DNA of 45,664 nt from Candidatus Aquidulcis sp. (GTDB lineage: Bacteria > Chloroflexota > Anaerolineae > UBA4142): NCBI GenBank assembly GCA_020723345.1, contig DYJA01000053.1, positions 1-45,664 on the forward strand, written 5' to 3'. Of this stretch, positions 1 to 45,664 are shown one piece after another. Position numbers and translations under genes: made by a program. The first letter of the stretch is position 1. The number at the start of each line of letters is the position of its first letter. The notes below the pieces were generated by a model, which saw nothing but the letters and a program-made list of their open reading frames with translations, had not been told where the DNA came from and ran no database searches.

Positions 1-9
1 CCCTTGCAT

Positions 10-615
10 TCAGCGGTTAGAAACTACCGAAGGATTTACGCCGAGCTGTACTAGGATGAACTCGCGCTCGCGCACTTGCAAGACCTGACCGCGCACGAGC
101 CGCGCCTTGCCCTCCCACCCCGTCACCGCGAGCGCGGCGAAGAGCAAGAGCAAGCCGCTCATCTGCTCGCCGAGCCACGAATCGCGAAAGGCGACGGTGA
201 CGATGATGAGCCAGAGCAATTGCGGAAAGGCGTACATCACATCCGCGAATCGCATCAGCAGATTGTCAGTCATGCCGCCGCGCAAACCTGCCGTCATGCC
301 GATCAGTCCGCCGATTGCGAGCGTGAGCGTGATCGGCACGAGTCCGATCGTCATCGAAACGCGCGCGCCGTAAAGCACGCGGCTCAGCACATCGCGTCCG
401 AGTTCGTCGGTGCCGAGAATGAAGCGCCAATCGCCGGTCTCCCACGCATTTTTTTGCAGCGTGTTTGAATAATGTTGCTTGAGCGGATCGTACGGCGCGA
501 GCAGCGGCGCGAAAATCGCAAGCAGATAAAAGCACACGATCACGATCAAGCCGATCATCGCGGCGCGATTGCGCGCGAGCCGCCGCCACGCATCGCGCCA
601 CAAACTAGAACCCAC
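10..615 (-). CDS. Truncated OppC/DppC-type ABC transporter permease
   Basis: Inner-membrane permease of an oligopeptide/dipeptide ABC importer. The N-terminal OppC signature is clear: a basic helix start (LWRDAWRRLARNRAAMIGL), a first membrane span, then FILGTDELGRDVLSR and further membrane spans. The family is normally about 280-300 residues, but this frame stops after about 200. It ends just where the cytoplasmic EAA loop should begin (after REREFIL), so the ATPase contact and last membrane helices are missing. The final dozen residues do not look like OppC. The start is uncertain: GTG at 615 follows a weak purine stretch, TTG at 603 lies just after the preceding stop, and ATG at 663 would overlap the lipoprotein gene by 59 bp. 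It may be broken by an insertion or misjoin just left of the window. Confidence 0.75.
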   Translation of the reverse strand: MGSSLWRDAWRRLARNRAAMIGLIVIVCFYLLAIFAPLLAPYDPLKQHYSNTLQKNAWETGDWRFILGTDELGRDVLSRVLYGARVSMTIGLVPITLTLAIGGLIGMTAGLRGGMTDNLLMRFADVMYAFPQLLWLIIVTVAFRDSWLGEQMSGLLLLFAALAVTGWEGKARLVRGQVLQVREREFILVQLGVNPSVVSNR

Positions 616-1183
616 TTTTTTCTTTCGTCCATTTTTCGGAGAGGAATGGCACGCGTCCTCCAACCGTGCAAGGATCGTTGACCGGCGTTAACGTCATCGT
701 CGCGCCGTCAAGCTCCCATTTGTACACCCCCGGCTCCTGGCTCGGCGGACACGTCATCGATCGGTCGTCATAGTCAATGAAGGAAATCTGATTCCCGGTC
801 ACGCGGTACACACCGTTGTCTCCTTTCGCTCCGCCTCGCGTGGTAGACCAGGTACCATCCGCGAGGAGAGTCAGCGTGCGTTTCGGAATTTCGAATCCCT
901 CTTTCATCGAATACGCGTACGTGCCCACCAGGTTCGGCGCGGTAGTGTTAGGCACGGGCGTGTACGCCGATTGCGGCAAAGCCCCCGGCGTCATCCACGG
1001 ATTGGCGGGCGGTAAAGTGATCGCGGCTGAAATTGTCGGAGTGGATGGGATCGCAGTAGGGGATGGCGGCAGCGCGGTCGCAGTCGGCGCTGCAGTTGGT
1101 GTGGGCGCGGGCGCGCATCCCGCGCCGAGAATTCCGATCACGAGCAAGATCAAGACGATGGGCGCGCGCAAATAATTGAACAT
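605..1183 (-). CDS. Small secreted lipoprotein, unknown function
   Basis: 192 residues. The N-terminus (MFNYLRAPIVLILL...LGAGC) is a lipoprotein signal peptide almost identical in style to that of the binding protein at 2756-4456. A Thr/Pro/Ala-rich linker follows (about residues 24-70). The C-terminal ~110-residue domain begins LVGTYAYSMKEGFEIPKRTLTLLADGTW and looks like a lipocalin/META-type small beta-barrel (inference). A strong AAGGAGG precedes the ATG. It sits between the oppB and oppC genes, and its promoter shares the paired heptamers seen upstream of the binding protein. It may be an accessory surface protein of the importer, but no function is recognised. Confidence 0.75.
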   Translation of the reverse strand: MFNYLRAPIVLILLVIGILGAGCAPAPTPTAAPTATALPPSPTAIPSTPTISAAITLPPANPWMTPGALPQSAYTPVPNTTAPNLVGTYAYSMKEGFEIPKRTLTLLADGTWSTTRGGAKGDNGVYRVTGNQISFIDYDDRSMTCPPSQEPGVYKWELDGATMTLTPVNDPCTVGGRVPFLSEKWTKEKSGF

Positions 1184-1213
1184 GAGTTGCCTCCTTAGGC
1201 ATTTGAGTTTCCC

Positions 1214-1246
1214 AGACCTTCGAGGTCTCGGAGACCTCGAAGGTCT
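1214..1246. repeat. Perfect hairpin AGACCT...AGGTCT in mRNA leader
   Basis: Two 16-bp perfectly complementary arms (AGACCTTCGAGGTCTC, 1214-1229, and its complement, 1231-1246) around one base. It lies in the leader between the predicted promoter at 1260-1292 and the lipoprotein ATG at 1183. Relatives occur at 2317-2350 and 4493-4525 with the same ends but different inner sequence. Confidence 0.85.
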
Positions 1247-1259
1247 TTGGGTCGCCTCA

Positions 1260-1292
1260 AATTTACACCGCCATCGTCAAAACAACGACAAA
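1260..1292 (-). promoter_or_regulatory. Promoter with SARP-type paired heptamers (lipoprotein gene)
   Basis: On the minus strand, TTTGTCG (1286-1292) and TTTGACG (1275-1281) are direct repeats spaced 11 bp start to start. A 9-bp gap follows, then a -10-like TAAATT (1260-1265). The same layout occurs at 4538-4570. Known SARP/BTAD regulators bind heptamer direct repeats at 11-bp spacing about 8 bp above the -10 box. The adjacent BTAD regulator gene (4691-7798) is the obvious candidate binder (inference). Confidence 0.6.
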
Positions 1293-1296
1293 TCTC

Positions 1297-1348
1297 GTAG
1301 GACAAATTTGCAATGGATTCGCTTCGCTCACCACAAGATTTGTCCTAC
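1297..1348. repeat. GTAGGACAAAT inverted repeat
   Basis: 11-bp arms GTAGGACAAAT (1297-1307) and ATTTGTCCTAC (1338-1348) flank a 30-bp loop. The right arm contains the oppB stop codon (1345-1347). It shares its ends with the palindromes at 7858-7935 and, with changes, 20905-20933. Confidence 0.75.
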
Positions 1349-2304
1349 ACCCTGATCCGCGGATCGAGCCGCATGTAAATCACATCCACACCGAGATTCG
1401 CGATGCTGATGAGCAAACCGTACAACAACGTCACGCCCATGATCATCGAGTAATCGCGCGCGCCAACCGATTGCACGAAAAAGCGTCCCATCCCCGGAAA
1501 CGAAAACATCGTCTCGACGAAAAAAGAACCGGTGACTAGACCTGCGAACGCCGGCCCCAGGATCGTCGCGATCGGAATGAGCGAGTTTCGCAGCGCGTGT
1601 CGGACGATGACGGTTTGCTCGCGCAATCCTTTCGCGCGCGCGGTACGCAAATAGTCCTGTCCCAGCGTTTCGAGCATCATCGAACGCGTGAGCCGCGCGA
1701 AAAACGCCATCAAGCCAAAACTCAAAACGAGCGCGGGCAAAATCCACGCGCGCGGCTCGTTCCAATTTGTGATAATCGGCATCCAGCGCAGCCAACAGCC
1801 AAACGCGACGAGCGCGAACACTGCCATCACGAACGATGGCAGCGCGGTGCCGAGCGTCGCGAGCAACAGCGCGGCGTAATCAATCCAGGTGTTTTGTTTC
1901 AGCGCGGCAATCAGGCCCAGCGGAATGCCGACGGTCAACGCGATCATCAGCACGATCAAACCCAGGAGCGCGGAACGGAGAAAACGACTTTCCCAGATCG
2001 GTTTGTTGCGTGGCGGCGCGAAAAGCAAATCGGTGACGCTCTGGTCGAGGTACTGATACGAGGGACCGAGATCGCCGCGCAGCGCGTCCAGCATGTAGCG
2101 CGCGTACTGCTCCCACAAGGGACGGTCGAGCAGGAACTTGCGATTCAGGTTCGCGACGACAGCCGGTTGCAAATTTCTGCGTTCCGCATCGTCGCCGTCC
2201 CAGGGACCGCCGGGCGTCAGGTGCATCATCGTAAATGTGACGAGCGAGATGGTGATAAGCACCGGGATCATCCAGAGCAGTCTGCGTAGGAGAAATGGAT
2301 TCAT
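1345..2304 (-). CDS. OppB/DppB-type ABC transporter permease
   Basis: Full-length (319 aa) inner-membrane permease of a peptide-type ABC importer. It shows the typical N-terminal helix (RRLLWMIPVLITISLVTF), then the periplasmic family motif DRPLWEQYARYM...RGDLGPSY. Several membrane spans follow, then a cytoplasmic EAA loop (YLRTARAKGLREQTVIVRHA) for ATPase docking, and FFVETMFSFPGMGRFF near the C-terminus. The ATG overlaps the stop of the SnoaL-like gene (ATGA at 2301-2304), so translation is probably coupled. Its partner OppC at the left edge is truncated. No ATPase genes (OppD/F) are in the window. Confidence 0.93.
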   Translation of the reverse strand: MNPFLLRRLLWMIPVLITISLVTFTMMHLTPGGPWDGDDAERRNLQPAVVANLNRKFLLDRPLWEQYARYMLDALRGDLGPSYQYLDQSVTDLLFAPPRNKPIWESRFLRSALLGLIVLMIALTVGIPLGLIAALKQNTWIDYAALLLATLGTALPSFVMAVFALVAFGCWLRWMPIITNWNEPRAWILPALVLSFGLMAFFARLTRSMMLETLGQDYLRTARAKGLREQTVIVRHALRNSLIPIATILGPAFAGLVTGSFFVETMFSFPGMGRFFVQSVGARDYSMIMGVTLLYGLLISIANLGVDVIYMRLDPRIRV

Positions 2305-2714
2305 GGTTGTTGGACTAGACCTGTGAGGTTTTTGGAAACCTCACAGGTCTGGTGCCACTGGACGAGTTTCCAGCCACCGTCTTCGCGGTGCAAGATCGCG
2401 GAAAAGCGAAATGGAATTTCCAAATCGTCAGAGAATCTGAATTTCGCTCGATCGGCGATCCAGCCGACGGTGCCTTCGATGTACGCTTGCGGATCGCCGG
2501 GGACGATTGGAAATCCGCCGACCATTTCCTTCATCAGCTTTTTGAAAAGCGCGACGACGTTTTCGTAACCCGAACACCATTCGTCCGGATCCGTGCCGAT
2601 GAGGAGCAAGCCATCTTGGTGCGACATCAATCGCTCGATGAAAAGTCCATCGCCGCACGATACGGCTTCGTAAAGACGCAGAACCAGGTTCTTGAGTTCG
2701 GGTGATTGTTCCAT
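2301..2714 (-). CDS. SnoaL-like (NTF2-fold) protein
   Basis: 137 residues resembling the SnoaL/NTF2-like alpha-beta cone fold: an N-terminal helix (LKNLVLRLYEAVSCGD), then LMSHQDGLLLIGTDPDEW, a helix with LFKKLMKEM, and a closing strand HREDGGWKLVQWHQT. Similar small proteins carry out or bind diverse small-molecule chemistry; the substrate is unknown. The last ~14 residues (from CEVSKNLTGL) are encoded by the palindrome at 2317-2350, so the repeat appears to have extended the reading frame to the stop. It lies in the binding protein/permease transcript, 42 bp after the binding protein gene, with a palindromic promoter-like site at 2730-2751 in the gap. Confidence 0.8.
   Translation of the reverse strand: MEQSPELKNLVLRLYEAVSCGDGLFIERLMSHQDGLLLIGTDPDEWCSGYENVVALFKKLMKEMVGGFPIVPGDPQAYIEGTVGWIADRAKFRFSDDLEIPFRFSAILHREDGGWKLVQWHQTCEVSKNLTGLVQQP
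2317..2350. repeat. Hairpin AGACCTGTGAGGTTT, overlaps a coding 3' end
   Basis: 15-bp perfect arms (2317-2331 and 2336-2350) around four bases. It encodes the C-terminal residues of the SnoaL-like protein and lies just upstream of the oppB start. Same family as 1214-1246 and 4493-4525. Confidence 0.85.
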
Positions 2715-2729
2715 GGTGAATCCAATAGG

Positions 2730-2751
2730 TTTATAGTGCGCGCACTATAAA
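2730..2751. promoter_or_regulatory. Perfect 22-bp palindrome, promoter/operator candidate
   Basis: TTTATAGTGCG followed by its exact complement. Both halves contain -10-like words (TATAGT, TATAAA) reading in each direction. It fills the 41-bp gap between the binding protein stop (2756) and the SnoaL-like ATG (2714). It could be an operator, a promoter for the distal genes, or both; no T-tract suggests a terminator. Confidence 0.5.
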
Positions 2752-2755
2752 CAAT

Positions 2756-4456
2756 TCAATGCGTCTCAATTCGCGTCTGCATGATGCTCGCGCGGCAGAG
2801 GAAATAGTTGTCGTACGCGGAGGGCTGGCAGCCCCTGACCCAGGGTTTGAGCACTGCCGCGCCGACGAAATGTTCGAGAAAGACAACCGGCGCTTCGTCC
2901 ATCAGTAGTTGCGCGGCTTGCTTGTACAGCGCATCGCGTTTCGCGGCGTCTTGTTCCGCGTCCGCCTGCTCGGTCAGTCGATCGAATTCGAGATTGTCCC
3001 AGTGATTGGAGTGCCAGTTAACCGTCTTGGAATGAAAGACGAGCGAGTACCAGTTCTGCGGATCGGGATAATCTTGGTACCACGGAATGAGCGACAATTG
3101 AGGATATGTATCCATCGCGCGGCGCAACGCGCCGAGAACTCTGGAATCGACCGGATCGAGTTTGATCTCGACGCCGAGGTTTTCTTTGATCTGCGCCTGC
3201 ACGAACTCGGCGACCGGTTTTTGACCCGCATAGAAAGTGAATTTGATCTCGGGCAAGCCCTTGCCATCAGCGTAGCCGGCTTCGGCAAGCAATTTCTTCG
3301 CGGCGGAAGGATCGAACTTGAGCGTCTTGAGATCGAGATAATGTCCCGGCACGCCCGGAGGCACGAATTGCTCTGCCGGAGCGCCCAAACCTTTTTCGAT
3401 GCCGTCAACGAGTGCTTTGCGATCGATCGCCATGCTGAACGCTTGACGCACCTTGACGTTGTCGAAGGGCTTGCGCGCCAGACCGAAAATCAAATAGCGC
3501 GTCCCAGGTTGAACGACCTGGAAATACTGCTGCTTTAACTCCGGGCTGCTTTGGATGGTCATCACTTGATTCGCGCCGCCGACCCACATCCCGTCGAGTT
3601 CGTTATTCTGGTAGCCCAGGATCGCGGAACGCTCGACGATGACGTACTCGATGCGGCGCAGCGTCGGCGCGCCCAGCCGGTAATTGGGATTGGCTTCAAA
3701 GACCATTTTGACATCGTGCTGCCATTCTTTGAGCACGAACGGACCGTTGCCGATAAACGTCGCGGGTTCCGTCCACTTGTCGCCGCCCTTGTCGATCATA
3801 TCTTCGCGCGTGGGGAGTCCGGTCCAAATCGCGAGGAGCGCGGGAAAGTACGCGGCAGGTTTCTCGAGCGTGAATTGGATGGTCAAGTCATCTAGCGCTT
3901 TCACGCCGACGGCATCGCGCAGTTTCTGCATTTCGTCTTTGCTCAGTTTCGACGGATCCGCCGAATTGTACGCCGCGCCGCCTTTGACGATCTGGCTGCT
4001 GAACGCGTACGCATAGCCGACCGCCGGATCGAGCGAGCGCTTCCAGCCAAATTCGTAATCGCGCGCGGTCAGAGGTTGTCCGTCGCTGTACTTCAAGCCC
4101 GCGCGCAGTTTGACGGTGTAGACCAGTCCATCGGCAGAGACACCGGGGAGCGCAACTGCCGCTGCGGGAACGAGTTTGCCGTCGGCATCGTACGTCAGCA
4201 GGTTTTCAAAAACCAATGTGACGATTCCGAGATTGAGGGGGCTTGCGCTTTTTTGAGGGTCAATCGTGTTCGGCTCACCGCCGAGTTGCAATCGCAACAC
4301 CTGGTCGGCGGCGAGCGCGGGCTTGGATGCGCCGATCGGTTGCGCGGCAGTGGTCGCGGTCGGCGTGAGGGGCGTGATGGCGGGACTGCACGCCGCGCTG
4401 AAAACGGCGAGCGCAAACAAAAACAGAACGATGGTCGCGCGCAAATACTGGAACAT
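2756..4456 (-). CDS. Oligopeptide ABC transporter substrate-binding lipoprotein (SBP family 5)
   Basis: 566-residue extracytoplasmic binding protein of the OppA/DppA family. It has a signal peptide with a lipoprotein cysteine (MFQYLRATIVLFLFALAVFSAAC), a Pro/Thr linker, then the family opening LRLQLGGEPNTIDPQKSAS. Further SBP_bac_5 hallmarks are YTVKLRAGLKYSDGQPLTARDYEFGWKR, FIGNGPFVLKEWQHDVKMVFEANPNY and VRQAFSMAIDRKAL. The chosen ATG at 4456 has AAGGAGG upstream and matches the neighbouring lipoprotein N-terminus; the longer open frame to 4558 runs through a hairpin and the promoter. It captures peptides (or related ligands) for the OppB/OppC permease downstream. Expression is probably controlled by the paired heptamers at 4538-4570. 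Confidence 0.93.
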   Translation of the reverse strand: MFQYLRATIVLFLFALAVFSAACSPAITPLTPTATTAAQPIGASKPALAADQVLRLQLGGEPNTIDPQKSASPLNLGIVTLVFENLLTYDADGKLVPAAAVALPGVSADGLVYTVKLRAGLKYSDGQPLTARDYEFGWKRSLDPAVGYAYAFSSQIVKGGAAYNSADPSKLSKDEMQKLRDAVGVKALDDLTIQFTLEKPAAYFPALLAIWTGLPTREDMIDKGGDKWTEPATFIGNGPFVLKEWQHDVKMVFEANPNYRLGAPTLRRIEYVIVERSAILGYQNNELDGMWVGGANQVMTIQSSPELKQQYFQVVQPGTRYLIFGLARKPFDNVKVRQAFSMAIDRKALVDGIEKGLGAPAEQFVPPGVPGHYLDLKTLKFDPSAAKKLLAEAGYADGKGLPEIKFTFYAGQKPVAEFVQAQIKENLGVEIKLDPVDSRVLGALRRAMDTYPQLSLIPWYQDYPDPQNWYSLVFHSKTVNWHSNHWDNLEFDRLTEQADAEQDAAKRDALYKQAAQLLMDEAPVVFLEHFVGAAVLKPWVRGCQPSAYDNYFLCRASIMQTRIETH

Positions 4457-4492
4457 GGTTTTCCTCCTTGGGGCGTCAAGAATTTGGATTCC

Positions 4493-4525
4493 AGACCTGT
4501 CGGGTCTCAGAGACCCGACAGGTCT
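4493..4525. repeat. Perfect hairpin AGACCT...AGGTCT in mRNA leader
   Basis: 16-bp perfect arms (AGACCTGTCGGGTCTC at 4493-4508, complement 4510-4525) around one base. It lies between the predicted promoter and the binding protein ATG, at the same relative place as the hairpin at 1214-1246. The inner bases differ in both arms together, so pairing is preserved. Confidence 0.85.
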
Positions 4526-4537
4526 TACAACGTCGCC

Positions 4538-4570
4538 AGCATACCAAGCCATCGTCAAATTAGCGACAAA
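4538..4570 (-). promoter_or_regulatory. Promoter with SARP-type paired heptamers (binding protein gene)
   Basis: Minus strand: TTTGTCG (4564-4570), TTTGACG (4553-4559), a 9-bp gap, then -10-like TATGCT (4538-4543). Heptamer identity, 11-bp spacing and 9-bp gap exactly match the site at 1260-1292, although the surrounding sequence differs. Transcription would start about 75 bases before the ATG at 4456. Confidence 0.65.
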
Positions 4571-4581
4571 TCATCCACGTC

Positions 4582-4685
4582 TGTCATTGCGAGGACGGTC
4601 TTTGTCCGAAGCAATCCCCAAATCGCAGCTTGGGGATTGCTTCGCGGAGTTTACACTGAGCGAAGCGAACGTGCTCGCAATGACA
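4582..4685. repeat. Nested long inverted repeat (TGTCATTGCGAG type)
   Basis: Outer arms TGTCATTGCGAG (4582-4593) / CTCGCAATGACA (4674-4685) and inner arms GAAGCAATCCCCAA (4608-4621) / TTGGGGATTGCTTC (4630-4643). It lies just beyond the regulator stop at 4691 and may act as a transcript 3' end. A longer relative is at 23751-23905. Confidence 0.8.
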
Positions 4686-4690
4686 CACCG

Positions 4691-7600
4691 TTACACTTGC
4701 CGCGCCTCCGCGACCGCCTGCTCCAACGTCAGCGCGCATCCCGCGTTCCACGCCGCGTCGAACGCCGCGTCGTCGAGCGACGCGTGAACGGCGGCAAGCG
4801 TGCGTTCGTGCTCGAGCCGGTCGGCGGGCGTTGCCATTGCGCCGGTGAGCGCGAGATGCGGATCAATTGCGCCGAGCCAACGCGCGGCAAGTTCGCCCTT
4901 GCCTTCCGCTGCCGCGACGCGCGCAAACCCCCAGACCGCGCCCGCCACTCCCCAGGTCAGTTTCTGCTCTTGATAAAGCGCCAAGCATTCTTGATTGCAC
5001 TCGCGCGCGCGGCGCAGATCGCCTTCCTCCACGGCGACAAACCCCAGCCCTTGCAGCGCGCAGCCAATGTGCAGTTTCGCCGGGAGCGCGCGCGCCAACT
5101 CTAGACTTTGCTCGTAGTACGGTTTCGCTTCGCGATACTTGCCCGCGGCGCGCGCCACCTCACCCAGGTTCACCAAAGCGTGGCGCATGAGCGACTGGTC
5201 TGCTTGCGCTTGCGCGAAGGCAAGCAATTGCCCGAACAGCGCGAGCGCCGTCGCGAAATCGCGCGCGCGAAATGCCGCGAACGCGGACGCGCCCAACGAT
5301 TCGCCCAACGTCTCTTGCTCTCCGATTTCTTGGCGGAGCCGCAGACTCGCGTCAAAAAGCGCGCGTGCCGCTCCATAGTCGCCGCGCGCCCGCTCGATCG
5401 AACCCTGCGCCGCCAGCGCAGACGCGATCCCGCTCCGATCGCCCCGCGCGGTAAAGCGCCGGAGCCCCTCCTCGGCATCGGTTTGCGCGGCGTCCAGACG
5501 ATGCTCCAAGCGCGCCAGCCCGGCGCGGGCGAGCAGCAGTTCAGCGATTCCGACTTGATCGTTCAATGCGAAGACCAGACTTTCGCGCGCTTGCAGATGC
5601 GCCCGCGCCGCGTTCAAATCCCCCAGCGCGATCGCGAAACGATACGCGTACTTGAACAAAGTCACGCGCGTCTGGGGTGCGCCGTCGTCTGGCATGACGC
5701 GCAGCGCGCGCTCGATCCACTCGCGCCCTTCCTTCCAATGATTGCGCGCCAGCCAGAATCCGCAGAGCGCAACCGTCAACCGCAAGCCGAGTTCCACATC
5801 GCTCGCGGGCGCTTCCAACCCGAACGCCCACTCGAGCGCGGCGCGCAGATTATCGCGCTCCACCTCAGCGCGCCGAAGCCAGGTCGTTCGCGCCGCGCCT
5901 TCCAGTTCCCGCGCGGCGCGTTCTGCCAGTTGCAGAAAGAACGCGAGATGCTGCGATTGAACGCGCGCGGTCTCGCCCGCTTGCAGCAGTTTTGCGCGCG
6001 CGTACTGGCGAATCGACTCCAACATCCGATAGCGTGCCTGCTCGTCTTGCTGCTCCGCGATCACGAGTGATTTGTCGACGAGACGCGCGAGAACATCCAG
6101 AGGATTCAGTCTACAGTGTTCAGTGTTCAGTTGGCTCGTCACTGAATACTGAATACTGGATACTGCTTCAACGGCTTCCAACGTGAATCCGCCCGCGAAC
6201 ACGGAAAGCCGTCGAAACAAGACGCGCTCGTCCTCGACGAGCAGATCGAAACTCCAATCAATCGCCGCGCGCAACGTTTGATGGCGCGGCAACGCGGTAG
6301 TGCTGCCGGTCGTCAGCAGCGCGAACCGGTCGTCCAGCCGCGCCGCGATTTGTTCCGCCGATAACACGCGCAACCGCGCGGCGGCGAGTTCGATCGCCAG
6401 CGGCATTCCATCCAACCGCGCGCAAATGTGCGCGACGGCGTTCGCGTGCTCTGCAAGTTTCCAACTCGGCGCGACCGTCGCGGCGCGTTCAGCAAACAGG
6501 CACAGCGCGTCGTACCGCGCGATATCTTGCGGCGGCAACACTTGTTCCGCGTCGGGCAGCGTCAACGACGGCACGCGCCACGCGACTTCGCCGGTGATGC
6601 TCAATGGGGCGCGGCTCGTCGCGAGAATTCGGACGCGCGGGCACGCGGTCACTATGTCATCGACGAGACGCGCGCACGCGGCGAAGAGATGCTCGCAGTT
6701 GTCCAGGACGAGGAGCAATTCTTTTTCGCGCAGATGATCGGTCAACGTTTCTGCGATTGGTTTGGCGGGCGATTCGTCGAGGTGAAACACAGTGGCAACC
6801 GCGTGCGGGACACGCGCGGCGTCGTTCAATGCCGCGAGTTCGACCCACCACACGCCGTTGGCAAAGCGATTCTCCACTGCCAGGTCGGAGGCGACGCGAA
6901 TCGCCAAGCGCGTTTTGCCGCAACCGCCCGCGCCGACGAGCGAAACCAGGCGCGACGCCGCGAGCGATTGCCTGATCGTCTGCGTCTCGTTCGCGCGTCC
7001 GACGAAACTGGTCAACGGATGCGGCAAGTTCGTCAGCAGCGCGACGCGCGATTTTGCGCCGGTCAACTCGGCTTGAATGCGGGCGCGCAGCGCGAGCGTT
7101 TCGCTCGACGGCTCGACGCCCAATTCCTCGCGCAAGCGACACGCGCACTCATCGGACTGCTTGAGCGCGGCGGTGCGGTCGCCGAGCGCGGCGTAACAAA
7201 AGATCAAATGCTGGTGCGCGTGTTCGTTCGCGGGGTCGGTCGTTAGAACCTGGCGCGCGTATTCCATCGCGCGTTCGTACTGACTCGCGGCGCGCAATTG
7301 CTGCGCCAAGTTGAGCAGCGCGTCGAGATAGGCAGCGCGCAGTCGCTCGCGTTCAGGGAGAATCCAATCGTCGTAGAAATCGGCGAGCAGATCGCCGCGA
7401 TAATGGCTTAGGGCAGATTGCAAATGGCTAATCGCCGAGGATGCTTGCGCTATTTGCCATTCGCCATTTGCCATTTGCTGGAATTCGCGCGCGTCTACCC
7501 ACAGAGGAAAATCCGGGTTGAGTTGCATGGTTTCGCGGCTGGCAATGAACGCGTCATCGCCGAGTTCTTTGCGGATCGTCGCGAGCGCGGTGCGGAGCGA

Positions 7601-7798
7601 GTGCCGCGCTTGGTCGTCGGAGGAATCGCCCCAGAAGAGCGCGGCGATTTTTTCGCGCGCGTGTTCTTCGGGGTGGAGGGCAAGATACGCAAACAGGGAT
7701 TCCACTTTGCGCGTGGGGAAACGGATCGGGTGAGCATCTTTCTCGATCCGAAATGCGCCAAGCAGATACAAACGATACCGAGGAGACGAGCGCGGCAT
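4691..7798 (-). CDS. AfsR-like transcriptional regulator: winged helix, BTAD, NB-ARC, TPR
   Basis: 1035-residue cytoplasmic regulator. Order: OmpR-type DNA-binding domain (YRLYLLGAFRIEKDAHPIRFPTRKVESL, about residues 7-95), bacterial transcriptional activation domain (about 95-260), NB-ARC NTPase opening LPHPLTSFVGRANE with Walker A GAGGCGKT (289-296), Walker B LLLVLDNCEHL (about 360-370) and sensor ATSRAPL, then C-terminal TPR repeats. The start at 7798 is chosen for AAGGAGGGATCT just upstream; an in-frame ATG at 7837 lacks this. Two palindromic elements (6105-6168, 7407-7481) lie inside the gene without breaking the frame and add about 15-25 residues each. Its position ahead of the peptide importer and the paired heptamers at both lipoprotein promoters suggest it activates that cluster. 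Confidence 0.92.
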   Translation of the reverse strand: MPRSSPRYRLYLLGAFRIEKDAHPIRFPTRKVESLFAYLALHPEEHAREKIAALFWGDSSDDQARHSLRTALATIRKELGDDAFIASRETMQLNPDFPLWVDAREFQQMANGEWQIAQASSAISHLQSALSHYRGDLLADFYDDWILPERERLRAAYLDALLNLAQQLRAASQYERAMEYARQVLTTDPANEHAHQHLIFCYAALGDRTAALKQSDECACRLREELGVEPSSETLALRARIQAELTGAKSRVALLTNLPHPLTSFVGRANETQTIRQSLAASRLVSLVGAGGCGKTRLAIRVASDLAVENRFANGVWWVELAALNDAARVPHAVATVFHLDESPAKPIAETLTDHLREKELLLVLDNCEHLFAACARLVDDIVTACPRVRILATSRAPLSITGEVAWRVPSLTLPDAEQVLPPQDIARYDALCLFAERAATVAPSWKLAEHANAVAHICARLDGMPLAIELAAARLRVLSAEQIAARLDDRFALLTTGSTTALPRHQTLRAAIDWSFDLLVEDERVLFRRLSVFAGGFTLEAVEAVSSIQYSVTSQLNTEHCRLNPLDVLARLVDKSLVIAEQQDEQARYRMLESIRQYARAKLLQAGETARVQSQHLAFFLQLAERAARELEGAARTTWLRRAEVERDNLRAALEWAFGLEAPASDVELGLRLTVALCGFWLARNHWKEGREWIERALRVMPDDGAPQTRVTLFKYAYRFAIALGDLNAARAHLQARESLVFALNDQVGIAELLLARAGLARLEHRLDAAQTDAEEGLRRFTARGDRSGIASALAAQGSIERARGDYGAARALFDASLRLRQEIGEQETLGESLGASAFAAFRARDFATALALFGQLLAFAQAQADQSLMRHALVNLGEVARAAGKYREAKPYYEQSLELARALPAKLHIGCALQGLGFVAVEEGDLRRARECNQECLALYQEQKLTWGVAGAVWGFARVAAAEGKGELAARWLGAIDPHLALTGAMATPADRLEHERTLAAVHASLDDAAFDAAWNAGCALTLEQAVAEARQV
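6105..6168. repeat. Heptad-repeat palindrome inside the BTAD regulator gene
   Basis: Left arm of 7-bp words CAGTCTA, CAGTGTT, CAGTGTT, CAGTTGG; right arm ACTGAAT, ACTGAAT, ACTGGAT, ACTGCTT. On the coding strand it inserts about 20 residues (SSIQYSVTSQLNTEHCRLN) between the NB-ARC winged-helix end (GGFTLEAVEAV) and PLDVLARLVDKSLV, a junction that is normally short. The same words form the elements at 11104-11164, 11950-12041 and half of 41902-41968. Confidence 0.85.
7407..7481. repeat. Heptad-repeat palindrome inside the BTAD regulator gene
   Basis: Right arm of 7-bp words ATTTGCC, ATTCGCC, ATTTGCC, ATTTGCT; the left arm has GCAGATT, GCAAATG, GCTAATC. It encodes MANGEWQIAQASSAISHLQSALSHY within the BTAD, where the family usually has a shorter helix linker before YRGDLL. 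The frame is preserved. Confidence 0.8.
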
Positions 7799-7851
7799 AG
7801 ATCCCTCCTTCGCGCGTATCGGCGCGGGATGTTCCACATCGAACTGAGTTG

Positions 7852-7880
7852 ATTGTAGGACAATTTTGGAAAATTGTCCA
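7852..7880 (-). promoter_or_regulatory. Promoter of the BTAD regulator, -35 inside a palindrome
   Basis: Minus strand: -35 TGGACA (7875-7880), 17-bp spacer, -10 TACAAT (7852-7857), about 50 bases before the ATG at 7798. The -35 box is the end of the GGACAATTTT palindrome (7858-7879). Confidence 0.6.
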
Positions 7881-7935
7881 ACATTCTATTTGCGCGATTG
7901 GCGCTCGCGTAGGACAATTTTGAAAATTGTCCTAC
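7858..7935. repeat. Pair of GGACAATTTT palindromes between divergent genes
   Basis: First palindrome: 10-bp arms GGACAATTTT (7858-7867) and complement (7870-7879) around GG. Second: 13-bp arms GTAGGACAATTTT (7909-7921) and complement (7923-7935) around G. They sit between the divergent regulator and PBP genes, and each contributes a -35 box. Confidence 0.85.
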
Positions 7936-7947
7936 TAGTGTTACAAT
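7920..7947 (+). promoter_or_regulatory. Promoter of the class A PBP gene
   Basis: -35 TTGAAA (7920-7925, inside the palindrome), 16-bp spacer, -10 TACAAT (7942-7947). AAGGAG follows at about 7962, then the GTG start at 7981. Confidence 0.6.
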
Positions 7948-7980
7948 GCCTCCGCACGCGACAAGGAGAGGTTTTTATTC

Positions 7981-10900
7981 GTGTCTGCTCGTTCGATCAT
8001 CTTGCGGCGCCGCCGTTTGCAAAAATCGACTAACCGCGCCACGCCCATCGTCGTGCGCCTCACGCTGGGGACGGTGGCGTTAATTGTCGGTCTCGCGCTC
8101 ACCGCCATCGGCGTGGGTGCGGCAACGGTGGTCGGCGTCTACAATTATTACGCCAAAGACCTGCCCGCGCCCGGCGAAATCGCCAAACAAACGTCAAGCC
8201 AGTTCAAGACCACGCGCATCTACGACCGCACGGGTCAGGTTTTGCTGTACGAGATCATCGATCCGCAAGGCGGCAACCGCACCGTCGTGCCGCTGGATCG
8301 CATCCCCAAAAATTGCTCGAATGCGACGGTCGCGCTGGAAGACAAGGATTTCTGGACGAATCCTGGCTTCGACTGGTACGGGATCGCGCGCGCGGCATAC
8401 ACGACGCTGCGCGGCGAACAGGTTCAAGGCGCGAGCACGATCACCCAACAGTTGGTCAAGAACGTTCTCATTCCGCCCGCCGAGCGATTTGTGCGCGATC
8501 CGAATGACTTTGCAACTTATAACCGCAAAGCGAAAGAACTGATCCTTTCGACGGAAATTGCGCGGCGCTACGAAAAAAAGCAAATCCTCGAATGGTATCT
8601 CAACGCGAACAACTACGGCAACCTCGCGTATGGACTCGAAGCCGCCGCCGAAACGTACTTCGGCAAGCACGTTCAGGATCTGGATTTGTCCGAGTGCGCG
8701 ACGCTCGCCGCGGTGCCGCAGTACCCGCTCCAGAATCCGATTGACAATCCGCAAAAGGCGCTCGAACGCCGCAACATCGTGATTGATCGGATGTTCCTGT
8801 ACGGCTATATTACCCAAGACGAGGCGCTCGCCGTCAAAGCGCAAAAACTGCGCGTCACGCCCAAGGTCTTCGACATTCGCGCGCCGCACTTCGTTTTCTA
8901 CATCCGCCGCCAATTGGAAGAAAAGTACGGCGCGGAAATGGTCTATCGCGGCGGGCTGAATGTGTACACCACGCTCGACTACAATATTCAGCAGGTTGCG
9001 GAGAACGCCGCGCGCGATCAAGTCAAAAAACTGACCGCCGAAAAACGAAACGTGACGAACGCCTCCATCGTCGTCATTCGTCCGAGCACTGGCGAAATCG
9101 TCGCGATGGTTGGGTCAGTCGATTATTTCAATCGCGATATTGACGGACAAGTGAACGTGTCGCTCGCGCCGCGCCAACCGGGGTCGTCGTTCAAACCGTT
9201 CACGTACCTCACCGCGTTCGCGCAGGGCTTTACCGCCGCGTCGATGTTGATGGACGTGCGGACGGTCTTCGACGATCCCGGCAATCCACCCTACGTCCCA
9301 GAAAACTACGACCGCAAATATCACGGACCGACGCGCTTGCGGACCGCGTTCGGATCGTCGTTCAACATTCCAGCCGTGAAACTGATTCAACTCGTCGGTC
9401 CCAAAAATGTCGTCAACACCGCGCATCGGATGGGCATCAACACGCTGGGCGGCGAAAAGTACGGACTCGCGCTCACGCTCGGCGGCGGCGAAACGACGCT
9501 GCTCGACATGACGTACGCGAACAGCGTCCTTGCGAATCAAGGCAGCATGACCGGCGCGCCGGTCGATCCCAAACAACTCAAACCCGGCTATCGCACGCTC
9601 GATCCGATTTCGATTTTCAAAGTCGTCGACGCGAACAACAAAACGCTGTACGAATTCAAGCAGCCGGACAAAGTTCAAGTGGTCACGCCGCAACTGTCGT
9701 TTTTGGTCAGCGACATTCTGTCGGACAACGTCGCGCGCACGCCGGGCTTTGGATCGAATAGCGTCCTGAAATTGTCGCGCCCCGCCGCGGTGAAAACCGG
9801 CACGACTTCGGATTGGCGCGACAATTGGACGATTGGCTACACGCCGGATTTCGCGGTCGGCGTGTGGGTGGGCAACGCGGACAACGCCGAAATGGAACAC
9901 ATTAGCGGCGTGATGGGCGCGGCGCCGATTTGGCGCGACGTGATGGAGAAAATTCACCAGACGCTGCCGACGCGCTGGTACACCGAACCACCGGGGATGA
10001 CGCGCGTCGAAGTGTGCGCGACGAGCGGACTCTTGCCGACGCCGTACTGCCCCGAACGCGTCAAAGAACTTTTCGTCGCGGGCACCGAGCCGAAATCGTT
10101 CGACAATATCTGGCAGCCGTTCCGCATCTACAAACCGACCGGCAAATTGGCGACGGTGTACAATCCGCCGGACCAAGTCGAAGAAAAAGTTTTCCCGATT
10201 TACCCGCCCGAAGCCGCGGACTGGGTGCGCGATAACAACATCCCGCAGCCGCCGTCGGAGTACGACACGTCGAATCGTTCGACCGCGCAGGGCGGTGATG
10301 TCGCGATCACCACACCCGCGTCGTACTCGTCCATCGCCGGAATCGTCACGATCACCGGCAACGCGCGGCTCGACAATCTCGCGACGTATCGGCTCGCGTA
10401 CGGCAAAGGACTCGACCCGACGCAATGGACGCAGATCGGCGGCGATCATTCGAATCGCGTCGACAATGGATATTTGGAACAGTGGGACGTAACCGCGCTC
10501 GATGGCTTGTACACGCTAAAACTGACGGCGGTCGAACGGAACGGCACGCCGCGCGAATCCGCGATTCAAGTGCTCGTGGACAACAAACCGCCGACGATCA
10601 AAATCATTCATCCGGCGGATGGCGCGATCTACAGTCCCGAAAAAGACGAGTGGGTTTCGATTGGCGTCGAAGCGGTGGATAACGCGTCGATGAGCAAAGT
10701 TGAATTTTACCTCGACGGCGGCTACCTCGGCGCGACGACGGTTGCACCGTACAACAAAAAGTGGACGATCAAAATGTCGGACACGTTGACGCGGACGCTC
10801 GCCGCCGCCGCCGCCGTCACGCCGACCAAGCCGATCACGATCACGCGCACGATCACGAATCCGGATAACACGATTTCCAACGAGCAACTCGTCGGCTCTG

Positions 10901-11103
10901 TCGCGCGCGTGACGGCGACGGTGCCTGCGGTCAGCGCGGTGTTCACGACCGGCATGGTGCTCATTTCGAACACGGTTACCATACCCGGCGCGCCGGGCTT
11001 TGTCGAATCACACACGATCAAAGCGATTGCGGTGGACGCGGCGGGCAATCGCACCGAAAGTCAGACGATCACGATTTTTGCGCAGCATGCGCTGAAGAAG
11101 TAA
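7981..11103 (+). CDS. Class A penicillin-binding protein (bifunctional peptidoglycan synthase)
   Basis: 1040 residues; polymerises glycan strands and cross-links peptides at the outer face of the membrane. One N-terminal membrane anchor (about 25-53). GT51 glycosyltransferase motifs: EDKDFWTNPGFD (catalytic E120), QGASTITQQLVKN (149-161), then RKAKELILSTEIARRYEKKQ and ILEWYLNANNYGN. Transpeptidase motifs: SSFK (nucleophile S402, K405), SFN (460-462), KTGT (605-608). After about residue 690 comes a C-terminal extension with Ig-like/bacterial Big-type segments (PPTIKIIHPADGAIYSP..., VEFYLDGGYLG), probably wall- or partner-binding. GTG start with AAGGAGAG upstream. Confidence 0.95.
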   Translation: MSARSIILRRRRLQKSTNRATPIVVRLTLGTVALIVGLALTAIGVGAATVVGVYNYYAKDLPAPGEIAKQTSSQFKTTRIYDRTGQVLLYEIIDPQGGNRTVVPLDRIPKNCSNATVALEDKDFWTNPGFDWYGIARAAYTTLRGEQVQGASTITQQLVKNVLIPPAERFVRDPNDFATYNRKAKELILSTEIARRYEKKQILEWYLNANNYGNLAYGLEAAAETYFGKHVQDLDLSECATLAAVPQYPLQNPIDNPQKALERRNIVIDRMFLYGYITQDEALAVKAQKLRVTPKVFDIRAPHFVFYIRRQLEEKYGAEMVYRGGLNVYTTLDYNIQQVAENAARDQVKKLTAEKRNVTNASIVVIRPSTGEIVAMVGSVDYFNRDIDGQVNVSLAPRQPGSSFKPFTYLTAFAQGFTAASMLMDVRTVFDDPGNPPYVPENYDRKYHGPTRLRTAFGSSFNIPAVKLIQLVGPKNVVNTAHRMGINTLGGEKYGLALTLGGGETTLLDMTYANSVLANQGSMTGAPVDPKQLKPGYRTLDPISIFKVVDANNKTLYEFKQPDKVQVVTPQLSFLVSDILSDNVARTPGFGSNSVLKLSRPAAVKTGTTSDWRDNWTIGYTPDFAVGVWVGNADNAEMEHISGVMGAAPIWRDVMEKIHQTLPTRWYTEPPGMTRVEVCATSGLLPTPYCPERVKELFVAGTEPKSFDNIWQPFRIYKPTGKLATVYNPPDQVEEKVFPIYPPEAADWVRDNNIPQPPSEYDTSNRSTAQGGDVAITTPASYSSIAGIVTITGNARLDNLATYRLAYGKGLDPTQWTQIGGDHSNRVDNGYLEQWDVTALDGLYTLKLTAVERNGTPRESAIQVLVDNKPPTIKIIHPADGAIYSPEKDEWVSIGVEAVDNASMSKVEFYLDGGYLGATTVAPYNKKWTIKMSDTLTRTLAAAAAVTPTKPITITRTITNPDNTISNEQLVGSVARVTATVPAVSAVFTTGMVLISNTVTIPGAPGFVESHTIKAIAVDAAGNRTESQTITIFAQHALKK

Positions 11104-11164
11104 ACAGTGTTCAGTATTCGGCTGATTCGCTACTGGAGACTGAACACTGAAAACTGAATACTGG
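11104..11164. repeat. Heptad-repeat palindrome (CAGTRTT type)
   Basis: Words CAGTGTT, CAGTATT on the left; ACTGAAC, ACTGAAA, ACTGAAT on the right. It fills the gap between the PBP stop and the surE start, leaving no clear Shine-Dalgarno before surE. Confidence 0.85.
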
Positions 11165-11173
11165 GTTTACCAA

Positions 11174-11956
11174 ATGAACATACTCGTAACCAACGACGAT
11201 GGAATAGACTCACCCGGCTTGCTCGCGCTCAAACAAACGTTGCAAACGCTCGGCGAGGTGACAGTTGTTGCGCCGGAACGCAACTGGAGCGCGGCGGGTC
11301 ACACCAAAACAATGTTCCGACCGCTACGCGTCAATCCGACAACGCTGCGCGATGGTTCACCGGCGTACAGCACCGACGGCGCGCCGACCGATTGCGTCGC
11401 GCTCGTGATGCTGGGGCTGTTGCGCGACTTGCCCACGCTCGTCGTCAGCGGGATCAATCCCGGCAGCAATCTCGCGCACGATCTCACGTACTCGGGCACT
11501 GTCGCCGCGGCGATGGAAGCCGCGATTCACGGCGTCCCCGGCATCGCCATGTCCATCGACGCGAATCATCACGCGGAAATTGATTTCACCCCGGCGGCTC
11601 AAGTTGCCGCGCGCATCGCGCGGCGCGTGTTGACGGACGGCTTGCCGCGCGATACGTTTCTCAACGTCAACGTGCCGGATATTCCGTTCGAACAGATTCA
11701 AGGCGCGCGCATCACGCGGCTCGGCAAACGGATCTACCGCGATGAACTCGTCGCGCGGCAAGACCCGTACGGCAAAGATTATTACTGGATCGGCGGCCAG
11801 CCGCCGACCGGCGCAATCGAAGAAGAAGGCACAGACGTGTGGGCGGTCGCGCATCAATTCGTTTCGATCACGCCGGTCCACATGGATATGACCAGTCACG
11901 CGCTCGTCGCGCGGTTGAAAGAGTGGGAACGCGATTCGTTAATTAGCGAACAGTGA
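11174..11956 (+). CDS. surE: 5'/3'-nucleotidase SurE
   Basis: 260-residue cytoplasmic metal-dependent nucleoside 5'-monophosphate phosphatase. The N-terminal metal site MNILVTNDDGIDSPG (D8, D9) is intact. VVAPERNWSAAGHT and VVSGINPGSNLAHDLTYSGTVAAAMEA are the other family signatures, and the length is typical. The final residues (SEQ) and stop fall in the following palindrome. No obvious Shine-Dalgarno precedes the ATG, which directly follows the repeat at 11104-11164. Confidence 0.97.
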   Translation: MNILVTNDDGIDSPGLLALKQTLQTLGEVTVVAPERNWSAAGHTKTMFRPLRVNPTTLRDGSPAYSTDGAPTDCVALVMLGLLRDLPTLVVSGINPGSNLAHDLTYSGTVAAAMEAAIHGVPGIAMSIDANHHAEIDFTPAAQVAARIARRVLTDGLPRDTFLNVNVPDIPFEQIQGARITRLGKRIYRDELVARQDPYGKDYYWIGGQPPTGAIEEEGTDVWAVAHQFVSITPVHMDMTSHALVARLKEWERDSLISEQ

Positions 11957-12041
11957 ACTGTAAACAGTATTCGGTATCCAGTGTTCAGTATCCAGACCAC
12001 ACCGGATCACTGGATACTGAATACTGAACACTGAATTCTGC
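11950..12041. repeat. Heptad-repeat palindrome (CAGTRTT type)
   Basis: Left words CAGTATT, CGGTATC, CAGTGTT, CAGTATC; right words ACTGGAT, ACTGAAT, ACTGAAC, ACTGAAT. It includes the surE stop codon (11954-11956) and ends just before the Shine-Dalgarno of the next gene. Confidence 0.88.
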
Positions 12042-12067
12042 ATACAATCACTCACAGGAGAAAAACG

Positions 12068-13027
12068 ATGGTTCAAACGATGCAAGCCCCCAGCCCAGTT
12101 CGGCTTCAAGAAAAACAATATCCGCAGTGGGCGTTTTTCCAGGGTCAATTCGTGCCAATCGCCGACGCCAAAATCAGTATCATGACCCAGGTGATCAATT
12201 ATGGCATCGGCGCGTTTGGCGGAGTCCGCGCGTATTGGAATGCGGACAAACAACAACTGTACGTCTTCCGCATCGCCGATCACATGCGGCGTTTTCTCAA
12301 CTCGGGCAAATTCCTCTGCGCGACTCTGCCCTACACCGCCGACGATTTGCAGCGCTTTATCGTCGAATTGCTGCGGCGCGAAGGGTACCGCGAAGACGCG
12401 TACATTCGTCCGCTGTTGTACAACGCGACCGAAGACATCACGCCGCGCCTGTACGACGTCAAATTCGATTTCGCGTGCTTCACCAAACCGTTGGGCAATT
12501 ACATCGCGCTGCAAGTGCGCGCGTGCACGTCGTCGTGGTGGCGCGTGGAGGACAACATCATTCCTGCTCGCGGCAAGATTACGGGCGCGTACATCAACTC
12601 GGCGCTCGCGAAAAGCGAGGCGCACTGGAACGGTTACGACGAGGCGATTGTCTTGAACCAGGATGGTCACGTCGCGGAAGGCAGCGCGATGAATCTGTTC
12701 ATCGTGCGCGACGGCGCGGTGATCACTGCGCCGGTTTCCGACAATATTCTGGAAGGCATCACGCGGCGCACCGTGCTGCAACTCGCGCGCGAAGCCGGCA
12801 TCGAAACCATCGAACGTTCGATTGATCGCACCGAGTTGTACATTGCCGACGAAGTGTTGTTCTGCGGAACCGGCGCGCAGGTTGCCGCCGTGATCGAGAT
12901 CGATCATCGCAAGATCGGCGAAGGGCGGCTCGGCGCGGTCGGCAAAAAATTGCAGGACGCGTACTTCGACGTCGTGCGCGGCAAAGATACGCGCCACGCC
13001 GATTGGCTCACGCCGGTCTACGCCTAA
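12068..13027 (+). CDS. ilvE: Branched-chain amino acid aminotransferase (PLP fold type IV)
   Basis: 319 residues; transfers amino groups between glutamate and branched-chain 2-oxo acids. Signatures: PQWAFFQGQFVPIADAKISIMTQVINYGIGAFGGVRAYWN near the N-terminus, PLP lysine K170 in ARGKITGAYINSALAKSEA, then DEAIVLNQDGHVAEGSAMNLF and DNILEGITRRTVLQLA. AGGAGAAAAACG precedes the ATG. Assignment to IlvE over D-amino-acid or aminodeoxychorismate enzymes rests on the EGSAMNLF and GGVRAYW context. Confidence 0.92.
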   Translation: MVQTMQAPSPVRLQEKQYPQWAFFQGQFVPIADAKISIMTQVINYGIGAFGGVRAYWNADKQQLYVFRIADHMRRFLNSGKFLCATLPYTADDLQRFIVELLRREGYREDAYIRPLLYNATEDITPRLYDVKFDFACFTKPLGNYIALQVRACTSSWWRVEDNIIPARGKITGAYINSALAKSEAHWNGYDEAIVLNQDGHVAEGSAMNLFIVRDGAVITAPVSDNILEGITRRTVLQLAREAGIETIERSIDRTELYIADEVLFCGTGAQVAAVIEIDHRKIGEGRLGAVGKKLQDAYFDVVRGKDTRHADWLTPVYA

Positions 13028-13098
13028 AACCGACCGCCGACGACCGACCGCCGACCGCCGTTTTGCGTCCGCGGTCTGCGGTCGGCTGTCTGCGGTCA
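13028..13098. repeat. Heptad-repeat palindrome (CCGACCG type)
   Basis: Left arm of 7-bp words CCGACCG, CCGACGA, CCGACCG, CCGACCG; right arm GCGGTCT, GCGGTCG, GCTGTCT, GCGGTCA. It occupies the whole gap after the aminotransferase stop. Confidence 0.85.
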
Positions 13099-13115
13099 TC
13101 GAGAGAAATCGCCAC

Positions 13116-13547
13116 GTGAACATTCCGGTTCCCGTTCCTCCGCCGCCGCCCGAAGTCCTCGCGCCGCGCGAAGAAATCGAGACCACGTTTCAACCGACGA
13201 GCCGCCTCGCGCTGCTGGGGCGCGATCACGCGTTGCAAATATTGTTTGCGTTGGCGCTCCTCGTCAACGTCGCACTCGTCGTCTATTTGGGTTTGCGATT
13301 TGACGCGCTGCCGGACCCGCTGCCGTTGCACTTTGACGCGTCCGGTTTGGCAGATCGCATCGAAGCCAAGACCGGCATTTTCGGCTTGCCGCTGATCGGA
13401 TTCGGCGTGCTGATCTTGAACAGCGCGCTGGGCGTCCTCACGCATCGCCGCGAGCGCGCGGCGGCGATCTTGCTCGTCACGAGCGCGCTGCTTGCGCAAA
13501 TCATGCTGTGGTTCGCGGTGAGCAGTATCATCGGCGGACTGGTTTAA
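13116..13547 (+). CDS. DUF1648-like small membrane protein
   Basis: 143 residues. A proline-rich N-terminus (PVPVPPPPPEV) precedes a membrane helix (LQILFALALLVNVALVVYLGL), the DUF1648 hallmark ALPDPLPLHFDASGLADR, and two more predicted spans. DUF1648 is found in SdpI-like and related membrane proteins; no enzymatic role is known. It lies 5 bp before the DUF92 gene, so the two are probably co-translated. Confidence 0.7.
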   Translation: MNIPVPVPPPPPEVLAPREEIETTFQPTSRLALLGRDHALQILFALALLVNVALVVYLGLRFDALPDPLPLHFDASGLADRIEAKTGIFGLPLIGFGVLILNSALGVLTHRRERAAAILLVTSALLAQIMLWFAVSSIIGGLV

Positions 13548-13552
13548 GTGAC

Positions 13553-14374
13553 TTGACTCCATTCAACTTTCCGATCGGCGCGACGCTCGCACTCCTGATC
13601 GCCGGACTCGCTTATTGGCGCGGTGCGCTATCGTTCAGCGGCGCGGTCGGCGCGACGATCATTGGCACAGTGATCTTTGCGGTGGGCGGACTCGCCTGGG
13701 CGATTCTGCTCATCGCGTTTTTTGTCACGTCGTCCGCATTGTCACGTTACCAAGCGCGCGCCAAAGCGCCGCTCGCCGAAAAATTCCAAAAGGGGCATCG
13801 GCGCGATCTCGGTCAGGTGCTGGCGAACGGCGGCTGGGGCGCACTGCTCGCGCTCGCGTACGCGTTCGCGCCGCAGCCGATTTTGTTCGTTGCGTTCGCT
13901 GGCGCGATGGCGACGGTCAACGCGGATACCTGGGCAACCGAGTTGGGCGTGTTGGGCAAAACCGCGCCGCGCCTGATCACGAACGGACGCGTCGTCGCCG
14001 TCGGGACGAGCGGCGGCGTTACGCCGCTTGGCACACTCGTCGCGTTCTGCGGTGCGCTGCTGATTGGCGCGCTCGCAGTCTTGCTTATTCCATTCACGCA
14101 ACACGCCTCACGCCTCACGCCGCTGTTCATTCTCATCGCGGCGATTTCCGGCTTGCTCGGCTCGCTTTTCGATTCGCTGCTCGGCGCGACGGTGCAGGCG
14201 ATCTACTTTTGCGATTTCGATCAAAAGGAAACGGAATCGGCGATTCATCGCTGCGGACGCGCGACGCGATTGATCCACGGCTGGCGCTGGCTCGACAACG
14301 ACTGGGTGAATTTTCTGGCGAGTGTGGCGGGGAGTGGAATTGCGGCGATGGGGTATTGGGCGATTGGATTTTGA
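13553..14374 (+). CDS. DUF92 family membrane protein (TMEM19-like)
   Basis: About 273 residues and strongly hydrophobic. DUF92 features are a repeated GA-rich membrane core (ALSFSGAVGATIIGTVIFAVGG), FATVNADTWATELGVLG-like text (MATVNADTWATELGVLGK), then GGVTPLGTLVAF and GSLFDSLLGATVQA. Members have been linked to polyprenol/phytyl phosphate chemistry in other organisms; the substrate here is unknown. The start is probably TTG at 13553, just after the upstream stop; an ATG-free extension to 13508 would overlap that gene. Confidence 0.85.
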   Translation: MTPFNFPIGATLALLIAGLAYWRGALSFSGAVGATIIGTVIFAVGGLAWAILLIAFFVTSSALSRYQARAKAPLAEKFQKGHRRDLGQVLANGGWGALLALAYAFAPQPILFVAFAGAMATVNADTWATELGVLGKTAPRLITNGRVVAVGTSGGVTPLGTLVAFCGALLIGALAVLLIPFTQHASRLTPLFILIAAISGLLGSLFDSLLGATVQAIYFCDFDQKETESAIHRCGRATRLIHGWRWLDNDWVNFLASVAGSGIAAMGYWAIGF

Positions 14375-14424
14375 CAGTATCAGAGAGACGGGGTAGAATC
14401 GGAAGCGAGGGAAAGAGGTACACC

Positions 14425-14700
14425 ATGCAAACAACTCTGAGAATGAAACGCGACGCAATACCTGTAATAAAATCAAGTCTCGAGATGAAACGCAAGACAC
14501 TTGAGTTCAGCGCGCGTCAATACCGGCAGCGACTTGCTGCGTTTGAGCGCGCCTATCGCATGACGACGAAACAATTCGCCAAAAAATTTAGCGCAGGCAA
14601 ACTCGGCGATGAAGCGCAATGGTTCGAATGGGAGTTTGCGCTGGATGCGTTACGAGAAACGGAACGCCAAGCAAAACTCGTCGACGCCATCCAGTTGTAG
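14425..14700 (+). CDS. Small antitoxin-like protein
   Basis: 91 residues, charged and largely helical. It contains RQYRQRLAAFERAYRM, FAKKFSAGKLGDEAQWFEWEFALDA and RETERQAKLVDAIQL. The GKLGD..(D/E)..FEWE pattern recalls small proteins that accompany toxin genes (for instance of the DUF6516 type) in prokaryotes (recollection, not searched). AAAGAGG precedes the ATG. It ends 12 bp before the next small gene, forming a three-gene unit with the PIN toxin. Confidence 0.65.
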   Translation: MQTTLRMKRDAIPVIKSSLEMKRKTLEFSARQYRQRLAAFERAYRMTTKQFAKKFSAGKLGDEAQWFEWEFALDALRETERQAKLVDAIQL

Positions 14701-14712
14701 GAGGCAGACAGA

Positions 14713-14979
14713 ATGTCCCAGATATTACTCGATAAAGTACGTGTAGAACTAACATCTGACCAAATCATCGCCGCATTACACCAGTTGCCCGCCCGCGAAC
14801 GCGAACGCGTACGCCGCGAACTGGACTCTGAACAATGGCGTCGTGAGTTTGAACAATTGCTTGCCAAGTTCCAAGCGCGCGCGAAAAAGCATCCAATCTC
14901 AGAAGTAGAAATCATCGAGGAGGTGCGGATTGTCCGAGCCGCGCGGCGCGCCCGCCGACCTGCTCAGAGCAGTAATTGA
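14713..14979 (+). CDS. Putative antitoxin of a PIN-domain toxin
   Basis: 88 residues, very charged and helical: LTSDQIIAALHQLPARERERVRRELDSEQWRREFEQLLAKFQ, then a basic C-terminus. It overlaps the PIN gene by 50 bp in another frame, the usual antitoxin-first arrangement. It would bind and neutralise the PIN nuclease and perhaps autoregulate the operon (inference). Confidence 0.65.
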   Translation: MSQILLDKVRVELTSDQIIAALHQLPARERERVRRELDSEQWRREFEQLLAKFQARAKKHPISEVEIIEEVRIVRAARRARRPAQSSN

Positions 14980-15400
14980 TACGAACATACTCTTGCTCGG
15001 AATGTTCACGGGCGGTCTGTCTTTGCCAATTATTCAAGCTTGGCTGCACGACGAGTTTGAGTTGGTGATCTCTGGGAAATTGCTTGATGAACTTGTCGAA
15101 GTTGCCGCGCGTCCCAAATTCAAGAAATACATCACTGCAGCAGACATGGAGAAACTTTTAGAACTCATCTACCGAAAAGCGGATGTGGTGGGAGACTCCA
15201 CAGACCCAAATCTTGGACGTGATCCGGAAGATTACCCTATTCTCGCGACGGCAATCGCGGGAAATGCTACACACATTGTCACTGCGGATAAAGATTTGCT
15301 CGATGATTCCAAACTAAAGATAGACATGAAACACCGCGGTGTGGAGGTAGTATCCGCGGGTGCATTCCTGCAAGCGCTCAAGGCGCGGCGGAGACGTTAG
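14930..15400 (+). CDS. PIN-domain ribonuclease toxin
   Basis: 156 residues of the 'putative toxin-antitoxin system toxin component, PIN family' type. First acidic motif RAVIDTNILLLGMF, then LVISGKLLDELVEVAARPKF, the central DPEDYPILATAIAGNATHIVTADKDLL with conserved Asp residues, and GVEVVSAGAFLQAL at the end. PIN domains are Mg2+-dependent RNases. The TTG start at 14930 is supported by GAGGAGG 6 bp upstream, inside the antitoxin gene. Confidence 0.88.
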   Translation: MSEPRGAPADLLRAVIDTNILLLGMFTGGLSLPIIQAWLHDEFELVISGKLLDELVEVAARPKFKKYITAADMEKLLELIYRKADVVGDSTDPNLGRDPEDYPILATAIAGNATHIVTADKDLLDDSKLKIDMKHRGVEVVSAGAFLQALKARRRR

Positions 15401-15418
15401 TTTACAACTGGAAGCGCA

Positions 15419-16090
15419 ATGCTCTACCTCGTCTCCACGCCCATCGGCAATCCGGACGACATGACGCTGCGCGCGCTGCGCGTTCTGCGCGAAGCGAACG
15501 CCGTGATCTGCGAAGAGTTGCGCAACGGCGCGCGGCTCTTGCGCCATTACCAAATCGAAAACGCGCTCGTCGATCTCAACGAACACACCGAACGCGCGCG
15601 CGTGCCGGAACTGATCGAGCGCTTGAAACGCGGACAAACGCTCGCGCTGATTTCCGATCACGGCACGCCGCTGCTCAACGATCCGGGCGGGCGGCTGGTC
15701 GCGCGCACGCTTGCCGCAGGTGTCCCGGTCAGCGCGGTGCCCGGCGCGTCGAGTTTGCTTGCCGCGCTCGTCGTGAGTGGACTGCCGCTGGAGCGCTTTC
15801 GCTTCGTCGGATTCTTGCCCGCGAAAAAAGACGCGCGTCGCGCCGCGCTCGCCAAACTGCGCGACGAGCGCGAGACCTGGGTCATCTTCGACGCGCCGTA
15901 CCGGCTGAACGCGGTGCTCGCGGATCTGCGCGCCGCGCTCGAACCGGCACGGCAAGTCGTCGTCGCGTGCAATCTGACGATGCCGTCGGAACAGATCGTG
16001 CGCGGGAGCGTGCGCCAAGTGTTCGAGCATTTCCAGAAGAATCTATTCAAAGGCGAATACGTGATCGTCATCGCCGGGAAAGGAAAGTGA
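15419..16090 (+). CDS. RsmI-like SAM-dependent methyltransferase (tetrapyrrole methylase fold)
   Basis: 223 residues. It matches the 16S rRNA 2'-O-methyltransferase RsmI: MLYLVSTPIGNPDDMTLRALRVL, ISDHGTPLLNDPGGRLV, VPGASSLLAALVVSGLPLERFRFVGFLPAKK. It differs from canonical RsmI: the AEDTR segment is CEELRNG, the R(E)LTK segment reads NLTMPSEQ, and the protein is about 60 residues shorter, lacking the C-terminal helical domain. It could be a divergent RsmI or a paralogue with another substrate. The ATG lies 18 bp after the PIN gene. Confidence 0.8.
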   Translation: MLYLVSTPIGNPDDMTLRALRVLREANAVICEELRNGARLLRHYQIENALVDLNEHTERARVPELIERLKRGQTLALISDHGTPLLNDPGGRLVARTLAAGVPVSAVPGASSLLAALVVSGLPLERFRFVGFLPAKKDARRAALAKLRDERETWVIFDAPYRLNAVLADLRAALEPARQVVVACNLTMPSEQIVRGSVRQVFEHFQKNLFKGEYVIVIAGKGK

Positions 16091-16179
16091 AATTCGAAAT
16101 TCCAAATTCCAAATTCGTCATTCAAGCGCGAATCGCGGATGGTGAATTTCGAATTTAGAATTTCGAATTACGAATTCGG
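16090..16179. repeat. Heptad-repeat palindrome (AAATTCS type)
   Basis: Left 7-bp words AAATTCG, AAATTCC, AAATTCC, AAATTCG; right words GAATTTC, GAATTTA, GAATTTC, GAATTAC, GAATTCG. It starts at the methyltransferase stop and ends 7 bp before the next ATG. Confidence 0.87.
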
Positions 16180-16186
16180 ATCAACT

Positions 16187-17182
16187 ATGAAATCAGTCAT
16201 TCTACTTGCCGGACTCGGCGCGCGCCTGCGTCCCCACACCTACAGCAAACCCAAACCCCTGGTTCACGTCGCGGGCAAGCCGATCCTGGGGCACATCCTC
16301 GACAGTCTGGCGGGGTTAAACATCGAAGAGACGATCTTCGTCGTCGGCTATCTCGGCGACCAGATCGAAAAGTACGTCTCGGAACACTACCCGCGCCTGC
16401 GCGCGCGCTACGTCGAACAGGCGGAAATGAAAGGACAGGCGCACGCGATCAATCTGGCGCGCGATTACATCGACCAACCCGTGTTGATCATTTTCGGCGA
16501 TACGATTTGGGAAACCGATTTCACGCGGCTCGCGCGCGTCAAATCCGACGGCTTGATCTACGTCAAACAAGTCCAAGACCCACGCCGCTTTGGCGTCGCG
16601 ACTTTGAAAGACGGTTTTGTGACCAAGTTCGTCGAAAAACCGACGACGCCGGTTTCCAATCTCGCCGTCGTCGGGGTGTACTATTTTCAGAACTGGCGGG
16701 TGATCCTGGATTCCATCGAGCAACTGATCGCGCGCAATATTCAACTCAAAGGCGAGTACTATCTCGCCGACGCGATGCAATTGATGATCGGTTCCGGTGC
16801 GCGGCTCGAAGTCGAAACGATTCCGGTGTGGGAAGATTGCGGCACGGTCGAAGCCCTTTTGAAAACGAATCGTTATTTGTTGGACAAGCACAGTCACGCT
16901 CGCGTCATCACCGGATCGGTCGTTCTGCCGCCGGTGTACATCAGCGACGCCGCGCGCGTCGAGAATTCGATCGTCGGACCGTACGTTTCGATTTCCGATG
17001 ACGCCGTGGTCGAGCACTCGATTCTGCGCGATTGCATTATCAGCGAAAACTCGCATATCGAAAACCGCGTGATGGAACGTTCGCTCGTCGGCAAAGACGC
17101 GCGCGTCAGCGGCACGTTCCAGCGCATGAACGTCGGCGATTCGTCCGAAATTGAGTCGGTGGCTGCGAGTAACGGACAATAA
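16187..17182 (+). CDS. Sugar-1-phosphate nucleotidyltransferase with left-handed beta-helix tail
   Basis: 331 residues. The N-terminal nucleotidyltransferase domain has the nucleotide loop [21 protein letters not shown], then [40 protein letters not shown] and VTKFVEKP. The C-terminal third ([45 protein letters not shown]) shows hexapeptide repeats of a beta-helix. It resembles GlmU/RmlA/ManC-type enzymes that make NDP-sugars for envelope polymers; the sugar is not deducible. The start at 16187 avoids residues encoded by the upstream palindrome. Confidence 0.9.
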
Positions 17183-17232
17183 CAGCGGGCGACAAAGAAG
17201 ATCGCCTCATAAAAATATCTGGAGGATCAACG

Positions 17233-18345
17233 ATGATCATCGGAGTACCCAAAGAAATCAAGGATCGCGAAAACCGTGTCGCGCTCACGCCCGGCGGCGC
17301 GCACCTGCTGACTCAACTCGGACATCGCGTTCTCGTCGAACGCGGCGCAGGCGAAGGCAGCCGGTTCACGGACGACGAGTACAAACAAAATGGCGCGGAA
17401 ATTGTTCCGACGCACGCGGACGCGTGGCAACGCGCCGAGATGGTGATCAAGGTCAAAGAACCGATGCCGGCGGAGTACGAATTTTTGCGCCCCGGCTTGC
17501 TGCTCTTTACCTACTTGCACCTCGCCGCCGAAGAAAAACTGACGCGCGAGTTGATGGCGAAACAAGTCATGGTGGTCGCGTACGAAACCGTCGAACTGCC
17601 GGACGGCTCGCTGCCGCTGCTGACGCCGATGAGCGAAGTCGCCGGGAAAATGTCGATTCAAATCGCGGCGCACTATCTCGAAAAGACGCAGGGCGGACGC
17701 GGCAAGTTGATGGGCGGCGTGCCCGGCGTGCGTCCCGCCGACGTGGTGATCATCGGCGGCGGCGTGGTTGGTACGTCTGCCGCGAAAGTCGCACTGGGCA
17801 TGGGCGCAGACGTGACGATCATCGACAAAGATCTGGATCGCTTGCGCTATTTGAGCGAAGTGCTGCACGGCAGTCTGACCACGCTCGCGTCGAATCCGTA
17901 CAACATCGCGGAAGCGGTCAAGTTCGCGGACGTCGTCGTCGGCGCGGTGCTGGTCAAAGGCGCCAAAGCGCCGCGACTCGTCACGCGCGAAATGATCAAA
18001 CAAATGACACCCGGCAGCGTGATCGTGGATGTCGCCATCGATCAAGGCGGCTCGGTTGAGACGATTCGTCCGACGACGCACAGCGATCCGACGTACATCG
18101 TCGACGGCGTGATCCACTACGGCGTGACGAATATGCCCGGCGCGGTGCCGCGCACTTCGACGTACGCGCTGTCGAACGCGACGCTGCCGTACGCGCAAAA
18201 ACTCGCCGACCTGGGTTTCGTCAAAGCGGTCACGAGCGATCCCGCGCTCGCGCTCGGCGTGAACGTGTACGCGGGACACATTACCTATCCCGCGGTGGCG
18301 GAAGCATTTGGTTTGCCATCGCGTCCGTTGAAAGAATTACTTTAG
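17233..18345 (+). CDS. ald: Alanine dehydrogenase
   Basis: 370 residues; reversible NAD-dependent oxidative deamination of L-alanine to pyruvate and ammonia. Key residues are present: R15 ([10 protein letters not shown]), K75 (IKVKEPMP) and H96 (FTYLHLA). The NAD-binding fold has [43 protein letters not shown] and [26 protein letters not shown] are diagnostic. Length is typical. TGGAGG precedes the ATG. It lies between aminotransferase and sugar genes; with the two glutamate dehydrogenases it points to active amino acid/ammonia metabolism. Confidence 0.97.
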
Positions 18346-18346
18346 C

Positions 18347-18430
18347 GGAGATCAGGGATTAGAGATTGGAGATTTGGGATTCGATTCTTTCTTCCAACGT
18401 CTAATCTCCAATCTCCAAACTCTAATCTCT
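18347..18430. repeat. Heptad-repeat palindrome (RGAGATT type)
   Basis: Left 7-bp words AGGGATT, AGAGATT, GGAGATT, TGGGATT; the right arm has the complementary AATCTCC/AATCTCT words. It abuts the aminotransferase ATG at 18431 directly, leaving no Shine-Dalgarno. Related words recur at 41902-41925. Confidence 0.87.
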
Positions 18431-19588
18431 ATGAAAAACACACTCTCCAAACGCATTCAAGCCATCCCACCTTCCGGCATCCGCAAATATTTCGACATTG
18501 CCGCGACGATGCAGGACGTGATCTCGCTCAGCATCGGCGAACCGGATTTCGTCACGCCCGATCCGATTCGACGCGCCGCAATTCAATCCATCGAGCGCGG
18601 CGAAACCAAGTACACGTCGAATTCCGGCACAGTCGAGTTGCGCCGCGCGCTCTCCGATCATCTCGCACGCCACTACAATCTCTGTTACGATCCGGAAAGC
18701 GAGATCCTGATCACCGTCGGCGTATCGGAGGCGCTGCACGACGCGATGCTCGCGGTGATCGATCCCGGCGATGAGGTGATCGTCGCCGAGCCGTGTTTCG
18801 TCGCGTACAAGCCGAGCGTCGTTTTGGCTGGCGGCACGCCGGTGGCGCTCCCGACGCGCGTCGAAGACGATTTCCAAGTGACCGGCGACGAGATCGAGCA
18901 ACTGATCACGCCGCGCACCAAAGCGATCTTTATCGGCTATCCGAACAACCCGACCGGCGCGGTCATGTCGCGCGAGCACTTGATGCAAGTCGCGCGCGTT
19001 GCGGAAAAACACGACTTGATCGTTTTTTCCGACGAGATTTATGATCGTTTGGTGTACGGCGTCGAGCACGTTTGCTTTGCGACGCTGCCGGGGATGCGCG
19101 ACCGGACGATTTTGCTCGGCGGCTTTTCCAAAGATTACGCGATGACCGGCTGGCGCGTCGGTTACGTCTGCGCGAACGCGGACATTCTCGGCGCGATTCA
19201 CAAAGTTCACCAGTACATCATCATGTCCGCGCCGACAATGGCGCAAGCCGGGGCGCTGGAAGGATTGCTGCACGCGGAAACAAGCGTGCAAGAAATGGTT
19301 CGCTCGTACGATCAGCGACGGCAAGTTGTCGTCGCCGGTCTCAACGCCATCGGCTTGCCGACGTTCACGCCGCGCGGCGCGTTCTATGCATTCCCGGACA
19401 TTCGCCGCACCGGACTCTCGTCGGATCAATTCTGCGAAAAACTTTTGGTCGAAGAACATGTCGCGGTGATTCCCGGCAACGCGTTCGGCGCGTGCGGCGA
19501 AGGATTTGTGCGGATTTGTTACGCGGCAAGCATGGCGAACATCGAGGAAGCGTTGACGCGGATGGAACGATTTGTAAAAAGACAATGA
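18431..19588 (+). CDS. Class I/II PLP-dependent aminotransferase
   Basis: 385 residues, fold type I aspartate aminotransferase family (AspC/PatA/ArAT-like). Motifs: ISLSIGEPDFVTPDPIRRAA, TKYTSNSGTVELRRALSDHL, GYPNNPTGAVMSREHL, DEIYDRLVYG, PLP lysine K234 in GGFSKDYAMTGWRVGY, and the substrate-carboxylate Arg in EGFVRICYA. The substrate is not certain from sequence. An in-frame extension to 18374 is encoded only by the palindrome and is rejected. The stop overlaps the ATG of the next gene (ATGA, 19585-19588). Confidence 0.92.
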   Translation: MKNTLSKRIQAIPPSGIRKYFDIAATMQDVISLSIGEPDFVTPDPIRRAAIQSIERGETKYTSNSGTVELRRALSDHLARHYNLCYDPESEILITVGVSEALHDAMLAVIDPGDEVIVAEPCFVAYKPSVVLAGGTPVALPTRVEDDFQVTGDEIEQLITPRTKAIFIGYPNNPTGAVMSREHLMQVARVAEKHDLIVFSDEIYDRLVYGVEHVCFATLPGMRDRTILLGGFSKDYAMTGWRVGYVCANADILGAIHKVHQYIIMSAPTMAQAGALEGLLHAETSVQEMVRSYDQRRQVVVAGLNAIGLPTFTPRGAFYAFPDIRRTGLSSDQFCEKLLVEEHVAVIPGNAFGACGEGFVRICYAASMANIEEALTRMERFVKRQ

Positions 19589-20082
19589 ACTGCGAAAATT
19601 GTGGCGCGCCCATGCGCCTGGTGCGCGAGCGCGATTATTTCGTTTGTGATTATTGCGGCTCGTACCATTTCCCCGACGCGAATCGCGATGGCATTCGCGT
19701 GCTGAACGAGCCATCCAACACGCTATGCCCCGTGTGCCACACGACGCTCGTCGTCGGCGCGCTGGACAGCATCCGCGTGCTTCACTGCCCTCAATGCTTG
19801 GGCAACCTCATCGAACAACCGGCTTTTGCGCTCGCCGTTGAATATCTGCGCCGCCACGCGGACGCCCAATCGTTTCCGCCACCATTCAACCGCGCGGAAC
19901 TAAAACGTCCGATCCAGTGTCCGCGCTGCGGTCGCAAAATGCACACGTATCAGTACGGCGGTGCGGGCAATGTCGTCATCGACAATTGTCTGGACTGTTC
20001 GATCATCTGGCTGGACTGGGGCGAGTTCAATCGGATTATCACGGTACCGGAAGAGGAGCCATTCGAACTCGATGGCGGTTAG
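19585..20082 (+). CDS. Multi-zinc-ribbon protein (TFIIB-type zinc finger)
   Basis: 165 residues with three CxxC pairs or ribbons: CENCGAPM...FVCDYCGS (N-terminal), CPVCHTTL...LHCPQCLGN (middle), and CPRCGRKMHTYQYGG...NCLDCSIIWLDWGEF (C-terminal). The last matches the zf-TFIIB pattern of small bacterial proteins. Metal-binding, probably structural; function unknown. It overlaps the aminotransferase stop and is followed 3 bp later by a GNAT gene, in a tightly packed run of four small genes. Confidence 0.8.
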   Translation: MNCENCGAPMRLVRERDYFVCDYCGSYHFPDANRDGIRVLNEPSNTLCPVCHTTLVVGALDSIRVLHCPQCLGNLIEQPAFALAVEYLRRHADAQSFPPPFNRAELKRPIQCPRCGRKMHTYQYGGAGNVVIDNCLDCSIIWLDWGEFNRIITVPEEEPFELDGG

Positions 20083-20085
20083 AAA

Positions 20086-20658
20086 ATGACGCACGAGTTT
20101 GTTCTCGCCTCCGACCAAGCGATCCTTCTCCGCGATCGCCTTGCCGCCGACGCCGACGCGCACATTCGTTGGTTCACCCACGGCGAATGGCGGCAGTACG
20201 ACGCGCCCTGGGAAGGCGCCGGTACCATCTACACGCCGGAAATCTTGGAGCGCCACCGGCTAAAGTTCTTGGAAGCGTGCGCGCAAGAACTACCCACGCC
20301 GCGCCAGCGCGCGATCATTGCGACCAAAGACAACACGCCGATCGGTCGCGTCACGCGGTACGCGCAGGAACGCTTTCCGCAAACCTGGTTCGTCGGCATC
20401 GACATTTGCGAGGACACGCATTTGAACCGCGGCGTCGGCACCGCCGCGCTGAAATTGTGGGTGGATTACTTGTTCGCCCATTCCGAAATTCATCGCCTCG
20501 CGCTGGACACCTGGTCGCTCAATCCGCGCATGATCCGCGTCGCGAAAAAAGTGGGGTTCGTTTTTGAGGGCGCACAGCGGCAAGTGATCGAATGGCAAGG
20601 ACGGTGGCTCGATTTTGTTCATTTCGGCATCGTGCGCGACGAGTGGCAGAAACGCTAA
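20086..20658 (+). CDS. GNAT-family N-acetyltransferase
   Basis: 190 residues with the GNAT fold. FVGIDICEDTHLNRGVGTAALKLWVDYLF carries the acetyl-CoA loop (RGVGT). IHRLALDTWSLNPRMIRVAKKVGFVFEGAQRQ is the typical RimJ/RimL-like C-terminal part. It acetylates an unknown amine or protein N-terminus. The stop overlaps the next start (TAATG at 20656-20660), so the genes are translationally coupled. Confidence 0.87.
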   Translation: MTHEFVLASDQAILLRDRLAADADAHIRWFTHGEWRQYDAPWEGAGTIYTPEILERHRLKFLEACAQELPTPRQRAIIATKDNTPIGRVTRYAQERFPQTWFVGIDICEDTHLNRGVGTAALKLWVDYLFAHSEIHRLALDTWSLNPRMIRVAKKVGFVFEGAQRQVIEWQGRWLDFVHFGIVRDEWQKR

Positions 20659-20939
20659 TGGATTGCCGCATCGGCTGCGGCGCGTGCTGTATCGCGCTCT
20701 CGATTTCATCGCCGATTCCCGGAATGCCCCACGGCAAACCGGCGGGCGTGCGCTGTGTTCAACTCACTGACGACAATCGCTGCCGCATTCACGATCAACG
20801 ACCGGAAGTGTGCCGCCGCTTGCGCCCGTCGCGCGAAATGTGCGGTGAGACGATGGAAGACGCGCTGCGCTATCTCGAAACATTGGAACGCGCGACTGCG
20901 CCGGGTAAGACAAGTTTTCGAAACTTGTCCTACACGTGA
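20658..20939 (+). CDS. YkgJ-type CxxCxxCC metal-binding protein
   Basis: 93 residues. The N-terminal [55 protein letters not shown] gives the conserved cysteine cluster of the YkgJ/UPF0153 family (putative zinc/iron chelation). About the last 12 residues (from [11 protein letters not shown]) are encoded by a GACAAGTTT palindrome, so the natural C-terminus has been replaced or extended by the repeat. Confidence 0.82.
20905..20933. repeat. GACAAGTTT palindrome at a gene 3' end
   Basis: Arms GACAAGTTT (20909-20917) and AAACTTGTC (20921-20929) with GTA/TAC-like flanks. A variant of the GTAGGACAA family at 1297-1348 and 7858-7935. It supplies the end of the YkgJ-type gene. Confidence 0.75.
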
Positions 20940-20943
20940 ACTC

Positions 20944-21534
20944 ATGTTTCTCAACATCCCTCAACCCATCCTTGATCGAATGACGTACCTCGAACAAATC
21001 GACGCGCGCGACCGCGTCGATGGGACACCGCGCGCGCATCGGCTCCGCCAAATTCCGCGCGACGTGGGAAAATTCATCGCGCTCCTCGCCGCAAACGCAC
21101 CGCGCGGCGCGCTCGTCGAAATCGGCGCGAGCGCGGGCTATTCGACGCTGTGGCTCACGCTCGCGTGCCGACAACTGGGAAGAAAAATCACGACGTTCGA
21201 AGTGTCGCCGGAAAAAGCGCGGCTCGCGCGCGAAACGTTTACGGCAGCAGGCGTCGCGGATGTCGTCGAACTCGTCGTCGGCGACGCGCGCGATCATCTC
21301 ACGAATTATTCGGACATCGCGTTTTGTTTTCTCGATGCAGAAAAAGAAATCTATGGCGATTGCTATGAATTGGTCGTACCAAATCTGGTCGCAGGCGGAT
21401 TACTCGTCGCGGACAACGCGATCAATCATTACGAAACGCTCAAGCCAATGCTGGAACGCGCGTCGAGCGATGAACGCGTCGACGCGTTGATCGTTCCCAT
21501 TGGCAGAGGTGAATTGGTGTGCCGAAAGTTGTGA
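20944..21534 (+). CDS. Class I SAM-dependent O-methyltransferase
   Basis: 196 residues, CCoAMT/O-methyltransferase_3 family. The SAM loop is [22 protein letters not shown], followed by [35 protein letters not shown], the metal/catalytic stretch [36 protein letters not shown] and a closing [17 protein letters not shown]. The substrate is unknown; bacterial relatives methylate catechols or are uncharacterised. The ATG at 20944 follows the YkgJ-type stop by 4 bp; the longer open frame from 20755 is out-of-frame read-through of the preceding gene. Confidence 0.88.
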
Positions 21535-21560
21535 GCTGAGGCACTCCCGTTTGGACGCTA

Positions 21561-21632
21561 ATTCACACTGATCTTCACTGATTCAAGAAATAATCTGTGT
21601 TCATCCGTGTTAATCTGTGTCCTCTGTGACTC
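21561..21632. repeat. Decad-repeat element (ATCTGTGTTA type)
   Basis: About 10-bp words on the right: AATCTGTGTT, CATCCGTGTT, AATCTGTGTC, CTCTGTGACT. The left arm has two related CACTGATC/CACTGATT words. A close relative lies at 44755-44825. It fills most of the gap before the histidine kinase. Confidence 0.7.
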
Positions 21633-21641
21633 ATTTGAATT

Positions 21642-22937
21642 ATGGGGAATTCCCAGAACAACCAGGAACTCGAACGCCGCACGCGCGAATTCTACGCGCT
21701 GACCCAGGTTGCCAAAACGCTCGCCGCGCCGCTCGACTTGGCGGAACTATTAGACGCGGTGATGAACCGGCTCGCCGACGCGCTCGAGCCAGCCGAGTTG
21801 GGCGTCATTATGCTGTGGGACAACTCGGCGGGGTTGTTCCGCCCTGCCGCCGCGTTCGGCTACAAATTGCACGACATTCGCGAGATGGGCTTGCGCGCGG
21901 GCGAATCGATCACCGGCAAAGTGTACGACGAAGGCACGGCGCGTTTGCTGACCGCGGAGGAGATCGCTCAAGCGATGGCGGATATGCGTCCGCCCAATCG
22001 CCGCATCATGAGCCGCGCCGTCGACACGGAAGATTTGCCCCACAGCGCGCTGGTCGTGCCCTTGCGCGTCGGTGAGCGCAAGTTCGGCGTCCTCGTTCTG
22101 GAAATTCTGCACCGTCCAACCCAGTTTAGTTCCGCCGATCTCGTTTTCGCGCAAACGCTCGCCGATTTGATCGCGCTCGCGGTGGATCGCGATCGCTTGG
22201 AAAACGAAGCCGCGCTCACGCGCGATGTGAATGAGATCGACCGCTTGCGCGCGGAAGCATTAGCCGCGCTATCGCACGAATTGCGAACGCCGCTCGCGAC
22301 GATCAAAGGGTACTCGACCGCGCTCTTGCTCGAACAAGTCCAGTGGTCGGATACCAAGCGGCGCGAATTTTTGCAACTGATCGACGCCGAGTGCGACAAC
22401 TTGACGACGATGATCAACGACATGCTCGACTCGTCGCTGATCGACGTGGGACGACTGGTGATCGAGCGCGAGCCAGTGCGCCTGCCGCGGCTTGCGCGCG
22501 AGGTCGCCGACGAAATGCAGACGCACACCCAGGTTCATCGCATCGTCCTGGACTTTGCGCCCGATTTTCCACTCCTCGACGCGGATCCGCGCCGGATCAA
22601 ACAAGTGATCCGCAACATCCTCGATAACGCGATCAAGTATTCGCCGAACGGCGGCTTGGTCGTCATTCGCGGACAAGTCCGCGCGACTGATGTCGTCGTC
22701 AGTATTGCGGATCAGGGCGTCGGCATTTCGCCGGAAGATTTGATTCCGCTGTTCGAAAAATATTTTCGCGTCAAATCGCCGACCGGCTATCACGTTCCCG
22801 GCACCGGTCTGGGGTTGCCCGTCGCGCGCGCCATCGTCGAAGCGCACGGCGGACGGATTTGGGCGGAAAGCAAAGTTGGACAGGGGACGACGCTCTATTT
22901 CTCTTTGCCGCGCGCGGGACTGAGCGAAGGCGCGTAA
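21642..22937 (+). CDS. GAF-domain sensor histidine kinase
   Basis: 431 residues, no membrane span, so a soluble sensor. GAF domain about residues 10-180 (LDLAELLDAVMNRLADALEPAELGVIMLWD; ALVVPLRVGERKFGVLVLE). A short coiled coil leads to HisKA with phospho-accepting H212 in ALSHELRTPLATIKGYS. HATPase motifs: N box IRNILDNAIKYSPNGG, G1 VSIADQGVGISPEDL, F box LFEKYFR, G2 GTGLGLPVARAIVEAHGGRIW. Its partner is probably the OmpR-type regulator that follows after a hairpin at 22944-23009. Confidence 0.93.
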   Translation: MGNSQNNQELERRTREFYALTQVAKTLAAPLDLAELLDAVMNRLADALEPAELGVIMLWDNSAGLFRPAAAFGYKLHDIREMGLRAGESITGKVYDEGTARLLTAEEIAQAMADMRPPNRRIMSRAVDTEDLPHSALVVPLRVGERKFGVLVLEILHRPTQFSSADLVFAQTLADLIALAVDRDRLENEAALTRDVNEIDRLRAEALAALSHELRTPLATIKGYSTALLLEQVQWSDTKRREFLQLIDAECDNLTTMINDMLDSSLIDVGRLVIEREPVRLPRLAREVADEMQTHTQVHRIVLDFAPDFPLLDADPRRIKQVIRNILDNAIKYSPNGGLVVIRGQVRATDVVVSIADQGVGISPEDLIPLFEKYFRVKSPTGYHVPGTGLGLPVARAIVEAHGGRIWAESKVGQGTTLYFSLPRAGLSEGA

Positions 22938-22943
22938 CAGTAA

Positions 22944-23009
22944 GGGCGAAGCATTTTTCGTTCTGAGTGGGGCGAAGCGGAATCGAAGAATCCGAAAAAT
23001 GCTTCGCCC
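22944..23009. repeat. Long hairpin between kinase and regulator genes
   Basis: 17-bp perfect arms GGGCGAAGCATTTTTCG (22944-22960) and complement (22993-23009) around a 32-base loop that itself contains GGGGCGAAGCGG. It could dampen read-through from kinase to regulator. Confidence 0.8.
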
Positions 23010-23036
23010 CTACTACCAGGATTGAGAGATGACACA

Positions 23037-23741
23037 ATGAGCAAAAGCGACAAACCGCGTATCCTCGTCGTGGACGACGAGCCGAAACTTGTGCATCTCG
23101 TTCGCGAAGTACTTTCGGTCGCCGGGTTCGATGTCTTGACGACGAGTAGCGGCGAAGGCGCAATCGAAATGATCGCGCTCGAACAACCCGATCTCGTTTT
23201 GCTGGACATCATCCTATCGCGGACGATGGACGGCTACCAAGTCGCGCGGCGCGCGCGCGAATTTTCGGACGTGCCGATCATTATGCTGACCGCCAAAGCG
23301 CGCGAGGAAGACCTTTTGCGCGGCTTTGAATCCGGCGCGGACGATTATCTCACCAAACCATTTTCGGCGAAGGAACTGCTCGCGCGCGTGCGCGCGGTGC
23401 TGAAACGCGCGCGGCACGAACCCGCCGCGCGCGGCGACAGCGCAATCGTCTGCGGCGATCTACGCATCGACCTCGCGCGTCGCCGCGTCACCGTCGGTGA
23501 GCGCGAAGTGCAACTTACCGCGACTGAATACAATCTCTTGCATCAACTCGCGCTGCATCGCAATCAAGTGCTCCTCCACGATCAACTCCTCACCGCCGTC
23601 TGGGGCGCGGAATATCGCGACGACCTGGAATATCTCCGCGCGTACATTCGGTACCTCCGCCAAAAACTCGAAGCCGATCCGGCAAACCCCAAACGGATCG
23701 TGACAAGTCAGGGCGTTGGGTACATGCTCGTCTGCCCATAA
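23037..23741 (+). CDS. OmpR/KdpE-type response regulator
   Basis: 234 residues. Receiver: acidic pair D13-D14 (ILVVDDEPKLV), phospho-acceptor D57 (LVLLDIIL), IIMLTAKAREED and K in DDYLTKPFSAKELL. C-terminal winged helix: REVQLTATEYNLLHQLALHRNQVLLHDQLLTAVWG, YLRAYIRYLRQKLE, VTSQGVGYML. It binds DNA when phosphorylated by the upstream GAF kinase. The start is taken as ATG 23037; a TTG at 23022 would add five residues. Confidence 0.94.
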   Translation: MSKSDKPRILVVDDEPKLVHLVREVLSVAGFDVLTTSSGEGAIEMIALEQPDLVLLDIILSRTMDGYQVARRAREFSDVPIIMLTAKAREEDLLRGFESGADDYLTKPFSAKELLARVRAVLKRARHEPAARGDSAIVCGDLRIDLARRRVTVGEREVQLTATEYNLLHQLALHRNQVLLHDQLLTAVWGAEYRDDLEYLRAYIRYLRQKLEADPANPKRIVTSQGVGYMLVCP

Positions 23742-23750
23742 ACTCCACTT

Positions 23751-23905
23751 GTCATTGCGAGGAGCGCGTCCTGAGCGGAGCGAAGCGGAGTCGAAGGATC
23801 GCGCGACGAAGCAATCCCCAAGCCGCGATTTGGAGAGTGCTTCGTCGCCTCCTTCGACTCCGCGACGAAAACCGTCGCTCCGCTCAGGATGCTCCTCGCA
23901 ATGAC
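23751..23905. repeat. Long inverted repeat (GTCATTGCGAGGAGC type)
   Basis: Outer arms GTCATTGCGAGGAGC (23751-23765) and complement (23891-23905), with inner pairing around GACGAAGCAATC and CTTCGACTCCG. It follows the response regulator stop. Related to 4582-4685; sequences of this kind are common intergenic repeats in several bacterial phyla. Confidence 0.82.
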
Positions 23906-24030
23906 ATTTGTTTTTCACGCCGTTTTCATTTCTTTGCCGCCTTTTTTTGTTCGCCTTTCACGCGAGCGGTGGCATAGTGTAGTCAACGTAGGGGCAGTGC
24001 CTTGTGCCTGCCCCGTTCAGGAGAATGAAA

Positions 24031-24573
24031 ATGGTCGCAACTCTGTTTGATCAAAAAACCACGCTCGCGCCGATGCGCCAAGCCCTGTCCATCCAAGATC
24101 TTGCTGAAACGATGCGCGATGACGCGCTCGCGCAAGCACGGCAGAAATTTTCGATCTTGGGTGAAGAAGACCTGCAAACGCTGTTGCAGATGCCCGCGTT
24201 CCTCAACGCGTTCAAACACGCGCTCGGCTGCGGCGTCGCGCAGGTTTTGGCGGAGAACGATCCCGCCGTCAAAGAAGTTTACGCCTACGATCCTTCGACC
24301 AATCCGGACTGCGAGTCCGGCGACGACCTGCCGACGAGCGCAACGATCCACCTGCTCGTCCGCGTCTCCCAAACTTCCGCCGCGCTGGAGGCGTTGATCG
24401 CTTCGCTCGATCAAGCCCTCACGGCGAAACTTGCCCAGTTACCCTCCGCTGAGTACGCTCAGCGCACTTGCTTCCTTGATATAAACCTCCTCTCCGACGA
24501 GGACGCGCAACGCGGCACTGGATATGCGGCACTGTTGACTTCGCTGTTCGCGCCACCGCTGCGAATCTGGTAA
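24031..24573 (+). CDS. Hypothetical protein
   Basis: 180 residues; not recognised. The N-terminal half is helical (MRQALSIQDLAETMRDDALAQARQKFSILGEEDLQTLLQMPAFLNAFKHALGCGVAQVLAENDPAV). The C-terminal half looks alpha/beta (SATIHLLVRVSQTSAALEALIASLDQAL...CFLDINLLSDEDAQ). No signal peptide or membrane span. AGGAGA lies 6 bp before the chosen ATG; GTG at 24004 and ATG at 24025 are alternatives. Isolated by repeats on both sides and followed by a good terminator. Confidence 0.6.
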   Translation: MVATLFDQKTTLAPMRQALSIQDLAETMRDDALAQARQKFSILGEEDLQTLLQMPAFLNAFKHALGCGVAQVLAENDPAVKEVYAYDPSTNPDCESGDDLPTSATIHLLVRVSQTSAALEALIASLDQALTAKLAQLPSAEYAQRTCFLDINLLSDEDAQRGTGYAALLTSLFAPPLRIW

Positions 24574-24592
24574 CGCGGAGGGTAAAACAAAA

Positions 24593-24634
24593 ACGGAGGA
24601 AGCGAATTGCGCTCGCTTCCTCCGTCATATTTTT
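24593..24634. terminator. Bidirectional rho-independent terminator
   Basis: 13-bp stem ACGGAGGAAGCGA (24593-24605) / TCGCTTCCTCCGT (24613-24625), 7-base loop, then a TATTTTT tract on the plus strand; the other side has an A-rich tract (AAAACAAAAA), giving U's for minus-strand transcripts. It lies between the convergent genes ending at 24573 and 24785. Confidence 0.85.
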
Positions 24635-24643
24635 CTGCCACTG

Positions 24644-24778
24644 TGTCATTTCGACGAGCGTTCTTTGCGAGGAGAAATCTCGTCATTGCGACCCCGAGAT
24701 TTCCACTTGCCCTGGCGGGGACGTGGCTGTGGCGAACTTCGCCACAGTCATGCCAGGGTCGCTGCGCTCGAAATGACA
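24644..24778. repeat. Inverted repeat TGTCATTTCGA with inner hairpin
   Basis: Outer arms TGTCATTTCGA (24644-24654) and complement (24768-24778). Inner hairpin TGTGGCGAA/TTCGCCACA around 24728-24747. It occupies the space between the terminator and the glutamate dehydrogenase 3' end. Confidence 0.75.
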
Positions 24779-24784
24779 AATGCG

Positions 24785-26089
24785 CTACGCCCACCCGCGC
24801 AGTCGCATCGCTTCCGCGACGCGATGAATTGCCACGAGATACGCCGCGAGACGATTATGCACTTTGTACGTTTGCGCCATCTCGTGCACCGAGTCGAACG
24901 CGGCAGCCATCTTTTGCTCCAGCCGATCATGCACCGTCGGCAAGTCCCAATAAAAGTTGTACGCGTTCTGCACCATCTCAAAGTACGAAACGGTCACGCC
25001 GCCGGCGTTGCACAAGAAATCGGGAATGACGTAGACACCGTTTTGATACAACACCGGATCCGCGTCTGGCGTCGTGGGTCCATTTGCGCCTTCGGCGAGG
25101 ATGCGCGGCTTGATGCGCGCGACATTGTCTTTGCGAATTTGATTGTGCAGCGCCGCCGGGACGAGAATCTCGCACGGCAATTCGAGCACCGCCTCCTTAT
25201 CAACCGGCTTGCCCGCGCTGGCAAATCCCTGGATGACGCCTTTCTCTTTGACGTGCGCTTGCAACGCGAGCGCGTCGATGCCGTCCGGGTTCGACCACGC
25301 GCCGGACACATCGGCAACGCCGACCAACTTGCAGCCCAACTCTTGCAGCAAGATCGCCGCCCACGATCCGACGTTGCCGAAACCCTGGACGATCATCCGC
25401 GCGCCTTTGAGATCGACGTTCAATTTTTTCGCGGCTTCACGGACGGTTAACATCAAACCGCGTCCGGTCGCGTCTTCGCGTCCCAGCGATCCACCGAGCG
25501 CGAGCGGCTTGCCGGTGATGACGCCGAATTCGTTGTAGCCGTGCATGAACGCGAATTCGTCTACCATCCACGCCATAATTTGCGCGTTCGTGTTTACGTC
25601 TGGCGCAGGCACATCTCTGTCCAACCCGATATTGTGACCGATTTGCCGAATGTACGCGCGCGACAATCGTTCCAATTCGCCTTGCGACATCGTGCGCGGG
25701 TCACAAATGATCCCGCCCTTGCCGCCGCCGAGCGGAATATCGACGAGCGCGCATTTCCAAGTCATCCACGCCGCGAGCGCGCGCACATCGTCAATCGTCT
25801 CGTCCGGATGGAACCGGATGCCGCCTTTCGACGGACCGCGCGCGTCGTTGTACTGCACGCGAAATCCCTGATAGACGCGCGTCGTCCCATCGTCCATCCG
25901 CACCGGCAGCGACGCGTGAAATTCGCGCAGGGGCCAGCGCAGCAGTTCGTGGATCGCGGGATCGAGTTTCAAAACCTCTGCCGCTTCATCCACTTGCCGC
26001 TGGACAATCCGAAACGGGTTGAGATCGGAATCGGAGCTCACGCCAACCGCGTGGAAATCAACCGATTCCGGATAGTTGTGCCTTGCCAT
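24785..26089 (-). CDS. Glutamate dehydrogenase (Glu/Leu/Phe/Val dehydrogenase), copy 1
   Basis: 434 residues; NAD(P)-linked interconversion of glutamate and 2-oxoglutarate plus ammonia. Substrate/catalytic region: [56 protein letters not shown]. The Rossmann loop is QGFGNVGSWAA. C-terminal [11 protein letters not shown] and [31 protein letters not shown] precedes ATG 26089; an earlier in-frame ATG lacks this. The paralogue copy 2 lies directly upstream on the same strand, separated by a terminator-like hairpin. Confidence 0.95.
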   Translation of the reverse strand: MARHNYPESVDFHAVGVSSDSDLNPFRIVQRQVDEAAEVLKLDPAIHELLRWPLREFHASLPVRMDDGTTRVYQGFRVQYNDARGPSKGGIRFHPDETIDDVRALAAWMTWKCALVDIPLGGGKGGIICDPRTMSQGELERLSRAYIRQIGHNIGLDRDVPAPDVNTNAQIMAWMVDEFAFMHGYNEFGVITGKPLALGGSLGREDATGRGLMLTVREAAKKLNVDLKGARMIVQGFGNVGSWAAILLQELGCKLVGVADVSGAWSNPDGIDALALQAHVKEKGVIQGFASAGKPVDKEAVLELPCEILVPAALHNQIRKDNVARIKPRILAEGANGPTTPDADPVLYQNGVYVIPDFLCNAGGVTVSYFEMVQNAYNFYWDLPTVHDRLEQKMAAAFDSVHEMAQTYKVHNRLAAYLVAIHRVAEAMRLRGWA

Positions 26090-26117
26090 GTTCTTCTCCT
26101 CTTTGAGTGCGTTACTC

Positions 26118-26154
26118 AAAAATAATCGGCGCGAGCAAAGAACGCCCGCGCCGA
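26118..26154 (-). terminator. Rho-independent terminator between the two glutamate dehydrogenase genes
   Basis: Read on the minus strand: stem TCGGCGCGGGC / GCTCGCGCCGA (26144-26154 and 26126-26136), 7-base loop, then TTATTTTTG. It follows copy 2 and precedes copy 1. A second small hairpin (TTTGAGT/ACTCAAA, 26102-26120) lies just before the copy 1 Shine-Dalgarno. Partial read-through could set the ratio of the two enzymes. Confidence 0.7.
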
Positions 26155-26209
26155 CAACAGCATCGCGTAGGAGCGAGAGCGCCTCGCCCCCACATCAGCG
26201 TCCGATCAA

Positions 26210-27526
26210 TTATGCCCAGCCGCGCAGTCGCATCGCTTCCGCAACGCGATTGACTGCGACCAAGTACGCGGCAAGGCGATTATGCACTTTGTACTTTTGC
26301 GCCATCTCATGAACGGCGTGGAACGCCGCTGTCATTTTGGTATCCAGCCGTTCGTGGACGGTTTTCAAATCCCAGTAATAGTCGTACGCGTTTTGCACCA
26401 TCTCAAAGTACGAGACGGTCACGCCGCCGGCGTTGCAGAGAAAATCGGGCAGCACCTGCACGCCATTCTCGTACAGAATCGGGTCCGCGTCCGGCGTGGT
26501 GGGACCATTCGCGAGTTCGGCGACGATCTTGGCTTTGATCTTCGGCGCGTTCTCTTTGCGAATGACATTTTCCAACGCCGATGGGAACAGAATCGTGACC
26601 GGCAACTCGAGCAGATCGAGATTGGTGATCGAATCCGCGTCCTTGAAACCGATTACCGAACCGGTTTGCTGCTTGTGCGCCATCACCGCTTTGTAATCGA
26701 GTCCGGCTTTGTTGTAGATGCCGCCTTTGGAATCGGACACCGCGACGATTTTCAAGCCGAGCATGTCCACGCCCAATTGATGCGCGAATGTTCCGGCGTT
26801 GCCGTACCCCTGAATCGCCGCCGTCGCGCCCTGGAGACTGAGATTGAGCACCTTCGCGGCTTCGCGGACGCAGTACACGCCGCCGCGCGCCGTCGCATCG
26901 CCGCGACCTTGCGATCCGCCCAGCGCGAGTGGTTTGCCGGTGATCATGCCGAACTCGTTATAACCCTGCATGAACGCGAACTCGTCCATCATCCACGCCA
27001 TGATCTGCGGCGTGGTGTACACATCCGGCGCGGGCACATCTTTTTCCAAACCGAGAATGCGTCCGACCTGGCGAATGTACGCGCGCGACAATCGCTCCAG
27101 TTCGCCTTGCGACAACTCGCGCGGATCGCAGATGACGCCGCCCTTGCCGCCGCCCAGCGGAATGTCGACCACCGCGGTTTTCCAAGTCATCCACGCCGCG
27201 AGCGCGCGCACCGTGTCGACTGTTTCTTCCGGATGAAACCGGATACCGCCCTTGCAGGGACCGCGCGCGTCGTTGTACTGCACGCGAAAGCCGTGAAAGA
27301 CGCGCGTGCTGCCATCGTCCATCCGCACCGGCAGCGCGACGTGCAATTCGCGAATGGGCCAGCGCAACAGTTCGTGGATCGCGGGATCCAATTTCAGAAT
27401 TTTCGCCGCGTCATCCAACTGCCGCTGAGCGATCCGAAACGGATTGAGTTCGGACTCGGAACTCACTCCGACTGCGTGATAGTCCACCGATTCGAGATTG
27501 GTGGGCGCAGATTTTCGTTTCATCAT
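26210..27526 (-). CDS. Glutamate dehydrogenase, copy 2
   Basis: 438 residues, clearly paralogous to copy 1 along the whole length ([57 protein letters not shown]). The most divergent part is the nucleotide-binding domain: here [40 protein letters not shown], against copy 1 QGFGNVGSWAAILLQELGCKLVGVADVSG. This suggests different cofactor preference or regulation, or hetero-oligomers of the two (inference). GAGGAGGAATTAGA precedes ATG. Its promoter is at 27621-27649. Confidence 0.95.
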
Positions 27527-27549
27527 TCTAATTCCTCCTCATTGAGAAT

Positions 27550-27595
27550 TTGTGTCGTCCCGGACACAACAAGGCGCATGTCTGCGCAGACATGC
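27550..27595 (-). promoter_or_regulatory. Structured leader of glutamate dehydrogenase copy 2
   Basis: Two adjacent hairpins in the ~88-base leader between the predicted start site and ATG 27526: a perfect palindrome of GCATGTCTGC plus its complement (27576-27595), and TTGTGTC/GACACAA (about 27550-27569). No T-tract. It could be a protein-binding or attenuation element; no known riboswitch is recognised. Confidence 0.4.
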
Positions 27596-27620
27596 ACCTG
27601 AGACTTGCTTCCTTGCTTTC

Positions 27621-27649
27621 ACTATAGCACGTTTGAGATAAAATGTCCA
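27621..27649 (-). promoter_or_regulatory. Promoter of glutamate dehydrogenase copy 2
   Basis: Minus strand: -35 TGGACA (27644-27649), 17-bp spacer, -10 TATAGT (27621-27626). Divergent from the gatB promoter, with -35 boxes only a few bases apart. Confidence 0.6.
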
Positions 27650-27652
27650 ATT

Positions 27653-27680
27653 TTCGACGCTGGGAAAGATGTGATATAAT
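27653..27680 (+). promoter_or_regulatory. Promoter of gatB
   Basis: -35 TTCGAC (27653-27658), 16-bp spacer, -10 TATAAT (27675-27680); only 17 bases separate the -10 box from ATG 27698, with GAAGGAG between. Very short leader. Confidence 0.6.
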
Positions 27681-27697
27681 GACACCGAAGGAGCATC

Positions 27698-29143
27698 ATG
27701 GAACTCGAACCCGTCATCGGCTTGGAAGTCCACGCGCAATTGCTCACCGCGAGTAAAATGTTCTGCGGCTGTTCCGCGGATTACTCCGGCGCTCCGGCGA
27801 ATACGCACGTCTGCCCCGTTTGTCTTGGCATGCCCGGCAGTTTGCCAGTGATCAATCAAACCGCCGTCGAGTATACGATCCTCACCGCGCTCGCGTTCCA
27901 CTGCGAAATTCCAGAGTTTGCGAAATTCGACCGCAAGAATTATCACTACCCCGATTTGATGAAGGGTTATCAAATCTCGCAGTACGATTTGCCGCTTTCG
28001 CGCGCGGGGTACGTTTTGATCGACGACGCGGGCGCGCCCAAACGGATCGGCGTGCGCCGCGTCCACCTCGAAGAGGACACCGCGAAACTTTTCCACGTCG
28101 ACGACACAAGTTGGATCGACGTGAATCGCTCCGGCGTACCGCTGATGGAAATCGTCAGCGAGCCGGACATGCGCTCGGTCGAAGAAGCGCGCTTGTATTC
28201 GATGAAACTGCGCCAGATTTTGCGCTACCTCGGCGTTTGCTCCGGCGATATGGAAAAAGGCGCGATGCGTTTCGAGGCGAACATTTCTCTGCGCCCCAAA
28301 GGATCGGACAAACTTTCCGCGACGCGCGTCGAAATCAAAAACCTCAACTCGCTGCGCGCGATGGTGCACGCGACCGAATACGAAATCGCGCGGCAGACGA
28401 AAATTCTCCAAAGCGGCGGCACCGTCGAGCAAGAGACGATGGGCTGGGACGAAGTCCGCAACACGACGTACACGCAGCGCAGCAAAGAAGAGGCGCACGA
28501 CTATCGCTATTTCCCGGAACCCGATCTGCCGCGCCTTCAAGTCGAGCGGAAATGGGTGGACGATCTGCGCGCGCGGCTACCGGAACTGCCGGACGAAAAG
28601 AGCGCGCGCCTGATGAACGAGTCGGGCTTGAGCGCGTACGATACCGGCGTCATCACCGCCGAGCGCGAGATCGCGGCGTACTACGACCGCGCGGTACAAG
28701 CCGGACAAGCGCGCAGCGTCGACGCGAAAGCCATCGCCAACTGGGTGACCGGCGAGTTGTTCCGGCTGATGAAGGAAACCAACGCCGAAATCGACGCGGT
28801 CAAAATCGCGCCCGCGCAAATTCCGGATTTGATCGCGCTCGTCAACGCCGGAACGATCAGCAACACAATCGCCAAAACGGTGTTTGAAGAGATGTACCAG
28901 ACCGGCGCCGACGCGCCCGCCATCGTCGCCGCAAAAGGGCTGGCGCAAATCAGCGATCGCGGCGCGCTGGAAAGCATCGTCGAAAAAGTCTTGGCGGAGA
29001 ATCCCAAACAGGTTGCCGAGTACCGCAGCGGCAAAGAACCCATCGCGAAATTCCTCGTCGGGCAAGTGATGAAAGCGACCAAGGGTCAGGCGAACCCGGC
29101 CCTGGCGAATGAATTGGTGATGCGAAAATTGAAAGGCGACTGA
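27698..29143 (+). CDS. gatB: Asp-tRNA(Asn)/Glu-tRNA(Gln) amidotransferase subunit B
   Basis: 481 residues; the kinase/tRNA-binding subunit of the GatCAB complex that amidates misacylated Glu-tRNA(Gln) or Asp-tRNA(Asn). Family signatures: [90 protein letters not shown]-like text (here [20 protein letters not shown]) and [19 protein letters not shown]-terminal YqeY/GatB tail domain ([45 protein letters not shown]) is complete. gatA and gatC are not adjacent. Confidence 0.97.
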
Positions 29144-29150
29144 AAGGTTA

Positions 29151-29179
29151 TTGACATTCTGCGACGCTCGCCCTATAAT
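29151..29179 (+). promoter_or_regulatory. Consensus sigma-70 promoter of the GTPase/Roadblock operon
   Basis: -35 TTGACA (29151-29156), exactly 17 bp, -10 TATAAT (29174-29179): both boxes match consensus, the best promoter in the window. It stands between gatB and the PATAN-Roadblock gene (29208), implying strong, largely constitutive expression. Confidence 0.85.
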
Positions 29180-29207
29180 TCGTCTGTCAATCTTGCAAAG
29201 GTGACCT

Positions 29208-29867
29208 ATGCCACTCCAAGGCAATCTCCAGGAAATGAGTCTTGCCAATCTGATTCAGGTCAGTTGTCAGGAAATGCGTTCGGCGGAGTTGACCCTCCAA
29301 CACGCGGATCAGACCGGCGACGTTTATTTCTCCGACGGGCAAGTCGTTCACGCCGCGCTCGGCGCGTTGCGCGGCGAAGAGGCGTTGTACGAAATGCTCA
29401 CGTGGGATAATGGCACATTCGTCCTCGACCGCGATGTGCCGCCGCCGGAAAAGACGATTACGATCAGTTGGAGCGCGTTGTTGCTGGAGGGCATGAAGCG
29501 CGTCGCGGAACGACCGGCGGTCCGCAAAAAGGAGGAAACCGTGAAACCCGATACTCTCGCTCAACTGCGCGCGATTGATGGCGTTGCCGGCGCGGTGATC
29601 GCCGCCTCGGATGGCATCGTTCTGGGCGCGGATGTGCCCGGCAGCGATGGCGAGAACGAAGCCGCCGCGACCGTATTTACCGGCTCGGCAGCGGAGCAAT
29701 TGGGGCAAGCCCTCCAACTCGGCGCGTTCGGACATGGTCTCGTCGCATTGAAGAATAAACGGTTGTTAGTTTTGCAGCAACCCGACCGTTACATCGGCTT
29801 GGTTTTAGGTGAGAATGCTTCCCCGACGATTGTAGCCAGCGCGGCAAATGAAGTGCTGAAAAAATAG
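29208..29867 (+). CDS. PATAN (DUF4388) - Roadblock/LC7 protein
   Basis: 219 residues, soluble. N-terminal DUF4388/PATAN domain (1-95): MPLQGNLQEMSLANLIQV, GDVYFSDGQVVHAALG, GEEALYEMLTWDNGTFVLD. After a short charged linker comes a Roadblock/LC7 domain (about 114-219): LRAIDGVAGAVIAASDGIVLGADV, GALKNKRLLVLQQPDRYIGLVL-type closing strands (text here LVALKNKRLLVLQQ). PATAN domains occur in bacterial signalling proteins such as PatA. Roadblock proteins dimerise and act on Ras-like GTPases as GAPs or scaffolds (MglB in Myxococcus). AAGGTGA precedes ATG. First gene of the operon ending with the GTPase at 33974. Confidence 0.88.
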   Translation: MPLQGNLQEMSLANLIQVSCQEMRSAELTLQHADQTGDVYFSDGQVVHAALGALRGEEALYEMLTWDNGTFVLDRDVPPPEKTITISWSALLLEGMKRVAERPAVRKKEETVKPDTLAQLRAIDGVAGAVIAASDGIVLGADVPGSDGENEAAATVFTGSAAEQLGQALQLGAFGHGLVALKNKRLLVLQQPDRYIGLVLGENASPTIVASAANEVLKK

Positions 29868-29888
29868 GTCCCCCGAAGTAAAGTTCCC

Positions 29889-29921
29889 CTGAGTTCCCCT
29901 GGGTTCCGATTCGGCGCAGGA
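29889..29921 (+). repeat. Decad tandem repeat (GTTCCCCTGA)
   Basis: Three degenerate 10-bp units, GTTCCCCTGA, GTTCCCCTGG, GTTCCGATTC, in the gap between the first two operon genes; a weak complementary GGAACACGGGAA follows. The same decad architecture as 21561-21632. Confidence 0.5.
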
Positions 29922-29967
29922 ACACGGGAATTGGAGGCGAACTTGTTATCGCGCCCCGGAGTCACAC

Positions 29968-31191
29968 ATGCCAACGGAGGCAATCCTACAAGACATCAAT
30001 GCCGTGATCGGTGTCACGGGCTCGTTTGTCTGTTTGAACGATTCCAGCATTGCCGCGCAAGCCATGCCTGCCTCCTTCGACACCCCGACTATCACGCTCG
30101 TCGCGCGGATCGTGAGCCAAACGTTTCAAGCCCTCGAAACTTCCGGGCAGCGGATTAACGAAGCCGACCTGACCTTCGAGCGCGCGCGTGTGGTTCTGAA
30201 AAATCTACGCGCGGGTGTACTCGTGATCCTCTGTGCGCGTACCATCAACTTATCCTTGCTCAATTTGACTACGAGCGTCGCCGTCCGCAACCTGTCCGAA
30301 GAACTCAAACAGGTTCAAGCCCCCGCCACCCCCCCCATCATTACGCCAACCGCTGCACCGGAACCCGCGCCCATCGTCGCGGAAACTCCGGCGGCAAGCG
30401 CGCCGCCCAATCCCCTGTTTGCCGAATTGGAAAGCGAATGGCAACAAATCATGCGCGCGGTCGCGTCCGCCAAAACCATCTTGCGCGAGATGGGCGCGCT
30501 GGCGATCTGGCTGCGTTGTCCGCAGGCGCGCGCGCTCTTGCTCGCTCCCGAAAAGAAACACTTGGAGTTTGCCGGGCACGCTTCACAGCGCGATGCGATC
30601 CGCCGCGCGTTCGAGTCGGTGGGCTATCAAACCAACCTAGCGCCCGACGAATTTCGCAGCGCGCCGCGCCTTGCTTTCACGAATCTAGCGCGCGGGGTCA
30701 CCGTCGAAATCTGCCTCAATACGTTCGCGATGTACCATCAACTTGACCTGACGCCTTACCTCACGCCGGAAGACGCGCCGCTGGCGGAAACCGCGCTGCT
30801 CCTCTTGCGCTTGCAACTCGTCGAAATGTCCGAGACGGGCTTGCGCGAATTGGGCGCGCTGTTGCGTGAGCACGAAATAAGCGCGCGGGCGGAGCCGGGC
30901 AAGATTGACTTGATGCAGATTACCCGGCTGTGCGCGGATCAGTGGGGCTGGTACAAGACCGTGACGATGAACCTCCAGCGCATCCTGCCTTTCGCCGTCA
31001 AGTCCGTTCCTTCCGGAGACAACACCATCGTGGTCGAACGCGCCGCCCGCATCCGCCAGGCGATTGGAGACGCGCCCAAGAGTTTGCGCTGGCAAACGCG
31101 CGCGCGGCTAGGCGAGAACGTGCGCTGGTACGACGTGCCTGCCACCGCAACTCCCGAACAGCCGGACGTCGAGATCCGCTCCATTGATTAG
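29968..31191 (+). CDS. Roadblock/LC7 - degenerate nucleotidyltransferase fusion protein, paralogue 1
   Basis: 407 residues, soluble. Residues 1-110 form a Roadblock/LC7-like domain (LQDINAVIGVTGSFVCLNDSSIAAQAM; LKNLRAGVLVILCARTINLSLLNLT). 115-150 is a Pro/Ala linker. 153-392 resembles a family annotated as nucleotidyltransferase: MGALAIWLRCP (175-185), AFESVGYQ, TFAMYHQLDLTPYL (252-265), RLQLVEMSETGLRELGALL, LCADQWGWYKTVTMNL (321-336), KSLRWQTRARLGENVRWYD. The acidic catalytic pair expected where the text reads KKHLEFAG (196-203) is missing, so it is probably a pseudo-enzyme or binding domain. Paralogue of 31478-32773. Confidence 0.8.
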   Translation: MPTEAILQDINAVIGVTGSFVCLNDSSIAAQAMPASFDTPTITLVARIVSQTFQALETSGQRINEADLTFERARVVLKNLRAGVLVILCARTINLSLLNLTTSVAVRNLSEELKQVQAPATPPIITPTAAPEPAPIVAETPAASAPPNPLFAELESEWQQIMRAVASAKTILREMGALAIWLRCPQARALLLAPEKKHLEFAGHASQRDAIRRAFESVGYQTNLAPDEFRSAPRLAFTNLARGVTVEICLNTFAMYHQLDLTPYLTPEDAPLAETALLLLRLQLVEMSETGLRELGALLREHEISARAEPGKIDLMQITRLCADQWGWYKTVTMNLQRILPFAVKSVPSGDNTIVVERAARIRQAIGDAPKSLRWQTRARLGENVRWYDVPATATPEQPDVEIRSID

Positions 31192-31207
31192 AGCGCGACA
31201 CCGCTCA

Positions 31208-31309
31208 ACCTTGCGAAGGTTCATCAACCGTCTTCGAATGAAGCGTACTTTCCAACGGGGGAGCGTCGCTTTAGCAAATCTGTCCGCAACCTTCGCAAGG
31301 GATGGATGC
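31208..31309. repeat. CCTTGCGAAGG-type inverted repeats in the 286-bp operon gap
   Basis: AACCTTGCGAAGGTT (31208-31222) is itself palindromic; AACCTTCGCAAGG near 31297-31309 repeats it in inverse word order. The gap between the two Roadblock fusion genes holds these and a promoter-like sequence, nothing coding that I can see. Confidence 0.5.
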
Positions 31310-31361
31310 ATCATCCAAAGTTATCAAATCTTTATGAAACCGTTAGCAAGTTGTAACGCTT

Positions 31362-31390
31362 TTTACCTCATTCTTGCCCGGGAATATGCT
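31362..31390 (+). promoter_or_regulatory. Possible internal operon promoter
   Basis: -35 TTTACC (31362-31367), 17-bp spacer, -10 TATGCT (31385-31390), in an AT-rich patch about 85 bases before ATG 31478. It would express the last four operon genes separately. Confidence 0.4.
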
Positions 31391-31477
31391 AAACTATCCA
31401 ACGGGCAGATCATCGGCGTGGGTGTTTGCAAACTCCGAAGATAAATTTCCAGGAGACTCGAAACCCAAGGGTATTTT

Positions 31478-32773
31478 ATGGAAATCATCTTGAAGGAAGT
31501 GAATGCTGTTCCCGGCGTCATCGGGGCGTTCGTCTGTTTGCCCGACGGAAAGATCGCGACGCAAGTTGTGCCGGAGAAATACGCGATTGAGGATCTGAAT
31601 CTCGCCGCGCGTGTGACGAGTCAAACCTTTCAGGCGCTTGAGTTGTCGGGACAACGCGTCAGCGAAGCCGCGCTCCTATTTAGCGAGGGGCGCATGGTGC
31701 TCAAGAATTTTCGGGGCGGCACACTCATCATTCTCTGCGCCCGCAACATAAACATTCCCCTGCTGAATTTGACGGCGAACGTCGCAGTGAAAAAACTGGT
31801 GGCGGAAACGCGTTCCACCAAACCCGCCACCCCAGCCCCGGCAGAAATAAAACCGCCCGCACCCACATCTGCCCCGACCACATCTCGTCCAGTCGCACCC
31901 GCACCAACTGCGCCTAGTCCGGCGACGCCCGCATCCGTCGTTACACCTGCGCCGCCGCCGCCCGCGCCTGTCATCCTCCCCGAGGTTGCGCTACCGCCGC
32001 TGGTGGAGGAATTGGAGAAAGAAGCCCGACAAATTGTTCATGCTGCCGCCAGCGCGCAACTCTCGTTGTGGATTATGGATCCGATCGCGTTGTGGCATCG
32101 CTGCCAAGGTCGTCGCCGTCTCCTCACCGTACCCCAACAGCGCCAAATGAACCTGGCTGGACAGGCGGCGCAACTGGCTCAAATCACTCAACTCCTGGGA
32201 AACCTGGGCTATCAAAGAAAGACACCCACCAACGCGCCGCCCACCACGCGCCGGCTCCTCTTTGCCAATTCTCAAAAGTCAATCAGCGTGATCTTGTGGC
32301 TGGATACATTCGAAATGTACCATCGTTTCGATCTCAAGCCCCTGCTCCACGCGAACGATCCGATTGCGCTACCGACCGTGCTCGCGCTGACGCGCCTGCA
32401 ACTCGTCGAGATGCCGGACGAGGCGTTGAGCGATCTCGCCGCGCTCTTCATCGAATACGATGTCAGTCTTGTCCCCAAAGCGAATCAGATCGACGCGTCG
32501 CAAATTACCGCGCTCTGCGTCGACGATTGGGGGTGGTACAAAACAATTTCGATGAACCTGGAGCAACTCATCTATTTTGCGGAAGATAGTTTACTGCTCG
32601 CCGAACGCAACGCGGTGATCGAACGCGCGCGGCGTTTGAAGAGCGGGATGGACGCCTCGCCCAAAAGTCTCCGCTGGCAAGCGCGCGCGCGACTGGGCGA
32701 AACGGTGCGCTGGTACGAAACGCCGGTCGAGATCGGCGCGACGACTCGCCCGGATATGGCGATTGGATCGTGA
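31478..32773 (+). CDS. Roadblock/LC7 - degenerate nucleotidyltransferase fusion protein, paralogue 2
   Basis: 431 residues. Roadblock/LC7 domain 1-112, closer to consensus than paralogue 1 (LKEVNAVPGVIGAFVCLPDGKIATQV; LKNFRGGTLIILCARNINIPLLNL). Long Pro/Ala/Thr linker 115-172. Nucleotidyltransferase-like domain 175-415 (DPIALWHRCQGRRR, LLGNLGYQR, LDTFEMYHRFDLKPLL, RLQLVEMPDEALSDLAALF, LCVDDWGWYKTISMNL, KSLRWQARARLGETVRWYE). The expected acidic metal-binding motif reads QRQMNLAG (221-228), so catalysis is unlikely. The stop overlaps the GTG of the next gene (GTGA at 32770). Two diverged copies in one operon suggest a heterodimer or paired switch. Confidence 0.8.
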   Translation: MEIILKEVNAVPGVIGAFVCLPDGKIATQVVPEKYAIEDLNLAARVTSQTFQALELSGQRVSEAALLFSEGRMVLKNFRGGTLIILCARNINIPLLNLTANVAVKKLVAETRSTKPATPAPAEIKPPAPTSAPTTSRPVAPAPTAPSPATPASVVTPAPPPPAPVILPEVALPPLVEELEKEARQIVHAAASAQLSLWIMDPIALWHRCQGRRRLLTVPQQRQMNLAGQAAQLAQITQLLGNLGYQRKTPTNAPPTTRRLLFANSQKSISVILWLDTFEMYHRFDLKPLLHANDPIALPTVLALTRLQLVEMPDEALSDLAALFIEYDVSLVPKANQIDASQITALCVDDWGWYKTISMNLEQLIYFAEDSLLLAERNAVIERARRLKSGMDASPKSLRWQARARLGETVRWYETPVEIGATTRPDMAIGS

Positions 32774-33051
32774 CCGTGTCGGCGCATTGGCGGGATCGAC
32801 TTGAACGGGCGCGCCGCACCTTCGGCGATGTCATGTATGGCATGTTTCTCCACGACATGGTACGCGCCAGCATGCGGACGCGCGGCACGCTCGAGCACCT
32901 TTTTATTCTGATCACGTTTGGCGACCTGGTCGGACTGCCGATCTTGCCGCCTTATTACGCCATGCGGTTATTGCCTTTCGTCGTTCCCGAAATCAACGGC
33001 TGGCGGCGGCGCCTGTTGCGCGAACGCGACATTGTGGATGCGATGTTCTGA
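32770..33051 (+). CDS. 93-residue protein of the GTPase operon, unknown
   Basis: Not recognised. A basic N-terminal helix (WRDRLERARRTFGDVMYGMFLHDMVRASMRTR) is followed by a hydrophobic stretch LEHLFILITFGDLVGLPILPPYYAMRLLPFVVP and a basic tail WRRRLLRERDIVDAMF. The hydrophobic part could dip into or sit on the membrane, which would give the complex a membrane address the GTPase itself lacks (inference). GTG start overlapping the previous stop; its own stop overlaps the GTPase ATG (TGATG at 33049-33053), so it is co-translated with both neighbours. Confidence 0.7.
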   Translation: MTVSAHWRDRLERARRTFGDVMYGMFLHDMVRASMRTRGTLEHLFILITFGDLVGLPILPPYYAMRLLPFVVPEINGWRRRLLRERDIVDAMF

Positions 33052-33974
33052 TGGCGGAATCTCAGCGACACATTTTGATCGTCGACAACGACGCGCGCAT
33101 CGTGGAAGAAATCGCGCGCGGGTTGAGCGATCAGACGACGTTCCAAATTCATGCCTTTACCAACGGCACCGCCGCGCGCGCGGCGTTGCGGCAAATGACA
33201 TTCGATTTGATTATCGCCGATTGGAAAATGGCGGACGTGGACGGCTTGACGCTGATTCGCGAAGCCAAAGCCCAATCGCCCGAAACCGTCACGGTCTTGA
33301 TGAGCGCGTACGAATTGACCGAAGCCAAATCGCTGTCCGAAGATTCGACCGCGCATCATTATTTGACCAAACCATTCACTATGGATGAACTGCTCAGTGT
33401 CGTCAATTCGATCCTGCCACCCGCGCCGCTGATCGGCGCGGTCGGCGACGCGCCGCTGGTCCTCAAAGTCGTACTCGGCGGCGACGCGAACGTCGGCAAA
33501 ACCAGTTTGATCGAACGCTACTGCACTTGCGAGTTCGATCCTGAGCGCGAGATGACGATCGGCGTAGATTTTCATTTGTACGACGCGCGCGTCGAGCAGA
33601 TGCCGCTCCGCCTCATCGTTTGGGATTTGGGCGGGCAGGAACGCTTTTCATTCGCGCGGCGCGCGTTCTATCGCGGCACCCAAGCCATCGGTTTGATCTT
33701 CGACGTGAGCAATCGCACGTCATTCTACAATTTGATGCGCTGGTGGCGCGAGGCGCGCGAATTTGCGCCCGACATTCCCATTCTCCTGCTCGCCAACAAG
33801 ACCGATCTGCCGCGCCAGGTGCCGCGCGACGAAGCGCAGCAAATCGCGCACGCGTGGAATACGCCGTTTTTCGAATCCTCGTGCGCGAGTGGCGATGGAA
33901 TCAACGAATTTTTTGAGGCGCTCGCGTTTCACGCGTGGCGTCACGCGCAACAAAAAAACGCAGAGGCGGGATAA
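33051..33974 (+). CDS. Response-regulator receiver fused to a Rab-like small GTPase
   Basis: 307 residues. Receiver 1-122: ILIVDNDARIV (D12), phospho-acceptor D57 (LIIADWKMADVDG), S85, K107 (HYLTKPFT), all switch residues present. GTPase about 136-297: P-loop GDANVGKTS (144-152), switch I TIGVDFHLY with T169, switch II WDLGGQERF (191-199) including the Gln of Ras Q61, Rab-like FDVSNRTSFYNLMRWWREA, NKTD (249-252) and SSCAS (276-280). No C-terminal cysteines for lipidation. Expected to be a GTP-hydrolysing switch gated by phosphorylation, acting with the Roadblock proteins of the same operon. The WDxxGQERF and TIGVDF text is much closer to eukaryotic Rab/Ras than to MglA. Confidence 0.92.
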   Translation: MAESQRHILIVDNDARIVEEIARGLSDQTTFQIHAFTNGTAARAALRQMTFDLIIADWKMADVDGLTLIREAKAQSPETVTVLMSAYELTEAKSLSEDSTAHHYLTKPFTMDELLSVVNSILPPAPLIGAVGDAPLVLKVVLGGDANVGKTSLIERYCTCEFDPEREMTIGVDFHLYDARVEQMPLRLIVWDLGGQERFSFARRAFYRGTQAIGLIFDVSNRTSFYNLMRWWREAREFAPDIPILLLANKTDLPRQVPRDEAQQIAHAWNTPFFESSCASGDGINEFFEALAFHAWRHAQQKNAEAG

Positions 33975-33981
33975 TCCCGCC
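33965..33981. repeat. Hairpin overlapping the GTPase stop codon
   Basis: GGCGGGA-TAA-TCCCGCC: 7-bp stem with the stop codon as the loop, followed by a weak CCCTTTGCATTT. Possible operon 3' end, not a strong terminator. Confidence 0.5.
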
Positions 33982-33992
33982 CCTTTGCATTT

Positions 33993-34054
33993 GGCAATCA
34001 GTCGATCAGGAATCAGTCAACTCGTTGCCTGATTGACCGATTGCCTGATCACTG
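33993..34054. repeat. Octad-repeat palindrome (AATCAGTC type)
   Basis: About 8-bp words CAATCAGT, CGATCAGG, AATCAGTC on the left and GATTGACC, GATTGCCT, GATCACTG on the right. It includes the stop and encodes the last ~10 residues (from IRQSVNQATS) of the isopentenyl phosphate kinase gene. Same family as 42179-42277. Confidence 0.8.
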
Positions 34055-34838
34055 TCCCCTCTTCCGAATCCTCTTCCAGCAACGCGCGTCCGATCACGCC
34101 TGCGCGCGTCGCACTGACGATCTGCACGCGCAGCGTCGGTATCTGCTGAACGAGCGCGAGCATGATCTTGACTTTGGCAAGCATCCCCCCGGTCACATCT
34201 ACGCCGTGCGATCCGCGCAACTGCGATTCGATTTGCGGAAAATTCGCGGGCGTGATCGCGCGGATCAATTGCGCGGACGCGTCTTGCAACGGATCGGCGG
34301 TAAAGACGCCCTCCACGATCCCCGCGAGAATGATGCGCGACGGTTTGAGGATCGGCGCGAGGTACGCAAAAATCATTTCCGTCGACGCGATCGACATTTC
34401 GCGCGTTTCGTCGAACGCAACGTCGCCGTGGACGAGCGGCAAAAGATTGCGCGCGAGCGCGGCTTGAATCGGCGCGGTCGCCAGCTCGACCAGTTCACCA
34501 TCGCGGCAGCGCGCCGACGCGGACGGTTGCAGCGCGACCACCGGCACACTCTCGGCGAGAAAAATATCCGTGACGAGGCGCGCGAGGCGCGCGGCGGACG
34601 CACCGGTTTCGGCATACGCGCGCCAGCTGCCGCGTTCGCCAAAACCAAATTTCCGCGCGGCAAAGTGCCCGAACGATCCGCTGCCGTGCCCGATCAATAA
34701 TTCGAGCGCGGGCTGCGCGTCGCGCGCGCGCTTGACCTCGCGCGCGATTTGGCGGATCACATCTTGCCGCGCCCTCGCCTCGCGCGTCTTGTCCGTAATC
34801 GCCGAGCCGCCAAGTTTGAGGAAGATCAGTTCAGCCAA
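34017..34838 (-). CDS. Isopentenyl phosphate kinase-like protein (amino acid kinase fold)
   Basis: 273 residues. N-terminal FLKLGGSAITDK (G10-G11), glycine loop with putative catalytic histidine GHGSGSFGHFAA (H58), VVALQPSAS, LVHGDVAFDE, IASTEMIFAYLAPILKPSRIILAGIVEGVFTADP, HGVDVTGGMLAKV. These are hallmarks of archaeal-type IPK, which phosphorylates isopentenyl phosphate to IPP in the alternative mevalonate pathway. IPK genes are established in some Chloroflexota such as Roseiflexus. Glutamate-5-kinase or UMP kinase are less likely given GSFGH. The last residues come from the repeat at 33993-34054. Confidence 0.88.
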   Translation of the reverse strand: MAELIFLKLGGSAITDKTREARARQDVIRQIAREVKRARDAQPALELLIGHGSGSFGHFAARKFGFGERGSWRAYAETGASAARLARLVTDIFLAESVPVVALQPSASARCRDGELVELATAPIQAALARNLLPLVHGDVAFDETREMSIASTEMIFAYLAPILKPSRIILAGIVEGVFTADPLQDASAQLIRAITPANFPQIESQLRGSHGVDVTGGMLAKVKIMLALVQQIPTLRVQIVSATRAGVIGRALLEEDSEEGTVIRQSVNQATS

Positions 34839-34857
34839 CCCACATCTCCATCGAAAA

Positions 34858-34905
34858 GCAGGGGAGCAAGGGGGATTTTTCTCCCTTGCTCCCCGCTCCC
34901 CTGCT
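34858..34905. repeat. Heptad-repeat palindrome (GCTCCCC type)
   Basis: Left AGCAGGG, GAGCAAG, GGGG; right CTTGCTC, CCCGCTC, CCCTGCT around GATTTTTCT. Outer arms AGCAGGGGAGC (34858-34868) / GCTCCCCTGCT (34895-34905) are perfect. It fills the gap between the binding protein stop and the kinase start. Confidence 0.82.
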
Positions 34906-34911
34906 ACGGTT

Positions 34912-36237
34912 TTAAGGGATGTTTCCCAAAATGCGATTGACGCGCGCGACGGCGTTTTTCAACGCGGCGTTTGGATCCGCGCCGTTCGCGACGCTCGTCC
35001 ACATTTCGACGATTGCCGCGTCGATCAGCGCGGCGTCTTTCACGGAGGGCGCGGCGCGCGCGACCGGCAGCGACTCGCCGAAACCGTCGCGCAGGCGCAG
35101 AAACAACGGCGGCACGTTCGGTGCGAGCAGAGATTGCGCGGAGACGCGCACGGGAACGCCCAACGTCGCGCGCGACCAGAGCGCGCTTTGCGCGGGCGCG
35201 GTGAGCCAGCGCGCCAACAACCACGCTGCGCGCACGCGTTCCTCGGACGCGCGAAAGATCGCGATGTTCGCGCCGGTCACTGTCGTGACCGGGCGCGCCG
35301 GATCGTTTTGCGGAACGTTCGCGACACCCCACTGCAAATTCGCGTTCGCGCGCGCCGTCGCGTCGCCAAGCGCGGCGAGATCGCCCGTCGTCCCGAACAG
35401 CAGCGCGGTTTTGCTCTGCGCGAAATCCGCGCGCGCGCCTCCGGCGGAATCCGCCAAGTACGCCGCGCCCCCTTTCGTCAGCGCGACGATCAGTTGCAGC
35501 GCTTTCAAACCCGCGTCGTCGCCGAACTGCGCTTGCGTTTGCGCGTCATTCAGAATATTTCCGCCGCGACTGAAGAGGAACGCGTAAAACACTGCCGCGT
35601 CCGGCGGCATCGCCCAGCCGCGCGCGTTGCCGCGCGTCGTCGTGCGCGCAACATTGCTAAATTGATCCCAGGTACGCGGCGTTTCGATTTTCGCCGCGCG
35701 CAACAGATCGGTGTTATAGTACAGAACAACCGCGCGCTGATCGAACGGCAGCGCGAACGTCTGATTTTTCAGTTCGGGGAATTTGCCCGCGTCGAGGAAA
35801 CCGGGAAAGAAATCGGCGCGTTCGTCGTCGCGCAGACCTTGCTTGTCATCGCCGATCAGCGCGTCGAGGTTTGCCAGCGAGCCGCGCCGCGCAAATTCGG
35901 CGAGCGTGCGATTGTCGGCGATCACGACATCGGGCGTCTGGTTCAGCGCAATCGCCGCCAGCCCCTGCCGCAAAATATCGCCGTCGTTCGCCTTCGCTTC
36001 GACGCGGACGGTGAGCGTGGGATACGCTTTGTGAAAATCGGCGGCAAGTGCGTTGAGAAGCGCGGCGGATGCGTCGGGTTGCGCGTGCCACAAGGTGAGT
36101 GTGATTGACGTGTTGATGGTGGGCGCGACAAGCGGAGCAGTTTGCATGGGGGGCACACTGGCGCAAGCAGAGAAACCAATGAGAGCTAGAACTCCCACGG
36201 TGGTAGACAGACGTCGTCTAGTTCGGAGTAGAATCAT
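34912..36237 (-). CDS. Extracellular substrate-binding lipoprotein, sugar ABC transporter type (SBP family 1)
   Basis: 441 residues. Signal peptide with lipoprotein-type cysteine (RRRLSTTVGVLALIGFSACAS), then ITLTLWHAQPDASAALLNALAADFHKAYPTLTVRVE, PDVVIADNRTLAEFARRG, LPFDQRAVVLYYNTDLLRAAKIETPRTWDQF, YAFLFSRGGNI and a C-terminal WLTAPAQSALWSRATLGVPVR, the usual family 1 order. It would deliver a carbohydrate or similar ligand to an ABC permease, but no permease or ATPase gene is adjacent, so it is an orphan. It borders the low-GC island on its 5' side. Confidence 0.87.
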   Translation of the reverse strand: MILLRTRRRLSTTVGVLALIGFSACASVPPMQTAPLVAPTINTSITLTLWHAQPDASAALLNALAADFHKAYPTLTVRVEAKANDGDILRQGLAAIALNQTPDVVIADNRTLAEFARRGSLANLDALIGDDKQGLRDDERADFFPGFLDAGKFPELKNQTFALPFDQRAVVLYYNTDLLRAAKIETPRTWDQFSNVARTTTRGNARGWAMPPDAAVFYAFLFSRGGNILNDAQTQAQFGDDAGLKALQLIVALTKGGAAYLADSAGGARADFAQSKTALLFGTTGDLAALGDATARANANLQWGVANVPQNDPARPVTTVTGANIAIFRASEERVRAAWLLARWLTAPAQSALWSRATLGVPVRVSAQSLLAPNVPPLFLRLRDGFGESLPVARAAPSVKDAALIDAAIVEMWTSVANGADPNAALKNAVARVNRILGNIP

Positions 36238-36315
36238 TACAGAGTATCGAACTCATGGCTCACGGATGGCAAGGTCGTCATGGCTGGGCGACCTTGTGCA
36301 TAACCTGTCGACCGC

Positions 36316-36738
36316 TTATTTCTTCGTGAAACTCCCGATATCTGCAAGCAGATCAAGCAAGTCTCTGCCGTTGCTGAGTAGGACGCTGATCGTGGGCAAT
36401 ATCAGAGAATTCAAGAAATTCAACAAGGCACGCAAATCGAATGCCGTATTTCGAGTTGCTCGGATTCGGTCGTGATAATCAATTAATTTGCCGATATGTT
36501 CTAACGTTTCTTTGCTCAGAACAGGCCCTTGGCTTTCCAATTCTCTAATCTGCTCCTGTATCTTGTTCAGCGTCTTCCATTTTGCGCGCACAATGATATT
36601 CGAGAGAATGTTCTGAATGCCGATAAATAGAACGATGGTATAGCCCCACATAAAAAGTAACGAGACCCCAATACCGATACGCGGCAATATGTTGGACACC
36701 GAAAAGAATATCGTCAGCAGAGTCCCGAAGAAAATCAC
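36316..36738 (-). CDS. Membrane protein, C-terminal fragment after frameshift
   Basis: 140 residues in this frame: two membrane spans (IFFGTLLTIFFSVSNILPRIGIGVSLLFMWGYTIVLFIGI), then a helical region LNKIQEQIRELESQGPVLSKETLEHIGKLIDYHDRIRATRN and LLNFLNSLILPTISVLLSNG. Upstream of its first ATG the same frame reads QVIEQLSATLTIGFYIVI, a natural continuation of the N-terminal fragment at 36735-37427. A one-base deletion near 36785 separates the two, so they are probably one ~370-residue polytopic membrane protein broken in nature or by a sequencing error. Function unknown. Confidence 0.65.
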   Translation of the reverse strand: MIFFGTLLTIFFSVSNILPRIGIGVSLLFMWGYTIVLFIGIQNILSNIIVRAKWKTLNKIQEQIRELESQGPVLSKETLEHIGKLIDYHDRIRATRNTAFDLRALLNFLNSLILPTISVLLSNGRDLLDLLADIGSFTKK

Positions 36739-37427
36739 AATGTAGAAACCAATAGTGAGGGTGGCAGAAAGTTGCTCAATGACTTGCGAGTGCTTGGGTC
36801 AGCAGGGAAAAGATCGAAGCTGTAATTTCTCAAGCGGGTCACCATCCAAAAGAGGTATTGGAAAGCCAAATAAACGCACACGCCATGGAAGAAATTGAAT
36901 ACGACATTGGCTCCAACAAGTCCCCACCCGAACATTCTAAAGAGAGCGGGGTCTAGCGCGATAAAGCCAAGATGAACTGCGAGCGAAAAGAGCACGCCAA
37001 AAGAAACTTGCTTTTTCAAGTCAAAGCTCTCGTTAAACCACCTTTCCAAATCCTCCAAATCAGCGAGAGAGTCCATCGCATCCAAGTAATTGTTTCGGAA
37101 GGCGGCGAAGGAATGGTCGATATAGGCTTGCAATGCGATCTGGACAAGAAAGATGTAGATGACATTTACCAGAAATAGCGTTAGTCCCCAAAGGTCCAGC
37201 TGGGCTTCTCTCCAAATGAGCGTTATCAAAAAGCCAAGCGACGATAGGGGTAACGTGAGGATGAGCACGTTGCTCCCATACGTTGGTCTGGCGGGATGGT
37301 TTGTGATCTTGGCGATTTGAGTGCCGAATTCATCAGCGATCAGTTTGTTGATGGTTCGATATTTGCCTGCGTCCAATTGATTCTTCAGAATTTGGCGCTT
37401 TTGGAAAAGGTCGGTATTTTGTGCCAT
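36735..37427 (-). CDS. Membrane protein, N-terminal fragment before frameshift
   Basis: 230 residues: a soluble N-terminal segment (FQKRQILKNQLDAGKYRTINKLIADEFGTQI), then four hydrophobic spans (LILTLPLSSLGFLITLIW; LTLFLVNVIYIFLVQIAL; VSFGVLFSLAVHLGFIAL; VVFNFFHGVCVYLAFQYLFW) and the conserved-looking RNYSFDLFPADPS. After that the frame shifts and ends in a short unrelated tail SNFLPPSLLVSTL. The intact protein would continue into 36316-36738. No function is recognised. It starts 116 bp from the MITE-like element at 37542-37723. Confidence 0.65.
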   Translation of the reverse strand: MAQNTDLFQKRQILKNQLDAGKYRTINKLIADEFGTQIAKITNHPARPTYGSNVLILTLPLSSLGFLITLIWREAQLDLWGLTLFLVNVIYIFLVQIALQAYIDHSFAAFRNNYLDAMDSLADLEDLERWFNESFDLKKQVSFGVLFSLAVHLGFIALDPALFRMFGWGLVGANVVFNFFHGVCVYLAFQYLFWMVTRLRNYSFDLFPADPSTRKSLSNFLPPSLLVSTL

Positions 37428-37533
37428 GGTTTATTGGTTTCCTTTCAAAGCCAAACGTGTCTAGCCCGCCAAGAATTCTTCCGGCGAGCGCACCCGTTGC
37501 TTGACGCGCGCTAAATCGGAGAAGAGCGGCATA

Positions 37534-37731
37534 GAAAAGTGGGCATGGTTCAAGTTAGCTTGACACTTTTCCAGGACAGAAGACTTGGCGAACTGGACAT
37601 AAGAGTCAAGAATCCACAGTTTTATGCTCAAAATAGCCACTTCGAGGCACTTGGTTGCCGAAAAATTTCCGAACCGTTGTGCAAAAGTGTCAATCTAACT
37701 TTTCAGAGTTTTTGAACCATGCCGAAAAGTG
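37534..37731. mobile_element. MITE-like element with terminal inverted repeats and 8-bp target duplication
   Basis: A 182-bp element (37542-37723). Its ends are GGCATGGTTCAA (37542-37553) and TTGAACCATGCC (37712-37723), perfectly complementary; a second block AGTTAG.TTGACACTTTT (37553-37570) pairs 17/18 with 37683-37700, offset by an 11-bp insertion in the right end. Both ends are flanked by the direct repeat GAAAAGTG (37534-37541 and 37724-37731), a textbook target-site duplication. It has no coding capacity. It interrupts the 3' end of the 37703-39248 gene, whose last six residues (GMVQKL) and stop are encoded by the element. An 8-bp duplication is compatible with several IS families; the parent is unknown. 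Confidence 0.82.
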
Positions 37732-38713
37732 AAATGCTCCCATAGTAATAAAATTTGCCGATCAAAGCATTGCCATGCTTGTAATGAGAGGTAAGAGCTT
37801 GATCTTTCGTTTGCCTTAAGAATTTAATAAATCCTCGGGTGGCTGTATGGGCAATCGAACTTTCATCGACAATTCTTGCACACCGACCGTATTCGCCATT
37901 GCTCCAATGGTGACAGAATGCCTTGTAGCTGTCAACGCGCCTCCGCAGGAGCTTTTCCAAAGAGAGGGTCATATCGGAGGGTGCATTTACAAAGATCTCG
38001 CGGAGGACCGCTTCATTCGTATCGACCGTTACTAGAATATCGCCATATTCATGTCGCTTCGCTTGGATGAATGGATTATAGAAACAGAGGATGCCGGCAT
38101 AATGAGTTTGCAGCATACGACTTTCGAGCAACATTGATTTCAAGATCGTCGTCAGGCGCTCGGAATTCGCTCCATACTGCTCAAGATAGGGAAGCATCTT
38201 TTCGGCCAGGCGGCCTTGCTCGATGACTCGGACGTGCAGCCAGCCCAACACTCCCCTTCTCGTATCTTCATCATAATCCAGCAAGTCATCAATGAGTTGC
38301 TCACAATATCGCGCTGCATTGAACCGTGTCTGTAAGAACCGATCGTGGTCAAGAATGTCTCGCACACAGTTGATCAGGTCGAAAATCATGTTGGATTTCA
38401 AACAGGCAATCTCCATATAGTCATTCCAAGAGAGCGCCAGTTGTCTTTGCTTGCCTGTATTGGCTTGCGCGAATGCCGCTTGGATCAGCGAAGTTAAAAC
38501 GAACTCCTTATGCCATTGGAGGTCCTGTTCATCAAACACCTGTGGCACCAAGAGTCTGAACAAGTGTCTGTATGTTCGACCCAGTTCTATTCCCGCAACT
38601 ATAGTTACGTTGAGAAGATCATCGCGGATCCTGTTAGTCGTGCAATACAAAAGGTTTTTTTCTATCAGCGCCGTGTCTGCGTCACACGTTCCCATCCAAG
38701 AACTGGCAACCAC
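37703..38713 (-). CDS. Isoprenoid-synthase-like protein, C-terminal fragment (frameshifted, MITE-truncated)
   Basis: 336 residues, weakly recognised. YMEIACLKSNMIFDLINCV followed by YCEQLIDDLLDYDEDTRRG resembles the KTA..LF and second aspartate-rich (DDxxD) regions of polyprenyl/ComQ-like trans-isoprenyl synthases. This is a guess. The frame extends upstream of its GTG as FQSVFDLDIAKQDDVRLLFV, joining the fragment 38748-39248 through a one-base shift. The C-terminus is cut by the MITE-like element. Base composition is visibly lower in GC than the flanking genes (about 47% on a sampled line), suggesting acquisition by transfer followed by decay. Confidence 0.5.
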   Translation of the reverse strand: MVASSWMGTCDADTALIEKNLLYCTTNRIRDDLLNVTIVAGIELGRTYRHLFRLLVPQVFDEQDLQWHKEFVLTSLIQAAFAQANTGKQRQLALSWNDYMEIACLKSNMIFDLINCVRDILDHDRFLQTRFNAARYCEQLIDDLLDYDEDTRRGVLGWLHVRVIEQGRLAEKMLPYLEQYGANSERLTTILKSMLLESRMLQTHYAGILCFYNPFIQAKRHEYGDILVTVDTNEAVLREIFVNAPSDMTLSLEKLLRRRVDSYKAFCHHWSNGEYGRCARIVDESSIAHTATRGFIKFLRQTKDQALTSHYKHGNALIGKFYYYGSISLFGMVQKL

Positions 38714-38747
38714 AAATAATAATCGTACGTCATCTTGCTTGGCGATA

Positions 38748-39248
38748 TCAAGATCGAAAACACTTTGAAAAGACTGACCACCTGTTCATTTCTTCTTTCA
38801 CAACATTGACTGAGACAGGGAATCCATGAAATGCCCCAACCAGAAATCCGGCGAGGCATCTCGACAGTTGGTCATAGATCTCAATTTTCGTTAGGTTGTA
38901 TCTTTCAACAGCCTCATCATACACCATCAGAATGAAATACGCACAAAATTGGACAATGCATTGCTCGATTTGCCTTTGAAGGAGTTGACATAGTCGCTTA
39001 ACGGTGTTCTTTTTATCTCGAGCATAAGAGCAATTCCCGCGAGTGAGCGATTCGAAAAACAACCAGCCTAGCAATCTGAATTCGATGGGCGGAAATTGTT
39101 GTCCCGCCTGACGGATTTTGCTTTTCACATGACGATAGGCTTGGATGGCAATACCCAACCTCAGCACACGCGTCCTCAAAAACGTCAGCGGGTTCATTCC
39201 AGGTAACTGCTCCAAGGAACAAAGCGCAATCTGGTTGAAGGACAACAA
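38748..39248 (-). CDS. N-terminal fragment of the same frameshifted gene
   Basis: 166 residues: LRTRVLRLGIAIQAYRHVKSKIRQ, LQRQIEQCIVQFCAYFILMVYDEAVERYNLT, YDQLSRCLAGFLVGAFHGFPVSVNVVKEEMNRW, then a short out-of-frame tail. The YDEAVER stretch sits where isoprenoid synthases have their first acidic motif, but it is not a good DDxxD. It should continue in the +1 frame into 37703-38713, giving about 500 residues. TTG start (or ATG 18 codons in); promoter at 39261-39288 gives an almost leaderless transcript. Confidence 0.5.
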   Translation of the reverse strand: MLSFNQIALCSLEQLPGMNPLTFLRTRVLRLGIAIQAYRHVKSKIRQAGQQFPPIEFRLLGWLFFESLTRGNCSYARDKKNTVKRLCQLLQRQIEQCIVQFCAYFILMVYDEAVERYNLTKIEIYDQLSRCLAGFLVGAFHGFPVSVNVVKEEMNRWSVFSKCFRS

Positions 39249-39260
39249 TCGTCAAGACAA

Positions 39261-39288
39261 ATTATAGCACAAACATGGCAAATAGCAA
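39261..39288 (-). promoter_or_regulatory. Promoter of the low-GC island gene
   Basis: Minus strand: -35 TTGCTA (39283-39288), 16-bp spacer, -10 TATAAT (39261-39266), 12 bases before the predicted TTG start at 39248. Confidence 0.55.
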
Positions 39289-39387
39289 TAAACCATTCGG
39301 GAATTCAAGGAAAGTGGACTAACCAAGCCAAGCGCGCGAGCCTTGTCGGTACGGTATTCTGCCCGCTCCAGAACTAGCACAACAGAA

Positions 39388-40533
39388 TCAGCCCCGCGCC
39401 TTGTTCAGCACCTGGTCAATTTCATGGGCTATATCAATCGCTGCCTGGGGACGCGCCAGTGTACGCGCTCGTTCTGCGAAACACGCGAGCGTGTCATTTC
39501 CTGGGGCAAGCCACCTCTGCAAGGTGTCTACAATTGCAGACGGCGATTGTCGCAACAGCCCCACTCCACTTTTCTCGACAAACAAAACATTCCCTTCTTC
39601 CTGACCCGGCACAAATCCGCTCAACAAAATCGGCAGACCACATGCCAGCGCCTCCATAATGGTCCCCGGTCCCGCTTTCGTGATGATGATATCGGACGCG
39701 CGCATCCAATCCGGCATATTCGACACGAAACCACACACCCGGACGGGTCTCTTCCACCGGGTTGTTTCTAATTTCTCACGCAATGCAACGTTCCGACCCG
39801 CGATGACAACCAACTGGGTTGAGAGATTCGCCTGGTCAATTGCCCAAGCCGTCTCGTACAAACGGCCCATTCCCTCACCTCCACCCACCAACAGAATTGT
39901 TCGTAGATTGGGATCCAATCCGAATTCATTGCGATGTTCAGCCTTGCTCCTACTATTGCCGATAAACTTGAGACTGATGGGCTGCCCCAATACTTTCAGT
40001 TTTCGCTCTGCCACACCGAACCGTCGAGCAACTTCTCGTGCCCCTTCTGTAGGAACAGTAAAAAGATCAACTTCACGCTCGAACCACAGTGCATGGGCAT
40101 CAAAGAGGTCCGTCACCACCGTCACGAAAGGGATTCGTAAACCGGATTGGCGCACTAGGCGTAAGGGCAGGGTCGTTAGAAACGGATGAACGCTTACGAT
40201 GAGATCCGGGGGTTCAGAATGCAAGAATCGCATGAACCAATTATTGATGAAATGGTCAAGTAGACGTATTGCCACAGTTGCGCCGCGCGGAGTATTGGTC
40301 AGACGAAACAGCGTTCGCCACAGTGGCTCCATGTAGGTGACTAAGGGAAAATACCAAGCGGCACCATGATTGAACGGAAAGCGCGCTCCCCGTGCGATTC
40401 CATCCACCATGGAAACATGATAACGGGTTGGAAACTCGTGCGCGAGCGCTTCGGCAAGCGCTTGGGCAGCGGCGCGATGACCGCCTCCGGTATCGGACAT
40501 CAGAAAGAGAATACGTCTTGGAGTATTGTGCAT
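39388..40533 (-). CDS. MGDG synthase/processive glycolipid glycosyltransferase-like protein (GT28/MurG fold)
   Basis: 381 residues. N-terminal ILFLMSDTGGGHRAAAQALAEAL is the signature of the monogalactosyldiacylglycerol synthase/UgtP family (SxGxGH). Then DLIVSVHPFLTTLPLRLVRQ, FVTVVTDLFDAHALWF and the sugar-nucleotide site LVGGGEGMGRLYE, VCGFVSNMPDWMRASDIIITKAGPGTIMEALACGLPILLSGFVPGQEEGN. It probably transfers a hexose from UDP-sugar to diacylglycerol or a similar lipid at the inner membrane face. The ATG lies 3 bp after the MFS stop, so the two are co-translated. Confidence 0.9.
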   Translation of the reverse strand: MHNTPRRILFLMSDTGGGHRAAAQALAEALAHEFPTRYHVSMVDGIARGARFPFNHGAAWYFPLVTYMEPLWRTLFRLTNTPRGATVAIRLLDHFINNWFMRFLHSEPPDLIVSVHPFLTTLPLRLVRQSGLRIPFVTVVTDLFDAHALWFEREVDLFTVPTEGAREVARRFGVAERKLKVLGQPISLKFIGNSRSKAEHRNEFGLDPNLRTILLVGGGEGMGRLYETAWAIDQANLSTQLVVIAGRNVALREKLETTRWKRPVRVCGFVSNMPDWMRASDIIITKAGPGTIMEALACGLPILLSGFVPGQEEGNVLFVEKSGVGLLRQSPSAIVDTLQRWLAPGNDTLACFAERARTLARPQAAIDIAHEIDQVLNKARG

Positions 40534-40536
40534 AGA

Positions 40537-41898
40537 TTAAGTCCTAGTAGACGTGCGTGTGATCTTTTCTGACAGACGCACTCGTGCCGCGCGGTACGAT
40601 ACAATCGCCCACAGCAAATTGATCAGCGCGAGCAAGGCGACGATCACGGCGACCAGAATCGTCACGCGCGGAATACCAATGATATCTGCCAGGTTGCCGA
40701 TGAAAATCATCGGGACAATGCCGATCAAATTGGAAAGCGTAAACTGCACGGCAAGAACGCGCCCGCGCACCGCGTCGTTCGAACGTTCCTGTACGATCGT
40801 TTGCGCGGGAATGTTGATCGCCGCCATCGTCATGCCGATGACGAGCGCAAAGAACATGACGAACATCGACGTGGTTAAATACAATTCGGGAAAGCGGACG
40901 AACAAGGGCTGACCGAAAATCAAACTGCCGCTGCCCGCCCACGCCAGACCGAGCAGACCGATGGCTACGCCGATCATTCCGATCACGGCGAGAATCTCGC
41001 GCGAGAGGCGATGCCCAAACCGCCCGATCAAAATACTCGCGAGCAACATGCCGACTCCGGCGGGCCAAAACACGTACGTCGCGTCCTCGGGCTGCAAACC
41101 CAGGACGCGGCGCGCAAAGCCGGGAACGAGTTCCGCCATCACCATCGTCAGCGTGCTTGTGAGCGCGAGTTGCAAGAGCGCGACGAAGATCGCGCGGTGC
41201 GTGATCGCAAAATGCCAGCCCTCGCGAATTTCGTCCCACGCGCCGCGCGCGGCGGACGCGCCGTTGAGCGCGCCGCTCCGCGTGGGCTGATCGCGCGGGA
41301 TCAGCGCGACGCAAATCGTCGCGGCGATGTACATCGCCGCCGCGACCCACAGCGAGCCGACGATGCCAATCAGCTTGACGCCGAGCGGCGCGAGAATGAT
41401 CATTCCCAGAATTTGGGACGCGATGAACGTCAACGAGAAAAGCGAATTGGCAGGCAGCAAATTATCGGAGCGGACGAGCAGCGGAATCGTCGCGCCCTCG
41501 GCGGGCGCAAAGAACTGACCAATCGCGGAGGTCACAAAGACGAGAATGTAAATCGCGATCAGAAAAATCCCTTCGATCCACTTGCTTTCGGGCAACAGCG
41601 CGGCGAGAATCGCGAGCGCGACGCCCGTCGCCACGCGCAGCGCGTTCGACCAAATCAAGATCGACTTTTTGGAAACGCGGTCGACGATCATGCCCGCGAG
41701 CGCGCTCAACAACACCGCCGGCAAACTGAACGCCAAAATCACCGCGCCCAGGTGCGCGCTCGACCCCGTGACTTGTTCGATCAAAATCAACTGCACGAAG
41801 AAAGAGCCGTTGAGCGCGGTATTCGAAATCACCTGGGCGAGCCAGAGCGCGCTAAAGTCCCGATTCCTGAGTACCGCAGTGTACCCGCTCGTGTTCAT
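40537..41898 (-). CDS. MFS transporter (enterobactin-exporter/EntS-like)
   Basis: 453 residues with about 12 hydrophobic spans. Opens YTAVLRNRDFSALWLAQVISNTALNGSFFVQLILI. The loop 2-3 MFS motif is ALAGMIVDRVSKKSILIWSNALRV. The central cytoplasmic loop DQPTRSGALNGASAARGAWDEIREGWHFAITHRAI separates the halves. It resembles the MFS_3/EntS drug- or siderophore-export group; substrate unknown. Upstream of and coupled to the lipid glycosyltransferase gene; its 5' flank is the composite heptad element at 41902-41968. Confidence 0.88.
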   Translation of the reverse strand: MNTSGYTAVLRNRDFSALWLAQVISNTALNGSFFVQLILIEQVTGSSAHLGAVILAFSLPAVLLSALAGMIVDRVSKKSILIWSNALRVATGVALAILAALLPESKWIEGIFLIAIYILVFVTSAIGQFFAPAEGATIPLLVRSDNLLPANSLFSLTFIASQILGMIILAPLGVKLIGIVGSLWVAAAMYIAATICVALIPRDQPTRSGALNGASAARGAWDEIREGWHFAITHRAIFVALLQLALTSTLTMVMAELVPGFARRVLGLQPEDATYVFWPAGVGMLLASILIGRFGHRLSREILAVIGMIGVAIGLLGLAWAGSGSLIFGQPLFVRFPELYLTTSMFVMFFALVIGMTMAAINIPAQTIVQERSNDAVRGRVLAVQFTLSNLIGIVPMIFIGNLADIIGIPRVTILVAVIVALLALINLLWAIVSYRAARVRLSEKITRTSTRT

Positions 41899-41901
41899 GG
41901 C

Positions 41902-41968
41902 TGGAGATTAGAGATTGGAAGTTGGATGACTGAACACTGAATACTGTTCACTGTTCACTGCTCACTGG
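41902..41968. repeat. Composite heptad element (GAGATT plus ACTGAAY words)
   Basis: GGAGATT, AGAGATT, GGAAGTT (as in 18347-18430) followed by ACTGAAC, ACTGAAT, ACTG, TTCACTG, TTCACTG, CTCACTG (as in 11950-12041). Two word families are joined in one element. It includes the stop codon and encodes the last residues (SSEQ) of the DUF951 gene. Confidence 0.8.
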
Positions 41969-42160
41969 TTTTTCGCCGCGGCGCACGAACGTCTTGACGC
42001 GTTTCTCAAATTCGCGGCGTGTGAGCAAGACGCGATGCTGGCACGTTTGACAAACGATCCCAATGTCCGCGCCGAGCCGCACGACTTGCCATTCGGATCC
42101 GCCGCACGGATGCGGTTTACGCAAGCGCACCACATCGCCGAGTCGAATTTCCAGAGGCAT
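41948..42160 (-). CDS. DUF951 family protein
   Basis: 70 residues: [64 protein letters not shown] and C..C.H are the DUF951 hallmarks, with two cysteine/histidine clusters likely to bind zinc. Widespread in Firmicutes and Chloroflexota, often near chromosome-partition or translation genes; role unknown. The transcript appears almost leaderless (-10 box ends 9 bases before ATG). Confidence 0.9.
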
Positions 42161-42169
42161 AGTGCGGGC

Positions 42170-42197
42170 ATTATAAATGAATCAGTCAATTAGTCAA
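42170..42197 (-). promoter_or_regulatory. Promoter of the DUF951 gene, -35 inside an octad repeat
   Basis: Minus strand: -35 TTGACT (42192-42197, within the repeat), 16-bp spacer, -10 TATAAT (42170-42175), 9 bases to ATG 42160: a leaderless-type mRNA. Confidence 0.6.
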
Positions 42198-42277
42198 TTA
42201 GGCGATCAGGCAATCGGGCAACCAGTTGAGTGATTACCGATTCCCTGATTACTGATCGACCAATCGCCTAATTGCCT
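42179..42277. repeat. Octad-repeat palindrome (AATCAGTC type)
   Basis: Left 8-bp words AATCAGTC, AATTAGTC, AATTAGGC, GATCAGGC, AATCGGGC, AACCAGTT; right GATTCCCT, GATTACT, GATCGACC, AATCGCCT, AATTGCCT. It includes the lytic transglycosylase stop codon (42268-42270) and the DUF951 -35 box. Confidence 0.87.
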
Positions 42278-44646
42278 TTGTACAGCGTTTGGTATTGCCG
42301 CCAATTGCTGTACACGATCCGCACATACAACGCGGTCTCGCTAATGTCAATCTCTTCGACGGCGTAATCGAGATCGGGTCTCCGCCATTGTTTGACGCGG
42401 CTGCCGCCCGCGTTATACGCGACGAGCGCGTAGATCGGTTCGTCGAATTCTTTCAACTCTTGCGCGAAATACCACACGCCAAACCGCACGCTGACGTAGG
42501 GCAAGTACAGTTGATCGAGCGCGAAATTTCTGACACTCAAGCGCTGCGCGATATCGCGCGCGGTCGAAGGAATGACTTGCGCCAAACCGCGCGCGTCCGC
42601 CGACGACGTTGCCCAGGGATTGAAATTGCTCTCCTGCCGGATGAGCGCAAAGTACAGCAGCGGATCGATTTTGTTCGTCTGCGCTTCCGCGACGACGAGA
42701 TCGACGTAGTGCGTCGGATAGCGCCAGAGCCACAGCAGACGCGGCGCAGGCGGCGCACCCGCCTCGTTCGCTTGCCGCGCGATTTTTTCCGCACAGTCGA
42801 GCGCGAGCGAAAACAAATTGTTGCCGCGGAAATAGAGCGCGAGCGCGTACAACGCGCGCGGATCCTCTTTCTTCGCTTCGATCAACGCGAGGAATTCGCG
42901 GCGCGCCTCCACCGTGCGATCCAGCCGCAGCAATTCCGCGCCGCGGCGATAGCGCAAATCGCCGCGCGTTGCCGCGTCCAGCGTAGAAACGTTCAATTGA
43001 ACGTCCTTACTCCACCCCGCCAGCCATTTCTCAAAATCCGCGCGGTCTTGCGGCGTCTCCATCGCGTAGCGCGCGGGATCGTACGAGACGTTGTTCTTCG
43101 GCGGCGCGAGCGTGTCTTTGGCGCGCCAGGAATAATAACCGTTGTTGAGCGCGGCGGCTTGCGTCCAATAATTTTTCGCGTCGTTCGCGAGTCCGCGCGC
43201 TTGCGCGGTTTTGCCGAGCCAGAAAAGCGCGCGCGGATAAAACGACGATTGCGTATAACTTTTCGCGATCGCCTGCCAGCGCGCGCTCGCGGTCTTGTAA
43301 TCTTTGCCGTGATAGTACGCATAGCCCGCCCAGAACAACGCGTCGGCGGCGCGTTCGCGCGTCGGATATTTCGCTTGCAATTCCTCGTACAGATCCGCGG
43401 CGTCGCCGTACCGATTCGCGCGATCGAGCAAGAGCGCGGCGCGCCAGAGCGCGTCGTCGGCGCGCGCGTCGTCGGGAAACGCGGCGGTGAGTTTTTTGTA
43501 CACCGCGACCGCGTCGTCGAGTTTGCCCATCGCCGCGTACGCGGCGGCTTTGCCGAGGTACGCGTCGGGCACGCGCTTGTCTTTCGGCAGCGTTTTGATC
43601 AGCGCGTCGTACTCGCCAATCGCTTGCGAGTACGCGCCTTGCCGCGCGTACGACGTGGCGAGGTAGTAGCGCGCGTCGCCGTCGCGCGCGGTGCCTGGGA
43701 CTTTGAGATGGCGCTGGAACGCGGCAATCGCGGCGTCGTACGACGCCGCGTAGAAATCGACCAAGCCGCGCTGAAATTCGTCCACCGCCGCGCTGCGATT
43801 GACGAGATTGACGAGCGATTGGAACGCGCCTTTTTGTTCAGGGTATTTGGCGACCGCTTCGTTCCACCGCGCGATGGCGAGATCGAGTTTGTTCGCGGCG
43901 GCGTACGCTTCGCCCGCGCGCAACAGCAAATCGGTTTTGCTGCGCGCGTCGAACGCGTGCGGCAGCGCGGCGTCGTACCGCGCGGCGGACAGCGCGGGTT
44001 CGTTCCGCCCCAGATGAACGTCGGCGGCGCGCATGAGAATGTTGACGCGCGTGCCGCTCGCTAGCAGCGCGTCTTGCAGCGCGCGCTCGTACTGCGCGAG
44101 CGCGGTGGTGGGATCGCCCATCAGCACGAGCACATCGGCAATCGCCGCGTCCGTATCGCCGACGAGCGTCGGCGATTGATCGCGATACAGCCGATACTGT
44201 TCGACCGCGCTCGCATAATCCTTGGTCGCGCGGTATGCGTCGGCAAGCAAGTAACGCGCTTCGGGCACGCGCGTCCCGGTCGGATTGCCCTGCACGTACG
44301 CGAGCAGCGCGTTGATCGCGCGCGCGTCGTCGTTGTAGAGCCACGCCGCCTCGCCCAAACGGTAGCGCGCTTCGCGTTCGAGATCGGGCGCGGGCTTGCC
44401 ATCGAGGACGCGTTGGAACGCGGCAATCGCGCGCCGATAGTCGCCGTTGCGTCGCGCGATCAGTCCATCGTTGAACGGATCGGACGAAAAGACGGGCGTG
44501 GGTGGTTCGGCAAAATCGGGCGTCGGTGTTTCAGTTGGCGCGGCGGCGCGGGTGGGAGTAGTGACGGGTGTGGGCAAAGCCGGAGAGGACGAACACGCAG
44601 CCAAAAACACGCCGAGTGCGAGGAAAACAAAAATTTTCTTTCGCAT
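42268..44646 (-). CDS. Lytic murein transglycosylase lipoprotein (Slt70-like, TPR + SLT)
   Basis: 792 residues. Lipoprotein signal MRKKIFVFLALGVFLAACSSS, Pro/Thr linker, about 15 TPR-like helical repeats (residues ~50-620; e.g. DGLIARRNGDYRRAIAAFQRVL, DARYYLATSYARQGAYSQAIGEYDAL), then a C-terminal SLT domain: VAEAQTNKIDPLLYFALIRQESNFNPWA with catalytic E672, SSADARGLAQVIPSTA, YVSVRFGVWYFAQEL, ALVAYNAGGSRVKQW. Cleaves peptidoglycan glycan strands from the cell-surface side. The last codons lie in the octad palindrome. Confidence 0.94.
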   Translation of the reverse strand: MRKKIFVFLALGVFLAACSSSPALPTPVTTPTRAAAPTETPTPDFAEPPTPVFSSDPFNDGLIARRNGDYRRAIAAFQRVLDGKPAPDLEREARYRLGEAAWLYNDDARAINALLAYVQGNPTGTRVPEARYLLADAYRATKDYASAVEQYRLYRDQSPTLVGDTDAAIADVLVLMGDPTTALAQYERALQDALLASGTRVNILMRAADVHLGRNEPALSAARYDAALPHAFDARSKTDLLLRAGEAYAAANKLDLAIARWNEAVAKYPEQKGAFQSLVNLVNRSAAVDEFQRGLVDFYAASYDAAIAAFQRHLKVPGTARDGDARYYLATSYARQGAYSQAIGEYDALIKTLPKDKRVPDAYLGKAAAYAAMGKLDDAVAVYKKLTAAFPDDARADDALWRAALLLDRANRYGDAADLYEELQAKYPTRERAADALFWAGYAYYHGKDYKTASARWQAIAKSYTQSSFYPRALFWLGKTAQARGLANDAKNYWTQAAALNNGYYSWRAKDTLAPPKNNVSYDPARYAMETPQDRADFEKWLAGWSKDVQLNVSTLDAATRGDLRYRRGAELLRLDRTVEARREFLALIEAKKEDPRALYALALYFRGNNLFSLALDCAEKIARQANEAGAPPAPRLLWLWRYPTHYVDLVVAEAQTNKIDPLLYFALIRQESNFNPWATSSADARGLAQVIPSTARDIAQRLSVRNFALDQLYLPYVSVRFGVWYFAQELKEFDEPIYALVAYNAGGSRVKQWRRPDLDYAVEEIDISETALYVRIVYSNWRQYQTLYKGN

Positions 44647-44657
44647 TGGTTGGGCAT

Positions 44658-44663
44658 ATTATA
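44658..44663 (-). promoter_or_regulatory. -10 box of the lytic transglycosylase gene
   Basis: TATAAT on the minus strand, 11 bases before ATG 44646; a -35 is not clear (TTCCCT at 17 bp). The predicted leader is only a few bases. Confidence 0.45.
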
Positions 44664-44691
44664 CCGCAAAACGCGCGGAAAGGGAAATGAA

Positions 44692-44720
44692 TTGACCTCG
44701 TCGTCGCGCCGTGCTATACT
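44692..44720 (+). promoter_or_regulatory. Promoter of the tandem-repeat protein gene
   Basis: -35 TTGACC (44692-44697), 17-bp spacer, -10 TATACT (44715-44720); about 160 bases of leader, including the decad element, precede ATG 44888. Confidence 0.6.
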
Positions 44721-44754
44721 GTAGACATTATCGGAAAAAAGCCCAAACCAAAAT

Positions 44755-44825
44755 TGGACACAGATAACGCTGATCAACACAGATCTAATTCTCTGTCTGT
44801 GTTCATCTGTGTTTATCAGTGTCCA
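44755..44825. repeat. Decad-repeat palindrome (TCTGTGTTCA type)
   Basis: Right 10-bp words TCTGTGTTCA, TCTGTGTTTA, TCAGTGTCCA; left GGACACAGATAA and CAACACAGATC. Outer arms TGGACACAGATAA / TTATCAGTGTCCA match at 12 of 13. It lies in the leader of the tandem-repeat gene; relative of 21561-21632. Confidence 0.82.
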
Positions 44826-44887
44826 CAACTAGTGCCAAAAGACTTGTACACGCACAGCCCCCCCACTGCGGCGAAGGAGAAGAAACG

Positions 44888-45664
44888 ATGACGCTAGCCG
44901 GCACTGCGCAAATCACGAACGTGCTTTTTACCCCGACCTCGCTCCGTTCAGGCGCGCTGTTGAACGTGAGCATCACCGTCCGCAACGACTCCAACGCAAC
45001 GCTCGAAACGCAAGGACCCGACCCAGGTTTTGTGTACGATGAAGGCGACACGTTTGCAACGCGCGGCTTTCCCGACACCACCGACAAATTTCGCGTCGGG
45101 CTCGATTTCGACGGACGCACCGGGATCGATCATCCGTACCGCTGGGGACTCGGCGCGCCGCTCGCGCCGGGCGATTCGGTAACGATTACCGGCGCAATTC
45201 GTCTGCAGACCGCGCGCGCGATCAAGTACTGGGCGGGACTCGTCCGCGAGCATATCGCCTGGCTGCAAGATCGGCAAGGCGCGCAGACGATCACGGTCAC
45301 GCCCGCCGGGACGCCGCAGATTACCGGCGTAACATTTTCGCCGACGACGCTCCGCTCGGGCGCGCTGCTCAACGTGAGCATCACTGTCCGGAACGATTCG
45401 AACAACACGCTCGAAACGCAGGGACCCGACCCAGGTTTCGCGTACGACGAAGGCGACACCTTTGCGACGCGCGGCTTTCCGGACATTGCCAAAAGTTATC
45501 GCGTCGGGATCGATTTCGACGGACGCACCGGGATCGACCATCCGTACCGTTGGGGACTGGGCGCGCCGCTTGCGCCGGGAGAATCAGCCACGATCACCGG
45601 CGCGATTCGATTGCAGACTGCGCGCGCGATCAAGTACTGGGCGGGACTCGTCCGCGAGCACATC
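44888..45664 (+). CDS. Tandem-repeat protein with ~136-residue beta-rich units (partial, runs off the window)
   Basis: Open from ATG 44888 (AAGGAGA upstream) to the right edge without a stop, 259 codons. It is made of repeats: unit 1 starts at ITNVLFTPTSLRSGALLNVSITVRND, unit 2 at ITGVTFSPTTLRSGALLNVSITVRND. Each contains TLETQGPDPGF.YDEGDTFATRGFPD, the shared stretch DFDGRTGIDHPYRWGLGAPLAPG and TGAIRLQTARAIKYWAGLVREHI. The pattern suggests Ig-like/CARDB-type beta-sandwiches. No signal peptide is visible at this start, so either export is non-classical or the protein is cytoplasmic. Function unknown. Confidence 0.75.
   Translation, partial: MTLAGTAQITNVLFTPTSLRSGALLNVSITVRNDSNATLETQGPDPGFVYDEGDTFATRGFPDTTDKFRVGLDFDGRTGIDHPYRWGLGAPLAPGDSVTITGAIRLQTARAIKYWAGLVREHIAWLQDRQGAQTITVTPAGTPQITGVTFSPTTLRSGALLNVSITVRNDSNNTLETQGPDPGFAYDEGDTFATRGFPDIAKSYRVGIDFDGRTGIDHPYRWGLGAPLAPGESATITGAIRLQTARAIKYWAGLVREHI
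44912..45664 (+). repeat. 408-bp coding tandem repeat
   Basis: The unit from 44912 recurs at 45320, exactly 408 bp (136 codons) later, with high identity including long stretches of identical bases. The second unit is cut by the window edge. Confidence 0.9.

Follow-up and report, generated by a model that had tools for sequence, protein, structure and literature searches.

A Receiver-Rab-Like GTPase Encoded with Roadblock Proteins in an Uncultured Group of Chloroflexota

Results

The window, by which we mean the whole 45,664-nucleotide stretch that was analyzed, comes from an uncultured group of Chloroflexota whose members carry an operon for Roadblock proteins and a Rab-like GTPase fused to a receiver domain. 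Five co-directional open reading frames, g1 to g5, occupy positions 29208 to 33974 of its forward strand. All five were picked by a gene caller based on codon usage; the antisense frames that a simple caller returned in GC-rich loci were false. Each gene is under purifying selection (dN/dS of 0.1 to 0.3, about 0.3 in the nucleotidyltransferase domain). Ahead of them, a sigma-70-type promoter (TTGACA-17-TATAAT; 29151 to 29179, + strand) matches the consensus at 12 of 12 positions, with 0 such matches expected in shuffles. Relatives carry receiver-GTPase loci of three types: type A, the Rab-only operon of family f1 and the window's subtype; type B, a second f1 set; and type C, found in family f12. 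A perfect promoter match lies 5' of the first gene in 7/7 type-A clusters, with a spacer of 17 or 18, and the genome-wide count of perfect sites was 95 versus 0 in the reversed control. The five genes and strong promoter described in an earlier note on this DNA are thus upheld. That note also had the last three genes starting within the preceding stops, which is true of g4 and g5 (overlaps of 4 nt at g3/g4 and 1 nt at g4/g5) but not of g3, which lies 286 nt beyond g2; the gap between g1 and g2 is 100 nt.

The operon is flanked by gatB and, on the opposite strand, by a gene for what appears by sequence to be an amino-acid-kinase-type kinase. Domain searches recognized neither a kinase domain nor a CvnC domain among g1 to g5, and Rfam returned no structured RNA in the operon region. 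PADLOC-DB held no match for any of the five proteins, and an anti-phage defense reading was dropped on that ground. The g2-g3 inverted repeat was set aside as a candidate mobile repeat, since nowhere else in the genome does it occur in full.

The last gene, g5 (33051 to 33974, + strand), encodes a 307-aa protein with a receiver domain (PF00072, residues 8 to 118, 71.8 bits against a cut-off of 30.2) followed by a Ras-family domain (PF00071, residues 139 to 292, 134.7 bits against 21.6, E = 2.9e-39). Its best PDB matches are Sec4 and Rab11. Motifs G1 to G5 (GDANVGKTS, MTIGVDF, WDLGGQE, NKTD, and ESSC) and the switch-II Gln are intact, and the receiver keeps the phospho-acceptor D57 along with K107. 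In the tree, type-A, type-B, and type-C GTPases fall into one clade (support 100/100) apart from MglA (100/100), and an MglA-type protein gave no match to PF00071. On sequence grounds, the g5 GTPase is Rab-like, not MglA, which bears out its earlier description as a Rab-like GTPase with a receiver. Roco features are absent from g5, which has the receiver and GTPase domains only and neither LRR nor COR. Of the type-A and type-B receivers, 6/7 and 8/8, respectively, retain the acid pair together with D57, the Ser/Thr, and the Lys. The acceptor Asp has been lost in 6/6 type-C proteins and in the type-A protein of one f1 genome (G227), and wherever it is lost the GTPase motifs are all intact.

The first gene, g1 (29208 to 29867, + strand), encodes a 219-aa PATAN-Roadblock protein. 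PATAN (DUF4388, PF14332) scored 86.7 bits against a cut-off of 25 (E = 1.7e-24), and Roadblock (PF03259) scored 20.3 bits, slightly below its cut-off of 23 (E = 4.6e-4). An orthologue is the first gene in type-A and type-C clusters and precedes the fusion gene in family f7.

Between g1 and the end of the operon lie two Roadblock-pseudo-nucleotidyltransferase fusions, g2 (29968 to 31191, + strand, 407 aa) and g3 (31478 to 32773, + strand, 431 aa). They are paralogues (42 to 46% identity) on separate branches of the tree (support 94/87), and the linker of g3 is longer than that of g2 and Pro-rich. Because relatives usually have one fusion gene, we regard the second as an added copy; both of the fusions previously described are present, but the pair itself is not typical of relatives. 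Pfam and NCBIfam run directly on g2 and g3 gave no match above threshold, and their domain identities were reached via relatives. A model of residues 1 to 118 showed a Roadblock fold (Z of 18.2 to an Asgard Roadblock and 17.4 to MglB over about 110 residues), and two f12 orthologues score above the PF03259 cut-off directly. The AlphaFold model of the fusion (mean pLDDT 55.6) is good for the Roadblock part only, so the nucleotidyltransferase fold is assigned from sequence. The matches listed by Foldseek and VIA-align were Roadblock structures and were uninformative on residues 119 to 407, and a profile search of the fusion alignment against solved structures gave chance-level matches only. NTP_transf_5 (PF14907) had no match for g2 or g3, and relatives reached 27.7 bits against a cut-off of 31.2 (E = 2.5e-6). 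When the active-site residues were scored (G[GS], DxD, and a third Asp), g2 had G,A / H,E / E and g3 had D,P / Q,N / I. The first Asp is missing in 11/11 Rab-linked fusions (f1/f12), whereas the catalytic GG/DxD/D is intact in 4/4 MglA-linked fusions (f7/f41) and in standalone relatives as well. By this kinship, the C terminus of g2 and g3 is a divergent NTP_transf_5 nucleotidyltransferase without catalytic residues, in agreement with the degenerate module proposed earlier.

The remaining gene, g4 (32770 to 33051, + strand), encodes a small hydrophobic, cory-like protein of 93 aa. Its similarity to cory-CC-star (NF041419) is significant (E = 1.3e-8) at 34.7 bits, below the curated cut-off of 80, and its identity to relatives is 69 to 83%. 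Peak hydropathy (1.73) is borderline for a membrane helix, and the structure model has low confidence (pLDDT 60). The start of g4 may lie a few codons further downstream. Genes for cory persist without the GTPase and fusion in three genomes (G207, G257, and G292), and a fourth (G078) has cory but lacks the fusion, so cory may not be an obligate partner. No literature on "cory-CC-star" was found in one open-access library.

Our scan for receiver-GTPase loci was confined to close relatives. Roadblock genes adjoin the GTPase in 21/22 loci, and the fusion and cory lie beside it in 14/14 type-A and type-C loci. The order PATAN-Roadblock, Roadblock-nucleotidyltransferase fusion, cory, receiver-GTPase is kept in two families of the class. 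The gene-neighborhood search suggested in the earlier note therefore found homologues mostly in the company of these neighbors. No kinase gene was recognized inside type-A and type-C clusters and no pilus or gliding gene beside the cluster; V4R genes adjoin some relatives. MglA was not found in three f1 genomes with a type-A cluster, nor in eight f12 genomes, and the Roadblock proteins there consequently do not appear to serve MglA. Type-B GTPases neighbor a histidine kinase, an OmpR regulator, dCache-HAMP, Roadblock, and often MglB-MglA. For example, a second locus in the window's genome holds a paralogous receiver-GTPase with histidine kinase, OmpR, PATAN-Roadblock, Roadblock, dCache-HAMP, MglB, and MglA. 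Four type-B loci carry MglA and MglB, and thus some type-B Roadblock genes may serve MglA. Finally, in f7 and f41, orthologous PATAN-Roadblock and fusion genes lie 5' of MglB and of an MglA that matches PDB MglA (E = 6e-63), which argues that the fusion belongs inside an Mgl module.

Discussion

Our results reveal a real and conserved operon that apparently encodes an undescribed system. We lean, at slightly better than even confidence, toward a membrane-linked, Roadblock-regulated Rab-like GTPase switch that works like MglA/MglB, in which an unrelated, receiver-fused GTPase has taken the place of MglA and a pseudoenzyme and cory have been added. With its motifs and switch-II Gln intact, the GTPase would cycle between GTP and GDP, while Roadblock dimers of the PATAN-Roadblock and fusion proteins may set its nucleotide state as GAP, GEF, or platform. 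Input would come through phosphorylation of the fused receiver by a kinase encoded elsewhere. The histidine-kinase and OmpR genes beside the paralogous receiver-GTPase set make such kinase input to the window's receiver plausible. The pseudo-nucleotidyltransferase, a fold without catalysis, may serve as a binding module, and cory could conceivably tether the complex to the membrane, given its hydrophobic stretch and the association of its family with the cytosolic NTPase family ArsA. As to origin, a Roadblock-nucleotidyltransferase fusion like those that accompany MglA/MglB today may have joined a receiver-Rab GTPase and cory, and its nucleotidyltransferase domain would then have decayed. A bolder version, which we consider doubtful, has two-component signaling act directly on a Rab-type switch: receiver phosphorylation would gate the GTPase on a membrane-tethered Roadblock platform, with the pseudo-nucleotidyltransferase as ligand sensor and MglA displaced, in parallel to Rab-TRAPP and Rag-Ragulator.

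An argument can be made that the receiver serves chiefly for structure or protein docking and that the GTPase takes its input solely through the PATAN and Roadblock proteins. Loss of the acceptor Asp from GTPases with intact motifs points that way, as does the lack of a recognized kinase among the five genes or in type-A and type-C clusters. Yet the phosphorylation residues are kept in most type-A and all type-B proteins, and the type-B GTPase has kinase and OmpR genes next to it, making a mainly structural or docking role unlikely. The Roadblock proteins, for their part, might form a passive Ragulator-like scaffold without GAP or GEF action, leaving output contact to the pseudo-nucleotidyltransferase. 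Consistent with this idea, each cluster encodes several distinct Roadblock proteins, and Ragulator/LAMTOR subunits are among the best structural matches. We find it quite improbable, however, as GAP/GEF action is established for MglB-type Roadblock proteins (PMC11016934; also MfpD, as cited in PMC13343842) and f7 has this fusion gene alongside MglA/MglB.

It is rather unlikely that the module steers surface motility or the polarity of pili as MglA does, with no separate pathway of different output. The architecture is common to Mgl clusters, and T2SSE-family ATPases occur in 15/15 genomes tested, but their presence in 13/14 control genomes makes them little informative, and the cluster has no recognized pilus or gliding gene beside it. 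The genes could also be mere neighbors under a shared strong promoter, since a perfect consensus suggests constitutive expression and cory sometimes occurs without the others. Such a loose grouping is highly improbable, given that the order is conserved across two families, that starts overlap in the window, and that, in parallel, this same fusion and the PATAN-Roadblock gene accompany MglA/MglB.

According to a genome-wide survey, Roadblock-coupled prokaryotic GTPases all belong to the MglA family (PMC4316618), to which our cluster is a clear exception. That survey centered on small single-domain GTPases, and a 300-aa fusion could have escaped it. Intermediates exist: MglA/MglB with a fusion that, by its residues, is catalytically intact (f7); the mixed type-B operon (f1), in which kinase and receiver-GTPase genes stand together with Roadblock and MglA/MglB; and the Rab-only clusters with a dead nucleotidyltransferase (type A and f12). 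They form a natural series for studying GTPase exchange under a Roadblock regulator, and the series also bears on direct receiver gating of a small GTPase and on the change from enzyme to pseudoenzyme inside a switch.

The earlier view that no described pathway has this composition is too strong if taken to mean an entirely new one, because the f7 fusion and PATAN-Roadblock genes sit with ordinary MglA/MglB. Like MglA/MglB of Myxococcus xanthus and Thermus, the operon encodes a Ras-superfamily GTPase with Roadblock proteins; PATAN genes near some MglA genes and response-regulator input through RomR in Myxococcus are also known there (PMC4316618). It differs in its Rab-like GTPase, in the fusion of the receiver to the GTPase itself, in the Roadblock-pseudo-nucleotidyltransferase, and in cory. 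Actinobacterial conservons (cvnA-D, Mfp) share a small GTPase, Roadblock, and two-component-type input. Their GTPase is group 2 of the MglA family (PMC4316618), and they unite the cvnA kinase, cvnB, cvnC, and cvnD in one operon, whereas the window's cluster has no kinase and no recognized CvnC. The Rup family has canonical Ras-like G motifs and is not MglA, but Rup genes are reported to be uncoupled from MglB homologues (PMC4316618), in contrast to the strong Roadblock coupling here. In one open-access library, we found neither follow-ups on the Rup family nor receiver-GTPase fusions in Chloroflexota. The cory family elsewhere adjoins tandem ArsA ATPases, and its partner here is a GTPase operon instead. 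Rab/Rag-Roadblock/Ragulator and TRAPP systems of eukaryotes and Asgard likewise pair a Rab-like GTPase with Roadblock-fold partners, and the V4R genes beside some relatives are a further point in common; a homologous complex here is hypothetical. Rather than a new kind of signaling, the operon is most likely a variant of MglA/MglB-conservon signaling with a non-MglA GTPase.

Gene cluster and promoter

The cluster consists of five co-directional genes, delimited by a codon-usage gene caller: g1 (29208-29867), g2 (29968-31191), g3 (31478-32773), g4 (32770-33051), and g5 (33051-33974). Gaps of 100 nt and 286 nt follow g1 and g2, respectively, and g3 overlaps g4 by 4 nt, as g4 does g5 by 1 nt. An earlier note had reported that the last three starts overlap preceding stops, which is true of two; the third lies beyond the 286-nt gap. 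The strong promoter that it placed at 29151-29179 is borne out. This sigma-70 site is a 12/12 match to the consensus, its two elements 17 nt apart, where chance predicts no such match in the window, and the whole genome holds 95 perfect sites versus 0 for the reversed pattern. Furthermore, each of the seven type-A clusters (defined below) has a perfect TTGACA/TATAAT pair ahead of its first gene despite differing flanks, usually 57-60 nt from the start (84 in one cluster).

The g2-g3 gap contains a perfect 13-nt inverted repeat (31209-31221/31288-31300) spanning 92 nt, with no full second copy anywhere in the genome. Just 5' of the cluster (24785-29143) are two tandem glutamate dehydrogenase paralogues and gatB; a glutamate dehydrogenase gene and gatB likewise lie upstream in one relative (L006).

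Domains and catalytic residues

The g1 protein matches PATAN (PF14332) and, weakly, Roadblock. The paralogues g2 and g3 encode fusions whose N-termini are identified as Roadblock because two orthologues exceed the PF03259 cut-off, because the fusion profile matches a Roadblock protein from contig 70 of the same genome (E=3e-10) that itself matches PF03259 (7e-7), and because residues 1-118 of a predicted fusion model match Roadblock structures at Z 17-18. Their C-terminal nucleotidyltransferase (NT) part groups with a large set of standalone proteins of ~255 aa from the class that match NTP_transf_5. The g4 product is similar to cory-CC-star, and g5 encodes a receiver joined to a Ras/Rab GTPase.

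The standalone NTP_transf_5-like protein is widespread in the class and catalytically intact, and its gene is adjacent or close to one for an APC amino-acid permease in 5/5 loci examined (L110:3610-7130, L112:4774-7282, L105:5036-7532, L117:6906-9400, and L093:2187-6290).

We scored the NT catalytic positions G[GS], DxD, and D. All are intact in 4/4 fusions linked to MglA; 10 relatives lacking the Roadblock fusion all keep GG/GS and DxD, and nine of them keep the third Asp. The NT modules of Rab-type clusters are degenerate, as had been proposed, with the first Asp of DxD lost in 11/11 fusions. Compared with the window's nearest relative, every gene has a dN/dS (NG86; approximate, with dS near 1) of 0.1-0.3, the NT domain about 0.3. 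Judged from these substitution rates, the decayed domain is still under constraint.

Distribution and phylogeny

Gene-by-gene profiles were searched against 298 genomes of the class and the neighborhoods were read; the receiver-GTPase loci sort into three types. Type A comprises the window and six relatives from its family, f1, all seven ordered PATAN-Roadblock, fusion, cory, receiver-GTPase. Type C, from family f12, has the same order. The neighborhood comparison suggested in the earlier note finds the receiver-GTPase with fusion and cory in 7/7 loci of each type. Type B is a second f1 locus, also present on contig 70 of the window's own genome, with receiver-GTPase, PATAN-Roadblock, further PATAN and Roadblock genes, and a dCache-HAMP protein. 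Most type-B loci include a histidine kinase and/or OmpR regulator, four have MglB and MglA, and Roadblock genes lie near the GTPase in 7/8. The receiver's acceptor Asp is kept in 6/7 type-A and 8/8 type-B proteins and in 0/6 of type C, where the acidic pocket is also gone. Among 301 genomes sampled evenly across the phylum, receiver-GTPases were confined to f1 and f12; elsewhere, the Rab-like GTPases were all standalone. In one 70% complete genome (G283), where no Roadblock domain was found, the G3 motif of the receiver-GTPase (L164:6448-7377) is broken and reads WDANTQDP.

The GTPases of all three types fall into a single clade (100/100), far from MglA (100/100), and A joins C at 96/99; with Sec4 and Rab11 as top PDB matches, the description as Rab-like is upheld. 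In the NT-domain tree, f1 and f12 join at 97/99, and the fusions of families f7 and f41 are their sister with moderate support (87/88). The fusion duplication probably predates the genus, with losses elsewhere, since g3 groups in the tree with fusions from other genera and apart from g2 (94/87), and G247 has an internally deleted second copy.

Partners of the shared components

In four f7 genomes and one f41 genome, MglB and a genuine MglA (E=6e-63 against the Myxococcus protein) come after orthologous PATAN-Roadblock and fusion genes, with a GAF histidine kinase upstream in f7 loci with sufficient flank. Genomic context therefore places the fusion protein within an Mgl-type switch. MglA was not found in G137, G098, G247, or eight f12 genomes, drafts of 84-98% estimated completeness in any one of which it may have been missed. 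Where MglA is absent, the Rab-like GTPase is the obvious partner of the Roadblock proteins.

Against an obligate role for cory, some f1 genomes carry it without the GTPase and fusion genes. Examples close to the window's type are L083:4036-8317, L082:862-1134, and L097:1092-1358, and in G292 cory directly follows a glutamate dehydrogenase gene. Elsewhere in the class (L099, L104, L106, L107, L108, L109, and L114), cory-like genes, often paired, adjoin tandem ArsA-type ATPase genes, which suggests that cory partners with cytosolic NTPases generally. One of these loci also carries a CstA gene.

Proposed mechanism and comparison with known systems

Composition, conservation, motif states, clade structure, and promoter conservation were established directly. 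By analogy with MglA/MglB, MfpD/MfpB, and Rab/Rag-Roadblock biology (PMC11016934, PMC13343842, PMC10933270), Roadblock dimers would set the GTPase state. Phosphorylation is the proposed input, given the receiver fused to the GTPase and the kinase next to type B. Conceivably, cory could tether the complex to the membrane, and the pseudo-NT could bind a ligand or a protein.

A genome-wide survey (PMC4316618) reported that every GTPase coupled to an MglB homologue belonged to the MglA family and that the Rup family was uncoupled; it also recorded receiver-Roadblock fusions and PATAN genes in the vicinity of some MglA genes. In the literature searched, we found no receiver fused to a GTPase, no bacterial Rab-like GTPase accompanied by Roadblock genes, and no Roadblock-NT fusion. 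In G098, a V4R-domain gene (TRAPPC3/Bet3 superfamily) adjoins the receiver-Rab GTPase with a 4-nt overlap (L161:5288-6915), and an f7 genome has a Roadblock-V4R fusion near an NT gene (L093:8758-9669), a combination reminiscent of the components of TRAPP, a Rab-GEF. Defining features of MglA/MglB and of conservons, the actinobacterial GTPase-Roadblock-kinase operons, were looked for in the window system and are absent. It is therefore classed as a variant form of Roadblock-regulated prokaryotic Ras-like signaling that stands outside both.
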